The notes beneath the pieces are model-generated. The model was not told the DNA's origin. It saw nothing but the letters and a program-made list of their open reading frames with translations, and made no database searches. From positions 1 to 64,000 of the forward strand of contig JAQGIF010000154.1 of the NCBI GenBank assembly GCA_028291345.1: a DNA stretch of 64,000 nt, given 5' to 3'. The position numbers were made by a program, and so were the translations under genes. Shown in pieces: positions 1 through 64,000 of the stretch. Every line of letters starts with the position of its first letter. Within the stretch, counting starts at the first letter, position 1. Source of the DNA: Rhodospirillales bacterium. Its GTDB lineage: Bacteria; Pseudomonadota; Alphaproteobacteria; BOG-932; Roseiterribacteraceae.

Positions 1-82
1 GCATGACCGCAACAATCACCAGGACGATGCGAAGCAGGGTACCGCCAACCCGTCTGGTTACGAATTTCGGTCGCGCACTCAC
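1..82 (-). CDS. 5' end of a CDS truncated by the window edge; product unknown, N-terminus looks like a membrane anchor (VSARPKFVTRRVGGTLLRIVLVIVAVM)
   Basis: GTG at 82-80 overlaps the ftsX stop (TGA 81-79) as GTGA; hydrophobic N-terminus. Confidence 0.4.
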   Translation of the reverse strand, partial: MSARPKFVTRRVGGTLLRIVLVIVAVM

Positions 83-954
83 GGCAGCCGACGGACAGAG
101 GAGCGGGCCGCCAATCCTGCAACCGAGGTCGTCAGCAGAATCGCACCGACCGGTACGCAGGCGAGAATGGCCAAGTCGATCCGATCAAGTCTGAACTGCG
201 AGACGAATGGTGCCACGGCCGAACCTTTCTGGATGAAAGCTATCAGCACCGCCACAGCAACGACGCCACCCGAAAATGCCCCGATCAATGCCGAGCGGAG
301 CGCGCCGGCCTGAAACTGTCTGACGATATAGCGGTCGGTCGCGCCGATGCTGTGCAGCAGCGCGATTTCCGTGCGATTCACTGCGAGATGGGCCCTGGCG
401 GTCGCTGCGATCGTAAAGGTTGTAGTCAAGACGATGGCAATAAAAAACGCCAGGCCGAGCGCTTCGCCGGTTTGGGCGATCCGCAGAAGATCGCGGGTCC
501 AGGCGCCGTGGTCGTCGAGCTTGGCATTTGGTAGTTTCGTCGATATTTCCCGGGTAACCATGGCTGGCTGAGGCGGCGTTTGCGGGTCCAGCCTGATGTC
601 AATCAGGACTGGCAGGGGCAGTTCCGCCGTCAAGGCGGGATCGCGCAGCCACGGCTGCAAGAGGGCGCGAACTTCATCGTGGCCGATCGAACGAACGTCG
701 GCAATGCCCGGAATCGCCCGGAGTACTAAGATGGCCTGCTCTATGTCCGGCTGACCGGGCGGATGCGCCGGGTCAGCGGTCTCTAACTCGACCGTCCAGC
801 GGTCGGCCAAGGCGTGCCGCCATTCGAGATCGACATGCCGGACAGCTGCCGCGCCAACCAGCACCAGGGTGCCGAGCGCAACCATCACGCCGATGACCAG
901 CACTGACAACGCACTCATCACCCGGTTTTCAGACCTAAGGGGAATTGAGGTCAT
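79..954 (-). CDS. ftsX: Cell division protein FtsX (permease-like)
   Basis: Downstream of ftsE with ATGA overlap; FtsX-like TM topology and LHSIGATDRYIVRQFQ motif. Confidence 0.88.
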   Translation of the reverse strand: MTSIPLRSENRVMSALSVLVIGVMVALGTLVLVGAAAVRHVDLEWRHALADRWTVELETADPAHPPGQPDIEQAILVLRAIPGIADVRSIGHDEVRALLQPWLRDPALTAELPLPVLIDIRLDPQTPPQPAMVTREISTKLPNAKLDDHGAWTRDLLRIAQTGEALGLAFFIAIVLTTTFTIAATARAHLAVNRTEIALLHSIGATDRYIVRQFQAGALRSALIGAFSGGVVAVAVLIAFIQKGSAVAPFVSQFRLDRIDLAILACVPVGAILLTTSVAGLAARSSVRRLP

Positions 955-1628
955 CGGCGGAGCGCCCCGGCGGGCTGCCGGACCAGATGCCCTTCGGTAA
1001 GTTCGAGCAGGGCATGGGGAAAGCGATCGATCAAACCCTGATTGTGGGTGGCGATCACGACGGCCGTGCCCAGACGATGGAGTTCCTCGAACAGCCGGAT
1101 GATGCGCTGCCCGATGACCTCGTCGACGCTGCCGGTTGGTTCGTCGGCCAGAAGAACGCCAGGCCGTGCGACGACAGCGCGGGCGATCGCCACACGCTGC
1201 TGCTCCCCGCCGGAGAGTGCCCGCGGACAGGCCTTCAATGTGTCACCCAAGCCGACCCACTGCAATATTTCGGTCACGTCGCGGCGGATTTCACGTTCGC
1301 GCCCGCCGTCCAGTCTCAGCGGAAGGGCGACATTATCGAATACCGAAATATGGTCGAGCAGGCGAAAATCCTGGAACACCATGCCAATCTGCCGGCGCAG
1401 CGCCGGTGCCCTTCGCCGGCTCAGAGTCCCGACATCCTGTCCCAGGACCGACAGGAAGCCGCGCGTCGGGCGCAGACCCAGATGCATCAGGTTGAGCAGA
1501 GTCGATTTTCCTGCACCGCTGGGTCCGGTCAGGAAATGAAAGCTGCCGGCCTCGATCGTGACACTGACGTCGCGCAGGATCTCGGGGCCGACGCCATACC
1601 GGAAGCCGACGTTGTCGAAACTGATCAT
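951..1628 (-). CDS. ftsE: Cell division ATP-binding protein FtsE
   Basis: Walker A GPSGAGKST, signature LSGGEQQRVAIARA, Walker B VLLADEPTG. Confidence 0.93.
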   Translation of the reverse strand: MISFDNVGFRYGVGPEILRDVSVTIEAGSFHFLTGPSGAGKSTLLNLMHLGLRPTRGFLSVLGQDVGTLSRRRAPALRRQIGMVFQDFRLLDHISVFDNVALPLRLDGGREREIRRDVTEILQWVGLGDTLKACPRALSGGEQQRVAIARAVVARPGVLLADEPTGSVDEVIGQRIIRLFEELHRLGTAVVIATHNQGLIDRFPHALLELTEGHLVRQPAGALRR

Positions 1629-1664
1629 CGCGACTCGGGTTTAACGCGGAATTGGAGGGGCAAC

Positions 1665-4007
1665 TTAATATTGTTGCAGAAGCCGCCGTAGATAGTCGAG
1701 TTCCGATCGCGGCCGATCGTGCTCACCCGCGCGTTTGCGCAGTTCGTCCAGGATTTCGCGTGAGCGTTGCATCTCGCGGTCGGTCGGCACCTTGACCCCT
1801 CTACCGGTGTCGAACTTCGCACGGCCCAGCGGATCGCGGTCGCCCTTGCCGTCGCCTTTGAGCTCGGTCTGTCCCGGGCCGTCCTGAGACAATTGATCGG
1901 ACAGGGATTTTGCTGCCTGATCCAACTGGCCGGCCGCTTCTTCCTGGTCGCCTTTTGCACCGCCCTGAGTGCCACGTTTCAAAGCCTTCGTAGCGTTGCG
2001 CATCGCCCGGTCGGCGTTTCCCATCGATTCGGGGATGTCGCCCATGGATTCGCCGATCTTGCGGGCTGCGTCACCCAGAGACTGACGCAGCTGCTCCTGG
2101 TTTTCAGCCGAGTTAGGATCGGTGCCGTTTTCCATGTTGCGCTGCTTTTTCGCGAGATCCTTCAAATCCTGCAGCGATTTTTTGCCTTGTTCGTTGGCTT
2201 TTCCCGCCTGGTCCCCTGCCTTCATGTTTTCCAGCAGTGACTTGATATAATCCAACATGTCCTGCGCCGCGTCGCGGGATCCGTTTTGCGCCATCTGGCT
2301 CAACTTATCGACCTGGTTGTTCAGATCTTTCTGGTCGATCGTCTGGGTATTCGGGTCGGACGGCGAGGATTCGGGCTGTTCTCCGCGCGCCTGCTTATTG
2401 CGCATATTTTCCGCCATCGCCTGGATGTCGCGGTTCATCGCGTCTTTTAAGTTCTGCGTCAGGCGCGCAATTTCGGATGCCGGTGTATTGGGGTCTTTCA
2501 ACGCCTTTTCCAACGCGTCTTCGGCCGCGCGCAGCGCTTTCTCGGCTTCAGGGCGATTGCCGTCCTCGATCTTGAGCGCTGCGTTCCACAGCAGATCCTC
2601 GATGTCAGCTACGGCGACCCGATTTTCGCGCCGCAAATGATTGAGTTCGAAGGTCGCACTGCGGAGCGCAAGGAAGACGCTGAGGTCCTCGGCATAGACC
2701 TGCGGGTTGGCGCTGAGATTCGAGAGGGTGAGGACCAATCCCATCCGGGGTGCGTCGTTCATGATCACATGTTTGCGCACCGCGATGATGGTTTGCGCGG
2801 TAGCGTTCGTGAAACGGCGTTCCGGCAGCGTGAACAGAATTTCGGGGCTTTCATTCGTCTGCCCGGCCGTATCGGTCGCAACCAGTTTCGCCAGCACCTG
2901 CATCCCGGCCCATGGATGGGCAGTGAGGTCCTGGAAGCTGCTGCCGCGCAGATCCTTCGCATTCTGTCCCGATGCCAGCGATGCCGCGATAGGCTCGGCG
3001 ACGATTTCCGGTTGCCCCGGCGGACGGCGCACGCGCAGATCGATTCCGGCTACTCCGTAATCATCGGTGGCATGATAATCGAGCTTCAAGGCGCCCGACT
3101 GCATGGCGGACGGCTTATGCGCGAAGGCCACCGCCGGCAACTGGTCCGGAATGACATCGATCCGCCACTGGGAAAGGGTGAACCAGCCGCGGCGGATGCT
3201 CAAGGTCCCCGGCGCGGATATGGCGCGGGTCAGCACGAATCCGCCGCCATCGACATGTTTGAAGTCTTCACGAAGATCGCCCAGCACAAGGCGGGGCACC
3301 TTTGAGCCCCCGGTCACATGGGCCTCGAGTGTGCTGCCGATCGGAACCGCGACCGGGGCGTCGCTGCCGACCTTGAGCAGGATAGGTCCAAGCCCGGTAT
3401 ATGCGGGCGGCTTGATCCAGGCTTCGACCGGGACGACCGTGGTGGAGCTGCCGAAATGTGGAACCAGGGCGGCGACGATCAGCCGGCCCGTGCGCGGTCC
3501 TGCAATGATCAGCCCAAGAACGAGGGCGATCAGAACGAAATAGCGCAGTGCGCGGGGGTCGCGTTCCGGCAGCCCTGCTTGCGGCATCGACAGGCGCAGC
3601 GGCCCGATTTGGCGCCGTTGCCGCATCTGATGTAGTCGCCATAGGCCGCCGCTTGCGGCATCGCTGCCTCCGGCGGGGCGGTCGATCAGGGTTTCGAACG
3701 GGCGATGGCGCAGTGCGCTGTCTCGCTCGACCCGCCGCTGCGCCGCGTCAGGGCCCGGCAGCGACAGATGCCGCCAGCCCAGGCGGACCGCCGCGGCAAG
3801 GCCGAGCACGAATGCGATCAGCAGCAGGACGTGGAGGAAAACGGGAAGGGCCGAGGGAACTCCGAAGAGCGCGAGGATCGCAAAGGCACCAACCAGCGTC
3901 AAAGCTGGCCAAAACGCGGCGGTAAGGGCCTCTACCCACAGCACCGCTCGCGCGAGAATTGCAAACCGGATAATCCGGCGATCAAGGTGGGACTCACCCG
4001 GTTTCAT
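1665..4007 (-). CDS. TIGR02302/DUF4175 family protein
   Basis: N-terminal TM helices, long Gln/Asn/Lys-rich helical C-terminal part, location between lysA and ftsE. Confidence 0.8.
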   Translation of the reverse strand: MKPGESHLDRRIIRFAILARAVLWVEALTAAFWPALTLVGAFAILALFGVPSALPVFLHVLLLIAFVLGLAAAVRLGWRHLSLPGPDAAQRRVERDSALRHRPFETLIDRPAGGSDAASGGLWRLHQMRQRRQIGPLRLSMPQAGLPERDPRALRYFVLIALVLGLIIAGPRTGRLIVAALVPHFGSSTTVVPVEAWIKPPAYTGLGPILLKVGSDAPVAVPIGSTLEAHVTGGSKVPRLVLGDLREDFKHVDGGGFVLTRAISAPGTLSIRRGWFTLSQWRIDVIPDQLPAVAFAHKPSAMQSGALKLDYHATDDYGVAGIDLRVRRPPGQPEIVAEPIAASLASGQNAKDLRGSSFQDLTAHPWAGMQVLAKLVATDTAGQTNESPEILFTLPERRFTNATAQTIIAVRKHVIMNDAPRMGLVLTLSNLSANPQVYAEDLSVFLALRSATFELNHLRRENRVAVADIEDLLWNAALKIEDGNRPEAEKALRAAEDALEKALKDPNTPASEIARLTQNLKDAMNRDIQAMAENMRNKQARGEQPESSPSDPNTQTIDQKDLNNQVDKLSQMAQNGSRDAAQDMLDYIKSLLENMKAGDQAGKANEQGKKSLQDLKDLAKKQRNMENGTDPNSAENQEQLRQSLGDAARKIGESMGDIPESMGNADRAMRNATKALKRGTQGGAKGDQEEAAGQLDQAAKSLSDQLSQDGPGQTELKGDGKGDRDPLGRAKFDTGRGVKVPTDREMQRSREILDELRKRAGEHDRPRSELDYLRRLLQQY

Positions 4008-5308
4008 GCACGCTTCCGTCCGGCCGTCATGGCGATCGGGTCAGTCCCGGTCACCCAATCCGGCATATGCTCATCGGCGAACATCGCTTCAATAGACTGA
4101 CGCGCCCGGACGACATCGTAGCTGTGGCCATGCACGAGAACCTCCGCCGCGAGTGGGCGGGCATTATAGGTCGATGACATGCTGGAACAATACGCCCCAG
4201 CCGCGCCAAACGCGACTAGGTCATTGGTGCCCAGTGGCGGCAACAATCGCGCGCGAGCGAAAGTGTCGCCAGTTTCGCAGACCGGGCCGACGACGTCCAC
4301 CGCTGTCATTTTTGCGTCGGGTGACGGCTCCTGCACAGGATATATGGGGTGGTAGGCCCCATACATGCTGGGTCGCATCAGATCGTTCATCCCGGCGTCC
4401 ATGATCAGTATATCGTTCGCCGCGCCGTTCTTGCAGTAGATCACCCGGCTGAGCAGAACGCCCGCCGACGCGACGACCGACCGGCCCGGCTCGATCGCCA
4501 GGCGGCAGCCGAGATTGCCCACCGTATCGCAGACGATCGTCGCATATTCGTCGAGCGAGGGCGGCTTTTCATCATTATAGGTGATGCCGATGCCGCCACC
4601 CAGATCGAGTGCCTGGACCGTTAGCCCATCGCGCCGCAGATCCTGCACCAGATCGGCAACCTTCCGATATGCGGCCTTATACGGCGCAAGGTCGATCAGC
4701 TGCGAACCGATATGCAGTGCCAGCCCGACCGGCTCGACGCCGGGAAGGCTTGCTGCGCGCCGGTAAAGGGCCTGGGCGTCGGCATAGGGGATGCCGAACT
4801 TGTCGCCGCGCTTTCCGGTGGAAATCTTCTCATGGGTACGGGCGTCGACGTCCGGATTGATGCGCAGCACGATCCGCTGACGCCGGCCGGCGGCGCGCGC
4901 GATGCCGTCCAGCGCCTCCAGCTCCGGCTCGGATTCGACATTGATCTGGGCGATGCCGGCCTTGACCGCCGCCGCCAGCTCCTCGTTTGTCTTGCCGACA
5001 CCGGAGAAGACGATGCGATCGGGAGGAATTCCGGCGGCCAGCGCGCGCCGGAGTTCGCCTAGCGACACGATGTCGGCACCGGCGCCGAAGCTGCCCAGCA
5101 GCGCCACTATCGCCAGATTGCCGTTGGCCTTCAGCGCGAAATGGATGCCCACATTCTGGCCGCCGAACACCTGCTCATAGGCGCGATAATTCCGCTCCAG
5201 GACCGCCGCCGAATAGACATAGGTCGGCGTGCCGACCTGTGCGGCGATGTCGGTCAACGCCACGTCTTCGGCGTACAGGGCGCCGGTCCGATAGCTAAAA
5301 CCGCTCAC
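4004..5308 (-). CDS. lysA: Diaminopimelate decarboxylase
   Basis: PLP motif FALKANGN, HIGSQ, LGGGIG, EPGRS; GTG start. Confidence 0.95.
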   Translation of the reverse strand: MSGFSYRTGALYAEDVALTDIAAQVGTPTYVYSAAVLERNYRAYEQVFGGQNVGIHFALKANGNLAIVALLGSFGAGADIVSLGELRRALAAGIPPDRIVFSGVGKTNEELAAAVKAGIAQINVESEPELEALDGIARAAGRRQRIVLRINPDVDARTHEKISTGKRGDKFGIPYADAQALYRRAASLPGVEPVGLALHIGSQLIDLAPYKAAYRKVADLVQDLRRDGLTVQALDLGGGIGITYNDEKPPSLDEYATIVCDTVGNLGCRLAIEPGRSVVASAGVLLSRVIYCKNGAANDILIMDAGMNDLMRPSMYGAYHPIYPVQEPSPDAKMTAVDVVGPVCETGDTFARARLLPPLGTNDLVAFGAAGAYCSSMSSTYNARPLAAEVLVHGHSYDVVRARQSIEAMFADEHMPDWVTGTDPIAMTAGRKRA

Positions 5309-5457
5309 AGATGCGATCCCGCTGAATCGGTCGGAGGATAACGTTGCGGGTACTTCTCATGCGTACCCTCGGGCGGATCCAGATAGCGGGCGCGCTTGCC
5401 GCAGCCGGAAATTCCCAGCGCGACCAGTATCAGCAAAGCGGCGGTAACGATCTTCAC
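5305..5457 (-). CDS. lptM: LptM-like small lipoprotein ([50 protein letters not shown])
   Basis: Hand-translated, absent from ORF track; GTG start overlaps argH stop and its stop overlaps lysA start; lipobox ISGC followed by [10 protein letters not shown]...YP..YP. Confidence 0.75.
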
Positions 5458-6932
5458 AGGAACCTCGTCGTTGCGGCTGCGACGGCTTCGCGAACACGGG
5501 CGGGCGATGTGCCGCCTTCGCTGGTCCGGCTTGCGACCGATGCTTCGACGGTCAGCACGGCGAACACGCGTTCGTCTATCGCTGCGTGAACAGCACGGAA
5601 TTCATCCAGCGACAGATCATAGAGCTGAACGCCCCGCGTTTCCGCCTGCTTTACCAAACTGCCCGACACGTGATGCGCCTCGCGGAATGGCATGCCGAGC
5701 GTGCGCACCAGCCAGTCGGCGAGGTCGGTCGCGGTCACATAGCCGCGATCGGTGGCGCGTCGCATCGAGTCCGTGTTCACTTTCATATCCGCGACCATAC
5801 AAGTCATCGCGGCCAGCGCCAAAGCCAGCGTTTCCTCGGCATCGAACACCGGCTCCTTGTCTTCCTGCATATCCTTGGAATAGGCGAGCGGCAGCCCCTT
5901 CAGCGCGATCAGCAGCGTGTTCAAGTCGCCGATGATCCGTCCGGTCTTGGCGCGTACCAGTTCGGCGGCATCGGGATTCCGCTTCTGCGGCATGATCGAG
6001 CTGCCGGTCGTGAAGCCGTCGGATAGCCGCACGAAGGCAAACTGGTCGGACGACCAGAGCACAAGCTCCTCGGCGAAGCGCGACAGATGCACGGCCAGGA
6101 TGGCCCCGGTCGCCAGATAGTCGAGCGCGAAGTCGCGATCCGACACCGCGTCGATCGAATTGGCCGAAGGCCGGGCGAAGCCGAGCGCCGCCGCGGTATT
6201 GCGCCGGTCGATCGGGTAGGGAGAGCCGGCGAGGGCGGCCGCGCCCAAGGGACAGTCGTCAGACCGTTTCAGCGCATCGGCAACGCGGCTGCGGTCGCGC
6301 CCGAGCATCTCGACATAGGCCAGCAGATGGTGACCGAACGTCACCGGCTGCGCCAATTGCAGATGGGTAAAGCCCGGCATGATCGTGCTGGCATGGCGTT
6401 CCGCCTGGTTGAGCAATGCGCCCTGCAGGGCCTTGAGATCATTATCGAGACGAACGAGGGCGTTGCGGACCCACAGCTTGAAATCGGTCGCCACCTGGTC
6501 GTTGCGGGAGCGCGCGGTATGCAGGCGGCCGGCGGCGGGGCCGATCAGTTCGGCCAGCCGCGCCTCGACATTCATATGGATATCTTCAAGCTCGGTCTTG
6601 AAGACGAAGCGGCCGTCGGCGATTTCCGCCTCGATCGCCTCCAGCCCGCCGCGGATCGCGGCGGCATCGTCCGCGGAGATGATGTCCTGCGCGGCGAGCA
6701 TGGCAGCATGCGCCTTAGACCCTTCTATATCCTCGCGCCACAGCTTGCGGTCGAAGCCGATAGATGCATTGATCCGCTGCATTATGGACGACGGTCCCGC
6801 GGAGAACCGCCCGCCCCATAGGCTATTGGCCCCGGTCGATTGTTGATCGGGAACCGATGGGGTAGAGACCGCCGGATCAGCCCCACTGAGCGTTGAGGGC
6901 GGGGCGGGCGTCGAGGAGGAAGAACTGGTCAT
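5454..6932 (-). CDS. argH: Argininosuccinate lyase
   Basis: [33 protein letters not shown]; start codon uncertain. Confidence 0.95.
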
Positions 6933-7515
6933 GGCTGAAGTATCGATACCATATTCCCGGAAAAATTCATGGCATGCTTACGGTCGAGGGGCATCGCTTG
7001 CGTTCGCTCTGCTCTACGCACCGGCCCTTGCGTTTGGGCAAGCCGATATACACGGGCAACTTATCGAGACAAAGCCCGCCAAGCCAGTCCCTGAACTGAC
7101 ATTGACCGATCTTGCCCAGGAACAACCCGCTAATCTGGCCGCCTATAAAGGCAAGCCGCTGATCGTCAATTTGTGGGCAACTTGGTGCGGCCCCTGCGTG
7201 ACCGAAATGCCGTCGCTGGCCAAGCTTGCCGGTGATCTTAAGGACCAGGGGGTGGCCGTGGTCGCGATTTCGGAGGATCGCGGCGGCAAGTTCGTCGTCG
7301 ATCCCTTCCTGAAGGAGCATGGGCTGACCGGCCTGCCGATCTATCTGGACAAGACCATGTCGACGGGCAAAGCGTTGAAGGAAGCGACGATCCTGCCGAT
7401 GACGATCCTGATCGATGCGGGCGGCAATGAAATCGGTCGGGTGAAAGGCGACCGCGACTGGGATTCGCCCGAAAGCCGCGCCGAGGTCGTCAAACTGTTC
7501 GGTTTGAAATCCTGA
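6931..7515 (+). CDS. TlpA-like exported thiol:disulfide oxidoreductase
   Basis: Signal peptide-like N-terminus, [17 protein letters not shown] active site. Confidence 0.88.
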
Positions 7516-7560
7516 GCAAGATTTTGATTTTGGTTTGTCTGATGTTCTGTTCTGTTGCGG

Positions 7561-8487
7561 TCATCGCTTAATGTCTTGTATCGAAAACATCGGCTTGACG
7601 AGGTCGAGAAACATCCGCGTGGCGGGATTGACGGGCTGCTGACCGGCGTCGTGGGCGAAAACCACCGCTAGCTCCCAGCACGGTTCCGGTTCGGCAAGCT
7701 CCGCGAAGGCGATGGCCGGCAGCGAATTTTGTTGCCCGCGCTTAGTGACAGCGGCCGCCGGCATTAAAGCGATGCCAAGGCCACGGCCGACGAGATCGCG
7801 TTGGGTCGGAAGATCATTGACCTCGAAGCCGACATGGCGCGTTACGCCACAGGCAAGGAAGCTTTGATCCACCAATTGGCGCGTGCCCCAATCGGGGTTG
7901 AGATCGATGAACGTCTCGTCGGCGAGATCCGCCAGAGCGACATTGTTTCGGCCGGCGAGGCGATGTACGGGCGGACAGACCACCACGAGCGGCTCGCAGG
8001 CCAGCATCCACGCAGTGACGTCGGGGGGCGTGGAGCCAAGAAATTGCGCAAACGCCAGATCCAGTTCGCCTGCTCGGACACCCTCGATCAAAGGTCCCGA
8101 GCCACCTGAAACCAGCCGGATTTCAACATCGGGGCAGGCGCTGTGGAACCGGCCCAGCAGTTCCGCGATATCGAGTAGCGGAGCCAACCCCTGGATACTG
8201 CCGATGGAGAGCCTTCCCCGCCGAAGGCCTTGGATTTCAGCCACGACCTTCCGCGCGTCGGAGGCGGCGGCCAGGACGCGCCGGGCTTCGACCAGGAAGG
8301 CGCTCCCCATGGGAGTCAGGGACACCCGCCGGGTCGTACGCAGGAAAAGCGGCGCCCCGAATTCATCCTCCAGGGCACGAATCGACGCCGACAAGCCGGA
8401 TTGCACGATATTCAGGCGCGATGCCGCCCGCGTGAAGTGCTGTTGGTCCGCGACGGCGACGAAATATTCCAGCTGCCTTAGATCCAC
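7561..8487 (-). CDS. LysR-family transcriptional regulator
   Basis: MDLRQLEYFVAVADQQHFTRAASRLNIVQSGLSASIRALE HTH; divergent from the dehydrogenase gene. Confidence 0.92.
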   Translation of the reverse strand: MDLRQLEYFVAVADQQHFTRAASRLNIVQSGLSASIRALEDEFGAPLFLRTTRRVSLTPMGSAFLVEARRVLAAASDARKVVAEIQGLRRGRLSIGSIQGLAPLLDIAELLGRFHSACPDVEIRLVSGGSGPLIEGVRAGELDLAFAQFLGSTPPDVTAWMLACEPLVVVCPPVHRLAGRNNVALADLADETFIDLNPDWGTRQLVDQSFLACGVTRHVGFEVNDLPTQRDLVGRGLGIALMPAAAVTKRGQQNSLPAIAFAELAEPEPCWELAVVFAHDAGQQPVNPATRMFLDLVKPMFSIQDIKR

Positions 8488-8593
8488 GATGCGCTCATTC
8501 AGCAGTTTAAGTGATCAATCTTATCAGAACAATCTGTTGGAATGCTGAGCCTGTCAGCACCACGTCGAGTATGCAATCCCCCAAAGAGGCGAG

Positions 8594-10438
8594 ATGGAGA
8601 TGGGCATCAATATGGCTCGCTGGCCAAGCGTGAAGACCGTGCGGCGCGGTCTGAGACCGACAGATCACGCCGCAATTGCCCCGGCTGCAGCGACTCTCGC
8701 GATCGCCGCTCTGCTGATGGTCGCATCTTTGCCTTCCGCCCGGGCGGCGGCCGATACGTCTAAGCCACCGGCGGCATGCAAGAGTGATGGCGGCGGAATC
8801 ACCCTTTCGCCGGGCTTCTGCGCAACCGTCTTCGCCGACAATCTCGGCCATGTCCGCCATATGGTCGTCGCGCCGGATGGCGTCGTATATGTCAACAGCT
8901 GGAGTGGCCGCTATTATCAAGACGACACGCCACCTCATGGCGGGTTCCTGGTCGCGCTGCAGGACACCAAGGGGACCGGCCACGCCGATATCGTCAGCCG
9001 CTTCGGTGAAGGCGTTGCCGACGGCGCCGCCGGCGGAACCGGCATCGCTCTTTATAACGGAGCGATCTATGCCGAGCTGAATGACCGCATCGTCCGCTAT
9101 GCCTTGCCGGCCGGTGCGATCGTACCGAAGGGACCGCCGGAGGTTGTCGTCTCCGGATTGCCGCTGACCGGCGATCATCCCATGCATCCTTTCATAATCG
9201 ACCAGCAGGGCAATCTGTTCGTCGATCTCGGCTCCGCCACCAATTCCTGCCAGGCCGAGAACCGCATGCCGGCCTCGCCGGGGCATAAACCCTGCACCGA
9301 ACTCGAGACGCGGGCCGGCATCTGGCACTATGACGCCAACAGGACGGGACAGCATTTTTCACCAGCAGAGCGTTTCGCGACCGGGCTGCGCAATGGCGAG
9401 GGTTTCGGTTTCGATGCCGTGGGGCGCATGTACGCCACCCAGCATGGCCGCGACCAGCTTTCGCAGAACTGGCCCAAGCTCTACAAGGCCGAGCAGGGTC
9501 CCGAGTTGCCGGCCGAGGAGCTAGTGCTTCTGAAACAGGGCGGCGATTACGGCTGGCCCGAGTGCTATTTCGACGGGTTCCAAAACAAGCTGGTGCTTGC
9601 GCCGGAATATGGCGGTGACGGCGGCAAGGCGGTGGGCGTCTGCGCGCAGAAACAAGGCCCGATTGCTTTCTTCCCAGCCCATTGGGCGCCGAACGATCTG
9701 CTGATCGACAATGACAGTCGATTTCCAGCTGCTTACCGTGGCGGTGCGTTCATCGCCTTCCATGGCTCCTGGAACCGCGCGCCGGCGCCGCAAGGCGGCT
9801 ACAACGTCGTTTTCCAGCCGCTGGCCGACGGCAAAGCATCCGGAAATTATATCGTCTTCGCCGATGGCTTCGCCGGTGCTGTAAAGGATCCCGGGCGGGC
9901 AGCGTTCCGTCCCACCGGATTGGCAGCCGGCCCGGACGGCGCGCTCTACATCTCCGACGACGTGCATGGCCGCATCTGGCGCGTAACCTACACGGGTGGG
10001 GCAGGAACGGGGATCGCCCCTGCGCCCGCCCCAACGGTTAGCGCTGCCAACTCCGGCTCGGCCCTGCCGCCCGAGGGAATTCATCCGGATGCCGGCAGGC
10101 TGGAACCGGCGTCGCTGCCGACGCCTCCAGGCGCGACCAAGGAACAGGTCGCATTGGGCGATCGGATCTTTCACGGCGAGGCCAGCGACGGAACGTGCAG
10201 CGGCTGCCATGGCTCGGACGGCAAGGGAACTTCGGTCGGACCCGACCTCACGCGTGGCACGTGGCTCTGGGGCGATGGCAGCCTCAAGGCGATCACGGAG
10301 ACGATCGCCAAGGGCGTCCCTACTCCGAAACGTTACACCGGTGTGATGCCGCCGATGGGCGGCGCGCAACTCTCCCCCTCGGATGTCGCCGCGGTCGCCG
10401 CCTATGTGTGGGCGATCGGCCACGACGGCAAGCACTGA
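8594..10438 (+). CDS. Sorbosone/glucose dehydrogenase-type (PQQ beta-propeller) protein with C-terminal cytochrome c domain
   Basis: Signal peptide; FATGLRNGEGFGFD...QHGRDQL; GGDYGWPECYFDG; C-terminal CSGCHGSDGKGTSVGPDLT heme motif. Confidence 0.85.
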   Translation: MEMGINMARWPSVKTVRRGLRPTDHAAIAPAAATLAIAALLMVASLPSARAAADTSKPPAACKSDGGGITLSPGFCATVFADNLGHVRHMVVAPDGVVYVNSWSGRYYQDDTPPHGGFLVALQDTKGTGHADIVSRFGEGVADGAAGGTGIALYNGAIYAELNDRIVRYALPAGAIVPKGPPEVVVSGLPLTGDHPMHPFIIDQQGNLFVDLGSATNSCQAENRMPASPGHKPCTELETRAGIWHYDANRTGQHFSPAERFATGLRNGEGFGFDAVGRMYATQHGRDQLSQNWPKLYKAEQGPELPAEELVLLKQGGDYGWPECYFDGFQNKLVLAPEYGGDGGKAVGVCAQKQGPIAFFPAHWAPNDLLIDNDSRFPAAYRGGAFIAFHGSWNRAPAPQGGYNVVFQPLADGKASGNYIVFADGFAGAVKDPGRAAFRPTGLAAGPDGALYISDDVHGRIWRVTYTGGAGTGIAPAPAPTVSAANSGSALPPEGIHPDAGRLEPASLPTPPGATKEQVALGDRIFHGEASDGTCSGCHGSDGKGTSVGPDLTRGTWLWGDGSLKAITETIAKGVPTPKRYTGVMPPMGGAQLSPSDVAAVAAYVWAIGHDGKH

Positions 10439-10465
10439 CTTATTCACTGACATAAAGGTAGAAAC

Positions 10466-11494
10466 ATGGATACGCACATACACGCAAACGAAACCCTGCG
10501 GACCGTCCAGCTCGGCCGAACCGATTTGCACATCACGCGCGTCGGCTTCGGGTCTTGGGCAGTGGGCGGCGATTGGGCGGTTGGCTGGGGCAGCCAGGAT
10601 GACGGTGACTCGGTCGCGGCCATCCGCCATGCCGTTGATCGCGGGATCAATTGGATCGACACCGCTGCGATATACGGGCTTGGGCACTCGGAGGAGGTGG
10701 TCGCCACAGCGCTGTCGGGTATTCCGCGCAACGAGCGCCCTTATATCTTCACCAAATGCGGGCTGATCGCAGACCCGGCCAATCCGAATGCCGGACCGAA
10801 GCAGGTTGGCGCGCCCGCCAGTATCCGGCGAGAGCTGGAGAATTCCCTGCGCCGTCTGCGCGTCGATCGGATCGATCTCTACCAGATGCACTGGCCGGCT
10901 GAGGACGGCACGCCGCTGGAGGTCTACTGGCAGACCCTGTTGGACCTAAAGGCCGAGGGGAAGGTCGCCGCGGTCGGCCTGTCCAACCACGATGTCGCGC
11001 AGCTTGAGAAGGCGGAGGCGCTGGGACATGTCGATACGCTGCAGCCGCCATTTTCGGCAATAAAGCGTAAGGTCGGCGCGGCCGAACTCGGCTGGTGCGC
11101 GGCGCACGGGACGGGCGTGATCGTCTATAGCCCGATGCAGGCCGGCCTGCTCAGCGGATCGTTCAGTGTGGAACGGGCGGCGTCGCTGCCGGCTAATGAC
11201 TGGCGCTCGCGCAATGCCGATTTCGAGGGTGAGGGCCTCAAACGCAACCTGGCGGTGGCGGAGGCGATGCGTCCGATCGCCGATCGTCACGGCACAAGCG
11301 TCGGCGCCGTCGCTATCGCCTGGACCCTGGCCTGGCCGGGCGTGACCGGGGCAATCGTCGGTGCGCGTAACGCAGCGCAGGTGGACGGATGGCGGGACGC
11401 CGGCAGGCTGTCCCTGACGGATGGCGACATGGCGGAGATCGCCCAGGTGATCGAAGTCAGCGGAGCCGGATCCGGCCCAGCCAAGCCTGCGTGA
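10466..11494 (+). CDS. Aldo/keto reductase
   Basis: GLGHSEEVVATAL, DRIDLYQMHWP, GLSNHDV, GAIVGARNAAQ. Confidence 0.9.
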   Translation: MDTHIHANETLRTVQLGRTDLHITRVGFGSWAVGGDWAVGWGSQDDGDSVAAIRHAVDRGINWIDTAAIYGLGHSEEVVATALSGIPRNERPYIFTKCGLIADPANPNAGPKQVGAPASIRRELENSLRRLRVDRIDLYQMHWPAEDGTPLEVYWQTLLDLKAEGKVAAVGLSNHDVAQLEKAEALGHVDTLQPPFSAIKRKVGAAELGWCAAHGTGVIVYSPMQAGLLSGSFSVERAASLPANDWRSRNADFEGEGLKRNLAVAEAMRPIADRHGTSVGAVAIAWTLAWPGVTGAIVGARNAAQVDGWRDAGRLSLTDGDMAEIAQVIEVSGAGSGPAKPA

Positions 11495-11533
11495 AGCGCG
11501 CGTCACTGCTGGTCGGCAAACAGAAGCAAGGCA

Positions 11534-11947
11534 ATGGACATGACAGAGAAATTTCCCCCGATCAGCATTATCGGTCCCGGCGCCTTCGATGAAGGAACAG
11601 CACAGACGCCGGGATCGAAGCGCCTTGCCGCGGTTGCACCGCAGTTGGGCATCGAGACCGGGATGTGGGGCGGCATTTTCGAGGTGCAACCAGGAGCGCG
11701 CACGGGCATTCATCATCATGGAGAGCAGCAGACAATCGCCTGTGTCTTGTCCGGCTTCTGCGAAGTGCGCTGGGGCCTACGCGGCGAATACGCCGCGAAT
11801 GCGAAAGCTGGCGACTTCATCCACGTGCCGGCCTTCCTGCCGCACATGGAAATCAACCCGTCGGATTCGCAGCCTTTCCGGTGGGTGGTCGTGAGGAGTA
11901 CGCCTGTGCCGATCGTGGTCAATCTCCCCGACGATACGTGGCCGTAA
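11534..11947 (+). CDS. Cupin-domain protein
   Basis: GARTGIHHHGEQQTIACVLSGFCEVRWG and GDFIHVPAFLPHMEIN. Confidence 0.8.
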   Translation: MDMTEKFPPISIIGPGAFDEGTAQTPGSKRLAAVAPQLGIETGMWGGIFEVQPGARTGIHHHGEQQTIACVLSGFCEVRWGLRGEYAANAKAGDFIHVPAFLPHMEINPSDSQPFRWVVVRSTPVPIVVNLPDDTWP

Positions 11948-12030
11948 GCAAATCCAGCGCGGTTGCGCCGTCGATTCCCATTAATCGCGACAATTCTGGT
12001 TGGGGAAATCGACCGGCGGCGCTATTCTGG

Positions 12031-12056
12031 GATGCCCCGGCTCGAGCCGGGGCATC
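12031..12056. repeat. Perfect 26-bp palindrome GATGCCCCGGCTCGAGCCGGGGCATC (REP-like or bidirectional terminator)
   Basis: 13-nt arms, zero spacer, intergenic. Confidence 0.75.
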
Positions 12057-12083
12057 GGGTTATGATCAGGCTGGTGGCCGGCC

Positions 12084-13082
12084 ATGAAGGGGAAATTCGT
12101 ATCGTCGTTTACGGCGGGATTGTTCGTCCTGGCTGTCTCGACGGGCACGTTCGCCGCGACCGAACTCAACGCGCCGATCAGGGAATACGACGCGCCGACC
12201 AAGGACTCCCATCCGCATGATCCGGCACTGGGGAATGACGGCGCGCTCTGGTACGCCGAGCAGAGGGCCGACAAGATCGGCCGGCTGGACCCGGCGACGG
12301 GCCTGTCGAAGGAATACCCCCTGAGGCCGGGCTCCGGGCCGCATGGGTTGGTCTCCGACAAAGACGGCAATATCTGGTTCACCGCCAATTCCGCCGGCTA
12401 TATCGGCAAGCTCGATCCGAAGACCGGCCACGTAACGGAATACCGGTTGCCGGACGAGAAGGCGCGGGACCCGCATACGCCAGTTTTCGATCAGCACGGC
12501 ATCCTATGGTTCACCGTCCAAGGTGGCAATTTCGTCGGGCGGCTCGATCCCAAGACCGGCGAGGTCAGACTGAAGGCAGCACCGACGGCGAGCGCGCTGC
12601 CCTATGGAATCGTCATCAGTTCGAAAGGCGTGCCGTTCTTCTGCGAGTTCGGAACCAACAAGCTGGCCAGCATCGATCCCGAGACCATGGAAATCAAAGA
12701 ATATACCTTGCCGCAGAAGAATGCGCGCCCCCGGCGGATCGCCATCGCGGCGGACGATGTTCTGTATTACACCGACTATGCCCGCGGCTATCTCGGCCGC
12801 TATGATCCCAAGACCGGCAAAGCCGACGAGTGGCAATCGCCAGCCAAGGGCGATGCCGATCCCTATGCCATCGCGGTCGCGCCCGACGGCACTGTCTGGT
12901 ACAGCGAATCCGGCGTCGAGCCGAACACGCTCGTGCGTTTCGACCCGAAAACGGCGGCCTTCGCCCAAGAGAAGATACCGTCCGGCGGCGGTGTCGTCAG
13001 GAACATGGTGGCGACGCCGGACGGCAAACTCTACCTGGCCTGCAGCGGCGTCAACAAGGTGGCGGTCGTCGAGATCAAATAG
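12084..13082 (+). CDS. Vgb (virginiamycin B lyase)-like exported beta-propeller protein
   Basis: Repeated GRLDPKTG / LWF / DG(N/T)(I/V)W(F/Y) blades; signal peptide. Confidence 0.75.
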   Translation: MKGKFVSSFTAGLFVLAVSTGTFAATELNAPIREYDAPTKDSHPHDPALGNDGALWYAEQRADKIGRLDPATGLSKEYPLRPGSGPHGLVSDKDGNIWFTANSAGYIGKLDPKTGHVTEYRLPDEKARDPHTPVFDQHGILWFTVQGGNFVGRLDPKTGEVRLKAAPTASALPYGIVISSKGVPFFCEFGTNKLASIDPETMEIKEYTLPQKNARPRRIAIAADDVLYYTDYARGYLGRYDPKTGKADEWQSPAKGDADPYAIAVAPDGTVWYSESGVEPNTLVRFDPKTAAFAQEKIPSGGGVVRNMVATPDGKLYLACSGVNKVAVVEIK

Positions 13083-13147
13083 ACCGGGCGCTTAAGGCCC
13101 GATCCGGCCCTGATACTTCATCCACCGGACTACAACCGCAGACTCTT

Positions 13148-15016
<1,869 letters not shown>

Positions 15017-15246
15017 ATCTTCCCTTCATCATCCAGACGATCATTTGATTCGTATCCCGCTTGGACATTCGAAGTTATTCTCCCGGTTCGTTCCGCGTGG
15101 AGCAAGCATCAATTTGGATCGCCGCAGGAATTGCAGAGGCCTATGGTTGATTGATAGATGTCGTAACTGCGGAATTGGCATAACCGAGAGACGGTCGCGA
15201 GATGTTGTGATGAGAAGCAAGATCCTGGCGCAGGGCCCTAAGAAAA

Positions 15247-16641
15247 ATGCTGAACTCAAGCAAAGCACCCGATAGAGAGCTATCGATCAATGCCGCGGCC
15301 GAACGCGCGGCGTTGTCGCATCTGAGGGTGGCGGCGAATCTTTCCGGCGGAACGCCGGTTCGCGAGATCATGGCCGGCGGCCAGGGGGCTTTCACCGGTT
15401 GGTGGTTCGGGCTCAAACTGTGGCGGTGGGGAACGAAGGTTGCCGACGCGGTGATATCGATTCGCGACTCGGGCGCCGGGGTGGCGGGTGCGATCGAAGA
15501 CTTCATGCATCAGGCCGATATTGATGTCGCGCGATTCACGATCGTCCGCTCGAACCCCGAAGCCTCGGACATCGAAAGCGAAGCGCGGGAGCGAAGCGGG
15601 GTGTGGTTTTTCCAGGGGCATCGGGAACAACGGGATCTGCTGCCGCTGGAAAAAAGCCCGCAAGAGTTCCTGAGCCGGCTCGGCCGCCGGGCGCGGCGCA
15701 ATATTCGCTGGACAGCGCGCAAGGCCGATCGGACCGGTCTCACTTTCACATTTCGCGAGCGAACCCTGCCTCTTGAGATCGATGACGAACTGGCCCGTCT
15801 GGCGGCTCGGAATCGGCCATCGGCGGTCGCACTGGGTTATATCGCCCTGTTCGAACAGATGCTGTCCCATCGTCCGAGCAGCTTCGAATCGCGCATCACC
15901 GGCCCTGACGGGGCGCTGATCAGCCTATGCCGAGGATTTATCCAAGGGGGGACGGCATATCTCGTCTATCAGATCAACGATCCGGTCATCCCGCGGATCA
16001 CCCTGGCGTCGTTTCATGTTTTCAAGCTGATCGAGCAATTGATCGATCAAGGCGCCACTGAACTCATTTTCGTCATGGATGCGCACCAATTCAAAGATGT
16101 GTGCCGCGTCTCGTCAAAGGATGAGCTGATTACGATTCGGCCCAGCATTCGCGGCGTGGCCGTGGCGTTTTTGCTATCGATCGCAATGAGGCGAACGCGG
16201 TTCGGCAATGGGGTCAACAATGTCTTGAAAGCAATGATGCGTTACTGGTTCGGATTGCCGAAGGCTGTCTTTGATCAGGCCGTGGAGGGTATGACGCCTC
16301 CCGGAAGAAGATGGGCGGCCGGAGTTGCCGCTTTCGTCAGCATAACGGTGTCGGTCGGCGCGGTTGAAACCGCGATTCTACTGCGCGAAGGGCTGGGATC
16401 CTTACCTTATATCACCGCCTATCCGGCATTCCTGATCGCAACCTATTTCGCTGGCGCATGGACTGGCCTTTTGACGATTATGCTCGGTGGTTTGGGGATT
16501 TTGTACTATGTCGTTCCCCCATATGACTCGTTCATTCTGGAGCGGAGCGACGATATCTGGGCGAGCGTGATCTATGTGGCGAGCGCGCTCATGCTGTGGC
16601 GGTGGTTCGCCCGACGGGAGAGGACGCTCTCAACCGCATAA
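15247..16641 (+). CDS. Membrane protein: N-terminal GNAT/CelD-like domain fused to C-terminal DUF4118-like TM domain
   Basis: FLSRLGRRARRNIRW..RKADRTG CelD-like segment; C-terminal YPAFLIATYFAGAWTGLLTIMLGGLGILYYVVPP resembles KdpD-type DUF4118. Confidence 0.55.
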   Translation: MLNSSKAPDRELSINAAAERAALSHLRVAANLSGGTPVREIMAGGQGAFTGWWFGLKLWRWGTKVADAVISIRDSGAGVAGAIEDFMHQADIDVARFTIVRSNPEASDIESEARERSGVWFFQGHREQRDLLPLEKSPQEFLSRLGRRARRNIRWTARKADRTGLTFTFRERTLPLEIDDELARLAARNRPSAVALGYIALFEQMLSHRPSSFESRITGPDGALISLCRGFIQGGTAYLVYQINDPVIPRITLASFHVFKLIEQLIDQGATELIFVMDAHQFKDVCRVSSKDELITIRPSIRGVAVAFLLSIAMRRTRFGNGVNNVLKAMMRYWFGLPKAVFDQAVEGMTPPGRRWAAGVAAFVSITVSVGAVETAILLREGLGSLPYITAYPAFLIATYFAGAWTGLLTIMLGGLGILYYVVPPYDSFILERSDDIWASVIYVASALMLWRWFARRERTLSTA

Positions 16642-16704
16642 CCAGCCCTCACTGAAATTCCGGTATCGGGGCTGGTGAAGGGGCGGGCTGATAAGGGGTA
16701 GACC

Positions 16705-17616
16705 GTGGCCGCCGTAGATGACCGAAACTACGAAATCACGCAACGCTCCGTGTCCGCCAATGGGATGGTGTTCGAGACATTGGAATGCGGTGAAGGCGAC
16801 CGTTTGGTGCTCTGCCTTCACGGGTTTCCCTCTCACGCGCTGTGCTGGCGCGATCAGCTGCCGGCGCTGGCAGAGCTTGGCTATCGCGTCTGGGCGCCTA
16901 ATCAGCGCGGCTACGGAAACTCGAGCCGGCCGCCGCACGCAGCCGATTATGCGATCGGTCCCTTGCTTGAGGACATCGCCGGCATCATCGACGCCTCGGG
17001 TGCCCGCTCGGTCGTGCTGGTCGCGCATGACTGGGGCGGCTTGCTGGCTTGGTTCTTCGCCGCCCGGCGTATCCGAGCATTGGACGGGCTGATCATCATC
17101 AATGCTCCTCATCCGGCCTGCGCGGCGGTTGCGTTTCGGCGATGGCGGCAGATGCGTAAGGGCTGGTATATCCTGGCTTTCCAGATTCCTTGGCTTCCCG
17201 ATTGGCTGCTCGGTCTCAACCGCGCCTGGTTGATCGGGAAGCTGATGGCTGGCGTGGCCGGCAAGCGGACCGTCTTTACCGACGAGATGCTCGACTTCTA
17301 CCGGCGCAACGCATCAGGCCGCGGCGCGATCACCGCGATGCTGAATTGGTACCGCGGAATGATCCATGGCGGGGTGCCGCCCGAGATGACGGGGCAATTC
17401 CCGGTAATCGAAATACCGACCATGGTGATCTGGGGGGACGGCGACATCGTCCTCGATTTTGCCTGCATCGATGGCGCCGAAAAATTCCTGTCGAACCTGA
17501 CTCTCCATCGCCTGCCGGGCGTATCGCATTGGGTTCAGGAGGAAGCGCCGGAAATGGTCAATCGGCTGATCGCGGAGTTTCTTCAGCGTGTGGGAACGGG
17601 CGTCTCGCCGCGATAA
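16705..17616 (+). CDS. Alpha/beta hydrolase (epoxide hydrolase/haloalkane dehalogenase-like)
   Basis: LCLHGFPSHALCWRDQLPAL, VAHDWGG nucleophile elbow region, WGDGD, HWVQEE. Confidence 0.85.
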   Translation: MAAVDDRNYEITQRSVSANGMVFETLECGEGDRLVLCLHGFPSHALCWRDQLPALAELGYRVWAPNQRGYGNSSRPPHAADYAIGPLLEDIAGIIDASGARSVVLVAHDWGGLLAWFFAARRIRALDGLIIINAPHPACAAVAFRRWRQMRKGWYILAFQIPWLPDWLLGLNRAWLIGKLMAGVAGKRTVFTDEMLDFYRRNASGRGAITAMLNWYRGMIHGGVPPEMTGQFPVIEIPTMVIWGDGDIVLDFACIDGAEKFLSNLTLHRLPGVSHWVQEEAPEMVNRLIAEFLQRVGTGVSPR

Positions 17617-18461
17617 TCGTAAAAGCCGCGCCCGACCTTCCGGCCGATCCATCCCGCTTCGACATATTTCACCAGAAGCGGGCAGGGGCGGTATTTCGAA
17701 TCCGCCAGCCCTTCATAGAGTACCTGCATGATCGACAGGCAGGTATCCAGGCCGATGAAATCCGCGAGCGCCAGAGGACCCAGCGGGTGGTTGACGCCGA
17801 GATGCATGGCTATGTCGATAGCCTCGACCGAACCGACACCCTCATACAGTACATAGATCGCTTCATTGATCATCGGCATCAGGATGCGATTGACGATGAA
17901 GGCCGGGTAATCTTCCGACACGGCGATCTGTTTGCCCAGGGTGTCTTCGGTCAGAGACCGGATAGCCTCGTAGGTAGCATCGTCGGTTGCGATCCCACGG
18001 ATCAGCTCGACCAGTTGCATCACTGGGGCGGGATTCATGAAATGCATCCCGATGAACCGTTCAGGACGGTCGGTCGCCGCGCCCAGTCGCGTGATGGAGA
18101 TCGACGACGTGTTGCTGGCGAGCAGCGCTTCGGCCCGCAGATGCGGCGTCAGTTCCTTGAAGATCGCCCGCTTGACGTCTTCCTGCTCGGTCGCCGCTTC
18201 GATCACCAGGTCGCAGGCACCGAAATCAGTGAAATCGCCGGTAGCGTGAATACGCGCCAGCGCGATCTGCTTATCTTCGGCGCTCAGCTTACGCTTGGAA
18301 ACCTGCCGCTCGAGGGTGCGGTCGATCGAGTCGAGCGCTTTTAGAAGCTGATCGGGGTTGGTATCTTGAAGAGTGACATCCAGGCCGGCGATTGCGCAAA
18401 CATGCGCAATCCCCGTACCCATCTGACCTGCGCCAACAATTCCGATCTTTCCGATTTCCAT
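17583..18461 (-). CDS. 3-hydroxybutyryl-CoA dehydrogenase
   Basis: GIVGAGQMGTGIAHVCA, FIGMHFMNPAPVM, HPLGPLALADFIGLD. Confidence 0.93.
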   Translation of the reverse strand: MEIGKIGIVGAGQMGTGIAHVCAIAGLDVTLQDTNPDQLLKALDSIDRTLERQVSKRKLSAEDKQIALARIHATGDFTDFGACDLVIEAATEQEDVKRAIFKELTPHLRAEALLASNTSSISITRLGAATDRPERFIGMHFMNPAPVMQLVELIRGIATDDATYEAIRSLTEDTLGKQIAVSEDYPAFIVNRILMPMINEAIYVLYEGVGSVEAIDIAMHLGVNHPLGPLALADFIGLDTCLSIMQVLYEGLADSKYRPCPLLVKYVEAGWIGRKVGRGFYDYRGETPVPTR

Positions 18462-18494
18462 TCTGGTCCTTTTTAGGAATTGGCAGCGATTACT

Positions 18495-19433
18495 TTACGC
18501 TTTACCGATTTCTTCCGCCAATTCTGGCATGATCTTGAAGAGATCGCCAACGAGACCGTAATCGGCGACCTGGAAGATTGGGGCTTCGGCGTCCTTGTTA
18601 ATGGCGACGATGACCTTTGAGTCCTTCATGCCGGCGAGATGCTGGATCGCGCCGGAGATGCCGACGGCGATGTATAGGTCGGGGGCGACGATCTTGCCGG
18701 TCTGGCCGACCTGATAGTCGTTCGGCACGAAGCCGGCATCGACTGCTGCACGTGAAGCACCAATCGCCGCGCCGATCTTGTCGGCGACGGCCTCCAGCAA
18801 CTTGAAATTCTCCCCGTTCTGCATGCCGCGCCCGCCGGAGATGACGCGCCGCGCCGAGGTCAGTTCGGGACGCTCGGACTTCGACAGTTCCTGGCTAATG
18901 AAGCGCGACAGGCCGGCATCGCCTTTCGAGGCGATCGTCTCGATCGCGGCCGTGCCGCCCTCGGCCGACGCGGCGTCGAAGGCGGTGCCGCGTACCGTTA
19001 GCACCTTGATCTTGTCGGTCGTCTGGACCGTGGCCATGGCGTTGCCGGCATAGATCGGGCGAGTGAAGGTATCGGGACCTTCGACGCTCATGATTTCGCT
19101 GACCTGCTGCACGTCGAGCAGGGCGGCGACGCGCGGCATCAGGCTCTTGCCGGCGGAGGTCGCCGTCGCAATGAGATATTCATGGGTCTGGCCCAACTCT
19201 GCCACCAATGGCGCCAGGTTTTCCGGCAGGCCGTGCTCCAGTTCCGGCGCCTGGGCGACCAGCACTTTGGTCACGCCCGCTACCTTGGCGGCGGCTTCGG
19301 CCACGGCCTGGCAGTTCAGACCGGCGACCAGCACCGTGATCTCCTGGCCCAGCTTCGTCGCCGCGGTCACCGCGTTGCGGGTGGCGGCCTTCAGCGTCTG
19401 ATTGTCATGTTCGGCGATAACGAGAATGCCCAT
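18495..19433 (-). CDS. etfA: Electron transfer flavoprotein alpha subunit
   Basis: [65 protein letters not shown]. Confidence 0.95.
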
Positions 19434-19436
19434 GGT

Positions 19437-20183
19437 TCAGATCACCTTTGCTTCGTTTTTGAGCTTGTCGACCAGTTCCTGCACCGAAGCGACCTTGACA
19501 CCGGCGCCGCGCTTGGGCGGCTCGACGACCTTGAGCGTCTTGAGCCGCGGGGTCGCATCGACGCCCAGATCAGCGGCGCTGACCGTGTCCAGCTGCTTCT
19601 TCTTGGCTTTCATGATGTTCGGCAGAGAGGCATAGCGCGGCTCGTTCAGCCGAAGATCGGTGGTTACGATCGCCGGCAGCTTCAGTTCGTCCGTCTCCAG
19701 ACCGCCATCGACTTCGCGGGTCACCGTGATCTTGCCGTCGCCCAGCTCGACCTTCGAGGCGAAGGTCGCCTGGCCCCAGCCCAGGAGCGCCGCCAGCATC
19801 TGACCGGTCTGGTTCGAATCGTCATCGATCGCCTGCTTCCCCAGAATGACCAGCTCGGCGCCTTCCTTCTCGACCAGCGCCTTCAGCAGCTTGGCGACCG
19901 CCAGCGGCTCGGCGCCTTCCTGGGTGACTAGGATGCCCCGATCGGCGCCGATCGCCAGCGCGGTGCGGATGGTCTCCTGCGCCTGCGCCGGACCGACCGA
20001 CACCGCGATCACCTCGGTGATCTGGCCCTTCTCTTTCAGTCGAACCGCTTCCTCGATGGCAATCTCGTCGAACGGGTTCATCGACATCTTCACATTCGCC
20101 ATATCGACACCCGATCCGTCCGGCTTAACCCGGATTTTCACGTTGTAGTCGATCACGCGCTTGACGGGGACTAAGACCCTCAT
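19437..20183 (-). CDS. etfB: Electron transfer flavoprotein beta subunit
   Basis: [38 protein letters not shown]. Confidence 0.95.
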
Positions 20184-20527
20184 TGGACGTTCCATTATTG
20201 CGTTGCGTTTCCGCGGTCAAAGCCAGCGAAGGCAGGCAGCGGAGTGGGGTGGCGCGCACCTTAGAAGTCTGCTTGTCGGCATGTCAACGCGCCCCAGCGG
20301 TCCCGCCGATTGAGAGTTTGCCTGAATATGCGCTATCGAACAGCTCACTCGGGCCGGAATGGCGCGCCTCGTCCGTTCGGCTGATGAGGCCATACGGCCC
20401 GGGGGCGCAATGTCGCCGCACGAACGGTTTTAAATTTCTTGACTTTGATTGTGGCTGGCCACTGCCACGCCCCCCTTACAAGCATGGGGCGAAATGTTAG
20501 GAATGGATGAAATATGAGTAGATTTGC

Positions 20528-21130
20528 ATGTTCACCGGAATCATAACCGACCTCGGCAAAGTCAAAAGCGTCGCCGCGGCCGCTTCGACGTGTTTTGAGA
20601 TCACGACTGCGTATGATCTTGCAACGGTCGCGATCGGAGCGTCGATCGCATGTGCGGGCGTTTGTTTGACTGTCGTGGAGAAAAGCGGACACTCTTTTAC
20701 AGTCGACGTCTCGAATGAGACGCTGGCGCATACGACATTAGGTGCATGGCAGGTGGGGCGGCCTATCAACCTGGAACGGCCGTTGCGCGCCGGCGATGAG
20801 TTGGGCGGCCATATCGTATCTGGCCATGTCGATGCTGTTTCATATGTGATCGACCGCAAGCCGGATGGCGCTAGCGTCCGATTTACATTTGCTTTGCCGG
20901 ATGGGCTCGCTGGCTTCATAGCGCCCAAAGGGTCCATTACGGTCGACGGCGTATCATTGACCGTCAACGAGGTCGAAGAAGGGTATTTTGGGGTGAATTT
21001 GATTCCGCATACGCTGGAGGTCACCAGCCTCGGGGATCTGCAGGCGGGCAGCGCGGTCAACATCGAGATCGACGTCGTTGCCCGCTATCTCGCGCGGCTC
21101 GTCCGCCCTGAATTGATGAGGTCGGCATGA
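20528..21130 (+). CDS. ribE: Riboflavin synthase alpha chain
   Basis: MFTGIITDLGKV; GGHIVSGHVD; VDGVSLTVNEV. Confidence 0.95.
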   Translation: MFTGIITDLGKVKSVAAAASTCFEITTAYDLATVAIGASIACAGVCLTVVEKSGHSFTVDVSNETLAHTTLGAWQVGRPINLERPLRAGDELGGHIVSGHVDAVSYVIDRKPDGASVRFTFALPDGLAGFIAPKGSITVDGVSLTVNEVEEGYFGVNLIPHTLEVTSLGDLQAGSAVNIEIDVVARYLARLVRPELMRSA

Positions 21131-22272
21131 AACCCAAAAGATTGGAGTGGCCGGACGACAGCACCGCGATTTCGACGCCCGCCGAGCTGATCGAGGAAGC
21201 GAAGGCCGGCCGCATCTTCATCATGATCGACGATGAGAATCGCGAAAACGAAGGCGACTTGATCATCCCGGCGGAACACGCCACGCCCGAAGCCATCAAT
21301 TTCATGGCGCGCTACGGGCGCGGCCTGATCTGCCTTGCGCTGGAACGAGACAGGGTCGAGACGCTGGGTCTGCCGCTGGTCTCGCGCCAAAACGCGTCGC
21401 GCCATCAAACCGCCTTCACTGTTTCGATCGAGGCGCGCGACGGCGTCACGACCGGCATTTCCGCGGCCGATCGGTCGCATACCATCAAAGTTGCCATCAA
21501 TCCCGAATCGAATGCGCGCGATATCGTGACGCCGGGCCACGTCTTCCCCTTGGCGGCGCGCGATGGCGGCGTCCTGGTGCGGACAGGCCATACCGAAGCG
21601 GCGGTCGATATTTCGCGCATGGCCGGTCTCAACCCGTCGGCGGTGATATGCGAGATCATGAACGACGACGGCAGCATGGCGCGGCTGCCGGACCTGATCG
21701 CATTCGCCCAGCTTCACGGTATGAAGATCGGCACGATCGAGGATCTGATTTCCTATCGCCGGCGGACCGAGCGGCTGGTCGAGAAGATTTTGGAAGAGCC
21801 GTTCGACAGTCATACCGGCGGTGAATTCCGCCTAATGATCTATGCGAACACGGTGGCTTATGCCGAGCACATCGCGCTGGTGAAGGGCGACGTGTCCACG
21901 GCGGGGCCGGTGCTGGTGCGGATGCATTCCGTCAATATTCTGGACGATGTGCTGGGCGATCGCGCATCGACGCGCAGCCGCGATCTGCATGCCAGCATGG
22001 AAGCTGTCGGCCGTGAAGGGCGAGGCGTGGTCGTACTGATTCGCGAAGGATATCCGACCTTCCTGACGGACAAGCTTAAGGCACGCCGGGAGGGCATCGA
22101 GCCAAATGGTGGACATGAGTTGCGTGACTATGGGATTGGGGCGCAAATTCTTCGCGACCTTGGTGTCAGCGAGATGGTGCTGTTGTCCAACAACCCGATG
22201 ACGGTTGTGGGCCTGGAAGGTTATGGGTTGAAGATCGTATCCAGGCGTCCAATTCCGGAGCTCGACATATGA
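21127..22272 (+). CDS. ribBA: Bifunctional 3,4-dihydroxy-2-butanone-4-phosphate synthase / GTP cyclohydrolase II-like protein
   Basis: [34 protein letters not shown]-terminal RibA-like domain. Confidence 0.9.
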
Positions 22273-22706
22273 GTGTCGCCGCACCGCGCATTCTGCTGAT
22301 CGAGGCGCCGTATTACACGGACATCGCCGCCGCTCAGCTGGAGGGCGCAATGGCCGTTCTCGACGGGGCGGGGGCCCAGACCACCCGCGTCTGCGTGCCG
22401 GGCGCGCTGGAGATTCCCGCGGCGATCAAGTTTGCCTTGCGCGGACACTGGGATGGCTTTGTCGTGCTTGGCTGCGTGATCCGGGGTGAAACCTCGCATT
22501 ACGATATTGTCTGCAATGAGTGCGCGCGGGGCGTTCAGAATATGGCGGTCGAGCACGGTCTGGCGGTCGGCTTCGGCGTGCTGACCGTCGAGGACGAGGA
22601 GCAGGCCTGGGTCCGCGCCAAACCGAGCGAGATGGATAAAGGCGGCGAAACGGCGCGGGCTTGCCTGGCGATGATCGCACTTCGCGACGAATTGGGGCGG
22701 AATTGA
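22269..22706 (+). CDS. ribH: 6,7-dimethyl-8-ribityllumazine synthase
   Basis: VPGALEIPAAIKFA, GCVIRGETSHYDIVCNE, GVLTVEDEEQA. Confidence 0.95.
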   Translation: MSVAAPRILLIEAPYYTDIAAAQLEGAMAVLDGAGAQTTRVCVPGALEIPAAIKFALRGHWDGFVVLGCVIRGETSHYDIVCNECARGVQNMAVEHGLAVGFGVLTVEDEEQAWVRAKPSEMDKGGETARACLAMIALRDELGRN

Positions 22707-23269
22707 CCGTATTTGTTGGCAAACGGCCTAAAACACCACCTAAACCGCGATCCTCGGCCAAGGCGCGGCGGAGCGCGGCGCGTCTGGCTGCAGTCCAAGT
22801 GCTGTATCAGATCGCGCAGACCGCGAAGCCGGCGGGGGAGGCTCTTGCCGAGTTCATCGAGTTCCGAATCGGGCACGAGGTCGACGGCGCGACGTTCGTG
22901 TCAGCCGATATCACGCTGCTGTCGGCGATCGTGCGTGGCGCGGATGCCGAGCAGGCGCATATCGATAGTTTGATCGAGGCAGCAGTGCGGCCGCCTCTCG
23001 AGCGGCAGCGGCTGGAATTGCTGCTGCGGGTCATCCTCGTCGCGGGAACTTGGGAATTGCTGCGGAATCACGAAATGCCGTCCGCGATTCTGCTCGCCGA
23101 ATATGTGGGAATCGCTACGGCATTCTACGGCGGCGCCGAACCCGGGCTGATGAACGGCGTTCTCGATCGTCTGGCACGGACGCTGCGGCCTTACGAATTC
23201 GGCGTGACGGGCGAGGGGCAGATCCCAGCTGGCGCAGCGCATCCGCACACGGCAAAGCGCGACGGCTGA
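22703..23269 (+). CDS. nusB: Transcription antitermination protein NusB
   Basis: ARLAAVQVLYQIAQ..., RVILVAGTWELL, ILLAEYVGIATAFYGG; TTG start overlapping ribH stop is a plausible start (ORF track uses 22661). Confidence 0.88.
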   Translation: MTVFVGKRPKTPPKPRSSAKARRSAARLAAVQVLYQIAQTAKPAGEALAEFIEFRIGHEVDGATFVSADITLLSAIVRGADAEQAHIDSLIEAAVRPPLERQRLELLLRVILVAGTWELLRNHEMPSAILLAEYVGIATAFYGGAEPGLMNGVLDRLARTLRPYEFGVTGEGQIPAGAAHPHTAKRDG

Positions 23270-23293
23270 GGCGCTCCGCCGGATCGGACATCG

Positions 23294-24301
23294 ATGGCAA
23301 TCATCCCTTCGACGCTTGGTGAATTTGGCCGGATCGAGCGGTTTTTCCGACCTCTGACGCGTAATTTTCCCGGTGCGCTGGAGCTGTCCGACGATGCCGC
23401 GGTCGTGAGCGTGCCTACCGGTCAGGAGCTGGTGGTAACCACCGATGCCATCGTCGCGGGCGTGCATTTCCTGGCCTCCGACCCGGCGCGCGACATCGCC
23501 CGCAAGGCGCTTCGCGTCAATCTTTCGGATTTGGCCGCCAAAGGCGCGCATCCGCTGGCCTATACGCTGACTTTGGCAACCGGCCGCGAGTTGGACGATT
23601 CCTGGGTGGAAGCCTTCGCCGCCGGTTTGGCCGACGACCAGCTACAGTACGGTATCGCGCTGGCCGGGGGGGATTCTGTCTCTACAGCCGGCCCGATCTG
23701 GGCGTCGATCACGGCGTTCGGTCTGGCCGAGGCAGGACGCATGGTGAGGCGTAGCGGCGCGCGTCCGGGGGATGTCGTCCTGGTGACCGGCACGATCGGC
23801 GATGCGGCGCTAGGCCTGGCTGTCGCGCAGGGCAGGTTGGCGGTCGAGGACGCGGACAAAGTAACGCTGCTCGATCGCTACCGCCTGCCGCAGCCGCGCA
23901 CCCATCTGGCGCGAGCGATCGCTGAATATGCCAACGCAGCGATCGACATCTCGGACGGCTTGGCGGCCGATTTCGGCCATCTTTGCCGTGCTTCCGGAGC
24001 GTCTGGCAGCATAGCGGTGCCTAACATTCCTTTATCCTCCGCCGCCAGGAATGTGCTCGCCGCGGACGGAACTCGCATGTCTGATATTTTGACCGGCGGC
24101 GACGATTATGAGGTCCTCCTGACCGCATCGGCGCAATCGGCATCGGCGCTCCAGATGGCCGCCGCCGCCCGGGGGATCGCGCTGACCGAAGTCGGCAGCA
24201 TCACGAGTGCTGAAAATACGAATTCCGCGGGGCAAACGACCTTTATCGACGGTGCCGGTCGCAAGATGACGATCGATCGCACCGGCTGGACACATAGCTG
24301 A
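23294..24301 (+). CDS. thiL: Thiamine-monophosphate kinase
   Basis: SDDAAVVSVPTGQELVVTTDAIVAGVHF, RVNLSDLAAKGAHP, DISDGLAADFGHLC. Confidence 0.95.
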   Translation: MAIIPSTLGEFGRIERFFRPLTRNFPGALELSDDAAVVSVPTGQELVVTTDAIVAGVHFLASDPARDIARKALRVNLSDLAAKGAHPLAYTLTLATGRELDDSWVEAFAAGLADDQLQYGIALAGGDSVSTAGPIWASITAFGLAEAGRMVRRSGARPGDVVLVTGTIGDAALGLAVAQGRLAVEDADKVTLLDRYRLPQPRTHLARAIAEYANAAIDISDGLAADFGHLCRASGASGSIAVPNIPLSSAARNVLAADGTRMSDILTGGDDYEVLLTASAQSASALQMAAAARGIALTEVGSITSAENTNSAGQTTFIDGAGRKMTIDRTGWTHS

Positions 24302-24332
24302 TCACGCCGAAGTCACGAACAACGATATCCCG

Positions 24333-24354
24333 AAGCGATTGATGACAATCGCTT
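24333..24354 (+). terminator. Stem-loop AAGCGATTG-ATGA-CAATCGCTT downstream of thiL
   Basis: 9-bp inverted repeat; short T-run only. Confidence 0.5.
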
Positions 24355-24461
24355 TACAGTCATTTACCCGCCCTGTATCCCACATGCGATGAATGGGGAC
24401 GTCTGCGCAGCGCTGAAGAGGCGTTTGTGGAGACAAAAATACAAAAAAGGGACGAAGCAGA

Positions 24462-26555
24462 ATGACGGCTTATGACTGTGTGATCATTGCCGGCGGGGTT
24501 ATCGCCGTGCTTTACGGAATAATCGCCGGGCGATGGGTGCTCGCCAAGGACGCGGGTAATGCCCGGATGCAGGAGATCGCGACCGCGATCCAGATCGGCG
24601 CCCGCGCCTACCTCAGCCGCCAGTATACGACAATCGCCATCGTTGGCGTCGTGATTGCAATCATCCTGGGCTTGACGCTCGGCTATCTGGTGGCCATCGG
24701 TTTCTTCATCGGCGCGGTGCTTTCTGGGATTGCCGGGTTCGTTGGTATGAATGTGTCGGTCCAGGCCAATGTGCGCACCGCGCAGGCGGCGACCAAGGGC
24801 ATGGCTCCGGCCCTCTCGATCGCTTTCACTTCGGGCGCGGTCACCGGCATGCTGGTTGTCGGTCTCGGACTTCTGGGCGTCGCCGGCTATTATTTCTTTC
24901 TCCGGTCGTTGGGCATCCCCCAGCGTGAACTGCTCGAGGCGATGGTCGGCCTGTCCTTCGGCGCTTCACTGATTTCGATCTTCGCCCGTCTGGGGGGCGG
25001 CATCTTCACCAAGGGCGCCGATGTCGGAGCCGATCTGGTGGGTAAGGTCGAAGCGGGTATTCCCGAGGATGACCCCCGTAACCCGGCCGTGATCGCGGAC
25101 AATGTGGGCGACAATGTCGGCGACTGCGCTGGTATGGCGGCGGACCTGTTCGAAACCTACGCGGTGACCACAGTCGCTACCATGCTGCTGGGTTCGATCT
25201 TCTTCGAGGGCGAAACCCAGAGCAAGCTGATGCTTCTGCCGCTCCTGATCGGTTCGGTCTGCATCGTCGCCTCGGTGATCGGGACATTCTTCGTCCGCCT
25301 CGGTGGCGGCAAGAACGTGATGGGCGCGCTCTATAAGGGCTTCATTGCAACCGCCGTGATCTCCTTCGGCCTGATATTGGGTGCGATGAACTGGCTTCTT
25401 GGTTCGGGAACGAGTTTCACCACGACGGGCGGTGACCTTGTCACCTTTACCTTTAACAATCTGATCATCTGCGTCGTGACCGGCCTTGTCGTGACCGGCC
25501 TGCTGATCTGGATCACCGAGTATTACACGTCTACGGTCTATCGTCCGGTGAAGTCGATCGCCAAGTCGTCGGAAACCGGTCACGGCACCAACGTGATCCA
25601 GGGGCTGGCGATTTCGATGGAAGCGACCGCACTTCCGGTCATCGTCATCGCCATCGGGATCATCGTGGCGTTCAGCGAGGCTGGCCTCTATGGCATCGCC
25701 ATCGCAGCGACGACCATGCTGGCGCTAGCAGGCATGGTCGTTGCGCTGGATGCCTATGGTCCGGTCACTGACAATGCCGGCGGCATCGCGGAAATGGCAA
25801 ACCTGCCCGCCGAAGTGCGTGTTACCACCGACGCGCTCGACGCCGTTGGCAACACCACCAAGGCAGTCACCAAAGGCTATGCCATCGGCTCCGCCGGTTT
25901 GGCCTCACTGGTGCTGTTCGCGGCCTATGTGAACGACTTGACGCACTACTTCCCGAAGCTGAACGTCACGTTCAGCCTGACCGATCCCTATGTCGTGATT
26001 GGCCTGTTCTTTGGGGGGTTGCTGCCCTACCTGTTCGGTTCGATGGGTATGACGGCGGTCGGCCGCGCGGCCGGTTCGGTTGTGATCGAGGTTCGGCGTC
26101 AGTTCCGTGAGATCCCCGGCATCATGGCGGGCACGGCGAAGCCGGATTACAGCAAGGCTGTCGATATGCTGACCAAGGCGGCAATCAAGGAAATGATCGT
26201 GCCGTCGCTGCTTCCGGTGCTGGCGCCGGTGGTGCTCTATTTCGTGATCAATGCAGTTGCCGGCCAGTCCAAGGCCTTCACCTCGCTAGGTGCGATGCTG
26301 CTGGGCACCATCGTCACGGGCCTATTCGTGGCCATCTCCATGACCTCGGGCGGAGGCGCATGGGACAATGCCAAGAAACTCATCGAAGAGGGTAATTACG
26401 GCGGCAAGGGTTCCGATGCCCACAAGGCCGCCGTGACCGGGGACACCGTCGGCGACCCCTATAAGGACACAGCCGGCCCGGCTGTGAACCCGATGATCAA
26501 GATCATTAACATCGTCGCTATCCTGCTGCTCGCGATTATCGCCTCGGTGGGGTAA
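24462..26555 (+). CDS. hppA: Membrane-bound H+-translocating pyrophosphatase (predicted K+-independent)
   Basis: [58 protein letters not shown] with Lys at the K+-dependence position. Confidence 0.96.
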
Positions 26556-26571
26556 GCCCAAGCCCAACGAA

Positions 26572-26607
26572 AAGGCCCGCTATCGGCAACGACAGCGGGC
26601 CTTTTTA
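26572..26607 (+). terminator. Rho-independent terminator after hppA
   Basis: AAGGCCCGCT-ATCGGCAACGAC-AGCGGGCCTTTTT. Confidence 0.9.
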
Positions 26608-26653
26608 TTGCACCGCGCTGGTATTTTAGACCGGCGCGAAATTACGAAGCGGG

Positions 26654-27211
26654 TCAGCCGCCTTCTTCCTCGCCGCCGCCCTTTTTCTTCTTCTTGGAGC
26701 CAGGACGGCCGATATTGCCGATCAGCTGCTCCATGAAGGTGATATCCCGGCCGACGGCCGGGGTGGTCTGCTGTAGCGGTTCGATATCGACTGCCTGGTC
26801 GAGTCCGACTCGATCCACCGAATGCACATGATCGGTATCGTCGAACTGCACGGCGATAAGCTTGCGGTCGGTCACTTCGGGCTTGAAGAAGGCTTCCCGC
26901 TCGGTGCGCTGGCCGACATAGTACCAGGTATTATCGTCGAAAGTGGAGACGACACTGGGCGAGCCGAGCGCTTCGAACACGTCGTTCTTCGATGAGGAGC
27001 CTGTCTTTACCTGGGCGATACGATCCTCGTCGAGCATATTGCCACGATTGGCTATGATCGGGGTGCACCCGGCGAGTATCAGCGGAAATGCAAACCCTGC
27101 AAGGACGACACGCCGCAGGGCCGGAATAGAGAAGTGTGGGGTCATGGCCATCGAAGAAAGAGGCTTGCTAGGGCGAGATCGCCGCACAGCATCTGTGTTC
27201 GACAGTTGCAC
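26654..27211 (-). CDS. bamE: BamE (SmpA/OmlA) outer-membrane assembly lipoprotein
   Basis: Lipobox LAGC; RIAQVKTGSSSKNDVFEALGSPSVVSTFDDNTWYYVGQRTE. Confidence 0.9.
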   Translation of the reverse strand: MQLSNTDAVRRSRPSKPLSSMAMTPHFSIPALRRVVLAGFAFPLILAGCTPIIANRGNMLDEDRIAQVKTGSSSKNDVFEALGSPSVVSTFDDNTWYYVGQRTEREAFFKPEVTDRKLIAVQFDDTDHVHSVDRVGLDQAVDIEPLQQTTPAVGRDITFMEQLIGNIGRPGSKKKKKGGGEEEGG

Positions 27212-27306
27212 CGCCCGCCATTGCCTGTCAACGCTCAGTATACCTAATGACCCGGGGTAGAGCCTGATATGGCCGGGCTATAGTCTGATATGGAAGGTAG
27301 TCGGTT

Positions 27307-27858
27307 GTGATTTCACGGAGCCGTTCACCGCGCAGGGCCGCGCCTCATCTTTACACCAGGGTCGTCGACGCGGCGCGCGCGCCTGTCTTCTATCGCGATC
27401 TCGAGGTCCCCGATTCGATCGAGGGCCGCTACGAGATGATCGTGCTGCATATGGTGCTGCTGCTGCGCCGCCTCCGGGCGGCCGGCGGCAAGCAGGGACG
27501 GCTCGCACAGGCGCTCGTCGATTATATGGCGGCGGATCTGGACCGCTCAATGCGTGAGCTCGGTGTCGGCGATTTGAGTGTGGGCAAGTTCATGAAGCGC
27601 TTGGGGGAGGGCCTTTACGGGCGCGCGGCCGCTTATGATGGTGCATTGGATAAAGGCGATATCGTCGCCTTGGAAATGGCGCTGGCACGCAATATCTTCG
27701 ATGGTGAAAGTCCTGGAGATCAGATTCTGGCCATATTTGCGCGCTATGTCCAAACTCAGTTGGATCACCTGGACGGTCAGCCGATCGAAGACATCGCCGT
27801 CGGCACTGTCGACTTTTTACCCCTCGCGGATTTTGAACATGGCACAAAAATTTCCTGA
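27307..27858 (+). CDS. Ubiquinol-cytochrome c chaperone (CBP3-like)
   Basis: ARAPVFYRDLEVPDSIEGRYEMIVLHMVLLLRRL...; DRSMRELGVGDLSVGKFMKRLGEGLYGR. Confidence 0.9.
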   Translation: MISRSRSPRRAAPHLYTRVVDAARAPVFYRDLEVPDSIEGRYEMIVLHMVLLLRRLRAAGGKQGRLAQALVDYMAADLDRSMRELGVGDLSVGKFMKRLGEGLYGRAAAYDGALDKGDIVALEMALARNIFDGESPGDQILAIFARYVQTQLDHLDGQPIEDIAVGTVDFLPLADFEHGTKIS

Positions 27859-28366
27859 TCCTGAATTCTCTCGCCCATTCGTGGTGGATCGCCTCGGTTC
27901 CACGGCGATAACCGAGACGCTCGACGCCAACGCGGCGGAGCGCGCCGCCCTGGCACTTCGGATGGATCTGGTTTCGCTAGACCAGCTTTCCGCGCGGGTG
28001 ACCCTCGAGCGCGCGGTATCCGGCCTGATTCACGTAACGGGACGATTTGAGGCAGACATCATTCAGACTTGCGTCGTGACACTGGCGGCCTTCCCAAGCC
28101 ATGTGGAAGATAGTTTCGCTCTCGATTTTGGCGATGCTCCCGGCGATTCCGGCGACGAAATCAATGTCGATATCGATTGCGATCCGCCGGAACCGCTCGA
28201 GGATGGGGTCATCGATATCGGTGAGCTGGTCGCGCAATATTTGGCGCTTGCGCTCGATCCCCACCCGCGGGCTCCGGGCGCAACGCTGGAGACGGTGTGG
28301 TCGAATTCCAACGCGGGTGAGCGTTCCCCCTTCGCAATTCTGAAAAACTTGAAAACTTCCAACTGA
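27839..28366 (+). CDS. DUF177 (YceD) family protein
   Basis: MAQKFPDPEFSRPFVVDRL start; directly upstream of rpmF. Confidence 0.85.
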   Translation: MAQKFPDPEFSRPFVVDRLGSTAITETLDANAAERAALALRMDLVSLDQLSARVTLERAVSGLIHVTGRFEADIIQTCVVTLAAFPSHVEDSFALDFGDAPGDSGDEINVDIDCDPPEPLEDGVIDIGELVAQYLALALDPHPRAPGATLETVWSNSNAGERSPFAILKNLKTSN

Positions 28367-28422
28367 CTTCGCGCAAGGACGGCCTGCGTCGACCTTGCCG
28401 CATCCGAAGTTTTGCTTTAAGG

Positions 28423-28444
28423 AAACCGCCTTTGCGAGCGGTTT
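28423..28444 (+). terminator. AAACCGC/GCGGTTT hairpin before rpmF
   Basis: 7-bp stem then TTT. Confidence 0.5.
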
Positions 28445-28480
28445 TCGTCGTCGCATATCTTATTCGATTCGAGTTGTGTT

Positions 28481-28666
28481 ATGGCTGTTCCTAAGAAGAA
28501 AACATCGAAGTCCCGTCGCAACATGCGCCGTGCGCATGATGGAATCACGGCGGTTGGCGTGATTGAATGCTCCAACTGCGGTGAACTCAAGCGTCCGCAT
28601 CATATCTGCACGGCGTGCGGGCATTATGACGGCCGGGAGGTCGTGGAAGTCTCGGCTCAGGCGTGA
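28481..28666 (+). CDS. rpmF: 50S ribosomal protein L32
   Basis: [20 protein letters not shown]. Confidence 0.97.
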
Positions 28667-29736
28667 CTTCGTCAGGGCTTCGCGCCAAGGGGAAGTCCAA
28701 CCTAAACGCTTCGGTTACTGTCGCCCTCGACGCCATGGGGGGAGATCATGCGCCCGATATGGTTATCGAAGGCGCCGATCTGGCGCTTATGCGCTATCCG
28801 AAGGTCAAATATATCTTCTTTGGCGACGAAAGCCGGATCGAGCCCCTTCTGGAAAAGCGCAAGGCACTGCGCTTGGTCGCTTCGATTCACCATACCGACG
28901 AAGCAATCGGTAACGATACTAAGCCGTCGGTCGCGCTGAGAACCGGCAGACAATCCAGCATGCGCCTCGCCATCGACTCGGTTGCCGCCGGCCAGGCGGA
29001 CTGCGTCGTGTCGGCCGGCAATACCGGTGCGCTCATGGCCATGGCGAAAATCGTACTGAAAACCTTGCCCGGGATTCATCGCCCCGCGATCGCCTCGTTC
29101 ATCCCGACGGCCAGGGGCGAAAGCGTCATGCTCGATCTTGGCGCCAACATCGAATGCGACGCCGAAAATCTGGTGCAATTCGCGGTAATGGGATCGATTT
29201 TCGCACGCACGGTGCTGGGTATTCCCGAGCCGACGATCGGCCTGCTCAATGTCGGCGCCGAACAGCTCAAGGGCAACGATGCGGTCAGGGCCGCGGCCGA
29301 TACGCTGAGATCGAAGCCGGTTTCCGGTATTTTCCAGGGCTTTATCGAAGGTAACGATATTCCGGCCGGGACGGTCGATGTCATCGTGACCGACGGCTTC
29401 ACCGGCAATATCGCCTTGAAGCTTGCCGAGGGAATGGGCAAGCTCTATTCCGGCTTTCTGCAACGGACGTTCCGCTCGTCGATGATGGCCCGGTTGGGCT
29501 ATTTGCTGGCAATCGGAGCGTTTCGTAAATTGCGCGCACGTGTCGATCCGCGCCGCTATAATGGCGGCATGTTCCTGGGTTTGTCGGGTGTTTGCGTGAA
29601 AAGCCATGGCGGCATCGACGCGTTCGGATTCGCCAATGCCATCGGCGTCGCGGTCGATCTCGTGGCGCAAGGCTTCAATGAACGAATAGGCGTGGAATTG
29701 CAGCGGTTGGCGCCGGCCGCATCACAACAACAATAG
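28663..29736 (+). CDS. plsX: Phosphate acyltransferase PlsX
   Basis: [36 protein letters not shown]. Confidence 0.95.
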
Positions 29737-29750
29737 CTATCGAAGGCATC

Positions 29751-30719
29751 ATGTTTCGCTCGGTTGTCATGGGATGTGGCGCCTATCTTCCCGCGAAGAC
29801 GGTCACCAACGCCGACCTCGCTGGAATCGTCGAAACGTCGGACGATTGGATCGCTCAGCGCACGGGCATTCGCGAGCGTCACATTGCGGGCGATGAGGAA
29901 AAGACGTCCGACCTCGCGTTGGCCGCGGCGACGCGCGCGCTTGATGTCGCCGGCATCGATGGCAGCGACATCGACCTTATCATTCTGGCGACGACGACGG
30001 CCGACCAGACCTTCCCCGCCACCGCCGTGCGGGTGCAGAAAGCGCTCGGCATGTATGCCGGCGCGGCTTTCGATATCCAGGCGGTGTGCTCGGGCTTCGT
30101 CTATGCGCTGGCCGTCGCCGATAATTTCCTGAAGGTCGGGCAGGCCAAGCGAGCACTCGTCATTGGTGCGGAGACTTTCTCCCGCATTCTCGACTGGACC
30201 GACCGGGGCACATGCGTGCTGTTCGGCGACGGCGCAGGAGCCGTGGTGCTGGAGGCCAGGAGCGAAGCGGAAGCGGGCGGGCGCGGCATTATTTCAACCC
30301 ATCTCCATTCCGACGGCCGCTTTCAGGATATCTTGTATGTCGACGGCGGCCCGTCCAGCACCGGAACGGTGGGAAAGCTGCGGATGAACGGCAAGGAGGT
30401 GTTCCGCCATGCCGTTCAGAAGCTGGCTGACGTCGTCGACGAGACGTTGGCCGCCAATGGGCTAAGCGCCGACGACATCAACTGGCTCGTGCCACATCAG
30501 GCCAATCAGCGCATCATAGACAGCACGGCGAAGAAGCTGGGTCTGCCGATCGAGCGTGTGGTTTCCACGATCGCGCGGCACGGCAACACCTCCGCCGCGT
30601 CGATTCCCCTGGCGTTGGCCGATGCGGTCGGCGACGGGCGAATCAGGCAGGGCGATCTCGTTTTGACCGAGGCGATGGGCGGCGGGCTGACCTGGGGTGC
30701 GGCGCTGCTCCGCTGGTAA
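29751..30719 (+). CDS. fabH: Beta-ketoacyl-ACP synthase III
   Basis: [41 protein letters not shown]. Confidence 0.96.
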
Positions 30720-30820
30720 TTTTTTGAATCACCTTTGAAATTCAACGATATTGTGCAAGCATTTGTAATTGACCGATTAACCCTGGTCACTTAATCTTCC
30801 ATAGCAATTGGGGGGATGGA

Positions 30821-31117
30821 ATGTCTGGCCAAACAATAACGCGCGCCGACCTCAGCGAGGCGGTTTACCAACAAGTAGGGCTCTCACGTAACGAATCGGC
30901 CGCTCTGGTCGAAACCGTGCTTGACGAAATTTGCGATGCCTTAGCCCAGGGCGAGAGCGTCAAGATTTCGTCATTCGGTAGCTTTGCCGTCCGGCAGAAG
31001 GGGCAGCGTATCGGCCGCAACCCCAAAACCGGTGAGGAAGTGCCGATCCTGCCCCGGCGCGTTCTCGTCTTCCGGGCGAGCCATGTGCTGAGGGAGTTCA
31101 TCAATAAGCGCCAATAG
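30821..31117 (+). CDS. ihfA: Integration host factor alpha subunit
   Basis: [41 protein letters not shown]. Confidence 0.95.
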
Positions 31118-31184
31118 GCGGCTGACGGTAGTCATAGCGACCTTAGGCAGGCCGATATTGGGCAGGCTGGTTTTGGGATTCTGA

Positions 31185-31676
31185 ATGACGACGAATCGCG
31201 ACGGTTTGGACGATTCCGAACATATCGAGCATGACTTGGCGGGGCCGCTGGTAGTCGAAGCCGACGATGCCCGCATGCGGCCGTCCGGCAAATCGACGGC
31301 GGCGTTCCGTACCATCAGCGAAGTGTCGGCCGAACTTGACGTCCCGCAACATGTGCTGCGTTTTTGGGAGAGCAAGTTCACCCAGCTTCGCCCGCTGAAG
31401 CGCGGCGGGGGACGGCGCTACTACCGGCCGGAAGATCTGGTCTTATTGCGGCGAATTCACGGCCTACTCTATCGTGAAGGCTACACGATCAAAGGCGTGC
31501 AGCGCGTGCTGCGGACGCCGCGGACAGCGATAAGGGAAGAGGCCCCGGTCGAGACTTCGCGTCTGCCCGTCGAAGCGTCCCTGCCTGGCATCGCGAAGCC
31601 GAGCGCGGTCGAGTCCGAGCCGCTTTTGCGCGAATTGCTGAGCGAACTCAAGTCGCTACGCGCATTGTTGAGCTGA
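31185..31676 (+). CDS. MerR-family regulator
   Basis: [67 protein letters not shown]; downstream of ihfA. Confidence 0.9.
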
Positions 31677-31818
31677 CTGAAAAATTCGTCGGTGGCGCGG
31701 TTGCGTGGGGGAAGTCGCCTCACTATAGTCCGCACCGTCGTGGCTGCCATCTTCCAGGAATGGCGGCGATCGAAGCGACATAAATCGGCCCGGTATTAAT
31801 TAGGCGGGGCGAATGAGA

Positions 31819-31867
31819 CGGGCAGTGGCGCAGCCTGATAGCGCATCTGCAGGGGGTCGTTGGTTCG
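31819..31867 (+). pseudogene. Degenerate 5' portion of tRNA-Pro (anticodon loop deleted; homology ends at GGTTCG)
   Basis: CGGGCAGTGGCGCAGCCTGATAGCGCATCTGC-[9-nt gap]-AGGGGGTCGTTGGTTCG aligned to the intact tRNA at 31913. Confidence 0.85.
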
Positions 31868-31912
31868 TTATGTTAGTTCGTGGCTAGTGTTCAGAAGCCT
31901 TTGTTGGAGTGA

Positions 31913-31986
31913 CGGGTAGTGGCGCAGTCTGGTAGCGCACCTGCATGGGGTGCAGGGGGTCGTCGGTTCGAATCCGGCCTACCCGA
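31913..31986 (+). tRNA. tRNA-Pro (anticodon GGG), CCA not encoded
   Basis: CGGGTAG/CTACCCG acceptor stem, CCTGC-ATGGGGT-GCAGG anticodon arm, GGTTCGAATCC T-loop. Confidence 0.95.
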
Positions 31987-32240
31987 TTCCGACTTAGGAT
32001 TTCGATACCCATAACTCTTTCGGTTCCGCGGCAGGAGATCGCCCGTGGATATATGCATAACTTAAGTTACCCATTAAAATATCGCGCTTAGGTATCTATG
32101 AGGGTGAGGGCGCTCTACTCGCTTAAAACTGTGCCTGCTCGGTTAAAACTAGACAATTTTTTTTCTAAACAGTCAGCCTCTCACGAGGACTACCCGGGCA
32201 GGGCCACGCTGCACCTGCAGCCACTCGAGCAAATATCGGG

Positions 32241-32708
32241 CTAAGACGGATCCTCGAGCGCGAAGGCCGCGAGATCCCCTGTCTTTCTCAACATCTTGTC
32301 CACCTCACCGGCATGCAACTCCTCGGCATAGATCATCTGCCGGGCATATTCCTCCAGCATGACTGAACGGCCCTCGACCGAGGCCATCAGCTGCTTATAG
32401 AGCTCCAGCGCGGCCGCTTCCGCTTCCAGCGATTCGCGCAGTATCATGCCGATATCATGTTTGTGGCTGTCCAGCAGCGGCCCAATCGCAAGCGACGGGT
32501 ATTTGCCGAGATGCGTGATCATCTCGCCGGCTTGATGCGCGTGCGCTAACGATTCGGTTGCCTGATCGCGCAGCCACGACACGATCGGAATTCGGTTGTA
32601 GCCGAATACGAGGAACGAATAGTGGGTGTATCGGACCACCCCAGCCAGCTCCTGCTCCAAGATTCGGTTCAAGAGATCGACGACCAGATCTTTGTCGAAA
32701 TCGGGCAT
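32241..32708 (-). CDS. Bacterioferritin/ferritin-like protein
   Basis: LNRILEQELAGVVRYTHYSF ... TESLAHAHQAGEMITHLGKYPSL ... IYAEELHAGEVDKML four-helix pattern. Confidence 0.78.
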   Translation of the reverse strand: MPDFDKDLVVDLLNRILEQELAGVVRYTHYSFLVFGYNRIPIVSWLRDQATESLAHAHQAGEMITHLGKYPSLAIGPLLDSHKHDIGMILRESLEAEAAALELYKQLMASVEGRSVMLEEYARQMIYAEELHAGEVDKMLRKTGDLAAFALEDPS

Positions 32709-32799
32709 CTCATCACCTCAGCGTAGTTTCACTCAGGACCTGCTGACTCAATCTCTGTCCTCTGCCCGTTGTTCCTCATTTCTCAGACGTGGGCGCGGC

Positions 32800-33183
32800 G
32801 AGGCGCCTTCATGGCCGCGTGCGCCATTGCCACCTTAGCTCTCCCGCCCGCAGTAGCCGCACCAGCACGTCGCGTCACGGCGATTGATCTTCACCCGGTC
32901 GCTCGCCTTGCCCGGAATGAGCGACGGCGCCACGACATGCAGGAATGGGCAAGTTCCGTGATCTGACGGTGAAACCCAAAGCCGGTCGGTCCGGCCTCGT
33001 ATCTGAAGTGCAATTGCTCATACTTGGAAGCCAACTTGCCGATCAGCCGGTTCATACTCTCGGACGAAGCATCGATCTCGCCGATATAACTGATCTCGTC
33101 CTCCTGATCGGCGTCGGCGATCGCAACAGCATTACGCAGCCTCGCCGCGTCGATTCCGACAAAGCTTCCCTCAATGCCGTCAT
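32800..33183 (-). pseudogene. IS110-family transposase remnant (N-terminal part, frameshifted)
   Basis: Hand translation: FVGIDAARLRNAVAIADADQEDEISYIGEIDASSESMNRLIGKLASKYEQLHFRYEAGPTGFGFHRQITELAHSCM//VAPSLIPGKASDRVKINRRDA//LVRLLRAGEL. Confidence 0.8.
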
Positions 33184-33610
33184 AACCCGCCCTCCTTTAA
33201 AGAGGCCCGATTCCTACCGCAGCCACCGGATGCAGCCATGACCAATGCCGGGTGTCACGGAACGGATATGCGATCTTACAGCAGAGCGGCGATGAGAAGA
33301 TTGAACTGCTCAGCGAGGAACCGCTTATCGTTGGGGGGGGCACAGGGTAGGCGCTGAAGAGATGCAAGATTGAGGGGCCGACCACCCGCACGCCGTCCAA
33401 AAAAGCGCTCGCGAGTTTTTCCACGACGGCCACCGGACCGCGGTCTTGCAGAGATCAAATCGCGCCTAAATCAGCGGTGACATGAATTTCAGTTGGGCCA
33501 TCGCGCGAGCTCAAGTTGTTCTTCTTGCTTAATCACCGGGATCCGTAAATGTAATCGTCACGTCTTACCCCTTAATTGTTTGCACAAATAATGATTAATA
33601 ATGCAAAATC

Positions 33611-33686
33611 CTAGTAGGAGCATGAAATTTACAAACTAGTATGAGCATGAAAGTTACAAAATATACTAGTACAAGCGTCATGCGTG
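33611..33686 (+). repeat. Three tandem AT-rich repeat units beginning CTAGTA
   Basis: CTAGTAGGAGCATGAAATTTACAAA / CTAGTATGAGCATGAAAGTTACAAAATATA / CTAGTACAAGCGTCATGCGTG. Confidence 0.75.
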
Positions 33687-33946
33687 TGATCAATCAGACA
33701 GGCTCGTCAGGCGAGCGGGCGCTGAACCAACTTGCGTCGGGAAAACGGCACGGTTGCGGAGGAAAAGATAACACGGCCCCTTTTTAACGGAGGTGCAACA
33801 TGACGTCATTGATGTGTTTTCCAAAAATGGCCCCCAGCGTCCGCGATCTCTCCAACCACTTGCATTCTTGAGAACGAGGCTGCGGACTTCCGCGGTCCGC
33901 GTTGGCGCGCGAGCACGGAGTCTGTCATGACAGGAGGCCTGCTGCC

Positions 33947-34636
33947 ATGTCCGCACATACCGAACAACTTCATCATGATGCCACCGGCCTGCAGTTGGTC
34001 GTCGATACTTTGCGGAGGCGCTCGCAGGCCGCTTTGAGGGCGCTCGATATACTGCCGGTTGGCGTGATGATCCTCGACTCACGCAACCGGCCCGTCATCG
34101 CTAACAGATATGCTCGGGACCTTTTCCCGGCCTGGCGGGGAGTCATGGGCGGTCTGACAGCCCTGCTGCGACAGCAGCAGCTCGACTATGCGGGTTGCCG
34201 GCGCCAGGCGACCCAGCATCAGGCGATCGATGGGAATGCGTCGACCTCGCGAACGGCGGCGATGGATACATCTCGCCTGATATTAATTCCTCGACCTGGG
34301 GAGTTGCGCCCGCTCCCCGCCGTCATGTTCAATCTTGGCGCAACTGGCGAAGAGAGCGGCGACGAGTCCCTCAATGTGGTTTTTTTCAGCGATCCGGACC
34401 ATGAGATCGTGATCAACCGTGACAGGGTGCGGGACATTTACGGATTGACGCTGGCGGAAGCACGCCTGGCGGGATTGCTAGCCGAGGGCCGGCATCTAAG
34501 AGCCGCAGCCGCTCAACTCGGGATCACGTTCGAGACGGCGCGTACCCACCTCAAGCGGATCTTCAGCAAGACCACGACGACAAGCCAAGCGGACCTGGTG
34601 CGGCTGCTGCTCAACCTGACAAACCAGATTGGATGA
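33947..34636 (+). CDS. PAS-like/LuxR-type HTH transcriptional regulator
   Basis: SD CAGGAGG, ATG 33947; ILPVGVMILDSRNRPVIANRYARDLF PAS-like; C-terminal YGLTLAEARLAGLLAEGRHLRAAAAQLGITFETARTHLKRIFSKTTTTSQADLVRLL. Confidence 0.82.
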   Translation: MSAHTEQLHHDATGLQLVVDTLRRRSQAALRALDILPVGVMILDSRNRPVIANRYARDLFPAWRGVMGGLTALLRQQQLDYAGCRRQATQHQAIDGNASTSRTAAMDTSRLILIPRPGELRPLPAVMFNLGATGEESGDESLNVVFFSDPDHEIVINRDRVRDIYGLTLAEARLAGLLAEGRHLRAAAAQLGITFETARTHLKRIFSKTTTTSQADLVRLLLNLTNQIG

Positions 34637-34863
34637 CGATGCGGATGTCTCCTCGGGGTGACCCGAAACACGGCAAGTTTCTGCAACTGCAAGGTTAAGG
34701 TTGCCAATCTAGTTGAAGTGCTCCTCCCAACCTCATCCAGCTGGATCAGTTTTTCGATATTTGTTACGCCAGCCGGCCATAGTTCCGGGTGCCCTCGTGG
34801 CAAGGCTCAAATCGCGCGCGGCCGCGCACGGAACCATTCGGCATTGTCGTTCTCATAGCTCTC

Positions 34864-34891
34864 GAATTTCTAACCCAAATGGGTGACGACG
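34864..34891. promoter_or_regulatory. Palindromic motif GAATTTCTAACCCAAATGGGTGACGACG upstream of the T2SS operon
   Basis: Near-identical copy at 46716-46743 upstream of the cytochrome gene. Confidence 0.6.
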
Positions 34892-34965
34892 GCCCTTTGT
34901 CCGCGCGATCTACTTATTTGCAAAACACGCTCGGTTGAACCTTCCGAAAGGCGTGGAGATAGGCG

Positions 34966-35277
34966 ATGCGCGGGGCGTGGCGAAGCAATGTACTCAGGCC
35001 GCTGAACCTGATCTCGTTGGCCGGGCTGGTGACGTCCTGCGCCTTGCCTATGTTCGCGATGCCGGCGGGGCCGCCGGCATACCGTCTGGGATATCACGAT
35101 GGCTGCGACAGCGGCTACGCGGTGGCGGGGAGCCCCTTCTACAAGCAGGTTTGGGAGGTCGGGGCGCCGCGCGCGGAACCGGACTTTGTCGCCGGCTGGA
35201 CGGCGGGTCTTTACGATTGCAAGGGCAGCTTCGAACGGATTCAGAGAAGCGTACACCAGGTGTTGTCGCCTCCCTGA
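34966..35277 (+). CDS. Small putative lipoprotein upstream of gspE
   Basis: Signal LNLISLAGLVTSCALP with lipobox-like LVTSC; YRLGYHDGCDSGYAVAG. Confidence 0.6.
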   Translation: MRGAWRSNVLRPLNLISLAGLVTSCALPMFAMPAGPPAYRLGYHDGCDSGYAVAGSPFYKQVWEVGAPRAEPDFVAGWTAGLYDCKGSFERIQRSVHQVLSPP

Positions 35278-35340
35278 ACGCCGGACAGCATTGGTGGCGG
35301 TGATCTCTGCCATCTTTATCCGAGGCTTCTCGGCGCGGTC

Positions 35341-37083
35341 ATGGCTGGTTGGGTAAAGGGAGACGCAATGCAGATTGCCACCGAAGACGTCAGTTCCGTT
35401 GAAAATTCGCTCGGCGCATTGCTGGTCCAGCGCGGCAAGCTGGATCCGCGCGCTCTGGAGCGGGCCATGCGAGTCCGCGGCGACGGCCAGGAAGGCCTGA
35501 CGCAGCTCCTGCCAAAGCTCGGTCTGATATCGGAGCGCGATATTGCCGAGGTACTCGCTGAACAACTCTCACTGCCTCTGGTCACGGCGCAGGACTATCC
35601 GACGTTGCCGCTGCTCGAAGGCGAGGTCAGCGTCCGATTTCTGCACGCCTCGCGCGTTCTGCCCCTAGCCGAGACGCCCAAGGGCCTTCTGCTCGCCATG
35701 GCCAACCCGTTGGATCACGAGGCGATCGAAGCCATGCGCCTGGTCGCGGCTCAGGACATCTTGCCGTGCGTCGCCGTCCCGGCGGAACTCGAGGCGGCGG
35801 CAGTACGGCTCTACGCGGCACAAAAATCGCCGATCAACGAGATCATCGAAGCCGTCAGCGACGAGGAAGATCAGGCAATCGAGTACGACGTCGAACGCCT
35901 CAAGGACTTGGCCAGCGAGGCGCCCGTCATCCGGCTGGTCAACCATCTCGTCACCAAGGCCGTCGAAGCGCGGGCGTCGGACATCCATATCGAACCTTGC
36001 GAGGACAGGCTGCGCGTCCGCTTCCGCATCGATGGGGCATTGCGCGACATCGATGCCCCGCACGATCGCTTTCGTGCCGCCGTGATCTCGCGCGTCAAGC
36101 TCATGGCCAAGCTGAACATCGCGGAACGGCGGCTGCCTCAGGATGGCCGGATCAAGCTGGCGATTCATGGAACGCCGATCGATTTCCGCGTCTCGACCAT
36201 TCCGACCATGCATGGCGAAAGCGTCGTTCTGCGTGTGCTCGATCGAGAGAGCGTGGCGCTGGACTTTGCAGCAATCGGCGTCGACGGCCAGAACTTACGG
36301 AATTATCTCGACGTGCTCGAACGGCCCAATGGCATTCTCCTCGTCACCGGCCCGACGGGCAGCGGCAAGACGACGACTCTCTACGCGTCATTGGTGCGTC
36401 TCAATACGGCGGAAAAGAAGATCCTCACGGTGGAGGACCCAATCGAATACCAGCTCGACGGCGTCAACCAGATACAAGTCAAGCAGAGCATTGGGCTCAG
36501 CTTTGCCAATATCCTGCGATCGATCCTGCGCCACGATCCTGACATCATCATGGTCGGCGAAATACGCGATCTCGAGACCGCGGAAATCGCGGTCCAGTCT
36601 GCGTTGACTGGCCATCTCGTGCTCTCGACCCTTCATACAAATGACGCCGCGGGCAGCATAACGCGCCTGCTCGACATGGGGGTCGCGGACTACCTCCTGA
36701 CCTCGGTATTGAACGGTGTGGTCGGACAGCGGCTCGTCCGAACCCTATGTCCGCGATGCCGCCAACCCTACCGCGCCATGCCGGAGCTCTCAGAACAACT
36801 GAAGTTGGCGCGCTATGCGGCGGGGTCCGAATTCCTGCTCCACCGTGCTGTGGGTTGCGAGGCCTGCAATGGGACTGGATATTTCGGCCGTACCAGCATC
36901 TTCGAAATGCTGATCGTCACGGACACTATTCGCCGGTTGATTCTCCGACATGCGGAATCCAACGCGCTTCATCGGGCGGCCGTGGAGGAGGGCATGCGTA
37001 CAATGTATGACGACGGCATGATGAAAGCGCTTGCAGGAGAAACGACGATCGAGGAAGTGCTCAAGGTAACCCACGATAAGTGA
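35341..37083 (+). CDS. gspE: T2SS ATPase GspE
   Basis: GPTGSGKTTTLYA, GEIRDLETAEIAVQSALTGHLVLSTLHTNDA, tetracysteine CPRC...CEACNGTGY; start possibly 35368. Confidence 0.95.
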   Translation: MAGWVKGDAMQIATEDVSSVENSLGALLVQRGKLDPRALERAMRVRGDGQEGLTQLLPKLGLISERDIAEVLAEQLSLPLVTAQDYPTLPLLEGEVSVRFLHASRVLPLAETPKGLLLAMANPLDHEAIEAMRLVAAQDILPCVAVPAELEAAAVRLYAAQKSPINEIIEAVSDEEDQAIEYDVERLKDLASEAPVIRLVNHLVTKAVEARASDIHIEPCEDRLRVRFRIDGALRDIDAPHDRFRAAVISRVKLMAKLNIAERRLPQDGRIKLAIHGTPIDFRVSTIPTMHGESVVLRVLDRESVALDFAAIGVDGQNLRNYLDVLERPNGILLVTGPTGSGKTTTLYASLVRLNTAEKKILTVEDPIEYQLDGVNQIQVKQSIGLSFANILRSILRHDPDIIMVGEIRDLETAEIAVQSALTGHLVLSTLHTNDAAGSITRLLDMGVADYLLTSVLNGVVGQRLVRTLCPRCRQPYRAMPELSEQLKLARYAAGSEFLLHRAVGCEACNGTGYFGRTSIFEMLIVTDTIRRLILRHAESNALHRAAVEEGMRTMYDDGMMKALAGETTIEEVLKVTHDK

Positions 37084-38309
37084 TGGCAATGACGCGGTTC
37101 AGATATAAGTCCGTGACTCCCGTCGGCGAACTCGTTCAGGGCGAGATGGAGGCGGTCACGCGGCGGGCGGTGATCGAGCGGCTGCATAACGACGGTCATA
37201 CGCCGATCCGGGCCGATGAGATCACCGAGGGATCTGCGCTCCGACTCTTTCCGGACGGCTTCTTCCGACGCACAGTGCTGTCGGGAACGGATACGGTTCT
37301 GCTCACACGCGAATTGGCCACATTGCTGGGCGCCGGGGTTCCGCTGGAGGGGGCTCTTGTCATCCTCGTCAATCTCGCCGACGACGGACCCAAGCACCGA
37401 CTAATACAAGCTGTCCTTGAGAGAGTTCGCGGCGGCAGCAGCCTAGCCGATGCCCTGGAGCCCTACAGACGGACATTGCCGGGCTTCTACATCGCCATGG
37501 TGCGTGCCGGAGAGGCGGGGGGAGCTCTCGAGATTGTTCTGACGCGGCTTGCTGAGGCGCTCGAGCGCGCCCAGTCACTCAAGGCGACGGTGAGGTCGGC
37601 GATGTACTACCCGGTCATCGTGCTGATCGTCGCGGTAATCTCCCTGATCATTCTGCTGACCCAGGTAGTGCCGGCGTTTCGGCCCTTGTTCGAGGGCACC
37701 GGTGCGGCCTTGCCAACATCAACTAAAGTCATCGTCGCGCTCGGGGAATGGTTGACGACCTATTGGTGGCTCACCTTCGCCGTTCCCGCCGGACTGGTCC
37801 CAGTCCTAAGGAATCTCTACCGTCGGCCGACGGTTAGGCTCGCTTGGGACAGGACGATGCTCAAGATCCCGCTGATCGGCGAGCTCATCACAAAGCTGGA
37901 GGTGGCACGGTTCAGCCGGACCCTGGGGACGCTGCTGAGCAATGGAGTATCCATCCTAAACGCCCTCGCCATCGCGGTCGACACGCTGGGGAACCGCGCC
38001 ATGGCCCAGGAAGCCAGCGGCCTCGCCGCAAGCCTCAAGAAAGGCGATGGTCTCGCACGACCGCTCATGGCTTCCGGAGTTTTCCCACGGTTGGCCGTTC
38101 AGCTGATTCACGTGGGCGAAGAGGGTGGCCAATTGGAAGATATGCTGCTCCGGGTTGCGAGCATCTATGACGAGGAGACCAGGCAAGCTCTTCAGAGAAT
38201 GCTGGCCTTGCTCGTTCCGATGATCACTATCCTTCTTGGCCTTATCGTCGCCGCCGTCGTCAGCTCGATGCTGACGGCCATATTGAGCACCTATGACCTG
38301 GCGTTCTGA
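37080..38309 (+). CDS. gspF: T2SS inner-membrane platform protein GspF
   Basis: ATLLGAGVPLEGAL; MVRAGEAGGALEIVLTRLAE; VGEEGGQLEDMLLRVA. Confidence 0.95.
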   Translation: MMAMTRFRYKSVTPVGELVQGEMEAVTRRAVIERLHNDGHTPIRADEITEGSALRLFPDGFFRRTVLSGTDTVLLTRELATLLGAGVPLEGALVILVNLADDGPKHRLIQAVLERVRGGSSLADALEPYRRTLPGFYIAMVRAGEAGGALEIVLTRLAEALERAQSLKATVRSAMYYPVIVLIVAVISLIILLTQVVPAFRPLFEGTGAALPTSTKVIVALGEWLTTYWWLTFAVPAGLVPVLRNLYRRPTVRLAWDRTMLKIPLIGELITKLEVARFSRTLGTLLSNGVSILNALAIAVDTLGNRAMAQEASGLAASLKKGDGLARPLMASGVFPRLAVQLIHVGEEGGQLEDMLLRVASIYDEETRQALQRMLALLVPMITILLGLIVAAVVSSMLTAILSTYDLAF

Positions 38310-38379
38310 CAAGCGGTCGGTCCGACGGCGTCTGGCCACGGGAGGTGGATCGACGGATGAAAGCAGGCGTTCGGCGAGA

Positions 38380-38605
38380 CGCCCCGACCTCGATATAGGC
38401 CGTGATACAACGCAACGGGAAGGTCTGCAGGGGCTAGGAAGGTGTTCGATGGACGGAGGAAACTGGAGTGAGCTCTGTATCAAGAAGCGCGAAGAGCTGA
38501 ATGATCCCTGGGCGCTCACACATCTACTGCTGTCCCGGCGAGCGTGGCGAATATGATCTTCATTTTGTGGGTGCGAGCGGTAAGATCGCGAGGGCAAAGA
38601 CGTGA
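38380..38605 (+). pseudogene. gspG: Decayed gspG (major pseudopilin) remnant, N-terminus missing and frameshifted
   Basis: LDIGRDTTQREGLQGL...GGNWSELCIKKREELNDPW then, in another frame, GRSHIYCCPGERGEYDLHFVGASGKIARAKT*; matches GspG signatures (D.GRYPTT..GLQAL; NW..PYLKK..LP.DPWG..Y.Y..PG.HGEYDL.S.GADG). Confidence 0.82.
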
Positions 38606-39054
38606 GGTTACGAACTGGTACTTGCACCGGGTTTACACTCATCGAGCTCCTGGTCGTGCTTCTGATTGTGAGCTTGGTGATCTCCCTGACGCCGGCCGCT
38701 TTCCAACGCGCTATCCCGGCATTGGAGACCAAGGCGGCCGCTCGCGCCGTGGCTGCAGCCTTCAGAGAAGGCCGCAGCCAGGCCATCCGAGACAACAGAG
38801 AGATTCCGGTCATCATCGATGTCGACGCTCGCACAGTGCGGGTCGGCATTGAGCATTATCCGGCTCAGCTGAGCCGGCGGCTCCGATTATCGCTCTTGGC
38901 CGGGCGATCGGAATTCACTGGTGGGAGTGCAGGCCAGATTGGGTTTTTCCCGGATGGAACTTCGACCGGCGGGCGCGTGACGCTCACGGCCGGTGGGAGC
39001 AGATACGATGTCGTGGTGGACTGGCTTACTGGGCTGGCGGTCATCAAGGAGTGA
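38602..39054 (+). CDS. gspH: T2SS minor pseudopilin GspH
   Basis: GFTLIELLVVLLIV prepilin motif; FFPDGTSTGGRVTL. Confidence 0.88.
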   Translation: MRLRTGTCTGFTLIELLVVLLIVSLVISLTPAAFQRAIPALETKAAARAVAAAFREGRSQAIRDNREIPVIIDVDARTVRVGIEHYPAQLSRRLRLSLLAGRSEFTGGSAGQIGFFPDGTSTGGRVTLTAGGSRYDVVVDWLTGLAVIKE

Positions 39055-39061
39055 CCGGCCC

Positions 39062-39448
39062 TTGCGGGGGTCACGGCCGTTAGGTTTCACGTTGCTCGAG
39101 GTGCTGGTCGCGCTCGCGATCCTTGGTGCTGCCCTGGGCGCGCTTCTGCAGGCTTTTACCGGTGGTTTTCATCGACTGAGCGTCTTGGAAGATTATTCCA
39201 CCGCAGTGACGCACGCGCGCTCCGAGCTGGACCGGCTCGGAGCCGAGCTTCCGCTCGCGGAAGGACAATATTCCGGGAGCTTCACCGACGGCATGACGTG
39301 GACGGCGCAATTGCGCCGATATGACGTAGGCAGCTCCGGTAAAAACGCGGCCTTGGCCGTCATTACCTTTGAGATCACAGTTACCGTCTTCTGGCGCGAA
39401 CATCGCGCGCTCACGCTGTCGAGCCTACGCCTAGCGAGCCAGGCATGA
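39062..39448 (+). CDS. gspI: T2SS minor pseudopilin GspI
   Basis: GFTLLEVLVALAILGAALGALLQAF; TTG start after AAGGAG plausible (ORF track 38993). Confidence 0.82.
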   Translation: MRGSRPLGFTLLEVLVALAILGAALGALLQAFTGGFHRLSVLEDYSTAVTHARSELDRLGAELPLAEGQYSGSFTDGMTWTAQLRRYDVGSSGKNAALAVITFEITVTVFWREHRALTLSSLRLASQA

Positions 39449-40110
39449 GCTCCCGGGTGACATCGCGAGCGTCGGCTCCTCCCAGGTATCCGGCCAGCAA
39501 GGGCTTTACCTTGCTCGAGGTTCTGATCGCACTCACGCTGCTCGGCCTGATTTTTTCGCTGTTGTGGGGTGTCTTCAGATTTACCACCAGCGCGTGGGAG
39601 AGCGCCGGTCATCGAATGGCGCGTTCGAACCAGATCTCAGCAGTGCAGGATCTTCTCCGAAGCGAGGTAAGCCAAGCACGCATGCTGCTCATTGGCAGCG
39701 GCAGGTCCGAGCCCAACCGGACCTTCAAGGGATTGCGAAGAGAGTTGGAATTCGCCGCTCCGCTGCCGGCGCATATGGGAGCCGGAGGCTATTACCTGTT
39801 CTCGCTCCACGCCACAGAGATCCGTGGTCGCCAGGGCCTTGCTTTAGCTTGGCAAATCTATCGCCCGGATATGTTCGCCCGCGGACGCGACCAGCATCGT
39901 GAGGAGGCCGTATTGCTCGACGATGTCGGGGGTATCGCATTCGCGTACTACGGCCAGTCGCAGGAGGACGAACAACCTGTCTGGACCGATGATTGGGGCG
40001 ACCGGCGCAACCTACCGAAGCTGGTTCGCATCCGGGTCAACTTTGCCGCTGGGGAGCGCCGCTACTGGCCGGAGCTCGATATCGAGCTGAAATCGGAGGG
40101 AGGGCCTTGA
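39445..40110 (+). CDS. gspJ: T2SS minor pseudopilin GspJ
   Basis: GFTLLEVLIALTLLGLIFSLLWGVFRF; ATGA overlap with gspI. Confidence 0.85.
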   Translation: MSSRVTSRASAPPRYPASKGFTLLEVLIALTLLGLIFSLLWGVFRFTTSAWESAGHRMARSNQISAVQDLLRSEVSQARMLLIGSGRSEPNRTFKGLRRELEFAAPLPAHMGAGGYYLFSLHATEIRGRQGLALAWQIYRPDMFARGRDQHREEAVLLDDVGGIAFAYYGQSQEDEQPVWTDDWGDRRNLPKLVRIRVNFAAGERRYWPELDIELKSEGGP

Positions 40111-40270
40111 ACCTTGAACGCCTTACCGGCCCCCAAGCGGCAGGATTTACGGCAGAGCTCGCCAGCGGCCGATGGTCTCCGCGGGGCTTGCTGCGGAATG
40201 CGGCGCGAGGGCCCGTGCGGCATGAGACCTCTTTCGGCGCGCGCGCGCCTGGTCCTGTGGAGCGACGTCG

Positions 40271-41359
40271 GTGACGCAGATCTTGGACAAGGGTTCCCGA
40301 TTCCTCGCATGGTGGCTCGGAGAGTTGTCGAGCCTGATCCCGGAACCCGTGAGTCAGATTCTCAAATATCAGCCGCATGTCCTGACGATTGAGATCGATC
40401 GCACCCGCGCAATTCTGGGGCACCGCAAAGGCAATCGCTGGCGGGAGATCGGCCGCATAGAGCTGACCGGAAAGGATCCGGCCATAATCCGCGGCGAGCT
40501 TGTCCGCCTGATGGGACAAGACAGCCTACGAGCGCAGCAGATCGTCCTCTATCTGCCCAGTACCCGCGTCCTCCGCCGTTCGATCAATCTGCCTCTGGCG
40601 GCGGCGGAGAACCTCAGGGAAGTGTTAGGGTTCGAGATAGACCGCCATACGCCGTTTAAGGTCGAGGAGGTTTATTACGACTTTCGAATCGCCAAGCTCG
40701 ATCGTGAAGCCAGGCGCGTCACCGCCATTGTCACTGTGGCGACCAAAACGTATGTCGACCAGGCACTGGTAATGCTGAAATCGTGGGGCGTAACGCCTAT
40801 TCGCGTTGGCGTCGCCGATGAGCAGCCGGAACACGGCGAGACCCCGAGCCTTCTTTCGCTAGCTTCCAACTCGATCCCGGGCGCACGCCTCCGAAAATTG
40901 TCGGGCGGGCTCGCCATAACGGCCTGCTTGCTGGCAGCTATAGCGGCGTATTTGCCCTTGTATCAGGAGAAGCAGCTCCTGGCGGCCTACGAAACGAAGC
41001 TGGAGGCGGCTCGCGGTGTCACGGCAGCAACGGAAAAGCTCAAAAAGCAGGTCGCCGGGGTGCTGGAGCGCAACCGCTTCCTCGCCGAGCGCAAGCTCGC
41101 CAAACCAACCATCACCGAACTGCTCGATGAGGTGACCCGGCGCATCCCCGACGATAGCTGGGTCATGCAGTTCCGCGCCGAAGGCGATGAGATCGTGCTC
41201 ACCGGAAACTCGCCGCATGCGTCCGCGCTCATTCGTCTGCTCGAGGGCTCGGAGATGCTGGAGCAAGTGCGCTTCGGCTCGCCGGTCACATTCGATCAAC
41301 AGCTCGGCGGCGAACGATTCACCCTTTCGGCGGCGATAACCCACAGGCGCGTCGAATGA
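40271..41359 (+). CDS. gspL: T2SS GspL-like (PilM/PilN-type) protein
   Basis: Actin-like LPSTRVLRRSINLPLAAAENLREVLGFEIDRHTPF; C-terminal PilN-like region; GTG start. Confidence 0.82.
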   Translation: MTQILDKGSRFLAWWLGELSSLIPEPVSQILKYQPHVLTIEIDRTRAILGHRKGNRWREIGRIELTGKDPAIIRGELVRLMGQDSLRAQQIVLYLPSTRVLRRSINLPLAAAENLREVLGFEIDRHTPFKVEEVYYDFRIAKLDREARRVTAIVTVATKTYVDQALVMLKSWGVTPIRVGVADEQPEHGETPSLLSLASNSIPGARLRKLSGGLAITACLLAAIAAYLPLYQEKQLLAAYETKLEAARGVTAATEKLKKQVAGVLERNRFLAERKLAKPTITELLDEVTRRIPDDSWVMQFRAEGDEIVLTGNSPHASALIRLLEGSEMLEQVRFGSPVTFDQQLGGERFTLSAAITHRRVE

Positions 41360-41934
41360 TAACTGCCATGTCTGCTTGGAAAGGTCGCATCGCAGCGTTG
41401 CTGATCCTGATCGGCGTTGTGGCTGCAGCATATCTCCTGCTTATCGGGCCCTTGCTGGCCGACTACGATGAGACACGGCTGGCAGTCGCTGATGCGCGCG
41501 ACCGGCTTGCCCAGCTCGATCGTCTGAGGGGCGTCGAGGCCGAGCTCGAGCAGCAGATGGCAAAACTGCGGCAACGCCAATCCTCGACCAGTCTCTATCT
41601 GACTAAGGGCAGCGATGCTCTCGCCGCCGTCGAAATACAAGATCGCGTCAAAAGCTTCGTCGAACAGAACGGCGGTGCCGTGCGAAGCGTACAGGCCATG
41701 CCTGGACAGGGGGATGGAGGTTTCCGCCGCGTGACCGTCCGACTCCAGATGACGGTCACAACGACTCTGCTTTACCGCATGCTCTACCGCCTGGAGGCCG
41801 AGGCGCCGGCATTGTTCGTCGACAACATTGCCATTCAGAGCACGTCATCCCGGGAGGGCGACGGCAAGGCGGCCGACCCGCCTCTGACGGTGAGCTTCGA
41901 CGTATTCGGGTATCTGCCGGGGGAAGCGCAATGA
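41356..41934 (+). CDS. gspM: T2SS GspM-like protein
   Basis: Single N-terminal TM then coiled coil; position after gspL with ATGA overlap. Confidence 0.75.
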   Translation: MITAMSAWKGRIAALLILIGVVAAAYLLLIGPLLADYDETRLAVADARDRLAQLDRLRGVEAELEQQMAKLRQRQSSTSLYLTKGSDALAAVEIQDRVKSFVEQNGGAVRSVQAMPGQGDGGFRRVTVRLQMTVTTTLLYRMLYRLEAEAPALFVDNIAIQSTSSREGDGKAADPPLTVSFDVFGYLPGEAQ

Positions 41935-42428
41935 CGGCACAACGATCATTGCCTGCACTGACAGCGGCATTCCTGGGAGCTACCTGCCTTGGCTTGCTGG
42001 CTCTTCTGCAGCGGGAGCTCAATGCCGCCGAGACTCCCGCCGACCCCGGAAAGCCGGTCGCCGACCGCATGATTCGGTCGCAGCCCCAGGAAAAAACATT
42101 TGCAATGGCTCCCCTCCAGAAATTTTCGGCCATCGTCGAGCGGCCGATCTTTTCGCCAAACCGCCGTCCCGCGGCGAAGCAGCCGGATTCAGAAAAGCAG
42201 CAACGCCCGCGCTCTAGCCTTGCGCTGTTCGGGATCACGATCTCCGCGGGCGAGCGGATCGCCCTGGTTGGGGTGGAACGTGGCACCAGCCTCGCCCGCA
42301 TGAAGGAGGGCCAAGCGTTCTCAGGTTGGGTTGTCGTCGAAATCGATCAAAATCGAGTGTTGTTGCGTCAGGGCACCGTCGTTGAAGCGCTGGAGCTGAA
42401 CTATGGGACACCGCCGTCCGGCAAATGA
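41931..42428 (+). CDS. T2SS GspN/GspC-like protein (HR-type domain)
   Basis: FSAIVERPIFSPNRRP; LFGITISAGERIALVGVERGTSLARMKEGQAFSGWVVVEI. Confidence 0.75.
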   Translation: MTAQRSLPALTAAFLGATCLGLLALLQRELNAAETPADPGKPVADRMIRSQPQEKTFAMAPLQKFSAIVERPIFSPNRRPAAKQPDSEKQQRPRSSLALFGITISAGERIALVGVERGTSLARMKEGQAFSGWVVVEIDQNRVLLRQGTVVEALELNYGTPPSGK

Positions 42429-44937
42429 AAAACGCTTCTGGCCTGTGAAGCTTAATCTTCTTCGCGGGCGAAGAGGCCAGGAGGGCGTTCGTTCGGATGC
42501 CGACGGCCTCGCCGTCGGCACGATCCTGCTGGTTTTGGCAAAGGCCGCGCCGGCGGGATGCAAGAGACTGGCGGTCAGCCACACCGAATCGCCGTCACAG
42601 AAGACGAGGATCGGGACTCCTCGAGACATTCTCGGCGGTCGTCGAGGGACCGATCCCTGCGCCAGACGACGCTGGGAAAGGGCGCTGGACAATGAGACGC
42701 AGTTCGCGCCCGGCGCCGTACTCAGGTGCATCATCGGGTTGGCGTTTTTGGCCCCCGCGCTGATGGCAGGGGGGTGCCAGGAAAAAAGCGCTGACCGCCC
42801 TTATCCCATCGAATCGCCACACCTCGCGGTAAGGAGCACAGGCGTCGACGCGCGGGATGGGTCCAAAGTGATGAATATGAGCAGGCGGGTCGATCTCGGC
42901 CGCCCCGAGCAGCCGCGGCTCATCGATCCTCAGATCGAGAGAGGAACAGGCTATCTGATAGCTCAAGCGTCCGACAGCGACCCGCGCTTCACCGAAACTG
43001 ATGACACGGCCACCCTCAATTTCGTCAGTGCGGACATAAGGGAAGTCGTTGCGACAATCCTCGGTAACCTCCTCAAAGTGAATTACGTCATAGATCCGGC
43101 GGTCAAAGGAACCATCACGGTGCAAACCGGCCGACCGATACCGAAGTCGGCGCTCATCCCGACGCTCGAGCAGTTCCTTGCTGTAAACGGCGCGGCCCTG
43201 GTCAAGGCAAACGGAATCTTCAAGGTCGTGCCGCTCGAGGATGCCGCGAAAGGAATTGCCGGTCCGCTGCCCCCCCCACCGCCGTCATCGGATGGCGGCT
43301 TCGGGACTTATATCTTTCCGCTGAAATTTGCCTCGGCAACGACACTCACGAAGGTTCTGGAACCCTTCGTCCCTAAAGGACGCGAGCTGCGTATCGATGC
43401 CACGCGAAACGTCCTGATCTTCCCCGGAACAAGCGCCGAGGCGCAAAACCTGCAGAATCTCATCTATACATTCGATGTCGATTTGATGAAGGGGATGTCG
43501 TTCGCCATCTTCCCGATCGAGTTTACAGACCCCGAGGCGATAGCGTCGGAACTCACTCGGATCCTGGGTCAAGAGAAAGGACCGCTGAATGGCGTAGTGC
43601 AGTTCCTGCCGATCCGACGGTTGAACGCCGTGCTCGTTATCACGCCTCAGCAAAAATATCTCGATACCGCACGTACCTGGATAAAACGGCTCGATCGCAC
43701 CGATGACGTAACACCGCGAACCTACGTGTATTACGTTCAAAATGGGCGGGCGACCGACTTGGCCGACGTCCTCAGCCAGGTTTTTGGTGCGACGGGCGGC
43801 AGCGGCCAATCGGCACTTCAGGGTCCACCGAGGCGCAATCTGTCGCCGCTCCGCAGCATAGGTTCATCCGCAGGGGCGGCCACTGCACCCGGTATGACAT
43901 CCTCCGGGTTGACCTCCTCCGTTCCGGGCCTAGGCGAATCCGAGCCCGTTGCGGCCGCACCGGGGGGGCTGCCGCCGCTGCGCTCGGCTGCCCCGCCGCC
44001 TTCGGACATCCCCGAGGGGACCCCCGGTGCCGAAGGCGACGACAAGACCCGCAACCTCCGAATCGTCGCGGACGACAAGAACAATGCGCTGGTTATCTTG
44101 ACGGCACCCTCTCAATATCGGCTGGTCGAGTCGGCGCTGAGGCAATTGGATAATGTGCCCCTGCAAGTGCTGATTGAGGCGACGATCGCCGAAGTTAGCC
44201 TCACCGACGAGCTGAAATATGGGATTGAATGGTTCTTCAGGAACGGCAAGACCAATGCGAGCTTCAGCAGCCTGGCAACCGGAGCTGTGTCAGCGGCAGC
44301 GCCTGGCTTTTCCTACTTCCTGAACAGCACAAATATACAGGCCGTGCTCAATGCCTTGACCAACATCACGGATGTTAAGGTCATCTCGTCGCCGCAACTG
44401 ACGGTCTTGGACAACGGGCGCGCCCGAATCCAGGTTGGCGACCAGATTCCCATCGCCGTACAGTCGGCCGTCTCGGTGATCAATTCTGGAGCGCCAATCG
44501 TCAACTCGATTCAATATCGTGACACGGGCGTGATTCTGGAAGTCGTCCCGAGGGTAAACGCGAACGGACTCGTCTTCCTCGAAATAGTCCAGGAGGTCAG
44601 CGACGTGGTCCCGACCACGACCTCGAATCTCGACTCCCCGACGATCCAGCAGCGCCAGATCGAGAGCAAGGTGGCAGTTCAAAGCGGAGAGACCGTTGCG
44701 CTTGGCGGACTGATCCGGGACAGCCGCTCCAACTCGGTGTTAGGACTACCTATCCTCTCCGAGATTCCGGTCCTCGGCAGTCTTTTCAGGACGACGGATA
44801 ATTCAATCAAACGCACGGAGCTGCTCGTCCTGCTGACGCCGCGGGTGATCAAGAATCGCCAGGATTTTGCGGACGTGACCGAAGAGCTGCGCAGCCGCCT
44901 CCATACGCTTTCGGCGCTCGAGATGAAGATCCACTAA
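42403..44937 (+). CDS. gspD: T2SS secretin GspD (true start uncertain)
   Basis: LNFVSADIREVVATILGNLLKVNYVIDPAVKGTITVQTGRPI; secretin domain VPLQVLIEATIAEVSLTDELKYGIEWF...; ELLVLLTPRVI. Confidence 0.93.
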   Translation: MGHRRPANEKRFWPVKLNLLRGRRGQEGVRSDADGLAVGTILLVLAKAAPAGCKRLAVSHTESPSQKTRIGTPRDILGGRRGTDPCARRRWERALDNETQFAPGAVLRCIIGLAFLAPALMAGGCQEKSADRPYPIESPHLAVRSTGVDARDGSKVMNMSRRVDLGRPEQPRLIDPQIERGTGYLIAQASDSDPRFTETDDTATLNFVSADIREVVATILGNLLKVNYVIDPAVKGTITVQTGRPIPKSALIPTLEQFLAVNGAALVKANGIFKVVPLEDAAKGIAGPLPPPPPSSDGGFGTYIFPLKFASATTLTKVLEPFVPKGRELRIDATRNVLIFPGTSAEAQNLQNLIYTFDVDLMKGMSFAIFPIEFTDPEAIASELTRILGQEKGPLNGVVQFLPIRRLNAVLVITPQQKYLDTARTWIKRLDRTDDVTPRTYVYYVQNGRATDLADVLSQVFGATGGSGQSALQGPPRRNLSPLRSIGSSAGAATAPGMTSSGLTSSVPGLGESEPVAAAPGGLPPLRSAAPPPSDIPEGTPGAEGDDKTRNLRIVADDKNNALVILTAPSQYRLVESALRQLDNVPLQVLIEATIAEVSLTDELKYGIEWFFRNGKTNASFSSLATGAVSAAAPGFSYFLNSTNIQAVLNALTNITDVKVISSPQLTVLDNGRARIQVGDQIPIAVQSAVSVINSGAPIVNSIQYRDTGVILEVVPRVNANGLVFLEIVQEVSDVVPTTTSNLDSPTIQQRQIESKVAVQSGETVALGGLIRDSRSNSVLGLPILSEIPVLGSLFRTTDNSIKRTELLVLLTPRVIKNRQDFADVTEELRSRLHTLSALEMKIH

Positions 44938-45887
44938 TGCATGCCTGGTCGTGGGTGGTGCATGCTGCCGTGAACCCAGCCCGCAGCAAAGGAAGCGAGA
45001 ACGGCGTGGCTCTCGTTGCCGTGCTGTGGGTGCTTGCGTTGCTTTCGATGATGGCGGTGGTCTTTAACGCGGAAATGCGGACCCAGACCGACCTCGAACG
45101 CAACCTTGTGGAGAATGCGCAGGCAGAAGCCCTGGCCGATGCCGGCGTCTATCAGGCGATCGCAATGTTGCTAGATCCCGACCAGACCCGCCATCCGCGG
45201 CTCGACGGCACACCCTATCCATGGTCCCACGCCGGGGGGCAGGTTCTCGTCTCGATCCAGGACGAGGGCGGCAAGATCGACCTCAACGCCGCGCCGGACG
45301 GCCTCTTGCGGAGTTTGTTCGTCTCCGTTGGCGTCGCGCCCGAGGTCGCGTCGACATTGGTTGACAGGATCCGCGACTTCACCGATCGGGAACACATCAG
45401 ACGGTCGAACGGAGCCGAAGATGAGGATTACCGTCTCGCCGGCGTCGGCTATGACCTGAAGCATGCGCCCCTCGACAGCGTTGCCGAGCTCGAGCAGGTG
45501 CTCGGCATGACCCACGAATTGTTCCGGCGGGTCGAACCTTTCGTGACGGTCTACACTGGGCTCGACGGAATCAATCCGCTGACCGCATCGCGAGAGGTGC
45601 TGGCCGCGGCGGCTCGAAGTGCGGCGCAGTCGCAATCCGAGTTCAAGGGCCAACAAGCGACCCCGATTCATACTGCTTCGCCGGTCACGGATCTTGGTTC
45701 CGGAGTGCCAGGCGCCGCCCAGGCACCGGCGGTTACGATTCGCGCCGAGGCATGGACCCCGGCGGGTGGTGTATTCGGCCGCGAAGCCGTGGTTCTCCTG
45801 ACCGAGCAGCCCTTCGCCATGCCCTTCGCCATCCGGGAGTGGCGACGAACGTGGACGGTGTCGCCGTCCCCTTCGCCGATCGAGTAA
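44937..45887 (+). CDS. gspK: T2SS minor pseudopilin GspK
   Basis: NGVALVAVLWVLALLSMMAVVF; DLNAAPDGLLRSLF helix-hairpin motif. Confidence 0.88.
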   Translation: MHAWSWVVHAAVNPARSKGSENGVALVAVLWVLALLSMMAVVFNAEMRTQTDLERNLVENAQAEALADAGVYQAIAMLLDPDQTRHPRLDGTPYPWSHAGGQVLVSIQDEGGKIDLNAAPDGLLRSLFVSVGVAPEVASTLVDRIRDFTDREHIRRSNGAEDEDYRLAGVGYDLKHAPLDSVAELEQVLGMTHELFRRVEPFVTVYTGLDGINPLTASREVLAAAARSAAQSQSEFKGQQATPIHTASPVTDLGSGVPGAAQAPAVTIRAEAWTPAGGVFGREAVVLLTEQPFAMPFAIREWRRTWTVSPSPSPIE

Positions 45888-46063
45888 TGAAGCTTGATCG
45901 CCAGCGCAACGAGAACAGTCGCACCGGCGGTAGATTCCTCATCGCACGGAACCTGCCGCGCTGCGATTTCCGGCCGTGCAGTGGCGGCACGAGTATGGTG
46001 GGGTGCTGGCCGATGTCGAGATAGCTGCTGCTGCACTACAACGTGATCTCACCGGACTGTGAT

Positions 46064-46531
46064 CTATGGTTTCGACGCAAAGCGCTTCGACGTCGCCGAC
46101 TGCGGCCTTTTGATTTCATTCAGGACACCGAACACCCTCAGGACATAGTCGACCCCGCGTGTTTGATTGGGGCCGTGGTAGCGCGCCACGGCCTCCCAGG
46201 AATAGCCATGGCGGTCGACCTCGCCCGCGAGGATCCAAGCGCCGGAATAAATGCAAGTGCATTTATTGGCTAGGAGGTCGCCGCCGGTAATGCCGAAGCC
46301 GGCTAGCTTCGGAAGCCACCGGCTGTTGATTTGCATGGCACACAGATCGAGGCTGCCGTCGCTGTTTCCACCGATCGCGCCCGCGTCGCCGTTGCTCTCG
46401 ACATAGGCGATCGCCCGCAAGAGCGATGGAGACAACCGGTAATAGGCACCGGCGTCGTCGTAACAGTCTGCAAGGGCGGCACCGGTGGTCAGCATGCCGG
46501 CGAATAGCAATAGGCAGGGGCTTCGTCTCAT
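46064..46531 (-). CDS. Exported lytic transglycosylase (VirB1/IagB-like)
   Basis: Signal peptide; SPSLLRAIAYVESNGDAGAIGGNSDGSLDLCAMQINSRWLP...ARYHGPN. Confidence 0.85.
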   Translation of the reverse strand: MRRSPCLLLFAGMLTTGAALADCYDDAGAYYRLSPSLLRAIAYVESNGDAGAIGGNSDGSLDLCAMQINSRWLPKLAGFGITGGDLLANKCTCIYSGAWILAGEVDRHGYSWEAVARYHGPNQTRGVDYVLRVFGVLNEIKRPQSATSKRFASKP

Positions 46532-46715
46532 TGCATACCGGTCCTCCGCCGACAGGCTGGCCTCGCAGGGCAACGGTCGCGCCGCATGCTCGACAGCGAC
46601 GTGAGGGCAAAGATCAAAATAAAGAATACCATGCCCGCTTAGAGCGCGGTGTAAGAATTTGTGGATCCTAACCGGAATACTTGTAGGAATCCAATAATAC
46701 CGGCCCTCCGTTCTT

Positions 46716-46743
46716 CGATTTATAACCCAATTGGGGGGCGACG
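46716..46743. promoter_or_regulatory. Palindromic motif CGATTTATAACCCAATTGGGGGGCGACG, second copy of the 34864 motif
   Basis: Shared TAACCCAA[A/T]TGGG core and GCGACG/GACGACG flank. Confidence 0.6.
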
Positions 46744-46943
46744 CTATTTATTCGAGTGGTCCAATTGACGCCAGAACGCGCGCCTGATCAGGCCGCTCGG
46801 CGAAGGCGTAGATCGTCCTCTGCTGAGGTACGCCCTTTGAGGGCGGTAAGTTCACGCGAATAGTTGTCCGGGGCGCCGCGTGGGGCTTGTCGGGCGAACG
46901 ATGAATGCCGGCTGATCGAACGGATCTGAAAAGGAGACAGCTC

Positions 46944-48872
46944 ATGAAATTCAAGACAACGGCAGCGCTAGCGGCGGCTTGCGCAATGGGCCTCGGGACT
47001 GCGACCTTTATCTACGCCGCCCGGGCGGACCAACAAGGACAAGCCCAAGGGCATGACGACAAAGGAACAGATCCAGGAAAAAACGTAGGTGATTTCCTTA
47101 AAGAATGCCCGAATACGGGGATCTTCGGCAATCCACCAATCTATTTCCCCTATCCCAGGCGTATAATTCCACGTGATCTGTGCAAGGAGATACAAAGGGT
47201 TCGACGCGAAGTTAAAGTTGTTTACGACCGTTATCTCGCCCAGTCGAAGGCGTTGACACCGCCGACTCTGACGAGCCAACCTCCAACGCTTCAGGGGACA
47301 GGTTATGAAGCGGTACGGATACTTGGCGGGCTGATGAATTACGACGAGAGGATATCCGTCGGCGGGAATGTGGCCTGCGCTTTCTGCCATATGCCGTACG
47401 CCGGTTTTAGCGGACCGATACCGTCCGTCAATCTGACGATGATCGCCTATCCCGGATCGTACCTCGCTCGGGCCGGCAAGCGGAACCCTCAGCGATACCC
47501 CTATTCACCCAGATTTCCTGTGTTTCACCTGAATGGAGGAAAAAACGCGGGTGTTGGCGGAACCTTTACCGGCGGAAACTTCTGGGATGGACGCGCGACC
47601 GGATACAAGTTGCAGAGTCCCGACGCTGAGCAGGCACAGCATCCTCCAGTCGATTCCCAGGAAATGGGCTCGCCTGACACGGCGTGCATCGCGTTCAAGC
47701 TGTCGCAGGCGGAGTATCGGCCGTTGTTCGAGCTGGTATGGGGAGACGATTTCGATATCCAGTTCCCGTCCAATACTCAGGAGATCTGTGCCACGCCTGA
47801 AGGGGCGGCACAGTTCGGCACGAGCGCCACGCCCATCAATCTAAGTCCGGTAGATCGCACCAAGGCAAACAACATTTACGATCATTGGGGGCAGTCGATC
47901 TCCTTCCTTGAAAGTTCAAACGATATCAGCCCCTTCACCTCGAAATTCGATCGCTTCTTGGCGGAAGCGGTCACCCTGACGCCAGATGAGCAAGCCGGGT
48001 ACAGCCTGTTCCGGGGGCAGGCAGGCTGCAATTCATGCCACCTCGACGGAAGAGGGACCACTCAGACGCCCGACACCGGCTCGGATGGGACCCCCTCTAC
48101 TGTGACGGGAACCGACACCAGCGCGCCCGCCGATCTGCAGCCTTTGTTCACCTGCTTCGCCTATGCCAATCTCGGCCTGCCGCTCAATCCCAGGGATGCG
48201 TTCTACTATCAGACCACGCCTGATTTCTTCGGGTTCACCCCCAATCCCCTCGGCTTCGGTTACAGAGATTTGGGACTTGGCACCTTCCTCAGAAGCGGCT
48301 TCGGCTCCGGGCCAAATCCGAACGCGGTGAATTGGCTATCATTCGCGACCACTTCTGACGGCCAAATGCAGACATCTACGGCGCGCAATGTGGCCATGAC
48401 ACCGCCAAATTCCACCACCGAGGCGCCAGGGCCCTACTTTCAGAAGGAGTTCTTTCACAATGGCTACATCAAGAGCCTGAAGCAGCTCGTCCATTTCTAC
48501 AATACGCGGGACGTGTATGCATTCAAGGTGACGTCTGGGCACTGCCCAAAGGGGACGACGGAAAAGGTGGACTGCTGGCCGATGCCCGAGGTCCCGAACA
48601 ACATCGATATGACGGTCGGCAACCTCGGCTTGACGGATCAGGAGGAGAACCAGATCGTGGTATTCTTGCAAACACTGACGGATGGTTTCGATCCGGCCAA
48701 CCCGACCGTCAGTAACTACCCCAACATCGACACCTTTACGGGTCAGTTGATGACCGGGGGTAACGCATCGACTCAAGGTAATGAGCACCTGATACCTACT
48801 CCGCCGCTTCCGCCCTGCTCACCGGAGGTCTGCGGTGTCGCGCCTCTGCCCGGGCCGTTGGCCATTCAATAG
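46944..48872 (+). CDS. Large secreted cytochrome c peroxidase/MauG-like protein
   Basis: SD AAGGAG, signal peptide; heme motifs CAFCH and CNSCH; GGNFWDGRATG; FHNGYIKSLKQLVHFYNTRD. Confidence 0.85.
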   Translation: MKFKTTAALAAACAMGLGTATFIYAARADQQGQAQGHDDKGTDPGKNVGDFLKECPNTGIFGNPPIYFPYPRRIIPRDLCKEIQRVRREVKVVYDRYLAQSKALTPPTLTSQPPTLQGTGYEAVRILGGLMNYDERISVGGNVACAFCHMPYAGFSGPIPSVNLTMIAYPGSYLARAGKRNPQRYPYSPRFPVFHLNGGKNAGVGGTFTGGNFWDGRATGYKLQSPDAEQAQHPPVDSQEMGSPDTACIAFKLSQAEYRPLFELVWGDDFDIQFPSNTQEICATPEGAAQFGTSATPINLSPVDRTKANNIYDHWGQSISFLESSNDISPFTSKFDRFLAEAVTLTPDEQAGYSLFRGQAGCNSCHLDGRGTTQTPDTGSDGTPSTVTGTDTSAPADLQPLFTCFAYANLGLPLNPRDAFYYQTTPDFFGFTPNPLGFGYRDLGLGTFLRSGFGSGPNPNAVNWLSFATTSDGQMQTSTARNVAMTPPNSTTEAPGPYFQKEFFHNGYIKSLKQLVHFYNTRDVYAFKVTSGHCPKGTTEKVDCWPMPEVPNNIDMTVGNLGLTDQEENQIVVFLQTLTDGFDPANPTVSNYPNIDTFTGQLMTGGNASTQGNEHLIPTPPLPPCSPEVCGVAPLPGPLAIQ

Positions 48873-48926
48873 GGCAAAATGCTGGTTCGGCGGCTGCAAG
48901 GGCGGACGAGCCGAGCCAGAGATGGA

Positions 48927-48952
48927 CGTGGGGGGCGCTGGCGCCCCCCACG
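48927..48952. repeat. Perfect 12-bp-arm hairpin CGTGGGGGGCGC-TG-GCGCCCCCCACG
   Basis: Inverted repeat between cytochrome and FN3 genes. Confidence 0.8.
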
Positions 48953-48997
48953 CTCTTGACATCGTATTCCAGGGGAACAGCAATTGGGGGTCTAGCT

Positions 48998-49471
48998 ATG
49001 GTCAGACTGCTAGTGAAACTGGCGCTCACCGCCGCGGTCGGCAGCCTGCTCTCCTCTAACCCAATCGCCGCTCAGGAACTTCCTCCGCAGGCTAGGGCCC
49101 AGCGCGTCGAGATCTTACAGGGACCAGCACTCGAAGTGGCTCACGACGATTTGGCCATCGTCCGGTGGATCACTACCAACCCTCGCGGGGACGACGAGCA
49201 TTTTGGCGTCGTGAGTTACGGCACAGACCGTGAGGATTTGAGCCAGAAGGCGAAAGGCCACATCAGGCTGAACCGGGCTCATCCAAAGACGATTTTCCGG
49301 GTGCGCATCGAGGATCTGAAGCCGCAGACGACCTATTACTACAAGGTGACCTCGACGGACAGCGCTGGTGAAAGCGATGGGGCGGAAAGCCCTGTTAACC
49401 AGTTCACCACACCCGGCCCTGGCGAGCGAATTGTAGCTAATCCTTCTCAACCAGGTCCGCAGCCAAAGTAA
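48998..49471 (+). CDS. Secreted FN3-like (purple acid phosphatase N-terminal-like) protein
   Basis: Signal peptide AIAAQE; RVRIEDLKPQTTYYYKVTSTDSAGES. Confidence 0.72.
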   Translation: MVRLLVKLALTAAVGSLLSSNPIAAQELPPQARAQRVEILQGPALEVAHDDLAIVRWITTNPRGDDEHFGVVSYGTDREDLSQKAKGHIRLNRAHPKTIFRVRIEDLKPQTTYYYKVTSTDSAGESDGAESPVNQFTTPGPGERIVANPSQPGPQPK

Positions 49472-49597
49472 CGGTCGTTTCCTCGTATGGTCCATAGGTG
49501 TCGGAGTGAGAAGGCGCGCCTGTCATCGCGCTCGGTTTGAAGCGTCGGCTCCACGCCGCGAATTCGAGCGCAATGACAGGGTTTTCCATCGAACTCC

Positions 49598-49905
49598 TTA
49601 GAGGTTCTCGCGCGGGAGACCCTTCGGCGTCGCCAGGAGCGATATTTCACCGCCAGCTTCAGCACGGCGCCATTGCTCAGGTGGTCAACGATCCGCGCTG
49701 GATCTCCTGCCATGGGGTCTGGTTCTCCGGATATTGGTAGCCACCGCCGGACTGCAGCGCCTGCCGCCGCTCCTCGAGTTCGTCGTCCGAGATCAGGATG
49801 TCGGCGCTGCGCTTGTTGAGATCGATGCGCACTCGATCGCAGGTCCTTGGCAGCGCGAGGCCGCAGCCGCTCGCCGCCTCGGGGAAGCCGTTCAGAAATC
49901 CACCG
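49598..49905 (-). pseudogene. C-terminal remnant of an IlvD/Edd-family dehydratase
   Basis: GFLNGFPEAASGCGLALPRTCDRVRIDLNKRSADILISDDELEERRQALQSGGGYQYPENQTPWQEIQRG // VDHLSNGAVLKLAVKY // LLATPKGLPRENL* across frames. Confidence 0.85.
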
Positions 49906-50249
49906 ACTGAAGCGCCGCTATTTTACCGCACACAACTGCGGCCCTCAGCGGAGGGTACGATGAACCGGCAAGAATTGCAGCGATCCTTTATGGCCAGGGG
50001 AGTGATTGAGACCATAGAGCTCAAGGGACTGCTGGCTTAACAAAGGTGCGCAGCTGATGCGTCCTGATATCGACAGCGCCTATCCGGTTCAACGCATCGC
50101 CTGGGGAGATTGCAAAACTTCAAAGGCGGATGGAAAAATGTACCGGCATAATTTCACGCATGATATTCTACCAACTCACGATCATTCCGTTTCTATCAAT
50201 GGTCCGCCCTATGTCAGAAACTCGCTCTGAACAATATGACCGAACATAA

Positions 50250-50270
50250 GGTTCGATTCCGGCCTACCGA
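50250..50270 (+). repeat. Degenerate 3' end of tRNA-Pro; att-like direct repeat
   Basis: GGTTCGATTCCGGCCTACCGA vs GGTTCGAATCCGGCCTACCCGA at 31965-31986 (one substitution, one deletion). Confidence 0.85.
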
Positions 50271-50285
50271 CTATCTTCCGCGTGA

Positions 50286-50630
50286 ATGGTCGTTTCAGCA
50301 GTGATTGGTGCAATCTCCGTCTATATCGTAGCGGCAGACCTCGCCGAGGCTGAGCTGATTGCCGAGGCGTTGGTCGAAGACAGGCTGGCCGCCTGCGTGA
50401 ATATCCTGGGCAATATCCATTCGGTCTATCGCTGGCAAGGCGCCGTCGAGCGCGCCGATGAAATCGCTTTGATCGCAAAGACCACGGGCAGCCTGTTCGA
50501 CCGTTTGGTCGAGCGCGTGCGCGCCTTGCACAGCTATGACACGCCCGCGATCGCCGCATGGCCAATCGTCGCCGGCGACGCCGCCTATCTCGATTGGATA
50601 CAGGCTGAAACCGATCAGGCGTTGCACTAG
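50286..50630 (+). CDS. cutA: Divalent-cation tolerance protein CutA
   Basis: AEALVEDRLAACVNILGNIHSVYRWQGAVERADEIALIAKT. Confidence 0.93.
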   Translation: MVVSAVIGAISVYIVAADLAEAELIAEALVEDRLAACVNILGNIHSVYRWQGAVERADEIALIAKTTGSLFDRLVERVRALHSYDTPAIAAWPIVAGDAAYLDWIQAETDQALH

Positions 50631-51010
50631 CCGCTCGACCTCGATTGCGGTACACGCAAGCTCCATCCGACCTTGCTACCACCTTAGATCGCGGTGCGAT
50701 GACGATCTGGAGTTGAGCCTAGCAACCATTCCAGCTGAACCAGCCCGACCAAAATCGCCTTTTCAGGGCGGCCATGCCGTGGGGATGCTGGATGCGATGT
50801 GTCCCAATGGGAATCTCTGCAGGCGGTGGCGATGACCTTCGCCGCCTGGCTCCATGCCAAAGGCGCGGCACGAATGGGGCAGGGGGGAGTAGGCGGTCGG
50901 CCGGGTCCGCGAACTTTCCAACCGCTTCAACAACGCGGTGCGTGCCGTGCGCCAGAGCGTCATCCCGACGCATAACGCCTGATCGGCTGTGCCCCGATCC
51001 CGCCAATAAA

Positions 51011-51076
51011 TTATCCGCAGATTTCGCAGATTAAAAACTTAAGACTTTTGTTTTATCTGCGTGAATCTGCGGATAA
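51011..51076. repeat. Long imperfect palindrome (REP/MITE-like) TTATCCGCAGATTTCGCAGATTAAAA ... TTTTATCTGCGTGAATCTGCGGATAA
   Basis: About 26-nt arms around a 14-nt AT-rich loop. Confidence 0.75.
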
Positions 51077-51078
51077 AA

Positions 51079-51597
51079 CTACAGTAACCGCTCGACCTCG
51101 ATGGCCGTGCAACGATCCATCACCACATCCAAGCCGCCCTCGGTGGCGATTGCGGCCGCCTCATCATTGGCGATCCCCAGTTGAAGCCAGAGCGATTTGG
51201 CGCCGATGGCCACCGCCTCCTCAGCGACCGGCGGCGTGTCCTCGGCGCGGCGGAAAACATCGACCATGTCGATCGTTTCACCGATCTCGGCCAGGGTGGC
51301 ATAAACGGTTTCGCCCAGGATGACCTGGCCAGCCACGACCGGATTGACCGGGATGACGCGGTAACCGGATCGTTGCAGGAAGGCCATGACGCCATGGCTG
51401 GCCCGGTTCGCCTTCGGGCTCGCGCCCACAAGAGCGATGGTCTTTGTATCTTGGAGCAGGCGTCGTAACCCGCTGTCGCTATTCAATATCTCGGCCATTT
51501 TTTCCTCGGAAACGATTGTGGCGCAGATGGTGGCGAAGGTAGGAAAATTAAACGGTATTATAATACCACACACATAAAGCACTGAAACACCTGGCAT
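51079..51597 (-). CDS. CoA-binding domain protein (YccU-like); probable start downstream of 51597
   Basis: TIALVGASPKANRASHGVMAFLQRSGYRVIPVNPVVAGQVILGETVYATL. Confidence 0.87.
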   Translation of the reverse strand: MPGVSVLYVCGIIIPFNFPTFATICATIVSEEKMAEILNSDSGLRRLLQDTKTIALVGASPKANRASHGVMAFLQRSGYRVIPVNPVVAGQVILGETVYATLAEIGETIDMVDVFRRAEDTPPVAEEAVAIGAKSLWLQLGIANDEAAAIATEGGLDVVMDRCTAIEVERLL

Positions 51598-51679
51598 TAA
51601 TTTGACATCATGCCCACCATTGGCTTGACGTCATTCTACCTGTGCTGTAGACAGCGCGCTTCATCAAAAGGCGAGTTTC

Positions 51680-52141
51680 ATGAAGACCTTCAATATCAAA
51701 CCGGCCGACGTCCAAAAGGAATGGCTGGTTATCGACGCGGACGGGCTGGTGCTCGGCCGCATGGCTAGTTTGATCGCGCTTCGGCTGCGCGGCAAGAATC
51801 GTCCGACCTTCACACCCAATGTCGATTGCGGCGACAACATCGTCGTGGTCAACGCCGAGAAAGTCCGGCTCACGGGCAATAAGGCGCGGGACAACGTGTT
51901 CTATTGGCATACCGGTCACCCGGGCGGCATCAAAGGCCGTACGCAGGGTGCGATCCTGGCCGGCAAGCACCCGGAACGCGTTATCGAGAAGGCAGTCGAG
52001 CGAATGCTGCCTAGAGGCCCGCTGGGCCGCCAGCAGCTGTCCAACCTGCGGGTCTATGCCGGACCCGACCATCCTCATGAAGCGCAGCAGCCGACGACGC
52101 TGGATGTCGGCGCGCTCAACCGCAAGAATAAAAGGATCTGA
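51680..52141 (+). CDS. rplM: 50S ribosomal protein L13
   Basis: [42 protein letters not shown]. Confidence 0.97.
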
Positions 52142-52647
52142 TGATGTCCACATCGGAAAATACTCTGCCGACGCGGACGCTGAACGATCTCAGTGATCTC
52201 GGCAACGCTGTCGAAAACATCGCGCTCGCTTCCGAGCAGGTACAGCCGCAACGCGATGCCTTCGGCCGCTCCTATGCGACCGGCAAGCGCAAGAACGCCA
52301 TCGCGCGCGTCTGGATCAAACCGGGTAACGGCAAGGTCGAAGTCAACGGCCGAGACATTACGGTCTATTTCGCCCGTCCCGTGCTGCGCATGATCATCAA
52401 CCAGCCGTTCCTGGTTTCCGAGCGCCTCGAGCAGTTCGACGTCTATTGCACCGTCGTCGGTGGCGGCCTGTCCGGTCAGGCCGGCGCGGTTCGCCATGGC
52501 ATCGCCACGGCTCTGACGCTGTACGAACCTGGCCTTCGCCCACCGCTCAAGCACGCCGGCCTGCTGACGCGCGATGCGCGTGTTGTCGAACGTAAGAAAT
52601 ACGGTCGCCGGAAAGCCCGTCGCGGCATGCAGTGGGCGAAGCGTTAA
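52141..52647 (+). CDS. rpsI: 30S ribosomal protein S9
   Basis: [28 protein letters not shown]...[22 protein letters not shown]. Confidence 0.97.
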
Positions 52648-52804
52648 TTTTCTGACTTGGTCTATCGGCCGCGTCGTCCCCCAAGACGGCGCGGCCGGCG
52701 GTCTGCATGCCATTCATCTGCACGTTTGCCTGGCATTCCCGTAATCTGTAGTTGTGTTTCGGACGCTAATGTCCGCGACCAAATAGATTAGAGGGAGGCT
52801 GGCG

Positions 52805-53701
52805 ATGAAGACGAAACAGATTGGCTCGATACTCGTCCATCAGGTGGTCGAGTTCGAAAACCTGGCGTTAGCGGCGAGTTCGATCTTCATGGATTGCCAG
52901 CCCGAGATGCTGGCGAGGGGCCGGGAGTGGCTCGACCCGCGTTTCATCGCGCGCGACAGCGATGACATCTATCTCGGCTTTCACAGCTTCGTGATCCAAA
53001 GCGGCGGCCGGAATATCCTGGTCGATACCTGCCACGGCAACGATAAGCGCCGCGACGGCAATTTCGCGTACTATAACGAGCTGCACACCGATTACCTGGG
53101 TAATCTGGCGCGTCATGGGCTGAAGCCCGAAGACATTGATATCGTGCTGTGCACCCATTTGCATTTCGACCATGTCGGCTGGAACACCAAGCTTGAGAAC
53201 GGCCGTTGGGTGCCGACATTTCCGAACGCGCGGTACTTGATGTCGAAGGTGGATTTCGATCATTTCGGCCGGGTAGCGCCGGATTCGCACGAGGCGATGC
53301 ATCTGCCCTCCTACCACGACAGCGTGCTTCCGGTCGTCGAGGCGGGGCAGGTGGATTTCGTCGCGATGGACCGGACCGGCGATCACGATCTAGGCCCTAA
53401 CCTGTGGCTCGAAGCCGCGCCGGGGCACACGCTGGGTTCCATCGTTTTGCATGCCAGGAATGAGGCGGGCGGGGCTCTATTTTCCGGCGATGTCTGGCAT
53501 CATCCGCTTCAGTTCGCTGAGCCGTCGCTCTCGATCTTCGTGGAGCAGGATGTCGCGATGGGCGCGGCGACCCGCCGCCGTTTGATCGAAGGCTGTGCGG
53601 ATACGAATACCTTGCTGATGGCCGCCCATTTTCCGTCGCCCACCGCGGGTCGTGTGGTAAGTCACGGCGACGGTTTCAGGTTTCAGTTTGCCGACGACTA
53701 G
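52805..53701 (+). CDS. Metallo-beta-lactamase-fold hydrolase
   Basis: THLHFDHVGWN, GHTLGSIVL, FSGDVWH. Confidence 0.88.
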   Translation: MKTKQIGSILVHQVVEFENLALAASSIFMDCQPEMLARGREWLDPRFIARDSDDIYLGFHSFVIQSGGRNILVDTCHGNDKRRDGNFAYYNELHTDYLGNLARHGLKPEDIDIVLCTHLHFDHVGWNTKLENGRWVPTFPNARYLMSKVDFDHFGRVAPDSHEAMHLPSYHDSVLPVVEAGQVDFVAMDRTGDHDLGPNLWLEAAPGHTLGSIVLHARNEAGGALFSGDVWHHPLQFAEPSLSIFVEQDVAMGAATRRRLIEGCADTNTLLMAAHFPSPTAGRVVSHGDGFRFQFADD

Positions 53702-53719
53702 CCCCCAATTGGAGGACAG

Positions 53720-54769
53720 ATGACCAGCTTCCCGGAAGTTCGGATCGCAATTCTTGGCGCCAGCGGGTATTCGGGCGCCGACCTTGTGCGCCTGCTGGCA
53801 TTGCATCCCGCCGCCCGAATCGTTGCTCTGACCGGCGAGCGGCAGGCCGGGAAGTCGATGGGCGAGGTATTCCCGCATCTGGGCGGGCTCGACCTGCCAG
53901 TGTTGACCAAAATCGACGACGTCGAGTGGTCCCAAGTTGACGTTGCCTTCTGCGCCTTGCCGCACGGCACGACGCAGGCGGTGGTCAAGGCGATCCCGTC
54001 CAACGTCAAGATCGTCGATATCTCCGCCGATTTCCGGCTGACCGATGCCGCTAGCTATGCCGAGTGGTATGGCCATGAACATCAGGCGACGGCTCTTCAA
54101 GCCGAAGCGGTGTATGGCCTGACGGAGCATAAGCGAGCTGCCATCAGAAACGCCCGGCTGATCGCCAACCCCGGCTGCTACCCGACATCGGCGCAGCTTC
54201 CGTTGGTTCCGCTGCTGCGGGCGGGCCTGATCGATCCCGACGAGATCATAATCGATGCGAAATCGGGCGTCACCGGGGCAGGCCGTGAGGCGAAGCAGGA
54301 CAGTCTGTACAGCGAGGTTAGCGAGGGCGTGCACGCTTATGGTGTCGCCAGGCATCGCCACGCGCCTGAGATTGAGCAGGAGCTGGGCATTGCCGCCGGC
54401 CGTGATCTCAATATCGTTTTCACGCCGCATCTGATGCCGATGAGCCGCGGCATCCTGTCGACCATCTATGTGAAACTGACCGCCGGTCATTCGGCCACCG
54501 ACCTGCGGCGAACGCTGGTCGAGACCTATGCCGACGAGCCCTTCGTGCGGGTGACCCCGGAAGGGGCAGGGCCGTCGACCCGTCATGTAAGGGGGTCGAA
54601 TATGGCCCTGATCGGCGTGTTCGCGGACCGGGTGCCGGGAAGGGCGATCCTGGTTTCGGTGATCGATAATCTGGTCAAGGGGGCGTCTGGGCAGGCGATC
54701 CAAAACATGAATGTCATGCTACAAATTCCGGAAACTACAGGTCTTTCCCAGATAGCGATGTTCCCCTGA
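53720..54769 (+). CDS. argC: N-acetyl-gamma-glutamyl-phosphate reductase
   Basis: ILGASGYSGADLVRLLALHP; NPGCYPTSAQLPLVPLL; KSGVTGAGR. Confidence 0.95.
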   Translation: MTSFPEVRIAILGASGYSGADLVRLLALHPAARIVALTGERQAGKSMGEVFPHLGGLDLPVLTKIDDVEWSQVDVAFCALPHGTTQAVVKAIPSNVKIVDISADFRLTDAASYAEWYGHEHQATALQAEAVYGLTEHKRAAIRNARLIANPGCYPTSAQLPLVPLLRAGLIDPDEIIIDAKSGVTGAGREAKQDSLYSEVSEGVHAYGVARHRHAPEIEQELGIAAGRDLNIVFTPHLMPMSRGILSTIYVKLTAGHSATDLRRTLVETYADEPFVRVTPEGAGPSTRHVRGSNMALIGVFADRVPGRAILVSVIDNLVKGASGQAIQNMNVMLQIPETTGLSQIAMFP

Positions 54770-55305
54770 TGCCTTTGATCCTGCCATTCGGCGGCAAGTT
54801 GCCGCAAATCGCGCCCGATGCCTTTGTCGCTGACAACGCCGTCATCATTGGCGATGTGGTCATCGGCTCGGGCGCCAGCATTTGGTTCGGCTGCGTCCTG
54901 CGCGGCGACACCAATTATATCCGCGTCGGCGCTCGGACCAACGTGCAGGACGGGACCGTCGTCCATGTCGCGCGTGAAGGCCGGGGTACGGAAATCGGCG
55001 ACGACGTGATGATCGGCCATATGGCGATGATCCACGCCTGCACGATCCAAAGCGGCGCGATGATCGGCATGACCGCTTGTGTCATGGACAACTCGGTGGT
55101 CGAGACCGATGCGATGGTCGCCGCCGGGGCGCTGATATCGCCCAATAAGACCGTGAAGACCGGCGAGGTTTGGGCAGGGCGCCCCGGGAAGTTCTGGCGC
55201 GTAATGAACGACCAAGATCGTCATTACTTCCGCTCGGGCGTCGAGCACTACTTTGAACTTGGCCGGGAATATCGCACCGGCGAACCGCACAGCCGGCTTG
55301 GCTGA
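54769..55305 (+). CDS. Gamma-carbonic anhydrase-family (left-handed beta-helix) protein
   Basis: Hexapeptide repeats; GASIWFGCVLRGDTNYIRVGARTNVQDGTVVH. Confidence 0.92.
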   Translation: MPLILPFGGKLPQIAPDAFVADNAVIIGDVVIGSGASIWFGCVLRGDTNYIRVGARTNVQDGTVVHVAREGRGTEIGDDVMIGHMAMIHACTIQSGAMIGMTACVMDNSVVETDAMVAAGALISPNKTVKTGEVWAGRPGKFWRVMNDQDRHYFRSGVEHYFELGREYRTGEPHSRLG

Positions 55306-55343
55306 TCGGAAGGCGGCGTTTTCCCGATCGAATGGCTTTCCGG

Positions 55344-57170
55344 CTACATCGCGCGCTGTTTGACGTAGCTGCCGGGGGCGTCCTCAATTGGTTTCAACGC
55401 GCCGTCGCCGGGCGCGCGGGCCGGAACCATAGCGCCGCCGTGGGGAGCGATCCATTGCTGCCAATCGGTCCACCAGGAACCATCCTGCTTTTCAGCGCCG
55501 GCCAGCCACGTTTCCGGATCGGGCGGCAGGGCGTCGTTGGTCCAATAGCCGTATTTATTGGCTGACGGCGGGTTGACGACACCGGCGATATGTCCCGACG
55601 CACCCAATACGAAACGCCGCGTCCCCTTGTAGAGCTGGGTGCCGGCATAGACGGACTGCCAGGGCGCGATGTGATCTTCCTTCGTGGCGATGATGTAAGT
55701 CGGCGTCTTCACCTTGCCGAGATCGATCGGCACGTTCTGAAGCGTGATCCCGCCCGGTTCGGCCAGCAGATTCTTCTGATACATGTTGCGCAGGTAAAAG
55801 CTGTGCATCGCCGCCGGCATGCGCGTGGAATCGGAGTTCCAATATAGCAGGTCGAAGGGGAAGGGCTCTTTACCCAGCAGGTAGTTATTGACGACGAATG
55901 ACCAGATCAGGTCGTTGGCGCGCAGCATGTTGAAGGTGGTGTAAAGGTCCTTCGCATCCAGATAGCCCTGGCTCTTCATTCTCTCGTCCAGCGCGGCCAA
56001 CTGCGCTTCGTCGATGAAAACCCGTACCTCGCCGACATCCGTGAAATCGACCAAAGCCACGAAATAGGTCGCGGAGGCTACTCGCTTCTGCTGCTTGTTG
56101 GCGGCCAGAACGGCGAGACCGGAGGCCAGCAGCGTGCCGCCGAGGCAATAGCCGATCAGGTTGCTTTCGCGCTGACCTGTGGCCTGCTCGACTGCATCGA
56201 GTACGTCCAGGAAGCCTAGTTTCAGATAATCGTCGAAATTCTTTTCTGCCTGGCTTCGATCAGGATTGACCCAGGAGACGACAAACACCGTATGGCCCTG
56301 ATCGACCGCCCAGCGCACAAAGGAATTTTCCGGGCGCAGGTCGAGAATGTAGAATTTATTGATCCAGGGAGGGATAATGACGAGCGGGCGCTTATAGACA
56401 GTCTCAGTCGTGGGATTGTACTGCAAAAGCTGCATCAGTTCGTTCTGGTAGACGACTTTTCCGGGAGCCAGTGCGATGTTCTCGCCGATGCGGAAAGCAT
56501 CGGGATCGGTCATTTTGACCAGCAGCTGGCCCTTGCCCCGCTCGAGGTCGCTCAGCAGATTTTCCAGCCCCTTGACCAGATTTTCACCACCGCTCTCGAG
56601 GGTGGCGCGCAGGACCTGAGGGTTGGTCAGCACGAAATTGGACGGGGCCACCGCATCGACAAACTGGCGGGTATAGAAATCGACCTTCTGCGCGGTCTTT
56701 TCGTCGAGACCCTCGACATTCTTAACCACCGACTGCATCCAGCGGGCGCTTAGCAGATAGGATTGCTTGATAAAATCGAAGATCGCGGCTTCCTGCCAGG
56801 CAGGGTCCCGGAAGCGCTTGTCATCCTTTGCCGGGCTGACCGTCGGTTCCGCCGCTTCCCCCATGAAACGGCGGGTCGCGGAACCGACCAGCGCCATATA
56901 ATCTTGCCAGAGTTGCATCTGGGCCTGCATCAGGCGGGCGGGGTCGGCCAACATGCGGGCGGTCATCTCGAAGAATGCTCCGCCGATATTGAGTTTGTCG
57001 ATCGGGCCGCCTTCAGTCGAGCTGGCTTGCCGCTCTAGGAATTCGGTAACCAGCTTCTGGCCGCGCTCTGCGAGGCGGGTCAGCGCTTGGCTCATTTCGA
57101 CCGGATTGGGTACCTTGATCGGCCGCTCGTCTGAACCTCTGGCCGATTTCGATTCAGCTCTGTTTGTCAT
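55344..57170 (-). CDS. phaC: Class I poly(3-hydroxyalkanoate) synthase
   Basis: PPWINKFYILDLRPENSFVRWAVDQGHTVFVVSWVNP; lipase-like box GYCLGGT. Confidence 0.95.
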   Translation of the reverse strand: MTNRAESKSARGSDERPIKVPNPVEMSQALTRLAERGQKLVTEFLERQASSTEGGPIDKLNIGGAFFEMTARMLADPARLMQAQMQLWQDYMALVGSATRRFMGEAAEPTVSPAKDDKRFRDPAWQEAAIFDFIKQSYLLSARWMQSVVKNVEGLDEKTAQKVDFYTRQFVDAVAPSNFVLTNPQVLRATLESGGENLVKGLENLLSDLERGKGQLLVKMTDPDAFRIGENIALAPGKVVYQNELMQLLQYNPTTETVYKRPLVIIPPWINKFYILDLRPENSFVRWAVDQGHTVFVVSWVNPDRSQAEKNFDDYLKLGFLDVLDAVEQATGQRESNLIGYCLGGTLLASGLAVLAANKQQKRVASATYFVALVDFTDVGEVRVFIDEAQLAALDERMKSQGYLDAKDLYTTFNMLRANDLIWSFVVNNYLLGKEPFPFDLLYWNSDSTRMPAAMHSFYLRNMYQKNLLAEPGGITLQNVPIDLGKVKTPTYIIATKEDHIAPWQSVYAGTQLYKGTRRFVLGASGHIAGVVNPPSANKYGYWTNDALPPDPETWLAGAEKQDGSWWTDWQQWIAPHGGAMVPARAPGDGALKPIEDAPGSYVKQRAM

Positions 57171-57348
57171 GCGTTTCCTCTTGGCCCGGCGAAGAAGATT
57201 TGCCGCGGGTCATTTTACTGCTGGACGACGACCCGATTCTGCGAGCAGTTGGGGCCGTAATCGTGGCGCGGACATTATCAGCGTTCCTGTTTCTTTGCAC
57301 CCGCCCCGCAGCTTCTGCTACAGGTGGGCAAGCCCATACGGATTTGCC

Positions 57349-58443
57349 ATGACATCGCATAAAATCTCCACATCATTCTTGCGCCTTGGCACCGTCTTCG
57401 CCGTGGGCGCGACGGCACTCGGCGGTTGTTCAACGGTGAAGAGCGTGTCGCCGTTCGGCAGCAGCGTGCCGTATGCGGCCAATGTTCAGCCCACCATAGC
57501 GCGGCCGACCGTAACGGAGATTCCGGCGTTCAAGCCGAAGCCGGAGGCACCGCCCGCGCCAAAGCCGGAGGCTCCGCCCGCGCCGAAGCCGGTGGCATCC
57601 GGCGTCGCGAGTCCGCCGCCCGCACCGGCCACTCCTCCGGCCGCCGAGCCGTCTGCGCCGCCGCCGCCAAAATCGTCGGCCGCGCAAGTTCCGCCGCCCA
57701 AGGTCGCGGATGCCGAGCCGGCACCCGCCTCAACCGTGGCGCCACCCGCAAAACCGGCAACGCCTGAAAAAATTGCCGACGAGAGCGCTGCTCCCGCGAG
57801 AACGGGCGATTCGGAAGCCGGCCAAGGGCCGTCGCTTCCGGCTGACCACCGCAAGCTCAGCGAAGATGGCGCCTATCCCAATCTCGCTCAGGTGCCCGCG
57901 CGCCCGGTCAATCTGCCTTCCTTTGCCGAGGCCGCAGCACTTGAAAAGTCGCTGATCAGCAACCGGGAGAAGGCAAGGGACGCGGCTCCCGCAAGCCCCG
58001 ATGCCCCATCCGTCGACAGCACGCCCGTGCCGGTGCCGCAAAGCAAGCCTCAGGCTCAACCTGCGATGACCAAGGCCGTTGCCGTTCCCGCCCGCGCCGA
58101 AGACCGTGCGCCGTGTCTGAACCGCAAGGCAGTCGATGGCCAACTAGCCGCGACGCTCCATTTCGATCCGGGCTCTGCGGCTCTGACCGCCGGCAATCTG
58201 GCGCTGCTCGCCGAAGCCATCCCGACGATGCGCGCGGCGAAAGGCACGATCCGCATATTCGGGCATGGCGATGCCGATACCGCCGCCGCGGTTCCGCGAT
58301 TCGATCTTGCGGCAGCCCGCGCCGCCGCCGTCGCGCAGGCCGTCGCCGGCTACGGAATTCCCGCACCGCGCATCGCGGTCGGCGTCGCTTGCGCAGATGC
58401 CGCGTTCGCGGGGGCATCCGTTCAGCTTTACGCCGAATCCTGA
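57349..58443 (+). CDS. Pro/Ala-rich lipoprotein with C-terminal OmpA-like domain
   Basis: Lipobox LGGC; PKPEAPPAPKPEAPPAPKP repeats; ATLHFDPGSAALTAGNLALLAEAI...RIFGHGDAD. Confidence 0.7.
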   Translation: MTSHKISTSFLRLGTVFAVGATALGGCSTVKSVSPFGSSVPYAANVQPTIARPTVTEIPAFKPKPEAPPAPKPEAPPAPKPVASGVASPPPAPATPPAAEPSAPPPPKSSAAQVPPPKVADAEPAPASTVAPPAKPATPEKIADESAAPARTGDSEAGQGPSLPADHRKLSEDGAYPNLAQVPARPVNLPSFAEAAALEKSLISNREKARDAAPASPDAPSVDSTPVPVPQSKPQAQPAMTKAVAVPARAEDRAPCLNRKAVDGQLAATLHFDPGSAALTAGNLALLAEAIPTMRAAKGTIRIFGHGDADTAAAVPRFDLAAARAAAVAQAVAGYGIPAPRIAVGVACADAAFAGASVQLYAES

Positions 58444-58447
58444 GACC

Positions 58448-59737
58448 GTGTCGGCTCTTAGGATCGGGATAGCCGGACTTGGGACGGTTGGTTCGGGCGT
58501 GCTGCGGCTGCTGGATCGGCAACGCGACCTGTTGAGCGACAGAGCCGGTAGGGCGATCGAAATTGTTGCGCTTTCGGCGCGCAGCCGGGACAAGCAGCGC
58601 GACGTCGATCTGTCATCCTTCAAATGGTACGACGATCCGGTTTCGCTGGCGGAAGATTCAAGTATCGACGTCGTCGTCGAACTGATCGGCGGCGATGAAG
58701 CCCCGGCGAGAGAACTGGTCGAGGCCGCTCTTTCCAGTGGGAAATCCGTAGTCACGGCCAATAAGGCGCTACTGGCCCGACACGGCGTCGCGCTGGCGCG
58801 GTTGGCCGAGGCGAATCAGGTGTCGCTGGCCTATGAAGCCTCAGTCTGCGGCGGCATTCCGATCGTCAAAGGGCTGCGCGAAGGGTTGGCGGCCAATCGG
58901 ATCAGCGAACTGCACGGCATTCTAAACGGCACCTGTAACTACATCCTCAGCCAAATGCGCGATACCGGACGTGGTTTCGACGAGGTGCTGGCCGAGGCGC
59001 AGGCGCTGGGCTATGCGGAAGCCGACCCGAGCTTCGATATCGACGGAATCGATACGGCGCATAAACTCGCGATCCTGACCGCGCTGACATTCGGCACCGA
59101 AGTTGATTTGGCATCCGTGCATATCGAGGGGATCCGTCATATCGGAGCGCTCGATATCAATTATGCCGACGAACTCGGCTATGCGATCAAGCTGCTGGGT
59201 GTCGCACGCCGTGCCGAGGACGGGATTGAGCAAAGGGTTCACCCCTGCATGGTGCCAAAACATGCGGCCATCGCTGCGGCTGAGGGTGTTTATAATGCGA
59301 TCGTCGTCCAGGGAGATTTCGTCGATAAGGTGAACTTCGTCGGACGCGGTGCGGGCAGCGGCCCGACAGCCTCGGCGGTGGTCGCCGATCTGATCGATAT
59401 CGCGCGTGGTATCCGGCTCCCCACCTTCGGCGTTCCGGCCGATAAGCTCGTCAAAGCGGTGCCGCGCCCGATTGAGAACAGGACTGGCGCTTATTATCTG
59501 CGTCTGATGGTGGTCGACCGGCCGGGTGTCATCGCCGATGTCGCGGCGGTCTTGCGTGATCATCAGGTTTCACTCGAATCGGTGTTGCAGCGCTTGCGGG
59601 CGCCGGGCGATAATGTTCCCGTGGTGTTGACAACGCACGAAACAAGCGAAGCGCGCATGACCGCCGCGGTGGCCCAGATAGGAGCCTTGGAAGTGGTGGT
59701 CGAATCGCCGCGTGTGATCCGAATTGAACAATTTTAG
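58448..59737 (+). CDS. hom: Homoserine dehydrogenase
   Basis: RIGIAGLGTVGSGVLRLL; GILNGTCNYILSQM; YAEADPSFDIDGIDTAHKLAIL; C-terminal ACT domain; GTG start. Confidence 0.95.
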   Translation: MSALRIGIAGLGTVGSGVLRLLDRQRDLLSDRAGRAIEIVALSARSRDKQRDVDLSSFKWYDDPVSLAEDSSIDVVVELIGGDEAPARELVEAALSSGKSVVTANKALLARHGVALARLAEANQVSLAYEASVCGGIPIVKGLREGLAANRISELHGILNGTCNYILSQMRDTGRGFDEVLAEAQALGYAEADPSFDIDGIDTAHKLAILTALTFGTEVDLASVHIEGIRHIGALDINYADELGYAIKLLGVARRAEDGIEQRVHPCMVPKHAAIAAAEGVYNAIVVQGDFVDKVNFVGRGAGSGPTASAVVADLIDIARGIRLPTFGVPADKLVKAVPRPIENRTGAYYLRLMVVDRPGVIADVAAVLRDHQVSLESVLQRLRAPGDNVPVVLTTHETSEARMTAAVAQIGALEVVVESPRVIRIEQF

Positions 59738-59799
59738 TGTGTGGCGAGGCAGGTTGCCGGCCGGAACATACAATGGCTTCGATGATTAAGGGGATTTGA

Positions 59800-60798
59800 A
59801 TGACCAGTGACAAGCGCGTGATGGATCGCAATCTGGCGCTCGAGGCCGTGCGGGTGACCGAGGCGGCAGCGCTGGCCGCGTCAATGCTGATGGGCCGTGG
59901 CGACGAGAAGGCCGCCGATCAGGCGGCGGTCGACGCCATGCGCGAGGCGCTGAACAGCTTGTCGATCGACGGCACGGTCGTGATCGGGGAGGGCGAGCGT
60001 GATGAGGCGCCGATGCTCTATATCGGTGAAAAAGTCGGGCTGGGTGTTGGCCCCGCCATCGATAACGCGCTCGACCCCCTTGAAGGCACGACCATCACCG
60101 CCGTCGGGGGACCCAACGCGCTCGCAGTCGTCGCGATGGCCGAATCCGGCGGCTTTTTGAACGCGCCTGACGTCTACATGGACAAGATTGCGACCGGTCC
60201 CGGCCTTCCTGAGGGCGTCATCGATCTCGACAACACGCCGCTACGGAACTTGACCTCGTTGGCCAAGGCTAAAAATGCCGACATATCCGACCTGGTCGTA
60301 TGCATCCTCGACCGTCCGCGCCATGCCGAGCTGATCGCCAAGGTCCGCGAAGCTGGTGCGCGGATCATGCTGATATCCGATGGTGACGTCAGCGGTGTGA
60401 TCGCGACCGCCCAGCCCGATGCCGGCATCGATCTCTATATCGGTTCGGGCGGGGCGCCAGAAGGTGTGCTGGCCGCGGCCGCCCTGCGCTGCATCGGCGG
60501 CCAGATGCAGGCCCGCCTGCTGTTCCGCAACGACGACGAGCGTGCCCGCGCGGCCCGCTGGAACGTCACTGATCTGAACCGCAAATACGCGCTGGAGGAT
60601 CTTGCCAGCGGCGACGTCATGTTCGCGGCCACAGGCGTCACCAATGGCTCGATGCTTAAGGGCGTGCGGCGCTTCCCCGGGGGTGCATACACGCACTCGG
60701 TCATCATGCGGTCGAAATCGGGCACTGTCCGCTTCGTCGAGGCCCATCACAATTTCGGTCGTAAGGTCGTGCCCCGGGGCTTCAAGACGAATTCGTGA
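59800..60798 (+). CDS. glpX: Class II fructose-1,6-bisphosphatase
   Basis: IGEGERDEAPMLYIGEKVG; DPLEGT; GGAPEGVLAAAALRCIGGQMQ. Confidence 0.95.
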   Translation: MTSDKRVMDRNLALEAVRVTEAAALAASMLMGRGDEKAADQAAVDAMREALNSLSIDGTVVIGEGERDEAPMLYIGEKVGLGVGPAIDNALDPLEGTTITAVGGPNALAVVAMAESGGFLNAPDVYMDKIATGPGLPEGVIDLDNTPLRNLTSLAKAKNADISDLVVCILDRPRHAELIAKVREAGARIMLISDGDVSGVIATAQPDAGIDLYIGSGGAPEGVLAAAALRCIGGQMQARLLFRNDDERARAARWNVTDLNRKYALEDLASGDVMFAATGVTNGSMLKGVRRFPGGAYTHSVIMRSKSGTVRFVEAHHNFGRKVVPRGFKTNS

Positions 60799-62594
60799 CG
60801 GCCTCACCAGCCCTCTCGGCGAACAGCGCGCCACCGGTCGATTGGCTTGGTGGCCGCCTTTCGGTCACGGGCCGGCGCTGGCTTGCCCAGCCCTGCGACG
60901 AGCGCATGGCGCTGGCTGTCGCGCAGAGCCACAACCTTCCCGAACTCGCAGCCCGCATCCTGGTCGGGCGGGGTATCAATCTCGATACGGTCGAGGCCCA
61001 TATGGCCCCGACCTTGCGTGGGTTCCTGCCTGACCCGTCGGCACTGCTGGATATGGATCGAGCGGCGGAACGAATCGCCCAGGCTGTGATGACTGGCGAA
61101 CGCATCGCCCTGTTCGCGGATTACGATGTCGATGGCGCAACGTCATCAGCGTTGCTGCTGCGCTTCCTGCGGGCGATCGGCAGCGATGCGCTGCTCTATG
61201 TTCCCGACCGCATTCTGGAAGGGTACGGCCCCAACGCCGCCGCTTTCCGCATATTGGCTGGACAGGGGGCCAAGCTCGTCATCACGCTCGATTGCGGAAT
61301 CACGGCGCATGAACCGCTTCTGGCCGCCCGGGATGCCGGGCTGGAGGTGATCGTGATCGATCACCACACGGCCGATATCCAACTGCCCGAGGCGCTTGCC
61401 GTCATCAACCCGAATCGGCTCGACGAATCGCGCACGCTGGGCCATCTGGCCGCCGTGGGTGTCACGTTCCTCAGCCTGGTCGCCGTTAATAGAACTTTGC
61501 GGGCGGCGGGCTGGTATGCGTCCCGTTCCGAACCCGATTTGCGCCAATGGCTGGATTTGGTTGCACTCGGCACCGTCGCGGACGTGGTTCCGCTGACCGG
61601 GCTCAACCGCGCCTTTGTGACTCAGGGCATCAAGGTGATGGCGCAACGACGCAATGTGGGGCTGGCGGCACTGGCCGATGTCGCGAAGATCAGCGAAAGC
61701 CCAAGCTCCTATCATCTGGGCTTCGTCTTCGGCCCGCGCGTCAATGCCGGCGGCCGGGTGGGCAAGGCCAATTGCGGCGCGCGCCTGCTGTCCACTGACG
61801 ACCAAGCCGAGGCGGTACAGCTCGCGGCGCTGCTGGACGGACACAATGCCGAGCGCAAGGCGATCGAGGTGGCGACCCTGGAGGCCGCACTGGCGCAGGT
61901 GGAAACCAGCGGGCAAGCGAACTCGGCGAGAATCATCGTGGTCGCCGGGGAGGGCTGGCACCCCGGCGTCATCGGTATCGTCGCATCGCGCCTGATGGAC
62001 CGCTATCATCGGCCGGCATGTGTGATCGGTATCACCGACGGAATTGGCAAGGGTTCGGGGCGCTCCATTCCGGGCATCGATCTCGGGTCCGCCGTGATCG
62101 CGGCAAAAGCCGCCGGCCTGCTCAGCGCCGGTGGCGGCCATCCGATGGCGGCGGGTTTCACCATCACTGCAAGCCGCGTGAAAATCTTTGCGGCCTTCCT
62201 GGAGGCAAGAATCGCCGACGGCAGCGCGCGCGCCGATCCGATTCTTGCGATCGACGGCGGTCTGTCCTGCGGCGGTGCGACTGTCGGGTTGGCGGAAACG
62301 ATCGAACGTCTGGGGCCGTTCGGCTCCGGGAATCACGAGCCGCGTTTCGCACTGACCGGCGCACGCATCGTAAAGGCCGATTTGGTCGGCACCAGCCATG
62401 TCCGCTGCATCGTGTCCGACAGCAGCGGCGCGCGGGTGAAAGCCATCGCCTTTCGCGCCGCGGAATCGCCGTTGGGCCTCACCCTGCTGAAATCCGGCGG
62501 CATGCCGGTCTCACTCGCCGGTAAGGTCAAGCTAGACCGCTGGAATGGCGAAATCCGGGTGCAGTTTCAGATAGACGACGCCGCTACATCATAA
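60795..62594 (+). CDS. recJ: Single-stranded-DNA-specific exonuclease RecJ
   Basis: [44 protein letters not shown]. Confidence 0.95.
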
Positions 62595-62619
62595 TCTCGA
62601 GTATGGAGACCGGACGGAG

Positions 62620-64000
62620 ATGAACCTGCTTCCGATCGATGAGGTTGCCGCCAAGGCAGGAATTCCAGGGGGTGCGCTTTATCATTACGGCCCGTACAAG
62701 GCGAAGCTGTCACGGGATTATACTGACTCCCTGCCGCCCGCGGGCCAGGGCAAGCTGATCCTGGTCACGGCGATCAGCCCGACGCCGGCAGGCGAAGGCA
62801 AGACGACCACCACCATCGGGCTGGGCGATGGATTAACGCGGATTGGCAAGCAGACCCTGATCTGCCTGCGCGAGCCGTCCATGGGACCATGCTTCGGGAT
62901 GAAGGGTGGGGCGACAGGCGGCGGAAAGGCGCAGGTCGCGCCCTCGGATGAGATCAACCTGCATTTCACCGGCGATTTTCATGCCATTACCGCCGCGAAC
63001 AATCTGCTGGCGGCAATGATCGACAACCACGTCTATTGGGGCAACGATCTGGGGCTCGATCCCGACAAAGTCACGTGGCGTCGCGCGATGGACATGAACG
63101 ACCGCGCGCTGCGGCACCTGACCGTGGATATCACCGGCAAAGGCCTGATCCGGCGGGACAGCTTCGACATCACCGTCGCGTCCGAGGTCATGGCAAGTTT
63201 TTGCCTGGCTCGCTCGCTCAAGGACCTGGAAGAGCGATTAAGCCGCGTTATCGTAGGACGCGACCGCGACGATAAGATTGTGACGGCGAAGGCGTTAAAA
63301 GCGGCGCCGGCGATGGTGGCGCTGCTGCGCGATGCATTCCAGCCAAATCTGGTACAGACTTTGGAACATACGCCGGCGCTGGTTCATGGCGGGCCTTTCG
63401 CCAATATCGCACATGGCTGCAACACGCTGACCGCGACCGAGACGGCGCTGCGCCTTGCCGATTACGTGGTGACCGAAGCCGGGTTCGGCGCGGATCTGGG
63501 TGCGGAGAAATTCTTCGACATTAAATGCCGCCTCGGCGGACTGAAGCCGGCGGTTTCTGTCGTTGTCGCTACGGTGCGTGCGCTCAAGATGCATGGCGGC
63601 GTGGCGAAGACCGACCTGGCAGAGCAGAATATTGAGGCAGTGCATTCCGGTCTCTGCAACCTACGGCGGCATGTCGAGAACATGCAGAAATTCGGTGTGC
63701 CGGCGGTCGTCGCGATCAATCATTTCACCAGCGACACGCAGGCGGAAATCGATGTGATCAAGGAAGAGTGCGCGGCGCTGGGCGTCAAGGCGCATCTCTG
63801 CACGCACTGGGAGCATGGAGGGAAAGGGACCGAAAGCCTGGCCCACGATGTGGCGGCGTTGGCCGATGCGGGAGAGGCGCATTTCAAGCCGATTTATCCC
63901 GATTCAATGCCCATCGCGGACAAGATCAGGACGGTTGCGCGCGAAATCTACCGGGCAAAGGAGGTTGACCTTTCGGACATCGCCTTGGGCAAGCTAGCGC
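62620..64000 (+). CDS. fhs: Formate--tetrahydrofolate ligase, 3' end beyond window
   Basis: [89 protein letters not shown] open to window end. Confidence 0.96.

Follow-up and report, generated by a model that had tools for sequence, protein, structure and literature searches.

The pseudopilus shaft of a type II secretion system (T2SS) is formed by GspG, and as a rule every T2SS is expected to have a GspG of its own. In Pseudomonas aeruginosa, XphA/XqhA work with parts of the Xcp system. In 2004, Arrieta et al. reportedly described the levansucrase T2SS of Gluconacetobacter diazotrophicus, encoded in the lsd operon, at whose head lsdG stands. In the T2SS endopilus, GspG is the major subunit and GspHIJK are located at the tip (PMC10128026). 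Three pseudopilins, GDI0483-0485, are named in the levansucrase T2SS operon of G. diazotrophicus, and the location of gspG outside an E-F-H-I-J run fits this system (PMC2765452). The Xps-type operon of Xanthomonas has the order E-F-G-H-I-J-K-L-M-N-D, and the operon described here resembles it in gene content and order; an Xps-like order with gspG between gspF and gspH is likewise found in alphaproteobacterial relatives, among them Indioceanicola, G017, G056 and G386. The operon studied here differs from the Xps type in that its gspG is a pseudogene and its gspK stands at the end, after gspD.

The window, meaning the whole stretch of DNA that was analysed (64,000 nucleotides), represents contig C233 of a 5.6-Mb draft genome of a Rhodospirillales bacterium, assembled in 401 contigs with 97.07% completeness and 3.9% contamination. 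Its T2SS operon and the gene that follows are composed as listed below.

35341 to 37083, plus strand: gspE, secretion ATPase, intact (TIGR02533, 647 bits; T2SSE)
37080 to 38309, plus strand: gspF, platform protein, intact (TIGR02120, 363 bits; T2SSF)
38386 to 38511, plus strand: gspG relic, first piece (DLDIGRDTTQREGLQGL...NDPW, beginning DLDIGR), prepilin signal and N-terminal helix missing
about 38507 to 38605, plus strand: second piece of the gspG relic, frame shifted relative to the first (GRSHIYCCPGERGEYDLHFVGASGKIARAKT, then a stop overlapping the start of gspH)
38602 to 39054, plus strand: gspH, minor pseudopilin, intact with prepilin signal (PF12019, N_methyl, XpsH)
39053 to 39448, plus strand (listed ORF start 38993): gspI, minor pseudopilin, intact (XpsI, gspI)
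39445 to 40110, plus strand: gspJ, minor pseudopilin, intact (family profile matches)
40271 to 41359, plus strand: gspL-like gene with PilM/PilN domains, intact (profile match)
41356 to 41934, plus strand: gspM (T2SSM_b), intact (profile match)
41931 to 42428, plus strand: gspC/N-like gene, intact, weak family match (T2SSC, 15.3 bits, under the cut-off)
42403 to 44937, plus strand: gspD, secretin, intact, true start possibly further in (TIGR02517, 488.6 bits)
44937 to 45887, plus strand: gspK, minor pseudopilin, intact (T2SSK_1st; NF037980)
46064 to 46573, minus strand: lytic transglycosylase (SLT; profile match)

The core parts of a T2SS (E, F/L/M, D and H/I/J/K) are intact in this operon, and the C/N-like gene matches its family weakly. 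What the cluster lacks is GspG, in whose place the relic is found. Two matches to the prepilin peptidase family Peptidase_A24 are present on other contigs (C267 and C251) and none in the operon itself.

The 292 bases that separate gspF (stop 38307-38309) from gspH (start 38602) contain no intact gene or pseudopilin. An earlier note, made on the letters of this DNA, had proposed a truncated and frameshifted gspG relic in this gap, and the profile matches, the deletion and the break in frame bear it out. Taken singly, the two pieces scored 25.4 bits (first) and 19.5 bits (second) against a hidden Markov model (HMM) of intact relatives, compared with a top score of 8.0 among 6,411 translated segments from 500 shuffles. 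The joined pieces matched the Pfam T2SSG domain (PF08334) with 40.9 bits (cut-off 21, E 2.4e-10) over profile positions 30-95 of 108, a domain match that places them among GspG pseudogenes; they also matched TIGR01710 (E 2.3e-6, under the cut-off of that model) and the solved GspG structures 2kep, 3gn9, 3fu1 and 4lw9. An 87-aa ORF at 38293-38556 was considered as a small functional protein and rejected, as on its own it has no Pfam match and no prepilin helix. An Rfam search of 38150-38750 found nothing. The GC content at third positions, calculated from few codons, is 55-58% in the relic pieces versus 68-75% in the neighbouring genes.

The recognisable part of the relic starts at 38386, 76 nt after gspF, a small correction to the earlier note. 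The conserved 'xxD' site follows the gspF stop after 219-225 nt in Indioceanicola and in G403; since the interval is only 76 nt in the window, about 145 nt carrying the prepilin signal and the hydrophobic helix is, judged against these two relatives, deleted, as had been proposed. The end of the C-terminal domain is also missing, and residues conserved in the family are changed (YP to DT, GPY to ELC, PY.Y to SH.Y and LGAD to VGAS). With no N_methyl segment, about 145 nt absent and a broken frame, the relic does not qualify as a functional GspG. As read from its sequence, 38386-38605 is the decayed remnant of the gspG, the gene for the major pseudopilin, that the window's T2SS operon once had. 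The relic is regarded as the operon's own gene because it is closer to the nearest GspG proteins of A-type operons (44-46% identity), in which gspG is kept between gspF and gspH, than to the only intact GspG of its genome, on contig C17 (30%), and because it occupies the same position in the operon. This assignment was made by identity and synteny, as the relic's terminal branch in the GspG tree (1.89 changes per site versus about 0.3-0.5 for most intact A-type sequences) is long enough to blur its placement there.

The genome-wide HMM search for another GspG that the earlier note had proposed returned a single T2SSG match in the assembly, the intact gene on C17 (109.6 bits). It adjoins the genes K-D-C-M-L of a second T2SS, complete but diverged, whose E-F-H-I-J genes and a prepilin peptidase are located on C267, the two sets being joined by gene order in relatives. 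The GspF proteins of the two T2SSs in this genome are 44% identical. The C17 protein, which is the predicted partner of the window's platform, is no more than a distant relative of the relic. The genus mate that has a T2SS (G001) carries the second type only, together with its GspG, and no second copy of the window's T2SS was found in five genomes of its genus, family and order.

Both T2SS types were recognised in GspF trees. Type B is a well-supported group that contains the system on C267 and those of G001, Acidisoma, Kozakia, G282, G233, one contig of G299 (C8) and others; gspG was never found between gspF and gspH in this group. Type A is a looser set that includes the window. Within it, gspG lies between gspF and gspH in Indioceanicola, G017, G056, G178, G386, G260, G394 and G403 and is missing from this position in Skermanella, G109, G299 (C14 and C40), G392/G393 and G007. 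No T2SSG was found on the two Skermanella plasmids, which were the part of that genome searched. In the A-type loci without gspG, gspF and gspH overlap or stand within about 80 nt of each other, so there is no space for a relic, and among the loci examined a fossil gspG is kept in the window alone. Where the genome also carries a B-type system, none of five A-type operons had gspG between gspF and gspH, against 7 of 10 where it does not (Fisher p 0.019, from genomes that are not independent and with Skermanella and Indioceanicola, known from plasmids, excluded), a difference that is only suggestive.

Comparison with relatives, also proposed in the earlier note, revealed several genomes with more T2SSs than GspG genes, some of them drafts. 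The genome of G299 (100% complete, 90 contigs) contains three T2SS gene sets, with GspF proteins 39-44% identical among themselves, and two GspG genes, both of the B lineage and 95% identical, one of them unlinked; no further T2SS was gained from the order to which G299 belongs. Both G392 and G393 combine an A-like and a B-type system with one GspG of the B lineage, which stands beside the A-like operon. Two A-like systems (GspF 49% identical) occur in G007 with two GspG genes 89% identical, both apart from the T2SS operons. Paralogous GspG proteins are thus 89-95% identical within G299 (C8, C26) and G007 (C2, C11), where GspF proteins are 39-49% identical, as if the GspG genes had undergone late duplication or gene conversion. 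On a complete Kozakia plasmid, two T2SS operons (GspF 51%, GspD 49% identical) occur with one gspG; the levansucrase gene adjacent to the first operon has been described as interrupted and that operon as partial (PMC5050591).

Among Acetobacteraceae, GspG genes are fewer than GspF genes in 8 of the 19 genomes with at least two GspF (G439, G459, G461, G535, G658, G663, G737 and G741), with GspF counts that are perhaps lower bounds, few candidates having been scored; none of the 37 genomes scanned lacks GspG altogether. G459 and G461 each have two complete gene sets, their lone gspG adjoining a lytic transglycosylase gene, and in G535 and G439 the single gspG lies on a different contig from either T2SS. 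The second set is spread over contigs or less complete in G663, G737 and G741.

Several further observations concern these loci. A small lytic transglycosylase gene adjoins gspG in Acidisoma, Kozakia, G459, G461, G439 and G741 (loci L010 23368-24292, L172 17404-18407, L183, L186 and L189), and the gene pair may form a unit of its own; in the window, the transglycosylase gene comes after gspK though no gspG is located there. Just after the window's T2SS, a large di-haem cytochrome c peroxidase (CCP_MauG, 46905-48872) with an apparent signal peptide is encoded, a candidate that could be a substrate of this system. The annotations place the same two products after the T2SS on plasmids of Skermanella and Indioceanicola, namely a hypothetical protein (about 490 aa) and a member of the HupE/UreJ family (L008 22200-25148, L009 22205-25152 and L011 17616-20617). 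In G109, there is no gspG between gspF and gspH, and its sole GspG was found on another contig (L074, G109:C358, 163-3911), together with another gspE and a short match to a secretin, which may represent a second system in reduced form. One stop codon (TGA or TAG) lies inside gspF in each of four relatives, L013 (G017), L092 (G398), L116 (G638) and G532:C115, possibly as a result of decay or draft errors.

We consider it likely that the window's T2SS still works and is built on the C17 GspG of its sister system, its own gspG having decayed. The second T2SS, with a compatible GspG, would have made the local gspG redundant, after which this gene would have been stripped of its signal, its helix and its open frame. 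Other lineages would have gone on to a clean deletion of gspG, with gspF running straight into gspH, so that the window may preserve a stage which they passed without a trace. The pseudopilus of the window's T2SS would then be built from C17 GspG, presumably after processing by a prepilin peptidase whose gene lies elsewhere in the genome. More broadly, in Alphaproteobacteria of the Rhodospirillales type, one GspG, often unlinked, appears to serve at least two T2SSs. On balance, we lean towards a model, drawn from gene content and sequence comparison, in which one GspG serves two or three diverged T2SSs, the shaft being common and the secretin, platform and tip being private and carrying specificity; the window would show the loss of a private gspG under way.

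The earlier note had offered three outcomes without choosing among them: a dying system, a GspG encoded elsewhere, or a takeover by GspH. The second is favoured here by the intact GspG of the C17 system and by the recurrence of the arrangement in relatives. The idea of a dying operon, in which gspG broke first and the others have not yet followed, would agree with the broken major subunit and with the presence of this T2SS in only one lineage of its family. It was weighed by a decay calculation, used as a stand-in for dN/dS, in which intact relatives were mutated neutrally until the score of the relic was reached. Against the A-type HMM, the relic scores 58 bits and intact relatives 109-120, and in this simulation it takes about 0.21 neutral substitutions per site to bring the latter down to the score of the relic. 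Presuming decay in place and ordinary evolution beforehand, drift to this divergence should have left about 43 stop codons in the ten other T2SS genes, and drift to 0.05 substitutions per site, a quarter of it, about 12. None was seen inside these ten genes. Because about 43 stops are expected under drift and none was observed, this calculation shows that selection has kept the ten genes open since gspG decayed; a dying operon is therefore quite unlikely, and the machine probably still works.

The takeover of the shaft by GspH or another minor pseudopilin, with no GspG needed, would be in keeping with the position of gspH directly after gspF in all operons without gspG. However, the window's GspH is of the usual GspH/XpsH-like kind, and at least one GspG was present in each of the whole genomes scanned in which a close relative of the window's T2SS is encoded (in Skermanella, where plasmids were searched, there was none), so this proposal is unsupported and very improbable. 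A second, dedicated gspG in the unassembled part of the genome is an unlikely explanation. The completeness of 97.07% in 401 contigs and the commonness of unlinked gspG genes in relatives speak for it, but the assembly has one T2SSG match, and the same deficit recurs in better assemblies (G299, G461 and the complete Kozakia plasmid). That an intact gene was broken by faulty assembly or sequencing is scarcely credible, even in a draft genome with some contamination, as the relic, lying between intact genes, combines the loss of about 145 nt with a frameshift and many altered conserved sites, and the composition of the window resembles that of the genome's other contigs.

If sharing of GspG is confirmed, the window's T2SS will be a system whose major pseudopilin is supplied in trans. 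The shaft would then be generic, specificity would have to reside in the tip, platform or secretin, and surveys that call a T2SS incomplete or dead because gspG is missing from its cluster would err in this group. The idea of a generic shaft is testable in naturally occurring genomes that have two machines but a single shaft gene. In the open-licence literature, we found no paper describing one GspG that serves several T2SSs. The levansucrase T2SS of G. diazotrophicus and the B-type systems of Acetobacteraceae are similar to the window in having no gspG between gspF and gspH; in contrast to the lsd operon, the window's T2SS has no gspG of its own, only the relic. The use of XphA/XqhA in P. aeruginosa resembles our reading of the window in that components of one T2SS are used with another. 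There, parts of the outer-membrane channel are exchanged, whereas here the major pseudopilin would be common to two otherwise full gene sets.
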